From: a candidate division WWE3 bacterium
Lineage (GTDB): Bacteria; Patescibacteriota; WWE3; JAPLWK01
Direction: 5' to 3'
DNA: 38,709 nucleotides
Assembly (NCBI GenBank): GCA_026396615.1
Contig: JAPLWK010000006.1
Location: forward strand, 1 to 38,709
Shown here: piece by piece, positions 1-38,709 of the stretch
How the letters are laid out: the number at the start of each line of letters is the position of its first letter
Numbering within the stretch: the stretch's first letter is position 1
Notes under the pieces: model-generated
Database searches by the model: none
Seen by the model: only the letters and a program-made list of their open reading frames with translations
Told to the model about the DNA's origin: nothing
Made by a program: the position numbers and the translations under genes

Positions 1-1014
1 ATCGTTCCCATTCCAGTTAGGCTTTACCCAAAACGAAACTGTTCCCTGATTAGAATTGAAATGTTCATAATTGTTACTGGAAATTTGGGCGCCTGAGTTG
101 AAGGTCAACGTTGACCCCGCTGTCCCTGCCGCATTGCCGTAGACCGAAACTGCCTGACCAAGTTTGCCGGTGTCTAAATACCCACTGGCTTTGAACTGGT
201 TGGCTTGAGTGGAATTGGTTTCATCGAGGCCCCATTGACCCATGAGACTGGCGCCACCGGTCTGTTTGATTTGTTCGGTAGTTGAGCCGGCGATGAAGGC
301 CGCGGCTTGGTCAGCGTGGAAGTTGGAAGCGAGAGAAGCGGTATTAGAAAAACCAATCTTGCCACCGGTTAAGTTAGTGGCTGCTTGTTTAACAGCGAAG
401 ATTAATCTGCCTAAACCTGAAGTGGTCTGCGTGGAATTTGAGGAGAGCGTCGCCCCATTAGTTAAAGCTAAAGCTCCGCTAGCTACAACTGGTGAACCGC
501 CAGTAGTCCAATTAGTGCCATTAACTGAGGAACCGGAGAAGGTATCGTAGAGGGAAAAGATGGAGGAGGGGGACGAGAGATCGATCGCATTTGGATTTCC
601 ATAATACACGTACAACGTGGCCCCAGTGGTTGGAATACTGGCGAGGATGGTCCAGATTCTCGTAGTACTTAAGTTACAAGCTCCCGTCCCACTCTCCTCA
701 ATCCAGTAGGGAAGTGAAGCGCCGGTGGAATCAGCCACCCGAATATCTTGGCAGCTAGATTGAATCTTTTTGGCAGTAATGAGCGTCTTGGTGTCCAGAG
801 TGAAGGAGACTTGGTAGCTTGTGAGTGTTCCGCCAGTACCGTTAGTCACCGTCACCGCTTTACGGTAAGTCCAGCCGTCATTGAACCAGGCTGCTTTGGT
901 GGGGGTTGCAGTGATTTTGAAGACTACTCCGATCACAATGACGGTTAGTACTCCCGCAGCTATTATTCTGGGATTTACAAGGATAATAACTTTGTCATTC
1001 CGGGCAAGCGCCAC
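1..1014 (-). CDS. DUF2341/LamG-type surface protein, 3' end outside window
   Basis: An open minus-strand frame runs without a stop from about position 1014 to the left edge (about 338 codons visible). After a short N-terminus there is a membrane/signal segment (about residues 17-33, IIAAGVLTVIVIGVV). It is followed by a DUF2341-like domain beginning FNDGWTYRKAVTV and containing LYVYYGNPNA, then a concanavalin/LamG-like stretch (LMGQWGLDE, GTVSFWVKPNWNG). Such proteins are exported and may bind glycans; this one presumably faces outside. The start is uncertain: GTG at 1014 lies inside a genomic repeat and no clear ribosome binding site is visible. It lies downstream of the giant adhesin and the four-helix gene on the same strand. 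The C-terminus and any anchor are missing. The family assignment is from motif recognition only. Confidence 0.7.
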   Translation of the reverse strand, partial: MALARNDKVIILVNPRIIAAGVLTVIVIGVVFKITATPTKAAWFNDGWTYRKAVTVTNGTGGTLTSYQVSFTLDTKTLITAKKIQSSCQDIRVADSTGASLPYWIEESGTGACNLSTTRIWTILASIPTTGATLYVYYGNPNAIDLSSPSSIFSLYDTFSGSSVNGTNWTTGGSPVVASGALALTNGATLSSNSTQTTSGLGRLIFAVKQAATNLTGGKIGFSNTASLASNFHADQAAAFIAGSTTEQIKQTGGASLMGQWGLDETNSTQANQFKASGYLDTGKLGQAVSVYGNAAGTAGSTLTFNSGAQISSNNYEHFNSNQGTVSFWVKPNWNGND

Positions 1015-1165
1015 GCGCGACCCGGAATCCAGTAATTTTAACTCAATCCCACTAGATTTTATTAGTTTAATTACCTTTTTTAATCGGTTACTGGATTCCG
1101 GGTCAAGCCCGGAATGACAAGGTGGGTTGGCTGGATTCCGGGTCAAGCCCGGAATGACAAGGTGG
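992..1165. repeat. Palindromic repeat family B, compound copy
   Basis: Two to three units of a GTCATTCCGGGC...GCCCGGAATGAC palindrome (inner part ACTGGATTCCGGGTCAAGC) lie in inverted and tandem arrangement. The same family recurs at 21517-21605 (inside leuS), 28683-28761 and 33884-33945. The copy fills the gap between two minus-strand genes and overlaps the possible start of the left-edge gene. Confidence 0.8.
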
Positions 1166-1297
1166 GTGAGTGATTTAATCTTCAGGATTAATCTAATCAG
1201 TTTCTTATTTGTTATTCGTACTCTTAATACAGGCAGTTGCATTACCAATTATTTTAGCATTCTATATACCTATGGCGAGAGGGAGTTTATGTTGTGG

Positions 1298-1867
1298 CTA
1301 CGGCCTGTTTTGGCTGCGATATTCCAATCTTTTTTTAAACAGATTTTCGGTGTAACCACCCTCCTTAGCAAACTTAGTTTCGGCCGCTTCAATTTGCTTT
1401 TTAAGCAGGTAAGTTTCTATATGGCACAGCGTTAATAAAAAGTTTGCCGCTTCTTCGGGATCCTTGGGTAATATCGGTTTTTCGATTAAGTTTCCTAAGT
1501 TACTTAGGTTGCTTATGTTACTTAATCGGTAACCGATTTGTTGGAAGTTTTTTACTCGGGGGTCAGTTTTGGGGTAAATTCTAAGTTTTAAAATCCGTAA
1601 AAAATCCTCCAAATCAGCGATTAGCTCTTCGTAAGAGGCGTACGAAATTCCTAAAAGTTTTAGCTGCCCTTTAAGAGAGCAAATTTCGGCCACTCCCTCT
1701 ACTATGTTTTGTTTGCTACTCCGCGCGGCGTGCAGCATTTGTTCCGCGGTTCTGTGGGTGGGAATGTTTAAGCGGCCTAAGTAGCTTAAGTAACTTAAGA
1801 AACTTACGGTTAAATCGTAAATAATTTCGCTGTACCTGTAGGTTAACAGGTTTTTAATAGGGTTCAT
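1298..1867 (-). CDS. Four-helix-bundle protein with 'suffix' domain
   Basis: The 189-residue protein is helical throughout. Its C-terminal part (YLLKKQIEAAETKFAKEGGYTE) matches the pattern I know from the four helix bundle suffix domain (TIGR04258), relatives of the 23S rRNA intervening-sequence proteins and of DGR Avd proteins. The centre has leucine/asparagine-rich heptads (LSNISNLSNLGN), common in CPR members of this family. The ATG directly abuts the TAA of the giant adhesin gene upstream, so the two are almost certainly co-transcribed and translationally coupled. The molecular function is unknown. It could bind nucleic acid or a partner protein, but nothing in the sequence decides this. 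Confidence 0.7.
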   Translation of the reverse strand: MNPIKNLLTYRYSEIIYDLTVSFLSYLSYLGRLNIPTHRTAEQMLHAARSSKQNIVEGVAEICSLKGQLKLLGISYASYEELIADLEDFLRILKLRIYPKTDPRVKNFQQIGYRLSNISNLSNLGNLIEKPILPKDPEEAANFLLTLCHIETYLLKKQIEAAETKFAKEGGYTENLFKKRLEYRSQNRP

Positions 1868-4800
1868 TTATTCACTACCAATAACTAACCAACTGAATGG
1901 CAAATCACTGGGAACTGGAGAGGTAGTCACTACTTTGAAGCTACTACCAGCTTTCTTTTCGATAACACCGAGCGTGGCGCTAGCAGTAGCCTCTGGGGTG
2001 AGCATAACTAGTGAAGTAGCTCCAATTCCGGTGCTGGGAACTACTAGTGTTTTGGTGCCGGCGAGTAGAACGGCGTGGCCGGCGTTGGAGGCGCCTTTGA
2101 CGTTGAAAGCTTCGGCGGTCACCGCTGTTGCCAGTAGACCCTTGCTATTCATTGTGATGTCGCCGTTTAGGAAGCTTAAAGTGCCGGAAAGCGAGTTGAT
2201 GGTAACGCCTCCCATTGGGTCTAGTCCATCAATAGTTAGCAAGCCGACGGTAATAGTGCCAGTGATCCCGACGTCGCCTAAAGTCGTCTTCCCGAGGACA
2301 TTGAGCTTCTTGTACATATTGACGTCAACATTGATTTTGCCCAGGTCAACTGCTGTCGTCGCGCCTGCCAACATCGCCGACGGAGAGGCCATTAAAGCTT
2401 TTAAGTCACTTAATTGGGTCTGTTGGGCTTTGGCGACTTCAACTAAAAAGCCGGCCATCTTGGGGTAGTCTAGTGATTCATAACCGTTGGCGTTGGTGCC
2501 CACTAATTCCGGCAGCACCGCTCCCACTTCCTGCGCAATCATACCCATTTCCCGCTGGCTGCCTAAATACTTAGCGGCATCAACCCCAGTATTCCAGTTG
2601 TAATAAACGCCGCGGAGCTTGCTTAAATCGTCAAGGACGTTAGTAGTGTCGCTGATTGTCACTATATTAGTTTTCAGTCGTTGATCCGAACTGCTGTTGG
2701 TTAAGTTACCATTGGCGTCAGAATAAACAGCCCGGTTGCCAGTGCCGCCCAGGTCCGAGACCGCCAGTTTTCCGGTCGGGGCGGCTACTCCAATGCCTAC
2801 ATTGCCAGCATTCGCATCAATAATTAAGCCGTAGCTGGTGCCGGAAGCTACTGTGCCGCCGGTGATTTTAAGGCCCGTCGAGGTCACCGTTCCGGTCGTC
2901 TGGGTGATATTAGGCATCGTAATATTTAGACCGTTCCAGGTATTAACGCCGGCGCCGGTATTTTGAATCAAGGCTCCACCCGTCACTGAAAGACCATTAT
3001 AAGAGTATGTGCCAGCTCCCGTGTTCGTAACCGCTGGCATGGCAATCGTTTGACCACTCACGTTAAAGCCCGCGGCGGTGTAGTTAGTTGAAAGGTCCAG
3101 ATTAAGCCCGGTCAAAGCTCCAGTCAAAACTGTGGCCGACGGGGCGTGCAGTAAACTTAGAGTTCCTGTTGTCTGCGTCGAAGCCACATCCAGCTTGGCA
3201 GCTGGCGTGATTGCACCTATACCAACTAAGCCTGCCGAAGTGACGTTGAATTTACCACCACCGACGTCAAAAGTGGTGGCGGGGGCAATCGTTCCAATTC
3301 CCACTCTGGAATTCGTCGCGTCTAGACTTAGTAAAGAAGTTAAACTTTGATTTTGGAAATTAAGAGCGTTCACATCGGTATTAAGCGTCCAGGCTTGATT
3401 TTGTTGCAGGAAGGCGCCGCCCGGAGAATCAAGAACAATTTGACCACTATTATATGTCACCAAGTTCAGGTTGTTGCTGGCATAGGTCGGTCCCGCGGTC
3501 AAATACAATGACGCCTTCGACTTGATGGTCGAGGCCGTCGTATTCGTGAAGGCCAGGTCATAAGCAATAGCGACGTCACCGGCCGCCGTAAAGGAAGTTG
3601 GCAGTCCGGCCGTTATAGCTGTCTGCGAAACGCTGAAGATACTATTAGTATTGTCAGTAATATTTAAAAGATTCCCAATCGTGCCATATTGACCAACGTT
3701 AATTTTGACCAAGTCACCAGTATTTACAATTTGCGTGCTACCTGCAGGCGACCAGTCAATGTTGGCTAAACTCCCTGTGAAAGTCGTATTCGTCAGGTTG
3801 GAGTTTACATTTAAGAGATGTCCGCTCGTTAAGTTGTTGCCGGAGGTGGCAATGTTGACAGCATCGCTGGTGGTGGCGGTTGACGGAATGCTGAGTCCGT
3901 CATTAGCGTTTGTTGGTGCCAGCGTCGTGCCCGTTCTATTCCAGTATCCAAGCACTCCAGTGGAAGCGGGATTAGCCCAAGTCAAATTACCAGCCGAGTC
4001 ATTCGTCAAAATAGAATTGGCAGCGCCCTGGGAAGCTGGGAAGGAAGTCGTGACATTATTTAACTTAACGATATTTCCTGTTGAGTTAACTTGGAATTGG
4101 GAAGAAGCGCCGACGGAGAAAGCCGAGGTGCTGTTTGTATTACCAATACCAACCGAACCCGTAACAAACAAGTTGGCATTGGTTGACCCGTCAGCTCTAA
4201 TGACCTGTAAGTCTGAGCCATTAACGGCCAAGGCTGGGAAACTGCTAGTAGTACCTCCAAAATTTAGACGAGTAAATCCAGTTGTTGCGTTATTGAGTAA
4301 GTTTATCACTCCGTCAGCCGTTGACGTAACTGTTGACCTCGCTGCCCATTGTAAATTACCACCAGCTGCAACATTTAAATTTCCACCGTAAATGGTGCCG
4401 GTGGCATTGATACCGCCGACAACATCTAATTTAACTGCTGGAGATGCCGTTCCAATCCCTACTCTATTATTAGTGCTATCGATGCTAAGAATTGACCCTA
4501 AACTGGCGTTTTGGAAATTAAGAGCGTTCACCGCGGTGTTTAAGGTCCAGTTTTGGGCCTGGTTCATGGTGGCGCCGCCAGCTAAATCGAGGACCAGTTG
4601 ACCGGAGTTAAAAGTCTGTAAACCTAAATTAGAGGAGTTGAAGGCTTCACCGGCAATCATCGACAAATTAGCAGCCGAGCGGATGTTGCCCAAAGTAGTA
4701 TTGCTGAAATTCAAGTCATAGGCCATAGTCGTGTCTCCCGCAGCATTAAAGGAGGCCGGCAAATTAGCGGTCAAAGCGGTCTGAGAAACGCTAAAAATAG

Positions 4801-7800
4801 AGTTGCCGTTGTCAGTAATATTTAAAAGATTCCCGATAGTGCCGTATTGACCAACGTTTATTTTGACGAGGTCACCAGTGTTTACAATCTGCGTGCTACC
4901 TGCGGGGGACCAATCGACGTTGGCAAGTGACCCGGTAAAGGTGGTGTTGGTGAGCGTTGAACTTAAGTTTAGAAGATGCCCCGATGTTAGCGTATTTCCA
5001 GAGGTCGCGATGTTTAACCCATTGCCGGTTGTGAGGGCGCTGGGAGTGACAGCGACAATATCAGTAGTCGTTGCCGTTGATGGGATACTTAAGCCGTCGT
5101 TAGCATTCGTGGGGGCGAGAGTGGTGCCCGTGCGGTTCCAATAACCCAAAATGCCAGTCGAAGCTGGGTTGCTCCAGGTTAGATTTCCAGCCGAGTCGTT
5201 CGTCAAAATAGAATTAGTGGCGCCTTGAGAAGCTGGGAAAGAAGTCGTGACATTATTTAATTTAACTATGTTACCTGTCGAGTTGACTTGAAATTGGCTC
5301 GAAGCGCCGACGGAGAAGGTCGAGGTTGGTGTTGTCGTTCCCACGCCCACCAGACCCGCTGAAGTAACATTAAATTTGCCACCGAGAACGTCAAAAGTGG
5401 TCGCTGGGGTGGTCGTTCCAATTCCAACATTTCCGGTGCCGGTCATAATGGCTAAATTATTGTTATAGCTGGTAGATATTTGCGCCAAGCCGTTATTACC
5501 GAAAGTCAAGTTGCTACCCATGGTAAAGTCACCAGTCGATGAAAATTTATAGTTTGGTCCGTGGAGGTAGAGCATGCCGGTGCCGTTGGGATCAATGGTT
5601 AAACCCTGATTGGTGGCTAAAGTTTGAACCACCGCGGAATTATCAAAACGAACGCCGCCGCTGGGATTGTCGGTCGCCCCAACAGCGATCCAGCCAACGT
5701 CCTCCGAGAAAACGTAACCGGTGGCAATGCCGGTGTTGACGTTAAAGATGACATTGCTACCGTATAAAGTAAAATCAAGGAAATTGCCGGTGTTTAGCAC
5801 CTTGGCCTTACCGGTGACAACGCCGGTACTCATGTTTACATTTACCGGTCCGGAACTGTTATCTACAGTGCCAAAAGCCACCCAGCCAACGTCTTCCAAA
5901 AAAGCGTAGCCGGAGAGGTTGCCGGTGGCGTGATCGAGGCTAACACTACTATTATAGTTACTAAAATCCAAATACCCGGTACTGTTTAAGACGGCGGCTC
6001 TTCCTGTGAATTGATAGGAAAGACCGGAGGTGCTTTTGTTGCCGAGAGTCATATCCCCACCAATAATAGTGGCGTTGCTTTGAATGTTGCCAACGACATC
6101 AAGTGGCGTCGCTGGTGTGATAGTGCCAATGCCGACTCTACCGGCCTTTAAATATAAGGTGTTAACAACGGCACCAGCTTCAATGCTAGTAAGGGTGGCG
6201 ACCGAGTTTTGGGTCAAAGTAAAATCAGCGTTAGGTGTTAGACCGGTGATTCCCGATAAACCCTCAGCAGCAGAAGCTCGGTTTAAGGCGTGAGCGGTAG
6301 TGCCGATGTACATCGTGGAACTATTAGCAGCATTGTCTCCAGTGTTAATACCAGTCACAGTAGCAGTACCGTTACCGATAAAGTTAGAACCGAGTTTTAA
6401 TGTAGCTGTCGCGTTGGCCATGTCTAAAGTTAATGTTCGACCAGTGGTAAGTGCTGTTGAAGAAGTGCCGGCGATAGTGACGTCGAAAGCGGCCGAAGTA
6501 TCACGAATGGCGAGACCAGTGAGTCCCGTCAGAGTGCCGCCGGTGATTCCAGGAGTTACTAACGATGGTGAAGTTGAATACACTATATTAGTAGTCGTTG
6601 TTCCAGTAGTGCCAGTGGCGGCGTTTAAGTAGTTCAGTTGCGTGCCGGTCGCAGTAACGGCGGTTGATCCTAGAGTGAAGCCGTTCGCAGCGGTGAGCGT
6701 CGAACTAAAAGCGCCGGTGCCGGTAACGTCAAGGGTTGCCAAAGTGGGGTTGGTGTTGCCAACTCCAAAACTCCCGGCGACCCAAGATTTTCCCAGCCCA
6801 TTGATGTTCAGGTTACCGCCGTCAGTAATGTCGCCGGTCACTCCGAGCGTCGAACTTAAAGTGGTGGCGCCGGTGACTCCTAAAGTATCCGTAAAAACAC
6901 CGGCCCCAGTCGCTTTAAATGTGCCGGCGACGTACAACTTAGTAGTAGGAACGAGAATTCCAATGCCCACATTGCCCTCAAAAATGGCGCCGCTGGTGGG
7001 AGCGGCACTGTTTTGGTAAGTAGCCCCAACGGCCAGGTCCGTCGTGCTAAGTTTGGATCCCGGGGTGATGGTGCCGATACCAACGTTGCCGTTATCATAA
7101 ATATGGCTACTCGTTAACATGTAAGTATCGGTGTAAACGGGCACGTACCCGAGAACTCCACTACCGCCAATGGAGCCAGAAAGACCAGCGCAGTTTCCCG
7201 TATCTACGCAGATGCTCCCCGAGCGGTTGGGGAGGGTGTAGGTGCGGTCGGCGGTCAGGTCAAGACTGGAAATAGTGCCGGTATGTTGAACGGCGCCGGC
7301 CGCGGCCGGTGAAATTATAATAGTGTCGCGAGCGGTACTGCCGCCGCCAAATTGAATGTCGCCAGTTGGTGTCACTGCCAAGTATTTAAGAGTGCCGGCG
7401 TTGTCAATTACATTAAAAACGTCAACTGAGCCGGCGGCGGCTTGCTTAACAGAGAGCCCGGTGGCGTCCGCTTGACCGGCCGTAATAGTTTGAGTGGCGT
7501 TAGGATTTTTAATGACGCAGTTAGGGCAGATGCCACCAGGATTGGTGAGTTCGCCCCAAGAAGGTTTACCTTGACTATTAACTACCATCACTTGGTTTTC
7601 GGTGCCAGCTCCCAAAGTAGTTAAAGTATTGGCAGCGCTGGCGTACAGCATCGCTCCTTCGGTAATGGCGGCCAGACCAGTGCCACCGTGTGTTACTCCC
7701 AAAGTGCCGGTGACTTCACTGGCCAGGTTAACGTCGCCAGTTGATAGCACTCCCGCTAAACTACTGCGAACAACTCCGTTATCTAATCCCGAAAAAGTAA

Positions 7801-9433
7801 TCGTACCGGATGACGTCAGTCCTGTTCCTCCCGTGATCGCGCCGGCGTTGGTAATGCCACCGCCGTTATTATTAATGCCGCCGGTAATGCTAGCGCCAAC
7901 AACCCTTAGAGTGCCATTAACGTCAAGGGTGTACTGCGGATCGTTCGTGCCAATGCCGATTTTGTCGCCAATAGTTGAGGGGAACAACTTACCACCGTTC
8001 CTGCTCCAGTAACCAATGGTGCCGCTGGTCCCGCCGCCAATCCATGTCAAACCTCCTGAGCCATCGTTCTGTAACAGGGCATTAGACAGCCCCTGCGTCG
8101 TTGGCCATGAATAGGGGATTCCACGGATTCCGGACAGATTTCCACGGATAGTGGTATTGCCGGTGAGGTCAGAAGTTCCTGTCACAGCAAGGTTACCGCT
8201 GACTGTCGCCGAGCCGCCGACGCCAAGGTTCTTATCTAAAGTAACGTCATCGGTAAAGTGGCCGGTGCCAACGACGTCAAGCTTACTCGTAGGTGTGGCG
8301 GTACCAATTCCCAGCATGTCTGTAAGGCTTGTCATATATAATGTGCCATTACCTTGAGTCCATTTTATGGGAGTAAAGACCGTTGCCACGTGCCCACTCA
8401 AGCTGACCGTGGTGTCACCACTACCAATCATTTCAAAGTAGTCAGTATTGCTGCCAGCCGTTAGTGTTGCGCCACCAACCCGGAACTCTTTAAAGATGTT
8501 TTGACTGGTGCCTTTGTCAGTGTTTGTCACCGTGTCGCCGCTAAGAGCCAGACCGGGACCAACTTTTAGAGTAGCGTCGCCGGTCTGCCCCAGAAATGAC
8601 AAAACGCCAGTGTTGGTAATAATGGGATTTTGACCGGTCGAAACGCTAATTCCCGGTCCGGCGGCCACACTATATAAGAGGTTAGACGCCGCCACCGTTT
8701 TGGCGGTAATGGTTTGGCCAGAAGCATCTATTGATGCCTTAAAAATAGTAGGCACTGCGAAGGTCATGGTGGGGGTGGTTTTAGTTGTAGTGGCGGCAAG
8801 AACCTGAGCTAGACCCAGATTTTTGACCGCTGGTTGTTTTTCCGATTTTCCCAGTAATGTTAGCCCCGTTTTTGCTTGATTAATTCCATTTTCCAGACGA
8901 CCGTAAATTCCTCCGGCGCCGTTGTATTTAAGAGCGGCGACACCAAGCAGGGTGACGGCCAGCATGGCAAGCAGGCTGGCGAATCGCAAACTCTGCGTTA
9001 CATTTGTTCTCGCAGGAACGTCGGGGTACAGTATTTCTTCCGGGGTTGCGTTCAACAACAACGTAGGGGTCGCATTCATGCGACCCTCGGCCGGTTGGAT
9101 CGAGGGCCGGATAAATCCGGCCCCTACGTATGGTAAAACGTGGTCGACAGAATGAACCATCGGCCCGCTCACGACTTGATTTCTTGATTGGATTGCCTTC
9201 TTGTTACTAACTTCTAATTTGTAGGCTTTGAGTTTTTCGGCATCGCTGGCTTTATATAAACGACTGCCGTTTGCATCTCTTTGAGACTCCAAAATACCTT
9301 CAGATTCCCATCGACGAATTGTAGATGCCGAAACACCCGAAAGGGCTGAAAGTTCGCTTGGTGTCAAGTTAAAATTGGCAGTATTTTCCATGAGCAGTTT
9401 TTGGGGCATATCGAAGATTTCTATACTTCTCAC
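1868..9433 (-). CDS. Giant surface protein: MerR-like HTH, TM segment, VGIGT-repeat stalk, peptidase S74 domain
   Basis: 2521 residues. Residues about 20-70 form a MerR-type winged HTH (LTPSELSALSGVSASTIRRW, then GSRLYKASDAEKL). Residues about 148-169 are a membrane segment (LRFASLLAMLAVTLLGVAAL). The rest is an extracellular Gly/Thr/Ser/Asn-rich stalk with about 13 copies of a VGIGT-x2-P-x4-LDV motif, as in tail fibres and CPR adhesins. Near residue 2248 begins an S74 intramolecular chaperone/autoprotease domain (SSDQRLKTNI), followed by about 170 more residues that self-cleavage could separate. A genomic palindromic repeat is inserted in frame at residues 102-125, between HTH and membrane. 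The GTG start lies about 13 nt after a consensus -10 box; ATG at 9409 or 9391 are alternatives and the HTH is intact with any of them. Attachment is the likely role; whether the HTH binds DNA is unknown. Confidence 0.85.
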   Translation of the reverse strand: MRSIEIFDMPQKLLMENTANFNLTPSELSALSGVSASTIRRWESEGILESQRDANGSRLYKASDAEKLKAYKLEVSNKKAIQSRNQVVSGPMVHSVDHVLPYVGAGFIRPSIQPAEGRMNATPTLLLNATPEEILYPDVPARTNVTQSLRFASLLAMLAVTLLGVAALKYNGAGGIYGRLENGINQAKTGLTLLGKSEKQPAVKNLGLAQVLAATTTKTTPTMTFAVPTIFKASIDASGQTITAKTVAASNLLYSVAAGPGISVSTGQNPIITNTGVLSFLGQTGDATLKVGPGLALSGDTVTNTDKGTSQNIFKEFRVGGATLTAGSNTDYFEMIGSGDTTVSLSGHVATVFTPIKWTQGNGTLYMTSLTDMLGIGTATPTSKLDVVGTGHFTDDVTLDKNLGVGGSATVSGNLAVTGTSDLTGNTTIRGNLSGIRGIPYSWPTTQGLSNALLQNDGSGGLTWIGGGTSGTIGYWSRNGGKLFPSTIGDKIGIGTNDPQYTLDVNGTLRVVGASITGGINNNGGGITNAGAITGGTGLTSSGTITFSGLDNGVVRSSLAGVLSTGDVNLASEVTGTLGVTHGGTGLAAITEGAMLYASAANTLTTLGAGTENQVMVVNSQGKPSWGELTNPGGICPNCVIKNPNATQTITAGQADATGLSVKQAAAGSVDVFNVIDNAGTLKYLAVTPTGDIQFGGGSTARDTIIISPAAAGAVQHTGTISSLDLTADRTYTLPNRSGSICVDTGNCAGLSGSIGGSGVLGYVPVYTDTYMLTSSHIYDNGNVGIGTITPGSKLSTTDLAVGATYQNSAAPTSGAIFEGNVGIGILVPTTKLYVAGTFKATGAGVFTDTLGVTGATTLSSTLGVTGDITDGGNLNINGLGKSWVAGSFGVGNTNPTLATLDVTGTGAFSSTLTAANGFTLGSTAVTATGTQLNYLNAATGTTGTTTTNIVYSTSPSLVTPGITGGTLTGLTGLAIRDTSAAFDVTIAGTSSTALTTGRTLTLDMANATATLKLGSNFIGNGTATVTGINTGDNAANSSTMYIGTTAHALNRASAAEGLSGITGLTPNADFTLTQNSVATLTSIEAGAVVNTLYLKAGRVGIGTITPATPLDVVGNIQSNATIIGGDMTLGNKSTSGLSYQFTGRAAVLNSTGYLDFSNYNSSVSLDHATGNLSGYAFLEDVGWVAFGTVDNSSGPVNVNMSTGVVTGKAKVLNTGNFLDFTLYGSNVIFNVNTGIATGYVFSEDVGWIAVGATDNPSGGVRFDNSAVVQTLATNQGLTIDPNGTGMLYLHGPNYKFSSTGDFTMGSNLTFGNNGLAQISTSYNNNLAIMTGTGNVGIGTTTPATTFDVLGGKFNVTSAGLVGVGTTTPTSTFSVGASSQFQVNSTGNIVKLNNVTTSFPASQGATNSILTNDSAGNLTWSNPASTGILGYWNRTGTTLAPTNANDGLSIPSTATTTDIVAVTPSALTTGNGLNIATSGNTLTSGHLLNLSSTLTNTTFTGSLANVDWSPAGSTQIVNTGDLVKINVGQYGTIGNLLNITDNGNSIFSVSQTALTANLPASFNAAGDTTMAYDLNFSNTTLGNIRSAANLSMIAGEAFNSSNLGLQTFNSGQLVLDLAGGATMNQAQNWTLNTAVNALNFQNASLGSILSIDSTNNRVGIGTASPAVKLDVVGGINATGTIYGGNLNVAAGGNLQWAARSTVTSTADGVINLLNNATTGFTRLNFGGTTSSFPALAVNGSDLQVIRADGSTNANLFVTGSVGIGNTNSTSAFSVGASSQFQVNSTGNIVKLNNVTTSFPASQGAANSILTNDSAGNLTWANPASTGVLGYWNRTGTTLAPTNANDGLSIPSTATTSDAVNIATSGNNLTSGHLLNVNSNLTNTTFTGSLANIDWSPAGSTQIVNTGDLVKINVGQYGTIGNLLNITDNTNSIFSVSQTAITAGLPTSFTAAGDVAIAYDLAFTNTTASTIKSKASLYLTAGPTYASNNLNLVTYNSGQIVLDSPGGAFLQQNQAWTLNTDVNALNFQNQSLTSLLSLDATNSRVGIGTIAPATTFDVGGGKFNVTSAGLVGIGAITPAAKLDVASTQTTGTLSLLHAPSATVLTGALTGLNLDLSTNYTAAGFNVSGQTIAMPAVTNTGAGTYSYNGLSVTGGALIQNTGAGVNTWNGLNITMPNITQTTGTVTSTGLKITGGTVASGTSYGLIIDANAGNVGIGVAAPTGKLAVSDLGGTGNRAVYSDANGNLTNSSSDQRLKTNIVTISDTTNVLDDLSKLRGVYYNWNTGVDAAKYLGSQREMGMIAQEVGAVLPELVGTNANGYESLDYPKMAGFLVEVAKAQQTQLSDLKALMASPSAMLAGATTAVDLGKINVDVNMYKKLNVLGKTTLGDVGITGTITVGLLTIDGLDPMGGVTINSLSGTLSFLNGDITMNSKGLLATAVTAEAFNVKGASNAGHAVLLAGTKTLVVPSTGIGATSLVMLTPEATASATLGVIEKKAGSSFKVVTTSPVPSDLPFSWLVIGSE
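3300..5310 (-). repeat. Two long diverged internal repeats in the adhesin stalk
   Basis: The segments at about 3300-4110 and 4450-5310 are homologous along their length, offset by about 1.16-1.20 kb. Both encode the series LxLDxTNxRVGIG, ...GSLANVDWSPAGSTQIVNT..., ...ILGYWNRTGTTLAPTNAND. The second contains a short extra stretch (around VAVTPSALTTGNG). It is probably a tandem duplication that has since diverged; such repeats promote length variation by recombination. Confidence 0.75.
9060..9130. repeat. Palindromic repeat family A, in frame inside the adhesin gene
   Basis: Outer arms ACGTAGGGG and CCCCTACGT enclose two inner hairpins (TCGCATTCATGCGA and CCGGATAAATCCGG) and a CCCTCG/CGAGGG pair. 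Here it reads in frame as a roughly 24-residue peptide between the HTH and the transmembrane segment of the giant surface protein. Confidence 0.85.
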
Positions 9434-9446
9434 ATGCCGTAGTTAA

Positions 9447-9474
9447 AGTATATAAAAAGGGAAGAGGGTGTCAA
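9447..9474 (-). promoter_or_regulatory. Sigma70-type promoter of the giant adhesin gene
   Basis: On the minus strand TTGACA (9474-9469) is followed after 16 nt by TATACT (9452-9447). The predicted transcript start lies only a few bases before the GTG at 9433, so the mRNA would be leaderless or nearly so; an ATG at 9409 would have a leader of about 30 nt. Confidence 0.7.
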
Positions 9475-9508
9475 GAGGATGTTGGAATTTTTAACAACAA
9501 AAATTTAA

Positions 9509-9610
9509 AAACGTAGGGGCGGGATTAACATTACCGATTAACGTAGGGGTCGCATTCATGCGACCCTCGATCAAATCGGCCGAGGGCAGCATAAATGCGA
9601 CCCCTACGTT
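9509..9610. repeat. Palindromic repeat family A, compound copy left of RAYT
   Basis: A half unit (ACGTAGGGGCGGGATTAAC...) precedes a full unit with arms ACGTAGGGG/CCCCTACGTT. The copy at 10486-10579 starts with the same compound sequence, so the transposase gene is bracketed by two near-identical direct copies. Confidence 0.85.
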
Positions 9611-9639
9611 GCCTTTTTATGTTGTGGTAAATTTAATCC

Positions 9640-10491
9640 ATGGATTCCTATTACGAACGGCGATCACCGCGACTTCACAAATTTGATTATTCCTCAGAAA
9701 ATATGTATTTTGTGACAATTTGTAATTATCAACGGAATTGTACGTTTGGGAGAATCATTAATAATAACGTAGGGGCGGGGCATGCCCCGTCCGATTCAAA
9801 CGTAGGGGCGGGATTTATCCCGCCCTCGGACGATCGTACCGAGGGTCGCATAAATGCGACCCCTACGTTAATTAATGAATTTTCGGATATCCTAACTCTC
9901 GATTCTCCTGGTGAAATGTTATTTAATGATTGGGGCTTAATTGTGAAACAAACTTGGGAGGAACTACCAAAATATTTTCCAAAAATCACTCTTTACGATT
10001 TCAATATAATGCCTAACCACATTCACGGATTAATTCAAATCGAGGGTTCAATTGGAGAAAATTATAGAAAATACCAGGAACAAATAAAAACGTTTGACAC
10101 AAAATTGATTAATTCTGTTGAAAATTCGTCAGAAGAAACAAATGAAAAAACCAACGTAGGGGAGGAGCATGATATCAATTCGATAAACGTAGGGGAGGGG
10201 CATGCCCCTCCCTCGATCCAATCGGCCGACGGCGAGGCATGCCTCGCCCCTACGTTTACTTTGGGGGAAGGCGTCGCCCCTAAGTTGATGACGATTATTG
10301 GCTCTTTTAAATCTGCCGTTTCTAAACAAATCCATGAAACATCTTCGTACCAAGGTCAAATTTGGCAACGCAGTTTTTACGATCATATTATTTGGGATGA
10401 CGACGATTACAAACGCATTGCCGGTTACATAAAATTTAATCCCAAAGTTTGGGATCGGGATCGCAATAACCCTATTCGTATAAAAACGTAG
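9640..10491 (+). CDS. REP-associated tyrosine transposase (RAYT, Y1/IS200-like), interrupted in frame by its own repeats
   Basis: 283 residues. The HUH motif is PNHIHGLI (H127, H129); the C-terminal GQIWQRSFYDHII segment (candidate catalytic Y247) and AGYIKFNPKVW are typical of the TnpA_REP/Y1 single-strand transposase family. YFVTIC near residue 23 is the usual first strand. RAYTs act on palindromic REP sequences, and this gene is framed by family-A repeats. Two repeat copies are also inserted in frame, at about residues 42-77 and 171-213, lengthening the protein beyond a typical RAYT. The stop codon TAG is supplied by the first bases of the right-hand repeat (acgtag). Activity is uncertain because of the insertions, which lie in loop-like regions away from the HUH motif and the Tyr. 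Confidence 0.85.
   Translation: MDSYYERRSPRLHKFDYSSENMYFVTICNYQRNCTFGRIINNNVGAGHAPSDSNVGAGFIPPSDDRTEGRINATPTLINEFSDILTLDSPGEMLFNDWGLIVKQTWEELPKYFPKITLYDFNIMPNHIHGLIQIEGSIGENYRKYQEQIKTFDTKLINSVENSSEETNEKTNVGEEHDINSINVGEGHAPPSIQSADGEACLAPTFTLGEGVAPKLMTIIGSFKSAVSKQIHETSSYQGQIWQRSFYDHIIWDDDDYKRIAGYIKFNPKVWDRDRNNPIRIKT
9768..9869. repeat. Palindromic repeat family A inside RAYT (first)
   Basis: A half unit (GTAGGGGCGGGGCATGCCCCG) plus a full unit ending CCCCTACGTT, translated in frame as ...[12 protein letters not shown]...[10 protein letters not shown].... Same peptide as at 22033-22103 in leuS. Confidence 0.85.
10154..10256. repeat. Palindromic repeat family A inside RAYT (second)
   Basis: A half unit plus a full unit with inner hairpins GAGGGGCATGCCCCTC and GGCGAGGCATGCCTCGCC, read in frame as NVGEGHAPPS...EACLAPT. 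A further decayed right arm (GCGTCGCCCCTAAGTT) follows at about 10270. Confidence 0.85.
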
Positions 10492-10579
10492 GGGCGGGAT
10501 TAACATTACCGATTAACGTAGGGGCGGGATTCATCCCGCCCTCGATCGATACCGAGGGCAGCATAAATGCCCCTACGTT
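10486..10579. repeat. Palindromic repeat family A, compound copy right of RAYT
   Basis: Direct counterpart of the copy at 9509-9610; begins with the same half unit and ends CCCCTACGTT. It overlaps the RAYT stop codon and lies just upstream of the promoter of the DGR target gene. Confidence 0.85.
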
Positions 10580-10594
10580 AATTAATACGTAAAC

Positions 10595-10623
10595 TTGACA
10601 CAATAAAATTATTGATCCATATT
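10595..10623 (+). promoter_or_regulatory. Promoter of the DGR target gene, predicted leaderless
   Basis: TTGACA (10595-10600), 17 nt, then CATATT (10618-10623, 4 of 6 bases of the consensus). The -10 box ends 6 nt before the ATG at 10630, which would put the transcript start at the start codon. No Shine-Dalgarno sequence is present. Confidence 0.55.
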
Positions 10624-10629
10624 ATTAAC

Positions 10630-11478
10630 ATGCGTAAGTTTCTAATATATTCCTCCCTCATTATCCTCACGCTTTTTGTGATCTTTAAAGTTGGTGGGGC
10701 AGTCCTCGCCGAACAAAGTGGCTCTTCTCCCGATTCCGGTGCCAGTACTTCTAAAATTAAAACTATTTCCACCGCCGTCGCCGCTCTTAGCTACGGCTCC
10801 ATAAGTGCTGGCACTTGGGGCGACTGGGGTACTATGTGGAATCGGATTTACTCCGCGGCTATTGTGGGTTTTAATGACTCTTTAGTGGCTGGTTTAAAAA
10901 ATGGTAGCGGCACTGGTACCATTGTGGCTTACACTAAGGCTCTCGGCGGGGTAGACGACTACAACTACAACCAAACCATTCCCAGCGATACATACAAAAG
11001 AACTTGGGTCACTTGTAATTCCGGTAATACCTATTGCGGCACCGGTCGCAGCGTTCTTAACGGTTTAGTGTCTCAGGATCCCAACACTAATTTGGTCTGG
11101 AGTCCTCAGATTAATGCCTCTAGTACCTGGTTTGTCGCTAATAACTGCATTCCCCCGGGGAGTAGTGGTAATTTGGGATATCCGGCGGGCACTTGTGTTA
11201 ATAATGGTGATGTTTCCTGTGTCTGCGTTAAAAATACCAGCCCTAAAACCGGTTGCGAAAATTACGATGACGGCTTATGGCGTTTGCCGTACCAAAAAGA
11301 GTTAATGCAATCTTATATCGATGGTTCTTGGGGCAACCTGGCTACCGCCAGTGCGTATTACTGGGCGTCGGCTACGACCAGTAACGCTACCCAGTACGCC
11401 TGGTACACGTTCCAGGCCAGTGGGTACACGTACACCAACAGTAAGACGGTTACGTACTCTGTTCGTTGCGTTCGCTAG
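10630..11478 (+). CDS. DGR target protein: membrane-anchored/secreted protein with C-terminal lectin-like variable domain
   Basis: 282 residues from the ATG at 10630. Residues about 2-24 form a hydrophobic signal/anchor (KFLIYSSLIILTLFVIFKV). The middle is Gly/Ser/Asn-rich with several cysteines (TCNSGNTYCGTG, NNCIPPG, GDVSCVCV). The C-terminal part has the DUF1566-like pattern GLWRLPYQKELMQSYIDG... ending SVRCVR, a C-type-lectin-type fold used by many DGR targets. The last about 44 residues are encoded by the variable repeat. Residues differing from the template are mostly Tyr, Ser, Thr, Ala, Phe and Val in place of Asn. The likely role is a diversified surface binding protein; the ligand is unknown. 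It faces the RT cassette convergently and is followed by a terminator. Confidence 0.88.
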   Translation: MRKFLIYSSLIILTLFVIFKVGGAVLAEQSGSSPDSGASTSKIKTISTAVAALSYGSISAGTWGDWGTMWNRIYSAAIVGFNDSLVAGLKNGSGTGTIVAYTKALGGVDDYNYNQTIPSDTYKRTWVTCNSGNTYCGTGRSVLNGLVSQDPNTNLVWSPQINASSTWFVANNCIPPGSSGNLGYPAGTCVNNGDVSCVCVKNTSPKTGCENYDDGLWRLPYQKELMQSYIDGSWGNLATASAYYWASATTSNATQYAWYTFQASGYTYTNSKTVTYSVRCVR

Positions 11479-11484
11479 CCTTGG
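11343..11484 (+). repeat. DGR variable repeat (VR)
   Basis: 142 bp aligned without gaps to the reverse complement of 13744-13885. I count 21 differences in 17 codons, and at every one the template has adenine: A to G, C or T. The last roughly 30 bp (CTCTGTTCG...GCTAGCCTTGG), which include the stop codon, are identical and would serve as the initiation-of-mutagenic-homing region. Of 18 AAY codons in the template, 16 are altered in the VR. Confidence 0.95.
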
Positions 11485-11591
11485 CCTTTTGAAATTTTGG
11501 CCGATTTGGATTTTTGGAACGTGGGGTTTTGGTGGTTGCTTTTCCTAAACTTCTGTGGTATCTTAATGCTACAACAAGTTACCAGCGACAA

Positions 11592-11672
11592 ATTCCCGGG
11601 TCGGGAAAAGTTAGCCGCAAGGCAAAACTAACTGGGACACTGACCTCGCCAATAGGCGAGGTTTTTATTTGG
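11592..11672 (+). terminator. Hairpin cluster and rho-independent terminator after the DGR target
   Basis: TTCCCG-GGT-CGGGAA (about 11593-11607) and GTTAG...CTAAC hairpins precede a strong terminator, CCTCGCC (11644-11650), AATA, GGCGAGG (11655-11661), followed by a T-run. The run of three structures could be a 3' UTR fold or, for the first hairpin, a DGR target-site hairpin; the latter is speculative because it lies about 110 bp beyond the VR. Confidence 0.7.
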
Positions 11673-12243
11673 AGACACTCTCTAAAGCAGATTGGAGAAG
11701 ATAAATCCCGGCAATTCGCTGTTTCTTCTGAAGCTTTTTAAGTAGACTCTGGGCCAACTCTTCGTTCGGTTTATCGTAGCAATATCGCACCAAACCAGCT
11801 ATGGAATCGGCCAGCTGGATACCGACATTGCCAGTACTGCGAACGGTTTTCAGTCTCCAAACTTCAATGCCTCTGTCCCGTAAAACCTTTTTGAGTTTTT
11901 GCTCGTACCACCGGGGCTTTTTACCATCAATGACGATTGTTCTGACTATTGGTTCGGTAATTAATTGTTTAAAAACGGCTTCAATCATTGCTTGTGGGTG
12001 AGCGGGATTCTTAAAGACTGCTACTTTAACAACAAAATCTAACCCGGAGATCTTATTGAGAAATTTCTCGCGCATAAACCATCTTTCTTCAGCCCAGTGG
12101 AAGTAAGCAATTCGAAGATCCCTTTCGATCTGAGTTAAATCCGCTTCAAACTTTTCTTTATTAATAACCTGAACGTAAACAACTGCGGTTGTAGTGTGGC
12201 CTTCCTGCTTATGTGTTCCTGATTCGTCAATGAAAACAACCAC
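11665..12243 (-). CDS. DUF3800 protein coupled to the DGR reverse transcriptase
   Basis: 192 residues. The N-terminal VVFIDESGTH and C-terminal VGIQLADSIAGLVRY are the two hallmark motifs of DUF3800, a family that I recall being placed in the RNase H-like superfamily, with acidic residues (here D6, E7 and the late D of QLAD) as candidate metal ligands. The GTG start overlaps the last base of the RT stop codon (TAGTG), implying translational coupling, so this is the last gene of the DGR cassette. DGR RTs have no RNase H domain; a partner that processes the RNA/cDNA hybrid would make sense but is inference. No SD sequence is needed if ribosomes reinitiate. DUF3800 proteins also occur alone, so its role here is not established. 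Confidence 0.8.
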   Translation of the reverse strand: MVVFIDESGTHKQEGHTTTAVVYVQVINKEKFEADLTQIERDLRIAYFHWAEERWFMREKFLNKISGLDFVVKVAVFKNPAHPQAMIEAVFKQLITEPIVRTIVIDGKKPRWYEQKLKKVLRDRGIEVWRLKTVRSTGNVGIQLADSIAGLVRYCYDKPNEELAQSLLKKLQKKQRIAGIYLLQSALESVSK

Positions 12244-13379
12244 TAATTTAGTTTAGCAGATTTTTTAATTCTTAAGTGATGGTAATTTCCCACAACCACA
12301 ATTTTCGATTTAATTTTTAAACTCAAATGCTTTTCGATTAGGTGCTTCCTTAACCGCCCAGTACGGGCTTTTCCAAAATGACCAAAGTACGAATTTAACG
12401 AGGCTACAGCTTTTGTTACATCGTTACGCTTGTTAAATCTGTAAATTTTATTCTTAGCCATTTTAACCACGTTGCGTCGCACCGTAATTCCCCAGGGCTT
12501 AATAAAATAACCCACAAACGCCACACCGTGGCGCGTGGGCTGAATTTGTTGTTTGCGGGGATGTAATACTAGATACAGGCGATCTTTCAAAAATGAAGCT
12601 ATCTCGTTACGCCAGACTTTAATATCTTCTATAGAATCGCTAAAAATTAAGAAGTCGTCGACGTAGCGACCATACGCTTTGCAACCCAACTCATCTGTTA
12701 CAAAATGATCCAGTTCGTTTAAGTAAACATTGGCTAAAAATTGGCTGGTTAAATTACCTATCGGTAGTCCAACTTCCGGTTCCTGATCAAAAAGCGATTT
12801 GCCGGTCGGCACCAGCTTTTTTAAAGCCGGATCGCCTTTGTAATAATAATTTTGAGTGGGGTTATTAAAAATGATGATCCTTGCTAACCACAGAACTTCT
12901 TTCTGCCACCATTCCGGCCTTAATTTGGAGGCTATAATTTTTGAAAAGATTTCATAAAGAGTAGACTTGTTAATGTTGGAAAAGAAACTGCTGATGTCGA
13001 ATTGTCCGTAATAGTCATAGTTCTTCACAAACTCCGCGACCCGTAAAGCGCCAAAATGATGGCCTTTATTTTTACGACAGGCGTAAGAATCGGTTATGAA
13101 AATTTGTTTTTCCCAAATTTGCTGGACTTCGTTTATAAGAATGTGGTGAGTAACGCGGTCGCCAAAGTCGGCCGCAAAGATTTCGCGCGGCTTGGGCACA
13201 GTCACCACAAAACAAATCGAGCGGCCCGGTCGATAAGTCCTAGTCTGCAAAGATTCTTTAAGGTCGACTAAATTATTTTCTAAATTTAATTCATACTTAA
13301 GGGCATTGGTGGTTTTACGCTTAGTTTCGCGGCAATCATAGTAGGCTTTAAGGATATTCGCGACGGTAAAAATGGTCAT
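12243..13379 (-). CDS. DGR reverse transcriptase
   Basis: 378 residues, the usual size of DGR RTs. Conserved blocks in order: RPGRSICFVVTVPKPREI, QFDISSFFSNI (126-136, first catalytic Asp), GLPIGNLTSQFLANVYLNELD (204-224, with the [IVL]GxxxSQ pattern that separates DGR RTs from group II intron RTs), and YGRYVDDFLIF (catalytic YVDD, 239-242). It makes mutagenised cDNA from the TR transcript for transfer into the VR. The ATG directly abuts the TAA of avd upstream, and the TAG overlaps the DUF3800 start, so avd, RT and DUF3800 form one tightly coupled unit. All catalytic residues are present. Confidence 0.95.
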   Translation of the reverse strand: MTIFTVANILKAYYDCRETKRKTTNALKYELNLENNLVDLKESLQTRTYRPGRSICFVVTVPKPREIFAADFGDRVTHHILINEVQQIWEKQIFITDSYACRKNKGHHFGALRVAEFVKNYDYYGQFDISSFFSNINKSTLYEIFSKIIASKLRPEWWQKEVLWLARIIIFNNPTQNYYYKGDPALKKLVPTGKSLFDQEPEVGLPIGNLTSQFLANVYLNELDHFVTDELGCKAYGRYVDDFLIFSDSIEDIKVWRNEIASFLKDRLYLVLHPRKQQIQPTRHGVAFVGYFIKPWGITVRRNVVKMAKNKIYRFNKRNDVTKAVASLNSYFGHFGKARTGRLRKHLIEKHLSLKIKSKIVVVGNYHHLRIKKSAKLN

Positions 13380-13726
13380 TTAAACCTTTGCGACCCAACT
13401 CCCAATCATTTTTCCAATTTCCACAATGTCCTCCGAAATAGCGGCCGCTTGGTTTAAAGAGATTAATTTAAGCTCAGAAAGAAATCTTACGCGGAGTTTA
13501 AAAGAGTCGAATTGTTGATTTAGATTGTTAACAATCGCATTTTTACTCGCCCCCCCCCTCCGCCGATTTGGGCGGCAATAAAAAGGTCAATTAGCTCCCA
13601 ATTGCGGTTAATAATGTCTTGTCCAAGCGAAAACTTATACTCTTTTGGAAGGCTTTTCACAATTAAATACTCCGTTTTAAGGAGGTTCAGAAGCTTAAGG
13701 TACAGGGGCATGTTCTGGTAGAACAT
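13380..13726 (-). CDS. avd: DGR accessory protein Avd, reading frame broken at a G9 tract
   Basis: The first frame (from ATG 13726, or 13711) gives ...LPKEYKFSLGQDIINRNWELIDLFIAAQIGG, the Avd pattern of helices 1-2. It meets a run of nine G (minus strand; C at 13550-13558) and then stops at 13520. In another frame, directly after the run, comes ...SKNAIVNNLNQQFDSFKLRV RFLSELKLISLNQ...VEIGKMIGSWVAKV, the expected helices 3-4, ending with TAA next to the RT ATG. Ten or seven G would restore one frame of about 115 residues, the normal Avd length. Avd is a four-helix bundle that binds RT and template RNA and is required for mutagenesis in studied DGRs. Either the tract is a sequencing/assembly error, or length variation switches Avd on and off. 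Confidence 0.85.
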
Positions 13727-13743
13727 CGCTCTTAGTTTAAAGT

Positions 13744-13885
13744 CCAAGGCTAGCGAACGCAACGAACAGAGTTCGTATTCGTCTTATTGTTGTTGTTCGT
13801 GTTCCCATTGTTCTGGTTCGTGTTCCAGGCGTTCTGGGTATTGTTACTGTTCGTAGTCGACGCCCAGTAATTCGCATTGGCGTTA
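13744..13885 (-). repeat. DGR template repeat (TR)
   Basis: 142 bp, Asn-codon-rich (18 AAC/AAT codons in the VR frame), homologous to the VR in the target gene. It lies directly 5' of avd on the same strand, the usual position, so one transcript could serve as template RNA and mRNA. An AAGGAGG motif about 90 nt upstream of the TR precedes an open frame that crosses the TR, but I do not think that frame is a gene. Confidence 0.95.
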
Positions 13886-13888
13886 ATA

Positions 13889-13933
13889 ATTTACCGCTGT
13901 TAATTATCGTCAAATATTTTTGACGGGGTAAAT
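13889..13933 (-). ncRNA. Stem-loop immediately 5' of the template repeat
   Basis: An outer stem ATTTACC (13889-13895)/GGTAAAT (13927-13933) encloses an inner perfect stem GTCAAA (13909-13914)/TTTGAC (13919-13924) with a 4-nt loop. It begins three bases from the TR and would fold in the template RNA. Flanking RNA structure is important for cDNA synthesis in characterised DGRs; the function here is inferred from position only. Confidence 0.5.
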
Positions 13934-14049
13934 CGCCTTTAATTTTAAAGCTCTCTTCCAAAAGCCTAGGAATCCTCCTTAACTTTTAGAACTCCGGCCC
14001 CTAAGAATTAGTATACACATCACATCCGATTTCGACATAATACAAAAAT

Positions 14050-14090
14050 GACGTAGGGGAGGGGCTTGCCCCTCCCTCGGCCGTTAAATG
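14050..14090. repeat. Half copy of palindromic repeat family A
   Basis: ACGTAGGGGAGGGGCTTGCCCCTCCCTCGG: left arm plus first inner hairpin only. It lies between the DGR and the next gene; the rest of 13960-14144 shows only weak promoter-like sequence (a minus-strand TATACT near 14010). Confidence 0.75.
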
Positions 14091-14144
14091 TAACCCGAAA
14101 CCGGTTGCAAAATTTCATTAATTTAGACATACTCAAAGATACAA

Positions 14145-14570
14145 ATGGTTAGAGAATCTGATGAGACTAAAAAGAACGCTAAAGCTTTCTTCAAGAAACA
14201 CAAAAGTGTAAAGTGCCCGGCTTTTCCGAAAGAGAAAGTTTATTTTAATAGTAGGAGCTTAAATCATTTATTTTACGAGGGCGCAATGTCGGCGCGTCCG
14301 TCTAAAGAAACCGAGACAAGAGTTTCGCTATTACCACGAGCCTTTCTAGTTTTAAAAAGATCGTCTTTTTGGCAAGAAGAACGAATCGTGGACCATAAAG
14401 GCGAGATAATGCATTATTGGTCTCTTGAAGCCGTAGTTGAGGAACGAAGAATCAAAGTAATTGTAAGGCAGAAAGGTGGCGGCCGAAAATTCTTCTGGAG
14501 TGTAATACCGTCGTGGCGAAAAATAGATGGGAGGGTCGTAAACGCCAGGAGCGACTTAAGTAAACAATGA
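14145..14570 (+). CDS. Small basic protein, possibly a BECR-fold (barnase/EndoU/RelE-like) nuclease
   Basis: 141 residues, basic. The order of elements (YFNSRSLNHLFYEG, RAFLVLKRS, a central HYWSLEA strand, IKVIVRQKGGGRKFFWSVIPSW) resembles phage-type PBECR nuclease domains that I know as toxins, with the C-terminal Lys/Arg-rich and FWSVI strands. I cannot assign catalytic residues and see no antitoxin gene beside it. It stands alone between the DGR and the ATPase operon, on the plus strand. No clear SD; weak CATACT box about 11 nt upstream of the ATG. Treat as hypothetical with a possible nuclease fold. Confidence 0.5.
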   Translation: MVRESDETKKNAKAFFKKHKSVKCPAFPKEKVYFNSRSLNHLFYEGAMSARPSKETETRVSLLPRAFLVLKRSSFWQEERIVDHKGEIMHYWSLEAVVEERRIKVIVRQKGGGRKFFWSVIPSWRKIDGRVVNARSDLSKQ

Positions 14571-14741
14571 AAAATGCCCGTCTTCGGCTTGCATTCCGCC
14601 GAATAACCCTCGCGGGTCACGAGCAACTGTATAATACTTCAGATTTGACAAAACTTCAAGGCTCAGTCGGCCGGGAGCGTAGCGACCTTTTATTTTTGTG
14701 AAAATCTTGCTAATCTTACATAAGTAGTTTAAATTTTAAGT
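14571..14741 (+). promoter_or_regulatory. Leader/promoter region of the ATPase operon
   Basis: TATAAT at 14630-14635 is a possible -10 box, giving a leader of about 100 nt containing a GC-rich GGCCGGGAGCG stretch followed by a T-rich run. A second weak -10 (TAAATT) ends 6 nt before the ATG at 14742, the leaderless spacing seen at other genes here. Which one is used cannot be decided by eye. No Shine-Dalgarno motif precedes the ATG. Confidence 0.4.
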
Positions 14742-15530
14742 ATGAAAACTGCCTGGAAACTATTTTTAATCGTTGCCTTCATCTTTCTGCTATCACCGCG
14801 ACCGGCCCAGGCGGCCGTGCTCTCCAGTGATTCCATGGCCAAAATCGTCGTTATTAATAATGCTAGTGCCAAGCCCGGTAATATCGTCTCTTTTAAAGCC
14901 GGCAATTTTGAATTATCTAAACTAGACTACGATATCGACTTGCGGGGCGTAATAGGTGAGGGAGCCTTAACTTTTAGTGATGGCAGTGGCAACTATTCCG
15001 TCATTGGTAGCGGCGCGGCCGAGGTTATCGTGGGGCTCGCCAACGGCCCAATTGCCAAGGGCGACTTTGTTACTTCTTCGCCGGTTGAAGGCATTGGCCA
15101 AAAAGCCACTTATTCCGGCATGGTTCTGGGGCAAGCTCTGGCGGACTTTAGCAGTAACAACAAGTCAGACACGGGGCTAATTCCGGTCGCCCTCAACATT
15201 CACTTCGTGTCCCTGTCATCCAAATCAACCGGCAGCTTTGTTTCCCAGTTGGGAACTTCCATGTTGTCATTGCTGGACGTTAGTAAACTCGCCGCCATGG
15301 AGCAGCCTTCCAAGGCCTTGCGTGGGATTCTGGCGGTCATAGTGATGACTATCGCTTTAGCAATCACTTTCACGAACTTTGGAAAAGTGGCTCAAAAGGG
15401 AGTGGAGGCGGCCGGTCGTAACCCTCTCGCTGGCCGTTTAATCACTATTAACGTTATTATTAATGTCGGCTTGGCTTTGGGCACTTGCGCCATTGGGTTA
15501 TTACTGGCATATTTGTTGTTAGTAGCCTAG
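14742..15530 (+). CDS. F-ATPase c-like hairpin protein fused to a secreted ectodomain, ion-binding carboxylate absent
   Basis: 262 residues. Residues 1-24 are a signal peptide (LFLIVAFIFLL, cleavage near AQA-A). Residues about 30-155 resemble the extracellular domain found at the C-terminus of CPR adhesins (GNIVSFKAGNFELSK, NGPIAKGDFVTSS, GMVLGQAL). Residues 193-213 and 233-261 are two membrane helices joined by a polar loop, QKGVEAAGRNPLAGR, which matches the c-subunit loop (ARQPEAAGR). The second helix (ITINVIINVGLALGTCAIGLLLAYLLL) lacks the Glu/Asp that carries the ion in every functional c-ring. The topology fits: ectodomain outside, loop facing the cytoplasmic F1. It occupies the c position of the operon, 9 nt before the b-like gene. 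It may be an anchor or mechanical coupler rather than a proton carrier. Confidence 0.75.
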   Translation: MKTAWKLFLIVAFIFLLSPRPAQAAVLSSDSMAKIVVINNASAKPGNIVSFKAGNFELSKLDYDIDLRGVIGEGALTFSDGSGNYSVIGSGAAEVIVGLANGPIAKGDFVTSSPVEGIGQKATYSGMVLGQALADFSSNNKSDTGLIPVALNIHFVSLSSKSTGSFVSQLGTSMLSLLDVSKLAAMEQPSKALRGILAVIVMTIALAITFTNFGKVAQKGVEAAGRNPLAGRLITINVIINVGLALGTCAIGLLLAYLLLVA

Positions 15531-15539
15531 TTGTAATTT

Positions 15540-16238
15540 ATGCTCAATTTAACTAACTTACTCACCACCGGCCCCATCGTCCTCTTTGGTCTTGGTCTTT
15601 TGCTGCTCAACATCTTCTTCGCCCTGCAGCTGTATCGACGGGAGAAGATTTTGGTCACTAAAGAAAAGAAGATGACTAAACACATTGCTCGGGTTTTTGA
15701 TGAGGCCACGAGGAAGTCGGAAGGCTTAGTGGAACGGGCCGCCGAGAAATCCGCCGATATTTTAAGCGAAACTGAGGCCGTCAGCTCTTATATCAAAGAC
15801 GAGATCACGGTGGCCTTGGAAGAAACGCTTAAAAAAGACGAACACAGTGTTGCCAAGTTTTTAAGTCGGCTGGAGTCGGAAAATGTTCAGTATTTTAAAG
15901 AGGTACGAGGTCGAATTTCTGCCCAGTCAACGGCAGCTATGGAGCATGCAGCCGACGAAACAGCTCGTGAGTTGTCACAATTTGTCAGCGAACTTCGCAG
16001 TAAAACGGTGGCAAAGCATACCGATTTGGAAGATTCTTTACAAGCGTCCTTCAAAGCGGCTTTAACAGATATTGAAGCTTTTAAAAAAGATAAGATTGCG
16101 GCTTTGGAGACGTCACTTCCAGACTTAATGCAGAAAGTGGCCGGCGATTATTTGGGGAAGACGTTAACAGCGGCCGATCACGAAAAGTTGATTTTAAGAT
16201 CGCTAGAGGAGGCGAAAAAAGAGGGACTGTTTAATTAA
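15540..16238 (+). CDS. atpF: ATP synthase b-like peripheral stalk subunit
   Basis: 232 residues: an N-terminal membrane helix (about 8-32, PIVLFGLGLLLLNIFFALQL), then an almost unbroken charged helix/coiled coil, and a C-terminal segment AGDYLGKTLTAADHEKLILRSLEEAKKEG that matches the delta-contacting end of b subunits. It is longer than the usual 160 residues or so. Family b subunits link F1 through delta to the membrane. The position between the c-like and delta genes fits. Identity rests on architecture and context, since b subunits are poorly conserved in sequence. Confidence 0.7.
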   Translation: MLNLTNLLTTGPIVLFGLGLLLLNIFFALQLYRREKILVTKEKKMTKHIARVFDEATRKSEGLVERAAEKSADILSETEAVSSYIKDEITVALEETLKKDEHSVAKFLSRLESENVQYFKEVRGRISAQSTAAMEHAADETARELSQFVSELRSKTVAKHTDLEDSLQASFKAALTDIEAFKKDKIAALETSLPDLMQKVAGDYLGKTLTAADHEKLILRSLEEAKKEGLFN

Positions 16239-16248
16239 CGTAATTACC

Positions 16249-16320
16249 AACGTAGGGGAGGGACATGCCCCTCCCTCGATCCAATCGTCCGAGGGCGAGG
16301 CATGCCTCGCCCCTACGTTA
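16249..16320. repeat. Palindromic repeat family A between b-like and delta genes
   Basis: Full unit ACGTAGGGG...CCCCTACGTT with inner hairpins GAGGGACATGCCCCTC and GGCGAGGCATGCCTCGCC, followed by an ATT trinucleotide run. It inserts a structured spacer into the ATPase operon transcript. Confidence 0.85.
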
Positions 16321-16335
16321 TTATTATTATTATTT

Positions 16336-16713
16336 ATGTCCAATACCGAAATTACGTCACTCCTCCAAAACACCGTCACCACTACCGATCTCGCGGCTAC
16401 TTTGTCATATTTAGAAAACCTGCAGGCGGACATTTTTAAAATAAAAACCGACGGCTCTCCGTCACCAATTAGTTCTGACGAGGTAGCTTCCGCCATTACC
16501 GAACTTAAATCTCGTCCCGTTATTACTTTACAGATCGCATCACTGTTGTCACCTCGAGGTTTGTCACAGGTAGCTACTTACTTACAGCAGACGATTACAA
16601 AGCCGGTTGTCATTAATCAAGAAATTGATTGTCGACTGATCGGGGGCGCTAAAATATTGTGGCAAGGCCGCATTTTAGACAAAAGTCTCTATCAGCGGCT
16701 TAAAACATCATGA
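16336..16713 (+). CDS. atpH: ATP synthase delta subunit, short
   Basis: 125 residues. The C-terminal VINQEIDCRLIGGAKILWQGRILDKSLYQRL follows the delta signature (D-x-x-L-I-G-G-x-x-...-D-x-S-x-x-x-R-L). It is shorter than the usual about 175 residues, mainly in the N-terminal helical domain that binds alpha. The alpha N-terminus is also short, which suggests a matching reduction of the delta-alpha contact. The stop codon overlaps the alpha start (ATGA at 16710-16713). Confidence 0.8.
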   Translation: MSNTEITSLLQNTVTTTDLAATLSYLENLQADIFKIKTDGSPSPISSDEVASAITELKSRPVITLQIASLLSPRGLSQVATYLQQTITKPVVINQEIDCRLIGGAKILWQGRILDKSLYQRLKTS

Positions 16714-18170
16714 CTTACTCAGAAGCAGTCGCAAAATTTGGCGAATACGGCGAGATTTTAGAGGTGCGGCATCCGATTGTTAGTGTGGCTGGCCTACCGG
16801 GCGTTACCGCCTCGGAAATGGTCATTTTTGAAGATGAAACGATTGGTCAAGTGATGTCCTTCAACCGCGACATCGTGACCATTATGGCCCTCTCTAACAA
16901 CATTCTGCCGGTTGGCTTAAAAGCCGCTCGGTTGGGAACGGCCATGTCGGTTCCTGTCGGTGATGATCTCCTGGGGAAAGTGATTGATCCCATTGGCACT
17001 CTTCTTATTTTTAAGCGGCCGCTGCCGGTCCTCAACTGGCAGGCGCTTTTAGATGTGGCCCCTCTGCCTATTACCGCGCGTAGTCGGGTCGACAAAACCT
17101 TGCTCACCGGCACCAGCTTGGTGGATTTACTCATTCCGCTAGGCCGTGGCCAGCGGGAACTGGTGGTTGGCGATCGCAAGACCGGCAAAACGTCATTCCT
17201 GTTTAACGTCATGAAAACGCAATGTTTGGCTGGTACGATTGTCATTTACGCCGCCATTGGCAAACCCTCGCAAGAAATTCATAAAATTATTGATTACATT
17301 AACAATGAAGGTATAAACGACAAAACAGTCGTCGTGGCCAGTACGTCCAGCGACGTTTCCAGTCATATTTATTTGACGCCTTTTACGGCCATGGCTCTGG
17401 CTGAGTTTTGGCGTAACTCGGGGCATGATGTCTTAGTCATTCTTGATGATCTTTCCACTCACGCTAAATATTTTCGAGAATTATCACTACTAGCTCGTAA
17501 GTTTCCCGGGCACGATTCTTACCCTGGCGATTCTTTTTACACTCACGCCAGACTTTTGGAACGGGCCGGAAAATATAAAACCGGCAGCATTTCCTGCTTA
17601 GCTGTCGCCGAAACGACTTCTAATGACCTAACCGATTACATCGTTTCCAATTTAATCGGCATTACCGATGGCCATATTTTATTTGACAGCCAGCTTTATT
17701 TGCGGGGCAACCGGCCGGCCATTAACGCTCTTTTGTCCGTCAGCCGAGTAGGGCACCAAACCTGCAATCATCTGCATCAAGAAATCAGCCAAACTTTAAC
17801 GGCGTTCCTGGTCGAATACGAGCGAGTTTTGGACTTTTCGCATTTTGGCGAAGACACTTCGGAAAGTGTTGTTAAAACGTTACGGCGTGGCGAACGACTG
17901 CTGGCCTTTTTAAATCAGGCGGTGGAAATCGTGATGCCTTTGCCGGTCCAATTGACCTTCATTGGCATGCTTTGGAATGATTTTTTTACTGATTTACAGC
18001 CGGCCCGAATCAGCGGCTACCGCGAAACTTTAACGAAGGCTTTTAACGAACATAGTCACGTGTCATTTTTAATTGACACTTGTGTGGCCGCCGAGGATTT
18101 TAAGGCCCTGATTGCGTTTGTGAGTGATCATCGAGTGGAACTTTTGGCGGCTTGTGGAATAAAATCGTAA
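16710..18170 (+). CDS. atpA: ATP synthase F1 alpha subunit
   Basis: 486 residues. Walker A is GDRKTGKT (154-161), Walker B VLVILDDLS (241-249), and the arginine finger is in SVSRVG (R346), so the regulatory nucleotide site and catalytic Arg are intact. Compared with standard alpha chains it lacks about 25 N-terminal residues, starting directly at the beta-barrel (GEYGEILEVRHPIVSVAGL). The sequence is clearly divergent (for example SVSRVGHQT for the usual SRVGGAAQ). It overlaps delta by 4 nt and precedes gamma by 18 nt. Confidence 0.93.
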   Translation: MTYSEAVAKFGEYGEILEVRHPIVSVAGLPGVTASEMVIFEDETIGQVMSFNRDIVTIMALSNNILPVGLKAARLGTAMSVPVGDDLLGKVIDPIGTLLIFKRPLPVLNWQALLDVAPLPITARSRVDKTLLTGTSLVDLLIPLGRGQRELVVGDRKTGKTSFLFNVMKTQCLAGTIVIYAAIGKPSQEIHKIIDYINNEGINDKTVVVASTSSDVSSHIYLTPFTAMALAEFWRNSGHDVLVILDDLSTHAKYFRELSLLARKFPGHDSYPGDSFYTHARLLERAGKYKTGSISCLAVAETTSNDLTDYIVSNLIGITDGHILFDSQLYLRGNRPAINALLSVSRVGHQTCNHLHQEISQTLTAFLVEYERVLDFSHFGEDTSESVVKTLRRGERLLAFLNQAVEIVMPLPVQLTFIGMLWNDFFTDLQPARISGYRETLTKAFNEHSHVSFLIDTCVAAEDFKALIAFVSDHRVELLAACGIKS

Positions 18171-18188
18171 TTTACAATTTTAACTATT

Positions 18189-19037
18189 ATGCACATAAAA
18201 AAAATAACCGAAGATTTGGATTTATACAGCACCTTTTGGGAATTAACTCAGACCTATGAGGACGTTTGTACCACCAAGATCCAAAGCATTCGCGAAAAAA
18301 TCTTTGGGACTCGAACTTATATTGACGGCCTTTACGAGGTCTTTAATCAGTTACGATTGTCGCATCAATACGGCCCGGTCAAGAAGACCGCCACACCAAT
18401 CGCGGCCTCACACGTCCTGGTTCTTTTAACCTCCAACCGCCGTTTTTCCGGTAAAATTACCAAATTGGTCTTTAGCCAATTTTTAGAGGCCTATCGCAAA
18501 GGTGGCGCAAAAGTCATTGTGATCGGAAAAATTGGCCGCCATTTAATCGGTCAACAGTCACCAAAAATTCCGGCCACTTGTTTTGAAGTCCCGGAAGAAA
18601 AGATCGCAATTTCCGACCTGCAACCGATCTTAAACGAAATCAATAAATATCAAACTGTCGATGTTTTTTACGGCCGTTTTATCAATTTAGTTAAGCAGCT
18701 GCCACTACAATACAATTTAGCCGGTGATTATGAGGCTTTAAAGGCCTTGGCTCCGGAAAGCCGTGAAACGCCGACCAGTTACATTTTTGAACCCAGTCTG
18801 CCTAAAATCCAGAATTTTTTTGAAACCGAATTACTTACTTCTTTCTTTCGTCAAAATATTAACGAATCCCATTTGGCTAACCTTGGCTCCCGGGCCATGA
18901 AAATGGAGGAGAGCAGCGTTACGATTAGCGAGCGGGTAAAGATTCTAAACGCCGCTTTGCGCGTGGCGACGCGCGATTACGAAAACCGTAAACAACTAAA
19001 CATGCTTCCGGCGATTTTTTATGGTAACTTTAACTGA
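18189..19037 (+). CDS. atpG: ATP synthase F1 gamma subunit, divergent
   Basis: 282 residues. It has the gamma layout: N-terminal helix, Rossmann-like centre (HVLVLLTSNRRFSG, matching the usual 'i.sDrGLcG' strand), and a C-terminal helix with SRAMKMEESSVTISERVKILN, corresponding to the conserved 'aRm.AM..At.NA' region. The N-terminal helix lacks the normal basic 'IKSIKNTQKITKAMKMV' motif. Gamma is the rotor shaft contacting the c-ring; divergence at its foot would fit an unusual membrane partner. Position between alpha and beta supports the call. Confidence 0.85.
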   Translation: MHIKKITEDLDLYSTFWELTQTYEDVCTTKIQSIREKIFGTRTYIDGLYEVFNQLRLSHQYGPVKKTATPIAASHVLVLLTSNRRFSGKITKLVFSQFLEAYRKGGAKVIVIGKIGRHLIGQQSPKIPATCFEVPEEKIAISDLQPILNEINKYQTVDVFYGRFINLVKQLPLQYNLAGDYEALKALAPESRETPTSYIFEPSLPKIQNFFETELLTSFFRQNINESHLANLGSRAMKMEESSVTISERVKILNAALRVATRDYENRKQLNMLPAIFYGNFN

Positions 19038-19073
19038 TCGGGAATTTTCAATTTGAAATTTCAAATTAGTTAG

Positions 19074-20749
<1,676 letters not shown>

Positions 20750-20788
20750 ATGTGACTTAATGTTAAGGGAATCTGTTGATGACGTCAA

Positions 20789-20811
20789 ATTGATTATGTT
20801 ATTATAATTTC
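20789..20811 (+). promoter_or_regulatory. Divergent promoter region leuS/epsilon with leaderless spacing for leuS
   Basis: TATTAT (20800-20805) ends 6 nt before the leuS ATG; a TTGATG -35 lies about 17-19 nt upstream. The same AT-rich core reads TATAAT on the minus strand for the epsilon gene. No SD precedes leuS. Confidence 0.5.
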
Positions 20812-23421
20812 ATGTCCGATTATCGCCCAACAGAAATAGAACCGAAATGGCAAAAAATCTGGGAAGACTCTCATCTTTATCGTGCGATTGACTCTGATCC
20901 ACGCTCCAAAGCCTACATTCTGTTTGAATTTCCTTATCCGTCTGGGGACCGTTTACATGTTGGTCACGCGCGCTCTTACTCCGCTTTAGACGCTCTGGCC
21001 CGCAAAAAGCGGATGCAGGGCTACAACGTGCTGCTACCAATGGGCTGGGATGCCTTTGGCCTGCCGGCCGAGAACTACGCCATAAAGACCCACACTATTC
21101 CTCAAAAAGTTGTCGCTGAAAACATCGAACACGCCCGCACTCAGGCGAAGAGTTGGGGGCTGTCCGTTGACTGGTCGCGAGAGATCAACACCACCGATCA
21201 GAATTACTACAAGTGGACCCAGTGGATTTTTGTAAAAATGTTCGAACGAGGACTCGCTTATTCGGCGGATCTACCGATAAATTGGTGCCCCAGCTGTAAA
21301 ATTGGTTTAGCCAATGAAGAAGTGGTCGATGCCAAATGTGAGCGTTGTGGTACTGTCACAGAGCGACGAAATGTTACACAATGGGTTCTTCGTATCACAG
21401 ACTATGCTGATAGGTTAATCGATGACTTAGAAACAGTCGACTACTTGCCAAAAATAAAAGCCCAGCAGATTAATTGGATTGGAAGGAGTACAGGAACAAA
21501 CGTCCGATTCTCCACCCGTCATTCCGGGCTTGACCCGGAATCCAGTAACTCCGTCCGATCGAAATCGAATTTACTAGATTCCGGCTCCGGGGCCGGAATG
21601 ACGGGTTTTATTGAGGTCTTCACGACCCGTGTCGACACCATTTACGGTGTTACTGCCATCGTCGTCGCCCCGGAACATCCATTAATTAATAAATTAATCG
21701 AATCTTCGGGAGACCTCTTTCTCGATTCTGTAGGGACGGGGCATGCCCCGTCCTCAACCGATGACGATATAATTAACGAGGTGCGTCATTACGTAGAATC
21801 TGCCAAACGCAAATCGGAACTTGACCGCACCGATCTTTCCAAAGAGAAAACCGGCGTTTTTACCGGTCTCTATGTGAAACATCCTTTGACCGGTGAAAAG
21901 TTGCCGGTCTGGGTAGGGGACTACGTCATCGGTAGTTACGGCGGCGGGGCGGTTATGGTGGTGCCGGCGCATGATGCTCGGGACTACGAGTTTGCTGTTA
22001 AATACAACCTACCAATAAAAACCGTCATACAAAACGTAGGGGCGGGATTCATCCCGCCCTCGGACGATCCAATCGAGGGTCGCATAAATGCGACCCCTAC
22101 GTTGGTATTTTCCGATTATGGTGTCCTGGTAGACTCTGGTTCTTACACAGGTCTCACCTCCGAAGCGGCGATGACCCAAATCACTGCCGACCTGGCCACG
22201 AAAGGCCTAGGATCGTCCGCTAAACATTACCATTTACGAGATTGGATCTTCTCCCGTCAACACTACTGGGGCGAACCGATTCCTTTAATTCACTGTCCTA
22301 AATGTGGCGTTGTGGCCGTTCCAGTTGACCAGCTCCCGGTCAAATTACCTGAAATAGAACACTACGAACCATCTAGTACCGGAGAGTCACCACTTGCCGC
22401 AATGACAGACTGGGTCAATGTACCTTGTCCTAAATGTGGGGAACCGGCCAAGAGAGATACCGATACTATGCCAAACTGGGCGGGGAGTAATTGGTATTTT
22501 GTGGCGTATGTGTTGGCTCAAAAAATCAACGCCCCTACGTTGGAATCGGGTGACATCTTTTCTGCAAATAAAGACCTTCTTAAATACTGGTTGCCAGTAG
22601 ACACATATAACGGTGGCATGGAACACACCACTTTGCATCTTTTATACTCGCGCTTTGTTTATAAATTTTTGTTTGACTTAGGCGTTGTGCCCGGAGTAGA
22701 GCCTTACGCTAAGCGTCGTAGTCATGGAATGATTTTGGGTCCGGATGGCGGTAAGATGAGCAAGTCTCGCGGTAACGTTATTAACCCTGACGATATTGTT
22801 CGCAACTATGGGGCCGATACTCTGCGGATGTACGAGATGTTCATTGGGCCTTTTACCGAGGCCGTGGCCTGGAACCCTGCTGGGGTGGTGGGCGTCAATA
22901 AATTTCTGCACAGAATTTGGAAACTAATAATGACCTCTAAGGCTGACGATGACTCGAATACAGACTTTTTATTAAATAACTTAGTCCACAAGGTTTCCAG
23001 TGACCTTGACGAAAACTCCATGAAGTTTAATACGGCGGTCTCCTCCTTTATGTCGTTCATAAATGAAGTAGAGAAGACCGGCCTTAACGAGGAACAGAAA
23101 GAGACACTCTTAAGATTATTGGCACCGTTTGCACCACATATAACAGAGGAACTTTGGCATCAATTGGGGCATTCAGATAGTGTTCATTCGCAGCCGTGGC
23201 CGAAGTATTTAGAGGGGGTCAAATCCGGCGCCGCTGTTACCATCGTAGTCCAAGTTGCGGGAAAAGTGAGGGGAATGTTGACGGTTTCGGCGGCTGAAGC
23301 TGGCAACCAAGAGCTGGTAACTGCCAAGGCCTTCCAAATGCCGAAGGTACTGGATTATTTGAGTGGGGTCACGCCAGGAGTAGTGTTTGTACCTGGTAAA
23401 ATAATTAACTTTGTTGTGTAA
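20812..23421 (+). CDS. leuS: Leucyl-tRNA synthetase carrying several in-frame repeat insertions
   Basis: 869 residues, class I. HIGH-type signature [15 protein letters not shown] (about 42-56) and KMSKS in [10 protein letters not shown] are intact, as are two zinc-like CxxC pairs ([25 protein letters not shown]). It charges tRNA-Leu; the CP1 domain edits misacylated tRNA. Three genomic repeats lie in frame in or near CP1: family B at about residues 233-264 ([11 protein letters not shown]...), a half family-A unit at about 305-319 (VGTGHAPSS), and a full family-A unit at about 407-430 ([12 protein letters not shown]...[10 protein letters not shown]). A short remnant (INAPTLES) lies near 573. 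As an essential gene it must tolerate them; whether editing is intact is open. Confidence 0.96.
21517..21605. repeat. Palindromic repeat family B, in frame inside leuS
   Basis: GTCATTCCGGGCTTGACCCGG ... CCGGGGCCGGAATGAC palindrome with an about 40-bp centre. It translates in frame as [11 protein letters not shown]...[11 protein letters not shown] within the editing-domain region. Confidence 0.85.
21729..21757. repeat. Half copy of family A, in frame inside leuS
   Basis: GTAGGGACGGGGCATGCCCCGTCC: left arm and first hairpin, read as VGTGHAPSS. Confidence 0.75.
22033..22103. repeat. Full copy of family A, in frame inside leuS
   Basis: AACGTAGGGG ... CCCCTACGTT, with inner hairpins CGGGATTCATCCCG and TCGCATAAATGCGA and a CCCTCG/CGAGGG pair. 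The peptide is the same as in RAYT and is also encoded by the intergenic copy at 25348-25409. Confidence 0.88.
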
Positions 23422-23427
23422 ATCGTC

Positions 23428-23458
23428 GGTCGAGGACGACCCATGCCTCGTCCTCGAT
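23428..23458. repeat. Partial palindromic repeat (family A type) between leuS and comEA
   Basis: GTCGAGGACGACCCATGCCTCGTCCTCGAT, an imperfect hairpin similar to the GTCGAGGACG half units inside comEC. It would form a stem directly upstream of the comEA start codon. Confidence 0.6.
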
Positions 23459-24100
23459 ATGAATATGTCAGAATTTATCGAAAGTGGTTCATGGAGAAAT
23501 TATTTAATAGCATCCTTAGTGGGCGGCGTCATAGTCGCCCTGGTCTTCGTTTTCATAATTAAACCTTCGTCCCCAGCGTCCACTGTGACTCAACCGACAA
23601 CGTCGTCAACAGGGCTCCAGAAAGTGGCTGGTACTTCGTCGGCGACCTTGTTACCCAGTCCGGTCAGCGATCTAATCATCGACGTTTCCGGAGCCGTCAA
23701 TCGGCCCGGCGTTTATAAATTGCCTACTGGTAGTCGACTTGGCGAAGCCGTTGATGCTGCTGGAGGTGTCAATGTAGGACAAGCGAATGCGGAATTAATC
23801 GAGAAGTCTATCAACTTAGCTCAAAAATTAACCGATGGCCAGAAAGTTTACGTGCCTTTTAAAAATGACACTACTATTATTGGGGCTGCCGCGGCTGGGT
23901 CGAGTGTGGCTGCGAACAGTGGCCCGATAGGTATTAATTCTGCTAGTAACGCAGAGTTGGACGTCTTACCCGGTGTTGGCCCTGCCACGGCCGCTAAAAT
24001 TATCGCCGGCAGGCCGTATTCGTCAATTGAAGATTTAGTTACAAAGAAAGCAGTGGGGCAAAGTGTGTTTGATAATATTAAGGGTTTGATTTCCCTCTAA
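23459..24100 (+). CDS. comEA: ComEA-like DNA uptake protein (TM, SLBB, helix-hairpin-helix)
   Basis: 213 residues from ATG 23459 (ATG 23465 also possible). Membrane segment about 15-33 (YLIASLVGGVIVALVFVFII), Ser/Thr-rich linker, SLBB domain (VSGAVNRPGVYKLPTGSRLGEAVDAAGG), then a C-terminal helix-hairpin-helix pair (GINSASNAELDVLPGVGPATAAKIIAGRPY) that binds DNA non-specifically. In competence ComEA captures incoming DNA for ComEC. It lies 37 nt after leuS and converges on comEC with a 23-bp overlap. A decayed family-A palindrome (GTCGAGGACGACCCATGCC...) sits just before the start, with no SD. Confidence 0.88.
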   Translation: MNMSEFIESGSWRNYLIASLVGGVIVALVFVFIIKPSSPASTVTQPTTSSTGLQKVAGTSSATLLPSPVSDLIIDVSGAVNRPGVYKLPTGSRLGEAVDAAGGVNVGQANAELIEKSINLAQKLTDGQKVYVPFKNDTTIIGAAAAGSSVAANSGPIGINSASNAELDVLPGVGPATAAKIIAGRPYSSIEDLVTKKAVGQSVFDNIKGLISL

Positions 24101-25319
24101 TTAATAAAATTACTCCAACAATTAAATAATAAACCACTAAAAATTCCGATCCCCATTTAAAATCGACGGCGGCGTAGGGCACTTTAGCCAACATTGTCAC
24201 TGTACTTACGTAAAAGCTAGCCGGAACCACTAAAATCGCCCCCAGCACTCGGCCTAAAAAGTTGCTAAATGGGCTGACGGCCGTCAACAAGGCTCCGCCG
24301 GCCATCAGGTAGGGAATTGTCCAGCCGACGGCGAGATTAGCGATGGGGGAGATCAAAGACAAACGCCCAAAGGTCGTTGCCAGGATTGGTATCACTAATA
24401 TCTGAGCTGCTAAGGTGGTCCTCAATTCCTCGTAAATAGATGTATTACGAAGCCAACTAATAAACTTTGTAATTATTGATCGGGTCGAGGACGGGGGATG
24501 CTCCGTCGCTACAGCCGTTTGTTGGGAGGTCTCCTTCAGATTTGTAGGGACGACCCATGGGTCGTCCTCAACCGATTTAAGTTTCTTCGTGTTTGGTGTT
24601 TTCTTTGTAGAAAAAAGTAGTATTCCCAAAGTCGCTAGAAATGACAACTGAAACCCCACGTCTTCTACGTAAAGCGGGTTAATCAGAAGCATCACCAGGG
24701 CGGAGATGATTAAAAGTCGAATCGTGTCTTTTTCCCGACCAAAATATCTTCCAATGACGACTAGTCCACCCATAATGCCAGCTCTAATAGCGGGCGATTC
24801 GGCCCCGGTCAACATGACAAAGATAACAATGCCAAAGATTGTAATGTCTTTTAGAGCTTGATTAAAGTCCGCTGGCAAATTAGCTTTTTCGCCCCATAAA
24901 GCTCCGCCGACTAGTTCCGCTTCGGGGGAAGGGAGGTATTTGGCTAATTGATGGCTTAATGTTGCTCTTAGTGTCAAAAGTTTGGCTTGGAGTTGGGTTA
25001 TAACGGATTGACGATTAACGATTGACGATTGACGATTTATCTTCGGAAAAGGCATCTCGAGTTTAGTATTTAGTGTGCCTTTGACTGTTAAAGTGTCACC
25101 GTAATTATAGACCGGCGGGTAACGGGCGATTATCGTTACTTGTCCTAATTTAAATCGTTGATACTGGCCCGTAACCTTGGGAATCTGTTGCAATGTCACC
25201 GTAATTTCGTAGGACATATCTTTTGTTGGTGGTACGAGCTTAATCGTTTGATAGCGCACGAAGATGGCTAGTGCCAATAAAGTGACGATCAGAATGTCTA
25301 TTAAAGTCTCTTTTGACAT
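24078..25319 (-). CDS. comEC: ComEC/Rec2 membrane channel domain (split form)
   Basis: 413 residues from ATG 25319 (MSKETLIDI). An upstream in-frame ATG would read through a family-A repeat and is unlikely. An N-terminal membrane helix (LIVTLLALAIFV), a small DUF4131-like OB region (VTLQQIPKVTGQYQRFKLG), then the 'Competence' multi-spanning domain (FGIVIFVMLTGAESPAIRAG, VEDVGFQLSFLATLGILLF, ANLAVGWTIPYLMAGGALL). It forms the inner-membrane channel for single-stranded DNA. The C-terminal metallo-beta-lactamase domain of normal ComEC is absent and encoded by the separate gene upstream. Two half repeats lie in frame in the loop at about nt 24480-24575 (SVEDDPWVVPTN..., TEHPPSS). Identity is firm. 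Confidence 0.9.
   Translation of the reverse strand: MSKETLIDILIVTLLALAIFVRYQTIKLVPPTKDMSYEITVTLQQIPKVTGQYQRFKLGQVTIIARYPPVYNYGDTLTVKGTLNTKLEMPFPKINRQSSIVNRQSVITQLQAKLLTLRATLSHQLAKYLPSPEAELVGGALWGEKANLPADFNQALKDITIFGIVIFVMLTGAESPAIRAGIMGGLVVIGRYFGREKDTIRLLIISALVMLLINPLYVEDVGFQLSFLATLGILLFSTKKTPNTKKLKSVEDDPWVVPTNLKETSQQTAVATEHPPSSTRSIITKFISWLRNTSIYEELRTTLAAQILVIPILATTFGRLSLISPIANLAVGWTIPYLMAGGALLTAVSPFSNFLGRVLGAILVVPASFYVSTVTMLAKVPYAAVDFKWGSEFLVVYYLIVGVILLIRGKSNP
24483..24575. repeat. Two half-units of palindromic repeat family A in frame inside comEC
   Basis: GTCGAGGACGGGGGATGCTCCGTC and GTAGGGACGACCCATGGGTCGTCC, separated by about 30 bp. They occupy a cytoplasmic or extracellular loop between predicted helices rather than a membrane span. 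Confidence 0.65.
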
Positions 25320-25347
25320 AAATACATATTTAAAAATAAAACGAATA

Positions 25348-25409
25348 AACGTAGGGGCGGGATTCATCCCGCCCTCGATCGAGGGTCGCATAAATGCGAC
25401 CCCTACGTT
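25348..25409. repeat. Palindromic repeat family A between comEC and its MBL partner
   Basis: Short full unit: ACGTAGGGGCGGGATTCATCCCGCCCTCG directly joined to CGAGGGTCGCATAAATGCGACCCCTACGTT, lacking the central spacer. It separates the two halves of the split ComEC. Confidence 0.88.
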
Positions 25410-25417
25410 AACCATTT

Positions 25418-26278
25418 TTATTCCAAAACCCAATTCCCATCAATTCCCAGATCGACATTAACATCACCCACTTCATCCGTCCTCAAAACTTTCGTTCCCA
25501 AAATCGTCGCTTCTCCCAACACTTTAGGCGATGGTTGGCCGTAATTGTTTTTACCAACGCTGACTACTGCTAGTTGCGGTCGAATTTCTTCCCATAAAGT
25601 GGGGTCGAAATTATTAACTGATCCATGATGTGGTACTTTTAATATAGTGATTGATTCTTCCGGAATATTTTTGAGGTTTTGAATAGTCGCGTCTCCGGTC
25701 AGCAAAACACGCGCTTGACCGAACTCCAGCTCCGTAACGACCGAGTCGCTGTTCGTGTCGTTATCATTAAGGTTTTGGGTTCGGGGCGGATTGAGCACAG
25801 TGATGCCAAGCGTACCGATTTCGTACCGATCATTTTGGTAGATTGAGGTGACGTGGGCGTTGAGAGCATTAAATTGTTGGCAATTAAAAAGAGTGCAGTT
25901 AGTAGTATTGGCGAAAACTTGGTTGACTTGACAGCGCTTTAGGGCTTCTAGTAGTCCCGCTTCATGGTCAGAATCGGGATGGGTTAAAATTATCGCTTCT
26001 AATTTGCATTCGCCGAATAGGAAAAACGGTGACAAACGGCTCATTAGCACTTTTCCATCCGGTCCGCCATCAACTAGAATAAGTTTGTTCTCCGGGGTCT
26101 GTATCAAAGTGGCGTCCCCTTGTCCGACGTCAAGGAAGTGGATTTTTAGCCCGCCTTCGCTTTGTTTCGGTGAGGTCACGGAGGTCAAAAAAGGAGCAGG
26201 GGAGCGGTAGATTTTTACGGCGTAGAATAAGGCTATTAACAAAGCAGCAACGATGATTTTATACAAATTTCTTCTCAC
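25418..26278 (-). CDS. ComEC-type metallo-beta-lactamase fold hydrolase (split ComEC C-terminus)
   Basis: 286 residues from GTG 26278. An N-terminal membrane anchor (KIIVAALLIALFYAVKIY) is followed by the MBL core: IHFLDVGQGDATLIQ, ILTHPDSDHEAG (metal ligands), VLLTGDA, LKVPHHGSVNNFDP. These are the motifs of the ComEC C-terminal domain, thought to degrade or process one strand during uptake. With its own anchor it would face outside, next to the comEC channel encoded just downstream. The promoter region is shared with divergent ndk. Confidence 0.88.
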   Translation of the reverse strand: MRRNLYKIIVAALLIALFYAVKIYRSPAPFLTSVTSPKQSEGGLKIHFLDVGQGDATLIQTPENKLILVDGGPDGKVLMSRLSPFFLFGECKLEAIILTHPDSDHEAGLLEALKRCQVNQVFANTTNCTLFNCQQFNALNAHVTSIYQNDRYEIGTLGITVLNPPRTQNLNDNDTNSDSVVTELEFGQARVLLTGDATIQNLKNIPEESITILKVPHHGSVNNFDPTLWEEIRPQLAVVSVGKNNYGQPSPKVLGEATILGTKVLRTDEVGDVNVDLGIDGNWVLE

Positions 26279-26311
26279 TTTTTAATCGTACCATTATTAT
26301 AAAACATAGTG

Positions 26312-26317
26312 TATAAT
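26312..26317 (+). promoter_or_regulatory. -10 box of ndk, leaderless spacing
   Basis: Perfect TATAAT ending exactly 6 nt (TTAGAA) before the ATG at 26324; no SD. A TATAAT-like box on the opposite strand serves the MBL gene. Confidence 0.65.
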
Positions 26318-26323
26318 TTAGAA

Positions 26324-26935
26324 ATGTTGCAAGCCGAACGCACTTTTATCGCCATTAAATCAGAATCAATTCAAAGGGGACTAATTGGCGATTTTGTCAC
26401 CCGCTTTGAAAGGCGTGGGATGAAGCTGGTGGCCTGTAAAATGGTCGTGCCAACTCGCGAACTTATGGAGTCTCATTATAAAAAAACTGATGAATGGTTC
26501 CTTAAGGTGGGCACTAATAAAACTAAGTATTTACAGGAGCACGGTGTAAATGTCGCAGAAAGTCCTATCGATATTGGCAAAGGGGTGCAACAAGCGCTAG
26601 TTAATTCCTTTATTGGTAAACCTGTTTTAGCGATGATCTGGGAAGGCGCTAACGCCGTTGCACTAGGCCGGAAAACAGTCGGTTCGACGGACCCAATGTC
26701 TGCAGATATTGGTTCCATTCGTGGTGACTTTACGATCGAATCTCAAGGTTTGGCTGAATCCAGCGACAGAGCTATTCGGACGCTAATCCACGCTTCAGGT
26801 TCGGTTGACGAGGGCAAAGATGAGATCGCAATGTGGTTTACGCCTGCCGAGATTATTGATTACCCTTTAGTACTAGAAGAAGTCCTTTACGGCGACAACT
26901 GGGGCCATTGCGCCAACTACCAAGATAAAGTGTAG
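26324..26935 (+). CDS. ndk: Nucleoside diphosphate kinase, long variant
   Basis: 203 residues versus 140-150 for most bacterial Ndk. Core motifs: RTFIAIKSESIQRGLIG (usual IKPDGVQRG), RFERRGMKLV, MIWEGANAV, GSIRGDF, and the phospho-accepting His in TLIHASGS (H156). Extra residues are in the middle (about 61-95, KVGTNKTKYLQEHGVNVAE...) and before the active His. It balances NTP pools by ping-pong phosphate transfer. The Pro-Asp of the KPDG loop is replaced by Ser-Glu, unusual for the family. The start is fixed by the -10 spacing rather than by an upstream in-frame codon. Confidence 0.92.
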   Translation: MLQAERTFIAIKSESIQRGLIGDFVTRFERRGMKLVACKMVVPTRELMESHYKKTDEWFLKVGTNKTKYLQEHGVNVAESPIDIGKGVQQALVNSFIGKPVLAMIWEGANAVALGRKTVGSTDPMSADIGSIRGDFTIESQGLAESSDRAIRTLIHASGSVDEGKDEIAMWFTPAEIIDYPLVLEEVLYGDNWGHCANYQDKV

Positions 26936-26980
26936 TTTCCTAGTAAAAATTCCTTGTGGTATCATTATAAATTGAGTTAG

Positions 26981-27055
26981 CGGGGTGTGGCGCAGCGGTA
27001 GCGCGCTCGGTTCGGGACCGAGAGGCCCTGGGTTCAAATCCCAGCACCCCGACCA
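26981..27055 (+). tRNA. tRNA-Pro (anticodon CGG)
   Basis: Acceptor CGGGGTG/CACCCCG, discriminator A and encoded CCA. Anticodon stem CTCGG/CCGAG with loop TTCGGGA. T-arm CTGGG-TTCAAAT-CCCAG. Full cloverleaf. Confidence 0.95.
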
Positions 27056-27352
27056 CTCTTTTTAAATCAATTCCCAAAATATTCCTCTAAATTCCTCTTA
27101 GGCTTAGCGGACAAAATTTGTCGATCGGCAAGAAATGTCACTGACAAATAGCAGCACGTGCAGTAAGTTGGGACGCTCGTTTCGCTCGCTACCAATTTTC
27201 TAGGCGAAAATTGTTAATCTATTAAAAATGACAAATCTTAGCGTATGCATAATTCTGTCAATTCGAAGATAGCTTGGAAAAGAGGAACGCCGCGAGTTTA
27301 AGTTGACAGTTGTCTTCTTATTCTCACGGCGCGCAGTGGTTACTGCAAGGTT
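27056..27352. other. Intergenic region with a half regulatory palindrome and a dispersed repeat fragment
   Basis: No gene seen. It holds GACAAATAGCAGCACGTGC (27143-27161), identical to the left part of the palindrome at 38028-38057 but with a degenerate right half, and GCTCGCTACCAATTTTC (27184-27200), which recurs inverted inside the tRNA-like sequence at 33377-33393. Confidence 0.6.
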
Positions 27353-28183
27353 CTAGTTAGAAACTTGAGATAACCATTGGTGGTATATTTTGTCGACTTG
27401 TCTGAAAACAATCACAGTAGTCGACCGCTCTAAAGAAACGTTGTGAACATCGTCCAGCAACGTAAACTTTAAAGCGTTTGATCCCAATATTCGCGGCACC
27501 ATCACCCAGACCATTTCCAAATCGACTGGGCAACTATATTTGTCAGGATTGACGCCAATATGCAAACAATGTTGACCTGATCCGTCCGTTGCATAGGGCG
27601 ACGACGTCCCCTCAAACGGTGAAGTAATTAGCAGATTCGCTCCACCACTGCTGGTAAAAGTCACCGTGAACGGTCGTTCATAGGCGACGTAAGTGGGCAC
27701 GGTCGCACTAATGACAGGTCCACTCGGGGCGACGACGGTCGTGGTTACAAAGCTGCTTGCGACCAGCGAGTTCGTGTCGCCGTAGCTTTCAAACCCAAAG
27801 ACGTGTGTCCCCAGCTCGGTGGCCGTTACTACCCAGCGATACTCGACGTGGCTCGTGCAGCCCCAAACGTCGAAGTTATAAAGCATGTCGGTGCATGTTA
27901 CGTTTTGGTCGTTAACCGCAACAGGCGAAACCGTGCCTTCGAATGGCGGCGCCACCAAAGTCAAATTTCCGATGTCACTTCGAAAAATCATTGTGAATGG
28001 GACACCCAAAGTCACTGTTGACGGTAGGGTGACGTGAATGGTTGGGGCGGGAATTGTTTCACCTTTGGCTGGTTTAGTACTTGCCAAAAACATCCCGATA
28101 GCGATTGCGATACTGACAAATATCAATATAATCGCGATAGCGGCAGCGAATTGATCTATTTCCGAATTTTTATTCTTGATCAC
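27353..28183 (-). CDS. Membrane-anchored protein with two Ig-like repeats, function unknown
   Basis: 276 residues from GTG 28183, chosen because a strong AAAGGAG lies at the right distance. One membrane helix (about 11-35, FAAAIAIILIFVSIAIAIGMFL), then two homologous about 100-residue beta-rich units, each with a PFTxxF, PFEGTxSP pattern, a cysteine pair (VTCTDML..WGCTS; QHCLHIG..YSCPV) and WVV/WVM strands, typical of immunoglobulin-like folds. It would sit outside the membrane. I know no specific family. The promoter and terminator-like flanks suggest single-gene transcription. Confidence 0.75.
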   Translation of the reverse strand: MIKNKNSEIDQFAAAIAIILIFVSIAIAIGMFLASTKPAKGETIPAPTIHVTLPSTVTLGVPFTMIFRSDIGNLTLVAPPFEGTVSPVAVNDQNVTCTDMLYNFDVWGCTSHVEYRWVVTATELGTHVFGFESYGDTNSLVASSFVTTTVVAPSGPVISATVPTYVAYERPFTVTFTSSGGANLLITSPFEGTSSPYATDGSGQHCLHIGVNPDKYSCPVDLEMVWVMVPRILGSNALKFTLLDDVHNVSLERSTTVIVFRQVDKIYHQWLSQVSN

Positions 28184-28239
28184 GATTTCTCTCCTTTGGA
28201 GAATATTTGGCCTCAAGGGGCCTGATTTGAACTGAGGGG

Positions 28240-28268
28240 ATTGTAACAGAAAATAGACCTGTAGTCAA
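28240..28268 (-). promoter_or_regulatory. Promoter of the Ig-like protein gene
   Basis: TTGACT (28268-28263), 17 nt, TACAAT (28245-28240) on the minus strand. The predicted leader is about 50 nt, with a GGCCCCTTGAGGCC hairpin and the SD sequence; contrast with the leaderless genes. Confidence 0.7.
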
Positions 28269-28286
28269 CGAAGCAACCAGTCAAAA

Positions 28287-28330
28287 AATAACCGGAAGAT
28301 CTCTTTTTAGTAAAGATCTTCCGGCGGATT
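28287..28330 (-). terminator. Rho-independent terminator of the small gene at 28343-28594
   Basis: Perfect stem CCGGAAGATCT/AGATCTTCCGG (28292-28324) followed on the minus strand by TTATTTTTT. Confidence 0.8.
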
Positions 28331-28342
28331 AGCGGAATTTAT

Positions 28343-28594
28343 TTAACGCACCAGGAAGGCGGGAATGTCGCGATGCACCTCATCAACAACAACATTTATC
28401 GTGCCTGTCTGTTGAGTCACAAAACGTTCAGTGCCGACCAACTGCCTGGCGTCGTGACTAGTTTCTACCACATCAGGAACACCACGAGGAACACGGATTT
28501 TCGTGCCGATCAACGGTAAATCCTGAAGACGAACGACGGCAGTATTGGCGCAACAACCTAATTGCAATGCGACGACGACTTTACGCGTACTCAT
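28343..28594 (-). CDS. Small SD-led protein, unknown function
   Basis: 83 residues, ATG preceded by AAAGGAGAG at proper spacing; own terminator downstream. Rich in Val/Thr beta-strand patterns with one Cys-Cys pair (LGCCANTAVV) and no signal peptide or membrane helix. The leader holds a small ATCCT/AGGAT hairpin. One of a set of short genes in 27-38 kb with the same type of ribosome binding site; no family recognised. Confidence 0.6.
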   Translation of the reverse strand: MSTRKVVVALQLGCCANTAVVRLQDLPLIGTKIRVPRGVPDVVETSHDARQLVGTERFVTQQTGTINVVVDEVHRDIPAFLVR

Positions 28595-28682
28595 TATTAG
28601 TCTCTCCTTTGAAATTTATAACGAATCCTTTTAGGATACGGGGATTCTATACTTCAATTTTGAGGATGTAAAGAGCAAGCTT

Positions 28683-28761
28683 TGTCATTCCGGGACAAGA
28701 CCTGGAATCCAGTAACGGATCCGTTCGCATTTCTGGATTCTGAATCAAGTTCAGAATGACG
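28683..28761. repeat. Palindromic repeat family B, intergenic copy
   Basis: GTCATTCCGGGACAAGACCTGG...CCAGTAAC and the inverted TCTGGATTCTGAATC...TCAGAATGAC arm. Diverged relative to the leuS copy. Confidence 0.75.
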
Positions 28762-28773
28762 AGTGCTGTGGGT

Positions 28774-29535
28774 TTATTGCTTCTCGAAATACAGCGTCAC
28801 CGTTGACGACACTTCCTGCGTCCCGACCTCAATCTGCGGCGCTGTCGCCTTAGCGTCCAGAGTGCTCACGCCCGCGCCATACATCATGGGGTAGGGAACT
28901 GGTGTTGAATTTGACTCGACAATGTTCGTCACTTTCCCCAATTTCAATCCAAGTGAGGCCGCCAACTTCTGAGCTTGAAGTTTAGCATTGCTAATGGCTT
29001 GATCACGGGCCGCGGCGCGATAAACATTCGGGTCACTAATTTCAAAACGGGCGCCGTTTACTTGATTGGCACCGGCCGTGGCGGCCTCAGCAATCACTGA
29101 TGATACGCGGCTCAAGTCCTTGACTTTGATTGTAATGGCGGCGTTTCCGTTATAACCATCAATGCTGTTTTGACCGGTCGGAGAATAATTGTAGTTAGGA
29201 GTAATCGAGTAATTCGAAGTCGTGACGTCAGCCTTGGCGATCCCGAGCTTTTCGACCGCTGCCAAAATAGCATTGTTAACAGCGTCAATTTTACTTTGGA
29301 CTTCGGCGACGGAGTTGCCAGCGTTAACTACGATTCCGGCGTCTACATAAGCCACATCCGGAACGGCTGTCACTTTACCGATCCCAACCACGGCCAGGTC
29401 AATGGGAGCTTGCAGGTTAGTAATGCTTAGCGGCAGACTCAACCTAAAACCACGGATTACAAATAAGCTTGCGACTACAACCAGCGCAGTCACTACAACG
29501 AAGACGATAGCAGTCAAAAGTTTCCTAATTTCCAT
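28774..29535 (-). CDS. SIMPL-domain (DUF541) exported protein
   Basis: 253 residues from ATG 29535 (MEIRKLLT). An N-terminal anchor (LLTAIVFVVVTALVVVASLFVI) and then the SIMPL/DUF541 domain: VVGIGKVTAVPDVAYVDAGIVV, LGIAKADVTTSNYSITPNYNY, YRAAARDQAISNAKLQAQKLAASLGLKLGKVTNI, ending SSTVTLYFEKQ. Members are periplasmic or surface proteins of unclear role (oxidative-stress and signalling links in a few species). TATACT lies 8 nt before the ATG with TTGATT 16 nt further up, so the transcript has almost no leader. An AGCACGTGCT palindrome lies just upstream of this promoter. Confidence 0.88.
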   Translation of the reverse strand: MEIRKLLTAIVFVVVTALVVVASLFVIRGFRLSLPLSITNLQAPIDLAVVGIGKVTAVPDVAYVDAGIVVNAGNSVAEVQSKIDAVNNAILAAVEKLGIAKADVTTSNYSITPNYNYSPTGQNSIDGYNGNAAITIKVKDLSRVSSVIAEAATAGANQVNGARFEISDPNVYRAAARDQAISNAKLQAQKLAASLGLKLGKVTNIVESNSTPVPYPMMYGAGVSTLDAKATAPQIEVGTQEVSSTVTLYFEKQ

Positions 29536-29584
29536 ATAACTTAAGTATATGTTGTTACCGCCAAAAATCAAATTTCTATAATTG

Positions 29585-29612
29585 ACAAAACTTAGCACGT
29601 GCTAAGTTTTGT
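29585..29612. promoter_or_regulatory. Perfect 28-bp palindrome, putative operator (site A)
   Basis: ACAAAACTTAGCAC and its exact reverse complement GTGCTAAGTTTTGT. It sits between the divergent SIMPL gene and the small gene at 29770, overlapping a TTGACA (29583-29588). Related full copies are at 36311-36340, 37277-37306 and 38028-38057. Confidence 0.8.
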
Positions 29613-29769
29613 TAGAAAGGGCGACGGAGGGACTTGTCCTGAGTCGAACGGACTTGTCCTGAGCCGGGTCGAAGGATTGCACTTAACTCTAGGTTATGGT
29701 AAATTGCCACTAATCAATCGTCAGATTAACAAATTAGTAAGTTCAAAGAAGATTTTAAAGGAGAGAAAA

Positions 29770-30057
29770 ATGACTGTTACAGCAACAACGAAATATCTTA
29801 GGCTAGTGATATTTTTGTTGAATGACCAAAAAAACAAACATGCAATCCCGGCATCTGAGCCGATTAAACTGGCACTTGAAAATGCGGAGGGTAAGTTCAC
29901 ATACATCGCCTGTGGTACCGGGAATTCAATTTTGAACCTGGTTCGGAACTCACGAGGCGCTACTGTTTTTCAATTTGGTAACGCAAGAGCATTTAGTGAT
30001 TTGGTGCGCGCCTTGGGTTTAGTCTCGGATACCGACCGCACATCTTATCCTAATTAA
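29770..30057 (+). CDS. Small SD-led protein, unknown function
   Basis: 95 residues from ATG 29770, preceded by AAAGGAGAG; longer upstream reading would run through a dispersed repeat (CTTGTCCTGAG, about 29630-29677) and is unlikely. Mixed alpha/beta pattern with no membrane helix (RLVIFLLNDQKNKHAIPASEPIKLAL...). Followed within 10 nt by a terminator, so monocistronic. No family recognised. Confidence 0.6.
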   Translation: MTVTATTKYLRLVIFLLNDQKNKHAIPASEPIKLALENAEGKFTYIACGTGNSILNLVRNSRGATVFQFGNARAFSDLVRALGLVSDTDRTSYPN

Positions 30058-30063
30058 CAAAAA

Positions 30064-30105
30064 GGCACCCGCGATTTATAAAATCTTTGGGTGCCTTTAT
30101 CTTTT
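30064..30105. terminator. Bidirectional terminator between convergent small genes
   Basis: GGCACCC (30064-30070)/GGGTGCC (30089-30095), with T-rich sequence on both sides (TTTATCTTTT; TTTTTGTT on the minus strand). Confidence 0.85.
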
Positions 30106-30110
30106 AGAAA

Positions 30111-30425
30111 TTAATCGATTTCGAATTGATCTGTCCAGTCGACAACGTTGACCCAAAGCCTTTCAGGAAAGTCCTTTCCAGTTTTGGCTATGACGGTTAC
30201 TTTAAAAACCTCGTTGCAACAACCAACTCCATTGATAGTAGCGTTAATAATTCTGGCTGTCGTTCCTGGATCAGTTTTAATGTGACCTTCATCGCTGAGT
30301 TTTACAAGCGTAAAAGCTCCGCAACTGCAACCGCGCTTTAGGGTTATTACTGCCGTAACATTTTGTTTGCTGTGAGCCCCTTTAAGCGATTTCACTACTG
30401 CTTCGTTGGCAAGAATAGCGGTCAT
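30111..30425 (-). CDS. Small SD-led cysteine-containing protein, unknown function
   Basis: 104 residues; ATG preceded by AAAGGAGAG. It contains CSCGAF and a later GVGCCNEVFKVTVIAK, so up to four cysteines that could bind a metal or form disulfides. Beta-rich, no signal peptide. A TATAGT box in the tail of the preceding gene may give it its own transcript. Unknown family. Confidence 0.6.
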   Translation of the reverse strand: MTAILANEAVVKSLKGAHSKQNVTAVITLKRGCSCGAFTLVKLSDEGHIKTDPGTTARIINATINGVGCCNEVFKVTVIAKTGKDFPERLWVNVVDWTDQFEID

Positions 30426-30461
30426 TTTGCTCTCCTTTGAAACTACGATTTTATGTCTTTA

Positions 30462-30812
30462 CTATACCAGCTCTGCGTCTGCTTCGATTGGTTGGTTAAT
30501 CTCCAGGTTTACGGCAGAGTTAAGAACATCGTTTAACAACCTTTGATCGAGTTTGCCAACTGTGCTGCCAAGTATCGTGAATCGAACTGGCGTGTTGCTC
30601 CGCACACCTCCGTTTTTTATAATGCGCTTCAGTTTCTTTAGGAAAGCTTGGCCAATTTGTACTTGTTCAAGAGCTTTCAGTTTAAGCAAACTTTGAGCCC
30701 CAATAACCGTATTGACGATTAGCTCTAGCTTAATTTGCAGGCTATCGCTCATGCCTAAATTACTTAGGTGTCTGGCGAGCATTGCCGCACTTACGTATTC
30801 CCAATTGTCCAT
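30462..30812 (-). CDS. Small protein, unknown function
   Basis: 116 residues; ATG preceded by GGGAGA, with TATAAT about 45 nt upstream. Helical N-terminus (YVSAAMLARHLSNLG), a long central region rich in Leu/Lys and ending VNLEINQPIEADAELV. No membrane segment. It lies between other SD-led small genes on the minus strand, but each has its own -10 box. Unknown family. Confidence 0.55.
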   Translation of the reverse strand: MDNWEYVSAAMLARHLSNLGMSDSLQIKLELIVNTVIGAQSLLKLKALEQVQIGQAFLKKLKRIIKNGGVRSNTPVRFTILGSTVGKLDQRLLNDVLNSAVNLEINQPIEADAELV

Positions 30813-30865
30813 TTTTTTTGTCTCCCGCGAATCTCCAATTTAGACCCATATTATACACCTATCAG

Positions 30866-31213
30866 TTATGAATTGTTCGGGAAGAAGACGTCTACGGCAA
30901 CCACTTCGATAATACTACTTAGATCGCGGCTAATGACTTCCCACATTGCTAAGGAATATTCTGTTTGAGTAGTCGACACGATCAGAGTTAGTGACTGTTT
31001 GGTTTGATAAGCTCCGTAGTTAGCGTAGATTGCAATTTGACCCCAGGTTTCTGGGTCGGCGGATACAAAGTTACCAGCAGCTTTTAGCTCTAGCAGTTTC
31101 TTGGCCCCAACTTTGTTGTAGGGAACGAAGCTAACATGCAGCTTCCAGAACTTATGCTTTCCAAATTCTCGCAACTCGTCTACCAGATTTTCCGGTTTTA
31201 TTTGTCTATACAT
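30866..31213 (-). CDS. Small SD-led protein, unknown function
   Basis: 115 residues; ATG preceded by GAAGGAGAGG, and TATAAT about 40 nt upstream. Mixed alpha/beta with aromatic residues (KFWKLHVSFVPYN, AIYANYGAYQ) and a hydrophobic end (IIEVVAVDVFF). No export signal. Unknown family; similar in size and expression signals to the neighbouring small genes. Confidence 0.55.
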   Translation of the reverse strand: MYRQIKPENLVDELREFGKHKFWKLHVSFVPYNKVGAKKLLELKAAGNFVSADPETWGQIAIYANYGAYQTKQSLTLIVSTTQTEYSLAMWEVISRDLSSIIEVVAVDVFFPNNS

Positions 31214-31333
31214 TTTACCTCTCCTTCAATATTCGATTCGTGTTGCGAGCATTATACTCTTTAGGTTAGATTTGGTTAAACTTGGTGCCAGGGTTTATAA
31301 TAGGCCTACACATTAGCTTACAGAGGAGAGATC

Positions 31334-31624
31334 ATGACTAGTAATTGTGACGGTCACACTTTGTGGCAAGGATTAGGTATAGCCACTAGTGAGTTTCAAA
31401 ACCCCGATAAACAGCTACAGTCTTGGCTAACTACTTACCGGGGAAATTTATCCAATAGTATCGTAACGCCATCTATGTTGGACAAATTGATGAAGATTGT
31501 CCCTCGGCTTAGCGTTGCGATATCTCCAGAGTCTCACGATACTGCCGACTTAGTAAGTTTAAGTTTAGTTTTATACGCGCACTCGAAGGTTTTTGGGAGT
31601 ATGGCTGGTCCTGCTGACGATTAA
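31334..31624 (+). CDS. Small SD-led protein, unknown function
   Basis: 96 residues; ATG 31334 preceded by GAGGAGAG, TATAAT near 31295 with a possible TTGGTT -35. Mostly helical, soluble (LWQGLGIATSEFQNPDKQLQSW). A terminator follows, so a single-gene unit divergent from the gene at 30866. Unknown family. Confidence 0.6.
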   Translation: MTSNCDGHTLWQGLGIATSEFQNPDKQLQSWLTTYRGNLSNSIVTPSMLDKLMKIVPRLSVAISPESHDTADLVSLSLVLYAHSKVFGSMAGPADD

Positions 31625-31640
31625 AGAGTGCTAAGAATAG

Positions 31641-31678
31641 CCCTCTCCTGTTTTACATAAAATAGGGGAGGGTTTTTT
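31641..31678 (+). terminator. Rho-independent terminator
   Basis: CCCTCTCC (31641-31648)/GGGGAGGG (31665-31672), followed by TTTTTT. Confidence 0.88.
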
Positions 31679-31798
31679 CATTTATCAATTAGCATTTACC
31701 ATTTGTCATTTCCGTTTTTAATTTTTGGCTGTGCCAACCCGAAGGGACCCCTTTGGGGCGTTAGATCTTTTCCTTGAGGTTGGAACTGCTAAAAATTA

Positions 31799-31875
31799 TG
31801 GTGTCCACGGCAGGAGTCGAACCTGCGACCTGCTCGTTAGGAGTGAGCTGCTCTATCCGTCTGAGCTACGTGGAC
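31799..31875 (-). tRNA. tRNA-Arg (anticodon CCT)
   Basis: Acceptor GTCCACG/CGTGGAC, discriminator A, encoded CCA. Anticodon loop CTCCTAA reads AGG. T-arm GCAGG-TTCGACT-CCTGC. One mismatch at the bottom of the anticodon stem (A-C). Confidence 0.93.
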
Positions 31876-31973
31876 ATAATTTTTTCTGTTGAGCATTATG
31901 GTCGCTCCAAAGCGACCGCTGGCGTTAGCCAAACAGCGGCTCGATCCAGTAAGATTTTAACATGTTTAACCTC

Positions 31974-32014
31974 TTGACAATTCTGGAAAATATTGTATAT
32001 TATCATCATATACA
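31974..32014 (+). promoter_or_regulatory. Promoter and operator of the brnT-brnA unit
   Basis: TTGACA (31974-31979), 16 nt, TATATT (31996-32001). The inverted repeat TGTATA (31994-31999)-9-TATACA (32009-32014) overlaps the -10 box and the predicted start site, the expected place for autorepression by the antitoxin, which has a ribbon-helix-helix domain. Confidence 0.7.
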
Positions 32015-32017
32015 AAT

Positions 32018-32329
32018 ATGGAAGGACTGCCAGCAATTGAGGATTTTCAATGGGACCTCGGAAATGCCGATAAGAATTGGCAGACTCACAAAGTTAGCAA
32101 TAAAGAGTGCGAGGAGATCTTCTTCAACGAGCCTTTGCTATTTTTTGAGGACTTTAGCCATTCTAAAAAGGAGGACCGTATCATTGCTTGTGGAATTACA
32201 AAAAATGGTCGGAAGCTTACAGTAATATTCACTGCGCGTAATGGCTTTACTAGAGTAATTTCTGCCCGGGATCAAAGTCGTAAGGAGCGACGCTTTTATG
32301 AAAAAACAAGTGATAAAGAAAATTCCTAA
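32018..32329 (+). CDS. brnT: BrnT family toxin (RelE-like RNase)
   Basis: 103 residues. FQWDLGNADKNWQTHKVSNKECEEIFF fits the BrnT/DUF497 start (F.WD..K...N..KH.v....), followed by RIIACGITKNGRKLTVIFTARNG and RVISARDQSRKERRFYEK, where the late Arg and the 'isaR....kE...Y' pattern mark the active site of this ribonuclease family. It inhibits translation by cutting RNA until bound by BrnA. The antitoxin gene overlaps its 3' end by 32 bp. Leader of about 10 nt, no SD. Confidence 0.85.
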   Translation: MEGLPAIEDFQWDLGNADKNWQTHKVSNKECEEIFFNEPLLFFEDFSHSKKEDRIIACGITKNGRKLTVIFTARNGFTRVISARDQSRKERRFYEKTSDKENS

Positions 32330-32567
32330 ATTCAAAAACGAAGACGCGGAGCGTCTCTTTTGGGATACCCATGACACTACGGAGTATTTTGATTTCTCTA
32401 AGCCGATTTCGATTAGCTTCCCAAATCTAAAGCCGTCGACGGAAACGATTTCGCTGCGGCTTCCAAAGTGGCTTTTGGACAATATAAAGACCGCTGCCAA
32501 TAAGCGTGACGTGCCTTATCAATCACTAATTAAGGTCTTGTTGGTCGAGTGTCTGGCATCTATTTGA
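32298..32567 (+). CDS. brnA: BrnA/CopG-like antitoxin
   Basis: 89 residues. IPKFKNEDAERLFWDTHDTTEYFDFS is the typical N-terminus that wraps the toxin, and TISLRLPKWLLDNIKTAANKRDVPYQSLIKVLL is the ribbon-helix-helix DNA-binding part. Toxin before antitoxin is the usual order for BrnTA. It probably represses its own promoter through the TGTATA-N9-TATACA repeat. Overlapping start suggests coupled translation. Confidence 0.88.
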   Translation: MKKQVIKKIPKFKNEDAERLFWDTHDTTEYFDFSKPISISFPNLKPSTETISLRLPKWLLDNIKTAANKRDVPYQSLIKVLLVECLASI

Positions 32568-33014
32568 CAGGGGAGTGAAAGTGATTTAAAGTTATCTTAG
32601 TATGGTTTTTTACATCCATACACCTAAGCCCTAAGAGTCCTACTTCGCTCTTTTGAGCTACGTAGGATCCCACGAAGCTTTAGCGTAGTGGGAAAGGGCC
32701 TCGCTGTAAAGCGGGCAACAGGCACTTTTAAATCTAGCAGTTACAACGATTCTACTGTTTGTAATTTGTAGGGACTTTACTTTTCGACAGTCTTTTAGAC
32801 TTTCGAAGGCCGTTCCATCCTGGAAATACCGGGGTCGATTCTGCTAGTAGTGTACTGATATTCTCTTAGGGGGTATTATTTTTAGACAATTTATCCGTGG
32901 CTAATTGGCCCTTCGATAAACTCAGGGCAGGGAGGAATCCCAAATGGTCAGAAATATCTTTAGGGCGCCTCAAAAGGGCGCCTTATTCATTGTTTACTTA
33001 CGTACATTTTTACG
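32568..33014. other. Non-coding stretch rich in hairpins
   Basis: No convincing gene. A row of adjacent stems is visible: CTTAG.ATGG...CCATACACCTAAG (about 32596-32629), TCCTAC..CGCTC/GAGCTACGTAGGA (about 32638-32669), TCCCAC...AGCTTTAGC...GTGGGA (about 32669-32694), and an imperfect GGGCCTCGCTG...AGCGGGC. The AGCTTTAGCG element recurs in a stem at 33636-33663. A CCTTCGATAAACTCAGGGCAG repeat fragment lies at 32910-32931. It could be an unrecognised structured RNA or a cluster of repeat hairpins. Confidence 0.45.
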
Positions 33015-33089
<75 letters not shown>

Positions 33090-33197
33090 TAATTTTTCAA
33101 AACCAAGAATGTGTCCGCCAGCCGGCGGACTGTCCAGGCGTGGCTACCAATTTAGCAAGTTAGTGTCGAAAAATCCAGCAGCAAGTATCTAGAAAAC

Positions 33198-33228
33198 AAA
33201 AAGCCCGACTTGCGTCGGGCCTTTTGCT
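33198..33228. terminator. Strong hairpin terminator
   Basis: GCCCGA (33203-33208)/TCGGGC (33215-33220) with A-run before and CTTTTGC after; could work on both strands between tRNA genes. Confidence 0.8.
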
Positions 33229-33320
33229 TCCGTCGAAGTTCTTAGGAGAACTACCTTGTCAAATAGGTATCCTTATAATAGGACTTTTATGTATCGTTGT
33301 CAAGAACTTACTTTTCGCTC

Positions 33321-33441
33321 TGGAGCCGCCGGCGGGACTTGCACCTTCACCACTGATTTGACAATTTGAGTGAAACGAAAATTGGTAGCGAGCATTGCGA
33401 GCGTTTCAAAAAAGGTGTTCTACTAAATGACCTTCGGCGGC
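33321..33441 (-). pseudogene. tRNA-like sequence interrupted by an about 45-nt insert
   Basis: Minus strand: a perfect acceptor GCCGCCG (33441-33435)/CGGCGGC (33331-33325), discriminator T and encoded CCA, a D-arm-like GGTCATTTAGTAGAAC, and a T-loop-like GGTGCAAGTCC. The total of 121 nt is too long. The centre holds a TGAAACG...CGTTTCA stem and a 17-bp sequence that also occurs at 27184-27200, so a mobile fragment probably landed here. The 5' half of the T-stem does not pair with the 3' half. I cannot fix the anticodon. Most likely a decayed tRNA (Thr- or Gly-like by its acceptor end); an intron-bearing tRNA is less likely. Confidence 0.4.
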
Positions 33442-33511
33442 AAGTGGCTCCCAGAGCTACTTAAATTAGACACCTTTTAAATAGTGTCGTCAATGATTAT
33501 ACTGTCAGAAT

Positions 33512-33585
33512 GCCGAAGTAGTTCAGTGGTAGAACAGTACTTTCGTAAAGTATCAACGTGGGTTCGATTCCCACCTCCGGCTCCA
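33512..33585 (+). tRNA. tRNA-Thr (anticodon CGT)
   Basis: Acceptor GCCGAAG/CTCCGGC (one A-C mismatch), discriminator T, encoded CCA. Anticodon loop TTCGTAA. T-arm GTGGG-TTCGATT-CCCAC. Precedes rpmG, reminiscent of bacterial tRNA/translation-gene clusters. Confidence 0.92.
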
Positions 33586-33702
33586 TTAGAAACTCTTATG
33601 AACGAAGTGAGTTAGAGTTTCTTATGCCCTACGTAGCTTTAGCGAAGTAGGGCAAGGCCATCTCTTGCTTTAAAATTGCTAATTTGCTAACATCTCACTG
33701 TT
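33586..33702. other. Intergenic hairpins before rpmG
   Basis: GAAACTCTTATGAACG...GAGTTTC and GCCCTACGTAGCTTTAGCGAAG...GGGC (about 33634-33663) form stems. The second shares the AGCTTTAGCG core with 32678-32687. Possibly tRNA 3' processing/termination structures or dispersed repeats. Confidence 0.5.
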
Positions 33703-33876
33703 ATGGCTACTAAGTCACCGCGGGTTTTCTTGCATTTAGTTTGTGAGACCTGCAAAAATCAAAATTACACTACCAAAAAGAACAAAGTCGAAAACACCGA
33801 GAAGTTGGTGCTTCAGAAATATTGCTCGACTTGCCGCAAGCACACCAGTCACAAAGAAACCCAGAAGGTTAAATAA
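33703..33876 (+). CDS. rpmG: Ribosomal protein bL33
   Basis: 57 residues: MATKSPRVFLHLVCETCKNQ...NYTTKKNK...LVLQKYCSTCRKHTSHKET. The two CxxC pairs (ETCK region: C14/C17; C42/C45) form the zinc-binding form of bL33, and the length is normal. It sits in the large subunit near the E site. It lies downstream of tRNA-Thr and is followed at once by a family-B repeat. No obvious SD. Confidence 0.92.
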   Translation: MATKSPRVFLHLVCETCKNQNYTTKKNKVENTEKLVLQKYCSTCRKHTSHKETQKVK

Positions 33877-33883
33877 AACCTCG

Positions 33884-33945
33884 TCATTCCGGCCCCGGAG
33901 CCGGAATCCAGTAACTAGATTCCGGGTCAGGCCCGGAATGACAAG
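33884..33945. repeat. Palindromic repeat family B, copy after rpmG
   Basis: GTCATTCCGGCCCCGGAGCCGG...CCAGTAAC joined to TAGATTCCGGGTCAGGCCCGGAATGAC. May double as a transcription boundary between rpmG and the PGI gene. Confidence 0.82.
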
Positions 33946-33961
33946 AGTGGTTAAATTGTTT

Positions 33962-33967
33962 TATACT
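33962..33967 (+). promoter_or_regulatory. -10 box of the cupin PGI gene, leaderless spacing
   Basis: TATACT ending 6 nt (TAACAC) before the ATG at 33974. No SD sequence. Confidence 0.6.
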
Positions 33968-33973
33968 TAACAC

Positions 33974-34474
33974 ATGACTCAACGCACCATCAATGATCTC
34001 TATCCCGTCCTTTTTGATCAGACAATCTCAGGCGACACTGTCATTTACCAAGTCGAACCGCGTTCGGACGGCCAAATTGGTCACGTCACCACTATTTTCC
34101 CGGTGATGCTAGGGCCAGAATTTCCTAAAACCATGGGGCATTATCACGTTCCGCCGCATAGCGAAACTTATACTATTAAAGAGGGCACCGGCCTCATCGT
34201 CATCCAGGCGGTCGACGTTACAGGTGCAGTCACTGACTTCCAAACGATTCCGGTCACAGCGGGCACGGTTTACACCGTCCCTGAAGGCTACGGACACTTG
34301 CTTGTCAATCTCGGCGCAAGTCCGCTAGTCGCCTGGGACAACTGGGACGAGGCCTGGGCGCAGCATGACTATGAAGATGTTATAAAACATCAGGGTTTTG
34401 CGAACTATATTTTGAAAGGTACTCCTGTTTTCACAATTACCCCCAATTCAAAATATTTAAAAATTAAAAATTAA
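33974..34474 (+). CDS. Cupin-type glucose-6-phosphate isomerase
   Basis: 166 residues. KTMGHYHVPPHSETYTIKEGTGLIVIQ holds the cupin metal ligands (H-x-H-x-n-E) with the order known from the archaeal-type PGI family (PF06560); TVYTVPEGYGHLLVNLG supplies the last His. It would interconvert glucose-6-phosphate and fructose-6-phosphate using Fe or another divalent metal, unrelated in fold to the usual bacterial PGI. The family is scattered in bacteria, suggesting transfer. A separate promoter with leaderless spacing is present. Confidence 0.82.
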   Translation: MTQRTINDLYPVLFDQTISGDTVIYQVEPRSDGQIGHVTTIFPVMLGPEFPKTMGHYHVPPHSETYTIKEGTGLIVIQAVDVTGAVTDFQTIPVTAGTVYTVPEGYGHLLVNLGASPLVAWDNWDEAWAQHDYEDVIKHQGFANYILKGTPVFTITPNSKYLKIKN

Positions 34475-34541
34475 AAATTTACTGCCATTTCGGTGTATAA
34501 TCTCCTCAATTAGTTTTCACATCTTGATAAGGAGAGGTAAA

Positions 34542-35213
34542 ATGACTACTCGATTTGACGCTTTTAAGTGGTACTCGTGGTACGTTTTAACAATACCGAT
34601 TCTATGTTTTCAGGCGTTTTTATGTTTTGGGATGGGGCTGTGGACAGTTGTTGATTTTGGCCTTTCTTTAGTCGGGATGTTGCTCCTAACTTTGATGACT
34701 TCTCTTGTCCTGTCGTTAATGATTTTGGTGTTGGCCATTGGCAATGCTGGCATCGTTTCACGACTGCCTAAAGAAGAGTTGTCCCAAATGGTAATGCGGG
34801 ATCTTGATCCAACTGGCGCGGTTAATGGTATAGAAGAGCACTGTTCTTATAATGTAATAACCTCGTCAGCTTGGTTTGCGCTGGGGATGTTGTCGTTAGG
34901 GCTCATGGCTGGGTTGTGGTTAGTTATAGTGGACAAGCAACCCATCTTCGGGATTTCTGATCGGCAAGTGTTGCAGCTGTCTTTACTACTAGGGTTAGTA
35001 GGTGGCTTACTACCGTTAGTTGTATCCGCCGGATACTTGTATTATCGCTGGTGGCCTGGGACTTTTTCGCGCTTGATCGTGGTAATGGGTTGCTGCGGTC
35101 GCTATTTTTTGCAGGATCCGTTTAGGACTGCCGTGATACTCCAAAATGCTAGAAAACACGCTTTTCGGGTTGAAACTGACATTAATAATTCCGACAAGTG
35201 GCGGCCTTTGTAG
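34542..35213 (+). CDS. Integral membrane protein, four predicted helices, unknown
   Basis: 223 residues from ATG 34542, preceded by AAGGAGAGG; TATAAT lies near 34496, giving a leader of about 40 nt. Membrane helices at about 12-33, 39-65 (VGMLLLTLMTSLVLSLMILVLAI), 108-130 and 141-167. A soluble loop (GIVSRLPKEELSQMVMRDLDPTGAVNGIEEHC) separates the pairs. A CC pair is near the end of the last region (VMGCCGRYFL). No family recognised. A shared hairpin terminator separates it from convergent rlmN. Confidence 0.65.
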   Translation: MTTRFDAFKWYSWYVLTIPILCFQAFLCFGMGLWTVVDFGLSLVGMLLLTLMTSLVLSLMILVLAIGNAGIVSRLPKEELSQMVMRDLDPTGAVNGIEEHCSYNVITSSAWFALGMLSLGLMAGLWLVIVDKQPIFGISDRQVLQLSLLLGLVGGLLPLVVSAGYLYYRWWPGTFSRLIVVMGCCGRYFLQDPFRTAVILQNARKHAFRVETDINNSDKWRPL

Positions 35214-35219
35214 CGTTTC

Positions 35220-35254
35220 GACCCCCGTTTAAGTTTTTATACTTAGCGGGGGTC
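35220..35254. terminator. Bidirectional terminator, includes the rlmN stop codon
   Basis: GACCCCCG (35220-35227)/CGGGGGTC (35247-35254) with an A/T-rich loop, between convergent genes. The 3' end of rlmN (its last codons and TAA) lies inside the stem. Confidence 0.75.
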
Positions 35255-36271
35255 AATCATAGCCCCCAATTGACCGCAAGCCGCATAATCGCCTTCTCCA
35301 ATTGATGATCGTAAGCTGCAATTAATTCCTTTTTCCTTTAGAATTTTTAAGAACGTCTGTGCAATTCGGTCCTCCGGCGCTTCGAACGTTATATCTTTGT
35401 TGCCGGCGTGAAATTTTATTAGATTAACATAGAAAAGGTGGGGGAGTGGTCGATTTTTGACGAGGGTGGCAAGGTCGCGAGCATGTTTGGCGTCGTCGTT
35501 GACGTCTTTTATCAAAACGTACTCCAGAAATATTTGACGGTGAGTGGCGGCGGCGTGCTCGTCAAGAGCCTTCATAACCTCATCCAGAGGGTAGGTGGTC
35601 GAAATTGGCATTAAACGTTGTCGCTCCGCTTCATACGGTGAGTGTAACGAAAAGGCCAGGTTAATTTGGGGTAGCAATTCCGCCATCCTTTTAATTCCGG
35701 GGACGATACCGACAGTTGATAAGCTAATCTTCCTCATCCCGAGGCCGAACTTAGTCGGGTCGGTCAACTCCAAAATCGTCGCGACGACCGCTTCCAGATT
35801 TAAAAGCGGTTCGCCCATGCCCATGAAGGTAATATTGCTAATTTTATAGCCCGTACTCTTAAAGTACAAAACTTGATCAATAATCTCATCGCTACTTAGA
35901 CTACGGCCCAGTCCCATTCGGCCTGTCGAGCAAAAAGCGCACTTCATGGCGCAGCCCGATTGGCAGGAAACGCAAATAAAGTCTGGTCTGGCGACTGTCT
36001 CCAGTGGAAGGCCGTCACAAGTCTCAAAAAGCACTTTAGTAGAGTTAATACTTTTTATAGTTGTTATAGCTTTTATAGATGATATTGATCCTAATTTGTG
36101 TTCTAGTGTTTCCCGCAGGGTTTGCGGTAAACTTAGCATCTCCGAGTACCTTAGCACTCCCTTGCCGTAGAGTGCTTCGTTAATTTGGGTCAGCCTAAAC
36201 TGCGGTTCACCCAATTCTTCCAGGATTTCTTTAATCTTTTCCTCACGATTTCCTATTCTATTCCCAATCAC
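35243..36271 (-). CDS. rlmN: Dual-specificity RNA methyltransferase RlmN
   Basis: 342 residues, radical SAM. The cluster motif CAMKCAFC follows CVSCQSG (an additional conserved Cys), then FMGMGEPLLNL, LAFSLHSPYEAERQRLMP, and the substrate Cys near the C-terminus in GDYAACGQL. It methylates C2 of A2503 in 23S rRNA and A37 of some tRNAs. GTG start 36271 is supported by TATAAT (36283-36278) ending 6 nt upstream, predicting a leaderless mRNA; there is no SD. A copy of the AGCACGTGCT palindrome lies 40 bp further upstream. Confidence 0.95.
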   Translation of the reverse strand: MIGNRIGNREEKIKEILEELGEPQFRLTQINEALYGKGVLRYSEMLSLPQTLRETLEHKLGSISSIKAITTIKSINSTKVLFETCDGLPLETVARPDFICVSCQSGCAMKCAFCSTGRMGLGRSLSSDEIIDQVLYFKSTGYKISNITFMGMGEPLLNLEAVVATILELTDPTKFGLGMRKISLSTVGIVPGIKRMAELLPQINLAFSLHSPYEAERQRLMPISTTYPLDEVMKALDEHAAATHRQIFLEYVLIKDVNDDAKHARDLATLVKNRPLPHLFYVNLIKFHAGNKDITFEAPEDRIAQTFLKILKEKGINCSLRSSIGEGDYAACGQLGAMIDPR

Positions 36272-36277
36272 GAGAAC

Positions 36278-36283
36278 ATTATA
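36278..36283 (-). promoter_or_regulatory. -10 box of rlmN, leaderless spacing
   Basis: Perfect TATAAT on the minus strand, 6 nt (GTTCTC) before the GTG start; a TTAAGA -35 is 16 nt upstream. Confidence 0.65.
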
Positions 36284-36310
36284 CAGATATTATTTTAATT
36301 CTTAACTGCA

Positions 36311-36340
36311 GACAAAACTAAGCACGTGCTGATTTTTGTC
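36311..36340. promoter_or_regulatory. 30-bp palindrome, putative operator (site B)
   Basis: GACAAAACTA-AGCACGTGCT-GATTTTTGTC. Lies upstream of the rlmN promoter and before the terminator of the convergent small genes. Confidence 0.78.
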
Positions 36341-36355
36341 CAAAGTACAAAAACA

Positions 36356-36397
36356 AGAAACCCTCCGTGGCTGTAAAGCGGGGGAGGGTTTTTAAAC
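36356..36397. terminator. Bidirectional terminator
   Basis: CCCTCC (36361-36366)/GGAGGG (36383-36388) with T-run TTTTT on the plus strand and TTTCTTGTTTTT on the minus strand; closes the minus-strand small-gene cluster. Confidence 0.8.
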
Positions 36398-36409
36398 GAT
36401 GCGCTAATT

Positions 36410-36667
36410 TTAAACCGTTATTTCAGTAATCATCAGAGTTCCATTACAATCTCGTTCCCTAATAATCACTCTGTTCTCTACAAATTCAAAAGTACCGTGG
36501 GCACGTTTTAAATTTGTTAGAGTATTTTCGTCATTAAACCAGCCTTTAAACCGAAGCGTCTGGTAGTTAAAGCGAACGCTGATTTCACAGGTCCCATCTT
36601 TACAGTGTTCCTGACTAACAGGCTGCCGCGGCCACAGCTCCATAACTTGACTGCTGGGGGGTAACAT
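36410..36667 (-). CDS. Small beta-rich protein, probably the C-terminal part of a frameshifted gene
   Basis: The frame is open from an ATG at 36667 (or ATG 36643, MELWPRQ). The residues ...CEISVRFNYQTLRFKGWF...GTFEFVENRVIIRERDCNGTLMITEITV have a regular strand pattern and look like a real protein. There is no SD before either start, and the preceding frame runs into it over a six-base C-run (minus strand; G at 36656-36661). A single-base slip would join it to the upstream part into one about 125-residue protein. A separate, translationally coupled gene is the alternative. Confidence 0.5.
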   Translation of the reverse strand: MLPPSSQVMELWPRQPVSQEHCKDGTCEISVRFNYQTLRFKGWFNDENTLTNLKRAHGTFEFVENRVIIRERDCNGTLMITEITV

Positions 36668-36785
36668 CTATGTCATCAGGGGCATAAATGTAAACCACGG
36701 CCTGCTGCTTTTTATCAAAAAGATCTTCCAGTTTGGCGGCAATTCGACCCATTCTAGCTGGCGTCAAAACAATTGGTGCGCTCAT
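36615..36785 (-). CDS. Small SD-led protein, probably the N-terminal part of the same frameshifted gene
   Basis: 56 residues from ATG 36785 (MSAPIVLTPARMG), preceded by GAAGGAGAAG. Helical start, then VVYIYAPDDIDVTP, after which the C-run occurs and the frame ends in the low-complexity AVAAAAC. Joined with the following frame it would have a length like its neighbour (125 residues). Function unknown. Confidence 0.5.
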   Translation of the reverse strand: MSAPIVLTPARMGRIAAKLEDLFDKKQQAVVYIYAPDDIDVTPQQSSYGAVAAAAC

Positions 36786-36801
36786 TTTCTTCTCCTTCAT
36801 T

Positions 36802-37179
36802 TTACGAAAAAGTGTAATGGATATTTACACCTTTTTTATTAGTAAACGTAATGTGAATGCAGTCAGTAGTGCTAATTACAGAAACAACCCCCATAATTAA
36901 CGGCATTGGCCAAAGCTTTTCGTCACTGTCGAGCAACTCCAAATAAATTGCCAAACACGGCGCACGAGTATCTTTTTCGCGCACAATAGTAATATTTCTT
37001 AACTCGGTACTTTGTAGAAAACTAATCCTAGGCTTACCGTTACCCGATGTTTCTATCTTAATGACGCTTATCATGTGATTGCCAAAGACCTTTCGTAGCA
37101 ATGGCAACCAGCTATCGACGTTTAACGGGTTTATTTCGGCTGGGAATGTAACTCCCATATTTTTATTTTTATCTAACAT
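36802..37179 (-). CDS. Small SD-led protein, unknown function
   Basis: 125 residues; ATG preceded by GGAAGGAAG. Mixed alpha/beta: NVDSWLPLLRKVFGNHMISVIKIE, ITIVREKDTRAPCLAIYLELL, VVSVISTTDCIHITFTNKKG. No export signal or membrane helix. 16 nt separate it from the next small gene, so the two are probably one operon read away from the PaaX-like gene. Unknown family. Confidence 0.6.
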   Translation of the reverse strand: MLDKNKNMGVTFPAEINPLNVDSWLPLLRKVFGNHMISVIKIETSGNGKPRISFLQSTELRNITIVREKDTRAPCLAIYLELLDSDEKLWPMPLIMGVVSVISTTDCIHITFTNKKGVNIHYTFS

Positions 37180-37276
37180 TTCTTCCTTCCTTTTAAATTT
37201 GATTACGAACTTTAGGCCTTATAGTAGCACTAAATGGTCGTCACCACAACTAAAAATATGCAGGTATTTAGTAATT

Positions 37277-37306
37277 GACAAAACTCAGCACGTGCTATAA
37301 ATTGTC
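37277..37306. promoter_or_regulatory. 30-bp palindrome overlapping the promoter of the PaaX-like gene (site C)
   Basis: GACAAAACTC-AGCACGTGCT-ATAAATTGTC. The left arm includes TTGACA (37275-37280) and the right half TATAAA (37296-37301), spaced 15 nt, so a bound protein would block polymerase. This points to autoregulation by the adjacent gene. Confidence 0.75.
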
Positions 37307-37319
37307 TGTAACATAAAAC

Positions 37320-37979
37320 ATGCATATGAGTTTGGAAATTAGTAATAAAAATAATCAAGATTACGTCAAAGAGCTGTCGCAAACTTTGTCGAATCAAGTG
37401 GCCGAAGAATTGCTAAGTAAAAAATACGCCGGCGTTAAAGAGGTTTTAGGTCTAGTGGGGGCTGGGGCTTTTTTAGCGGCGTCTCTTGTCGCTCCCAAGT
37501 TCTCTCGAGTTTTCAAATCTCTAATAAATGATCCTGATGCGCCAGAGCCGTGGCGGCGTTTTAATATTCCTTACCTCAAACGGACTCTGGTGCGTCTAGA
37601 AAAGCAAAAGTTGGTGACGATCCGAGAAGAAAAAGGAGTATCAGTCGTAGAAATTACTAATTCCGGGCGGCGAAAAATCCTCAAATTTGCTTTGGATGCT
37701 ATCGAAATTAAAGTTCCCAGGTCGTGGGACCGGACGTGGCGCCTGGTTAGCTACGATATTCCCAGAGAACAGAGCGCCCTAAGAATGCAAATTATGGAGT
37801 ATTTAAAAGTTTGGGGATTTTATCAAATTCAGGAGAGTCTATATTTGCATGCATATCCTTGCGAAAAAGAAGTGATATTTTTAAGAGAGTATTTAAAAGC
37901 GGGGGAGTATATTCAGATTTTCACCGTCACAAAAATAGAAAATGACCAGCCCTTCCGCGACTTTTTCGATATCTCTTAA
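37320..37979 (+). CDS. PaaX-like regulator: winged helix plus Cas2-like ferredoxin domain
   Basis: 219 residues from ATG 37320 (ATG 37326 possible). A helical N-terminus with a short hydrophobic patch (GLVGAGAFLAASLVAP), a winged-helix segment (FNIPYLKRTLVRLEKQKLVTIREEKGVSVVEITNSGRRKIL), then TWRLVSYDIPREQSALRMQIMEYLKVWGFYQIQESLYLHAYPCEKE, the Cas2-like fold of PaaX C-terminal domains (first strand ending in the Asp of YDIP). No cas1 or CRISPR array lies nearby, so regulation is more likely than spacer acquisition. An AGCACGTGCT palindrome covers its promoter and another lies 49 bp after its stop, suggesting these are its operators. Confidence 0.78.
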   Translation: MHMSLEISNKNNQDYVKELSQTLSNQVAEELLSKKYAGVKEVLGLVGAGAFLAASLVAPKFSRVFKSLINDPDAPEPWRRFNIPYLKRTLVRLEKQKLVTIREEKGVSVVEITNSGRRKILKFALDAIEIKVPRSWDRTWRLVSYDIPREQSALRMQIMEYLKVWGFYQIQESLYLHAYPCEKEVIFLREYLKAGEYIQIFTVTKIENDQPFRDFFDIS

Positions 37980-38027
37980 TTCTATAAATACCACATTTAC
38001 ATAGTTGAAAACCGTATTATATTTATA

Positions 38028-38057
38028 GACAAATAGCAGCACGTGCTAAATATTGTC
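38028..38057. promoter_or_regulatory. 30-bp palindrome (site D)
   Basis: GACAAATAGC-AGCACGTGCT-AAATATTGTC. The left half is identical to the half site at 27143-27161. It lies between the PaaX-like gene and tRNA-Trp. Confidence 0.75.
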
Positions 38058-38173
38058 AGGTTAGATTTTGGCAATAATAGAAAAGTGTTACGGAGACGTA
38101 AAATTTACTTCGTAAATTAACGTCTCACTGTTAAGCTCTAGCTTCATCGTGGCGATTCGACAAGATCTTAACG

Positions 38174-38247
38174 TGGCAGGCCTGCCAGGGCTCGAACCTG
38201 GAATAGTGCTTTTGGAGAGCACAGTGATACCATTTCACCACAGACCT
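38174..38247 (-). tRNA. tRNA-Trp (anticodon CCA)
   Basis: Acceptor AGGTCTG/CAGGCCT, discriminator G, encoded CCA. Anticodon stem GTGCT/AGCAC, loop CTCCAAA. T-arm CCAGG-TTCGAGC-CCTGG. UGA is therefore not needed as Trp, in line with its use as stop here. Confidence 0.95.
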
Positions 38248-38361
38248 AAAAACCTACATTATTGTACCATTTTAGTTATTGACGTGATGTTTTAGCAGTG
38301 GTATTTTGGGGGAGTCGATCGAATAGCGTTCACATTAGCGTCAGAAGAAAAGGAGACGAGT

Positions 38362-38436
38362 ATGTTTGTGTTTCGGGTTTCGTCTGAATGTAATGTAGTT
38401 GTGCGCTCGGCGGAACTGCCACGTCTTGTTGATTGA
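38362..38436 (+). CDS. Possible 24-residue small protein
   Basis: AAAAGGAGACGAGT precedes ATGTTTGTG...; the frame MFVFRVSSECNVVVRSAELP... ends with TGA at 38434-38436. The strong ribosome binding site and the terminator 20 nt later fit the pattern of the other SD-led small genes, but at this length chance cannot be excluded. Confidence 0.4.
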   Translation: MFVFRVSSECNVVVRSAELPRLVD

Positions 38437-38455
38437 TCGCATCTCAACGGACTGG

Positions 38456-38516
38456 CCACGGAGTTACATCGTCATAATTTCCAGGGGGAATTTGATAATG
38501 TAGCTCCGTTTTTTTG
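38456..38516 (+). terminator. Long-stem terminator
   Basis: ACGGAGTTACAT (38459-38470) pairs with ATGTAGCTCCGT (about 38497-38508), followed by seven T. The 26-nt loop is unusually long for a simple terminator. Confidence 0.8.
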
Positions 38517-38543
38517 ACCCCACAAACCTCTAGTGTTATAATC
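38514..38543 (+). promoter_or_regulatory. Consensus promoter at the right edge
   Basis: TTGACC, 17 nt, TATAAT. It is the best sigma70-type promoter in the window and no open reading frame follows in the remaining about 160 bp, which end in CTGCCTCTAAACA, a sequence resembling the boxA antitermination element (TGCTCTTTAACA). It may drive an rRNA operon beyond the edge. Confidence 0.6.
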
Positions 38544-38709
38544 AGCCCAGCTTTTCGAATCGAATTAGGGCGTAATAGTCAAAAAGCGTGGGTTTTTAGA
38601 GCGATTTGAAATAGAAATACCAGTGAGTGAAGTAAACACGACGAGATCTTTTTAGGCCATTATGGATTTTAAGTTTCTGTTTTAAGTGAGTAAATTCTGC
38701 CTCTAAACA

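Follow-up and report, generated by a model that had tools for sequence, protein, structure and literature searches.

How is a targeted mutation machine held in check once it has produced a good variant? To our knowledge this is an open question for diversity-generating retroelements (DGRs), and it is posed by a locus of a candidate division WWE3 bacterium, lying in a stretch of 38,709 nucleotides (contig JAPLWK010000006.1) to which we refer as the window. Its variable repeat (VR) carries the marks of mutagenesis templated by the template repeat (TR), and its accessory gene avd is interrupted at a run of nine G's. Conceivably, such an interruption might reflect decay, an error of assembly, a device of gene expression or a switch.

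The retroelement of the window and its interrupted avd gene

The window element (Table 1) is confirmed as a genuine DGR, residing in an 826-kb Patescibacteria-type genome and equipped with an Lcl_C target. We recovered its TR/VR pair independently as an 85% inverted repeat and then aligned it base by base. The preliminary description had claimed a gap-free inverted alignment with 21 substitutions in 142 nt, all 21 at TR adenines, and this was borne out, as was the alteration of 16 of the 18 AAY codons of the TR; in the VR the adenines are changed to T, G and C. The 3' ends are identical as stated, the final 29 nt of the VR (11456-11484) matching the TR in the manner of an IMH. Immediately beyond the aligned repeat, at 11485, lies a 22nd difference, A-to-C, and with this position included the probability that 22 of 22 differences fall at A is about 2e-12 (hypergeometric). 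The variable part had been credited with 49 adenines; there are 48 up to the last change, and 50 in the 142 nt of the TR. Past RT-mediated mutagenesis, as proposed, is the sole sensible source of these A-only differences. The suggested genome search with the TR as query yielded neither a third TR copy nor a second VR in the 826 kb, TR and VR being the only two copies.

Table 1. Features of the retroelement and its surroundings in the window
Feature	Position	Strand	Remarks
Target gene	10630..11478	+	N-terminal signal/TM segment; 'EQSGSSPDSG...GDWGTMWNRI' region; C-terminal Lcl_C domain carrying the VR
Variable repeat (VR)	11343..11484	+	3' end of target gene
DUF3800 gene	11665..12243	-	PF12686 1.5e-8; start overlaps RT stop
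DGR reverse transcriptase (RT)	12243..13379	-	RVT_1 5.8e-15
avd (accessory variability determinant)	13380..13726	-	Between TR and RT; frameshifted; bAvd PF22296
G9 tract in avd	13550..13558	-	Proposed phase switch, presently out of frame
Template repeat (TR)	13744..13885	-	18 nt upstream of avd start; 142-nt gap-free VR match

The target matches the C-type-lectin-like family Lcl_C (PF07603, 2.5e-10) over residues 149-282, VR included, and the same family is matched by 11 of 11 aligned target homologues from sampled DGR loci. Its AlphaFold model is too weak to be used alone (mean pLDDT 51), and we therefore rely on family evidence for the fold; the nearest solved structure to this low-confidence model is the C-terminal domain of Legionella Lcl (8q4e), with no match at E<=0.001. 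Of the earlier designation as a membrane-anchored lectin-like protein, the lectin-like part thus holds, whereas the anchor is not established, the N terminus being as compatible with a cleaved signal peptide. The RT retains intact GLPIGNLTSQ and YVDD motifs, as had been noted, and the order of the RT tree places it among the DGR RTs of Patescibacteria. We considered the adjoining DUF3800 gene as a new DGR accessory and ruled this out, because none was found beside the RT at any other sampled DGR locus; it is cargo or passenger rather than a part of the DGR, and a second, 52%-identical copy lies on another contig (C11) between aminoacyl-tRNA synthetase genes, not beside an RT. Promoter scanning returned sites no more numerous than in shuffled sequence.

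The surroundings of the DGR harbour a palindromic element of about 60-70 nt (AACGTAGGGG...CCCCTACGTT), found at window positions 9060-10579, 16249-16319, 22033-22103 and 25348-25409, whose arms have 38 matches in the genome against 1 for a control. Resembling Rickettsia palindromic elements, the copies are intergenic and also lie in frame inside LeuRS, a ComEC-like protein and a giant repeat-rich protein, to which they add peptides. Beside the DGR, they have likewise invaded in frame a REP-associated tyrosine transposase gene (NF047646, 9640-10491), the product of which may spread them.

The cassette had been called complete. As assembled it is not, because avd, on which retrohoming is reported to depend in the model DGR of Bordetella phage (PMC5006420), is out of frame. 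The gene is open from 13726 to 13559 in one frame and from 13549 to 13380 in another, the break being nine consecutive G's of the coding strand; the two parts of the gene correspond to positions 2-50 and 55-107 of the avd family model in these different frames, and read across the tract it matches bAvd PF22296 at 8.6e-17. The preliminary description missed both this frameshift and the slippery tract, the latter recurring in most related DGRs sampled and being the most informative point. The tract is a potentially unstable repeat of non-triplet unit within a coding region, and its placement is non-random: no other G/C homopolymer of at least 8 nt occurs in the 826-kb genome. In the nearest relative, a Paceibacterota MAG (G392; loci L045, L361 and L362), the order is likewise TR-avd-RT with a homologous convergent target, and the avd of L362 is uninterrupted and free of a G run, the loop EAQ-TTNANTGEKKK-IV occupying the site of the window's glycine run. 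Within the window's own RT subclade a mid-avd tract was seen once, at the window only; this and the tract-free avd of the nearest relative speak against a switch. In the assembly of that relative, each of two contig ends holds part of the RT, the split falling at residue 183; a (GA) run came into consideration there, and the assembly holds no (GA)6.

Repeat tracts at DGR loci of the phylum

Is the G9 tract a singular accident? An alignment of ten RTs, used as query against 380 genomes of the phylum, found matches in 126 of them (an earlier contig scan with a single RT had found none), and 146 distinct RT loci were fetched. Many of the RT matches end at one place, just before PLGNLTSQ. With a simple finder, a TR/VR-like pair was detected at 115 of the 146 loci; 1942 of 1991 mismatches lie at A, which shows the presence of TR/VR pairs rather than bias, because the scoring of the finder favours A. 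Counting G/C runs of 8 or more, dinucleotides of 6 or more units and tetra- or pentanucleotides of 4 or more, we found a tract of G, GA, GT, CT, ATTG or CTGTC inside RT/avd or at their 5' ends at 93 of the 146 loci, where a first-order Markov null predicts about 2 tracts over all zones. The 93 tracts fall within 208 kb of RT/avd zone, as compared with 10 in 660 kb of flanks, an approximately 30-fold difference in density (Poisson p ~1e-99). The longest repeats reach 54 nt of GA.

Tracts of this kind were present at 0 of 80 viral DGR loci (Fisher p ~1e-25 against the phylum set) and at 1 of 64 DGR loci of other phyla (p ~1e-19). Against the switch reading counts that a second collection of Patescibacteria loci had a tract at 1 of 16, from which it follows that how common the tracts are varies with lineage and sampling. 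Loci with a tract cluster on the RT tree, yet the tract has undergone at least 31 changes of state, and its position and unit shift repeatedly.

Genome-wide, these bacteria have few (GA)8 and G9 runs, and most of them lie at DGR genes. An exclusive pairing of such runs with DGRs was rejected, as others occur in a methyltransferase-like gene and before secreted-protein genes. In genome G161 (L341), a DNA-methyltransferase/restriction-like gene is broken by (GA)8 into two frames that overlap, as is classic for contingency genes. At L347-L350 (genome G217), each of five G10-13 runs closely precedes a gene of a secreted-protein family (..AINASAQSAWTPAPANAPSGNVAGPL..), one run per family member, which suggests putative phase-variable surface proteins in the same bacteria.

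Reading frames and tract lengths among homologues

How do the tracts affect the genes that contain them? At 21 loci the tract is internal to the RT, ahead of either motif 3 (model position ~126) or PLGN (~180), leaving the RT in frame at 10 and out of frame at 11. Among the other 125 loci a single RT is frame-broken (L155, with no tract to explain the frameshift), so that 11 of 12 broken RTs break exactly at a repeat tract. Of the 11 out-of-phase RT loci, 9 possess A-diversified VRs; since these loci and the window keep such VRs, the elements must have been active recently.

At most of the remaining tract loci, where avd and RT diverge, the tract occupies the opening codons of avd, and the avd frame stays open across it. 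Taking avd start codons that were assigned by inference, a caution that weighs against the switch reading, we find that 60 of 67 such tracts are followed by no in-frame start ahead of the avd core, and that an open ATG stands no more than 60 nt upstream of 66 of the 67, where chance would give 43%. The closest such ATG is in the avd frame at 16 and in the other two frames at 30 and 20; in another count of avd-start tracts, 23 are in frame, 42 are out of frame and 5 have a start after the tract. About one third of avd-start tracts being in frame, with near-uniform phases, is the expectation for a random repeat length, that is, for a freely slipping tract. Both states are thus found among homologues. 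It is only among homologues and paralogues that length variation was seen: one genome carries a G10 and a G12 tract in two DGRs that are 90% identical, and further homologous pairs differ as GA16/GA8, G11/G8 and CTGTC x7/x8. These differences, like the placement of the repeats, the frames and the A-only diversification, are direct observations. Contig breaks at tracts are suggestive of length heterogeneity and were rejected as proof of it, for paralogous copies could also break an assembly.

Might the frameshift at the G9 tract simply be a homopolymer error of sequencing or assembly, avd being truly intact? The frame hangs on one base in a run of 9 nt, short-read MAG consensus is weakest in repeats, where it can err (a further point against the switch reading), and contig ends divide several related RTs near tract sites. 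Set against this, the repeats, GA stretches of as much as 54 nt among them, are genuine sequence located specifically in DGR genes, and mixed phases over 67 avd-start tracts are unlike sporadic errors around an intact gene. We regard such an error as very improbable.

Ordinary decay would posit that an active DGR was recently inactivated by a chance indel in the G run, no switch being involved. In keeping with decay, the avd of the nearest relative has no tract, and DGRs with broken RTs and A-only VR/TR have been reported before and, in the accessible text of Schillinger 2012 (PMC3521204), are regarded as recently inactivated. They share the broken RT frame and the fresh VR/TR with the out-of-phase loci described here and differ in that this text mentions no repeat tract in connection with the breaks. 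Decay is nevertheless unlikely given that avd holds the one G8+ run of the 826-kb genome, that the remaining DGR genes of the window are intact, and that tracts are concentrated at DGR genes and coincide with nearly all RT breaks.

A third possibility is that the tracts serve expression, either because transcriptional or ribosomal slippage constitutively gives some in-frame Avd or RT, or because the tract tunes the promoter or ribosome binding site of the RT where avd and RT diverge. Transcription can slip on G runs, and on the opposite strand the conserved RT start follows many avd-start tracts at a distance of about 60 nt or less. Di-, tetra- and pentanucleotide units and several RT-internal positions are hard to square with transcription slippage, however, and tract lengths vary between homologues. 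A role in expression accordingly seems to us a doubtful explanation.

Proposed phase-variable hypermutation

From the repeats and reading frames, we consider it probable that the window DGR is a phase-variable (contingency) locus, at which slipped-strand slippage would switch DGR mutagenesis on and off. We envision that, with avd in frame, the Avd-RT complex would copy TR RNA with adenine errors and the resulting cDNA would replace the VR of the surface-exposed Lcl_C protein. Replication slippage at the G tract would put avd out of frame and stop Avd. The avd stop codon and the RT start codon adjoin without a gap (TAAATG), and RT and DUF3800 overlap at the stop of the former and the start of the latter; an out-of-frame avd would therefore probably uncouple translation of the RT too and lower its level. 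The VR would then be frozen until a later slip restored the avd frame. In related DGRs, (GA)n, (GT)n, (CT)n, G, ATTG or CTGTC tracts in the first codons of avd or in RT linkers might do the switching. Reversible slippage within a population, and its effect on mutagenesis, are what we infer here. More generally, it is likely that in many Patescibacteria targeted hypermutation is itself phase-variable through repeat slippage in avd or RT, having evolved repeatedly with different sites and units. A lineage would thus keep its surface binding protein frozen at some times and diversify it at others, a two-tier form of evolvability in which slippage would control retro-mutagenesis.

Simple-sequence-repeat contingency loci were reportedly described by Moxon in 2006 as phase-variable surface and restriction-modification genes of pathogens. 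The DGRs share with them a non-triplet repeat in an open reading frame, near its start or in a linker, along with mixed phases and length differences between homologues. They differ in that the switched gene belongs to a targeted mutation machine, which would make this a second-order switch. DGRs of Candidate Phyla Radiation (CPR) bacteria are likewise said to have been treated by Paul in 2017. DGRs in this group, and avd, are already known; a repeat-tract phase switch of a DGR is not found in the literature searched, our search for DGR switching by phase variation or slippage having found no report, with subscription papers such as Paul 2017 beyond its reach. The main text of Roux 2021 (PMC8144416), as far as accessible, describes DGR clade 2 as restricted to Patescibacteria with below-average VR activity, and mentions neither frameshift nor phase variation. 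With CPR and clade 2 DGRs the window element shares the RT, bAvd, A-only TR/VR changes, a C-type-lectin-like target and a host of small genome; in contrast to these elements as described, its avd is out of frame at a repeat tract.

What would a phase switch mean for these bacteria? The pipeline of Roux 2021, by its accessible text, required RTs of 250-550 aa (PMC8144416), and out-of-phase RTs would therefore drop out. Surveys that require full-length RT genes would, we suggest, overlook many elements that just happen to be switched off. Tract switching could also help to explain the lower apparent activity of Patescibacteria DGRs noted in that text (PMC8144416). A repeat-tract switch would be a concrete, sequence-readable answer to the question of how DGRs are restrained, and tract length should then predict VR activity in metagenomes.

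Follow-up and report, generated by a model that had tools for sequence, protein, structure and literature searches.

Is the run of nine G residues that splits the avd gene of a DGR from a candidate division WWE3 bacterium a contingency tract, able to switch hypermutation on and off, or does it reflect a consensus error, the decay of the gene or a recoding site? The question was examined in the whole stretch of DNA carrying the cassette (38,709 nucleotides, hereafter the window), in the remainder of the genome and in DGRs of other Patescibacteria. The reading that we consider well supported, short of certainty, is that G9 serves as a contingency tract in avd, the accessory gene of a DGR located on the chromosome, and that it represents one case of a habit of Patescibacteria.

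Organization of the DGR cassette

The components of the cassette are collected in Table 1. The best sequence match of the reverse transcriptase (RT) in the PDB was 8ub7, the RT of the BPP-1 DGR RNP (2.7e-38), as expected for a DGR-type RT. Comparison of the template repeat (TR) with the variable repeat (VR) revealed 25 substitutions inside the repeat of 147 nt, every one of them located at a TR adenine (11 to T, 8 to G, and 6 to C). The cassette is a genuine DGR, and the restriction of the substitutions to adenines indicates that it has been active. The target protein has an apparent signal sequence at its N-terminus and is assigned as C-type-lectin-like, with the VR at the 3′ end of its gene, on the basis of the Lcl_C/FISUMP domain match only, without a fold model. 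A search for a second avd or RT elsewhere in the WWE3 genome found none.

Table 1. Coordinates of the DGR cassette and of the two parts of avd in the window.
Feature	Position	Strand	Remarks
Target (variable protein) gene	10630..11478	+	Lcl_C/FISUMP domain C-terminal, PF07603 2.5e-10
Variable repeat (VR)	11343..11489	+	Covers 3′ end of target gene
DUF3800 gene	11665..12243	-	PF12686 1.5e-8; abuts RT, immediately downstream
DGR reverse transcriptase	12243..13379	-	378 aa, intact; RVT_1 5.8e-15
avd (whole, split)	13380..13726	-	3′ end directly before RT start at 13379
avd 3′ part, helices 3-4	13380..13558	-	bAvd 29.4 bits, profile 57-106
avd 5′ part, helices 1-2	13520..13726	-	bAvd 27.2 bits, profile 7-49
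G9 tract inside avd (+ strand: C9)	13550..13558	-	Candidate contingency tract
Template repeat (TR)	13739..13885	-	147 nt; directly upstream of avd

Several other elements were observed in the window. The DUF3800 and DGR RT genes share one base, 12243, at which the RT gene ends and the DUF3800 gene begins, an operon-like arrangement. A 2521-aa open reading frame with internal repeats of ca. 300 nt, located at 1868-9433 on the minus strand, probably encodes a large repetitive surface protein. Dispersed palindromic elements of ca. 72 nt were found at positions 9059, 9539, 9798, 10186, 16248, 22032, and 25347, following the pattern CGTAGGGG-stem-CCCTCG...CGAGGG-stem-CCCCTACG, with inner stems that vary from copy to copy as if exchanged. 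A further palindrome, GACAAA-N-AGCACGTGCT-N-TTTGTC, is repeated at 27135, 29576, 36303, 37269, and 38020, near several gene starts, and looks like the operator of one regulator.

The avd gene is split at a G9 run

A preliminary description of this DNA had proposed that avd is split by a G9 run, with the halves encoding helices 1-2 and helices 3-4 in separate frames, and that joining these frames gives an Avd of normal length ending flush with the RT start. Both proposals were borne out. The frame of the 5′ part reads MFYQNMPLYLKLLNLL...ELIDLFIAAQIGGG and reaches a stop codon shortly past the tract, and the 3′ part lies in a frame shifted by -1 or +2, with the Avd motif EIGKMIGSW intact downstream of the break. 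The joined sequence matched PF22296 (bAvd) with 62.3 bits, above the cut-off of 40, in comparison with the lower scores of the separate halves (Table 1). It also matched NF033474 (Avd) over profile positions 2-103 of 104 (2.6e-19), with a score of 69.5 bits that remains under that profile's own cut-off of 80. The AlphaFold model of the joined Avd is a helical bundle (pLDDT 92) in which the G run falls in an interhelical loop, so that the tract is predicted to encode poly-Gly in the loop linking helices 2 and 3. The closest PDB folds to this model were BPP-1 Avd (Foldseek 4dwl, TM 0.73/0.84) and the DGR RNP. As judged from these profile matches and the model, the joined product would be a normal Avd with a four-helix bundle like that of bAvd.

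A pattern search of the 825,990 bases of the genome showed that, besides the G9 of avd, no run of at least 8 G or C exists. Since ca. 10 such runs would be expected under independent base composition, long G/C runs are avoided in this genome. The probability that a lone run falls by chance in avd is ca. 4e-4, and in avd plus RT ca. 2e-3.

Simple repeats recur in avd and RT genes of Patescibacteria

RT-based searches at the class and phylum levels yielded 37 genomes with a DGR-like RT. It has to be noted that no other genome of the genus, family or order of the window was present in the comparison, so that variation of the tract within its own lineage was not observed. In 21 of the 37 genomes, avd or RT contained a simple repeat of the type C7-C14, G7-G10, (GA)n or (CA)n, and both genes were repeat-free in the remaining 16. 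An avd alignment, used in a further scan, retrieved 80 loci, Patescibacterial wherever the organism was named to that level. In most of them the leader and the core of avd are separated by C7-C14, and in two by (GA)10 or (CA)16. This set is biased, as tract-bearing avds had served to build its seed alignment, and the figure of 21 in 37 is the fairer one; the statement that most avds carry poly-C was discarded as overstated for the same reason. The occurrence of different units at a single avd site suggests that slipperiness, and not a given sequence, has been kept. A conserved RNA or protein element behind the poly-C was rejected, since (GA)n and (CA)n occupy the equivalent position.

The density of repeats was determined in a set of 122 loci, including a few related helical proteins other than Avd and a few partial duplicates. 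There were 87 repeats in 166 kb of avd and RT sequence vs 18 in 582 kb of flanking DNA, a 17-fold difference (p ~1e-39). Among DGR loci from viral collections, repeats were present in only 2 out of 61, both nearest in sequence to Patescibacterial avds. In view of the relatives, neither chance nor error is a likely general cause of the repeats. The data also support, far more strongly than the window could by itself, the suggestion of the preliminary description that the run is a contingency tract, with dozens of Patescibacterial avds carrying a 5′ tract of C7-C14, (GA)n or (CA)n in random phase. The same description held that intact, tract-free avds in relatives would refute this suggestion: such avds do exist in some relatives, so that the refutation is met to the letter, but several of these have a repeat in the RT instead.

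The RT gene was often the repeat-bearing one where avd has no tract, with repeats from (GA)8 to (GA)27. The (GA)n repeats are located at the N-terminus (L043, L068), 5′ of the YLKMDIKSFF motif (L041, L050, L062, L067) or 5′ of the GIPIGNLTSQ motif (L026, L053, L060, L061, L208). In four cases (G026, L062, L026, L208) the RT is split precisely at the repeat, and the remaining repeat-bearing RTs are in frame. The RT of G026, which shows the highest identity to that of the window (55%/49% over two halves), is broken exactly at G10, and the other splits occur at (AG)18, (GA)16, and (GA)8. Further RTs have (GA)n in frame at loops where others are split, so that both intact and split states occur. 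In L207 the break in the RT is located at a T7 run, and in L187 it is due to a plain stop codon without any repeat.

In an RT tree, the window grouped with RTs carrying dinucleotide repeats and with the G10-bearing RT, outside the large group with poly-C at the avd 5′ end. The repeat states require 23-27 changes on this tree, less than was obtained with shuffled labels but many more than a single origin would need. The tree was a quick build with many weak branches; with this reservation, the repeats appear to have arisen separately several times, and the tract in the avd loop of the window is probably a separate invention.

A different arrangement was observed in a locus with two DGRs (L171), where a G9 at 2904-2912 abuts a TATAAT-like box upstream of a gene for a secreted protein near the DGR, and a G10 at 1055-1064 is located just upstream of the second avd start. 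Promoter-type phase variation of DGR-linked genes is possible in this case.

Reading phase of the avd leader

Frames were assigned by a simple start-codon rule in which the leader ATG was chosen irrespective of frame. The leader ATG was in frame with the avd core in 15 out of 62 tract-bearing avds (15, 21, and 26 in the three frames), a distribution compatible with random, leaving 47 avds in the OFF phase. On the contrary, the leader ATG was in frame in 31 of 34 tract-free avds (p = 1e-10). When only tract-free cassettes with a homologous leader were considered, all 9 of 9 were in frame (p = 2e-5 against the same 15 of 62), which indicates that the leader is probably translated and that the tract disconnects it. 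The predominance of the OFF phase among the sampled avds fits with a rarely used machine. Over 3.7 kb, the only differences between the loci L188 and L191 are C11 vs C10 in the tract and a run of 25 N bases; the two possibly derive from the same reads.

In divergent cassettes (L188, L191, and others), the avd leader is located antisense to the N-terminal part of the RT, with a head-to-head overlap of the two 5′ ends that is seen in many Patescibacterial DGRs. The tract of these cassettes is located just upstream of the RT start and may also influence the expression of RT.

Alternative explanations for the split

A consensus error, with a real tract of different length and an unbroken avd in this population, remains possible although we regard it as doubtful. 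A G9 homopolymer is a typical site of sequencing and assembly error, no reads were available, and the C11/C10 disagreement involves two assemblies that resemble one population. Error does not explain, however, why the only long G/C run of the genome should be in avd, or why varied repeat units recur in the avd and RT genes of many relatives. Without reads, miscalled bases cannot be ruled out for this single genome; such an error would be compatible with a contingency tract, which would stay in place with only its recorded phase changed. The evidence is in fact stronger for the general pattern of repeats than for the current phase of the window genome, for which only the consensus exists. Irreversible slippage in a decaying avd pseudogene of a dying DGR is hardly credible: the avd frame is closed, and the L187 RT was lost without any repeat, but the avd of the window has no further lesion and keeps EIGKMIGSW beyond the break, its RT is intact, and the TR/VR substitutions are all at adenines.

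Recoding of the G run, through -1 ribosomal frameshifting or transcriptional slippage, would provide a constant low dose of full-length Avd. The shift needed is indeed -1, G GGG GGG would permit tandem slippage, and nine G residues should be sufficient for polymerase slippage. We nevertheless consider this explanation improbable, because no stimulatory RNA structure was found downstream of the tract (fold z = -0.18), the leaders of relatives occur in all three frames so that no single recoding event suffices, and dinucleotide tracts occupy the tract position in relatives. A dedicated recoding site is thus unlikely, and some leakiness by transcriptional slippage could still exist. As for the divergent cassettes, the antisense position of the leader and the proximity of the tract to the RT start would be consistent with a tract that mainly tunes RT expression through leader or promoter spacing, with the avd frame being incidental. 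This proposal cannot apply to the window, where the tract is inside avd, or to repeats inside RT, and tract-free avds keep the leader in frame; it has very little to recommend it.

A model for stochastic control of hypermutation

The proposal of a phase-variable DGR starts from what was observed, namely the tract, the split, the recurrence of repeats at several sites, their random phase, their rarity elsewhere and one pair of loci distinguished by tract length only. According to this proposal, slipped-strand mispairing during replication would alter the number of G residues by one or two per event. One length class in three would then give full-length Avd, and the others would truncate the protein after helix 2, so that tract length would set a cell lineage as hypermutating or silent, reversibly and with no regulator. 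Transcriptional slippage may yield intermediate levels. In BPP-1, Avd is required for DGR activity, and inactivation of Avd, RT or TR reduces repair to ca. 1e-9 (PMC12875486). On this ground, a frameshift in Avd or RT should stop hypermutation, and slippage back should restore it. The slippage rate, the switching in cells and the effect on mutagenesis are inferred.

By extension, Patescibacterial DGRs would tend to carry one simple repeat in an essential component, either poly-C or a dinucleotide repeat at the 5′ end of avd, or a tract in an avd loop as in the window, or a repeat in the RT, at its N-terminus or loops ((GA)n or poly-G). We think it likely, with somewhat more reserve, that this reflects a Patescibacteria-wide stochastic control of hypermutation, with repeats gained repeatedly at different sites of avd and RT, a random minority of cells diversifying and the rest freezing the target. 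If true, it would be a second-order bet-hedging, a mutation-rate switch run by mutation. How useful target variants escape destruction by chromosomal DGRs has remained an open question, and a heritable, reversible and regulator-free OFF switch would be a simple answer. The proposal predicts mixtures of tract lengths in reads and VR diversity tied to the ON phase, both of which can be checked in public metagenomes.

As the preliminary description had surmised, such switching seems undescribed: searches of the openly licensed literature turned up no account of DGR genes that vary in phase through homopolymers or other repeats, and DGR papers screened by keyword made no mention of it. No report of phase variation in Patescibacteria was found in the openly licensed literature either. 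The proposal would extend phase variation to this group and place contingency loci on a mutator, not on a surface structure.

Comparison with known systems

Many of the relatives found here are, like the members of the Patescibacteria-only DGR clade 2 (Roux et al. 2021, PMC8144416), Patescibacterial chromosomal DGRs, although membership of that clade has not been established. Homopolymers, frameshifts and phase variation are not mentioned in the main text of that paper. The window shares with the DGR of Bordetella phage BPP-1 (avd-TR-brt, mtd) the presence of Avd, RT, TR, and VR, the adenine-specific substitutions and the Avd fold (4dwl, 8ub7). It differs in being located in a bacterial genome bin and not in a known phage, in having the TR upstream of avd, with avd and RT abutting, and in the slippery tract of its avd. 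With homopolymer contingency loci, such as those of Neisseria and Campylobacter, it shares a coding homopolymer of at least 7 whose length sets the frame; a poly-C tract of this kind is also found in mga of group A Streptococcus (PMC10330708). In contrast to these loci, where the switched gene encodes a surface antigen, acts in the glycosylation of one or is a regulator, the gene concerned here is a part of the mutagenesis machine, and slippage in the window is without experimental proof.
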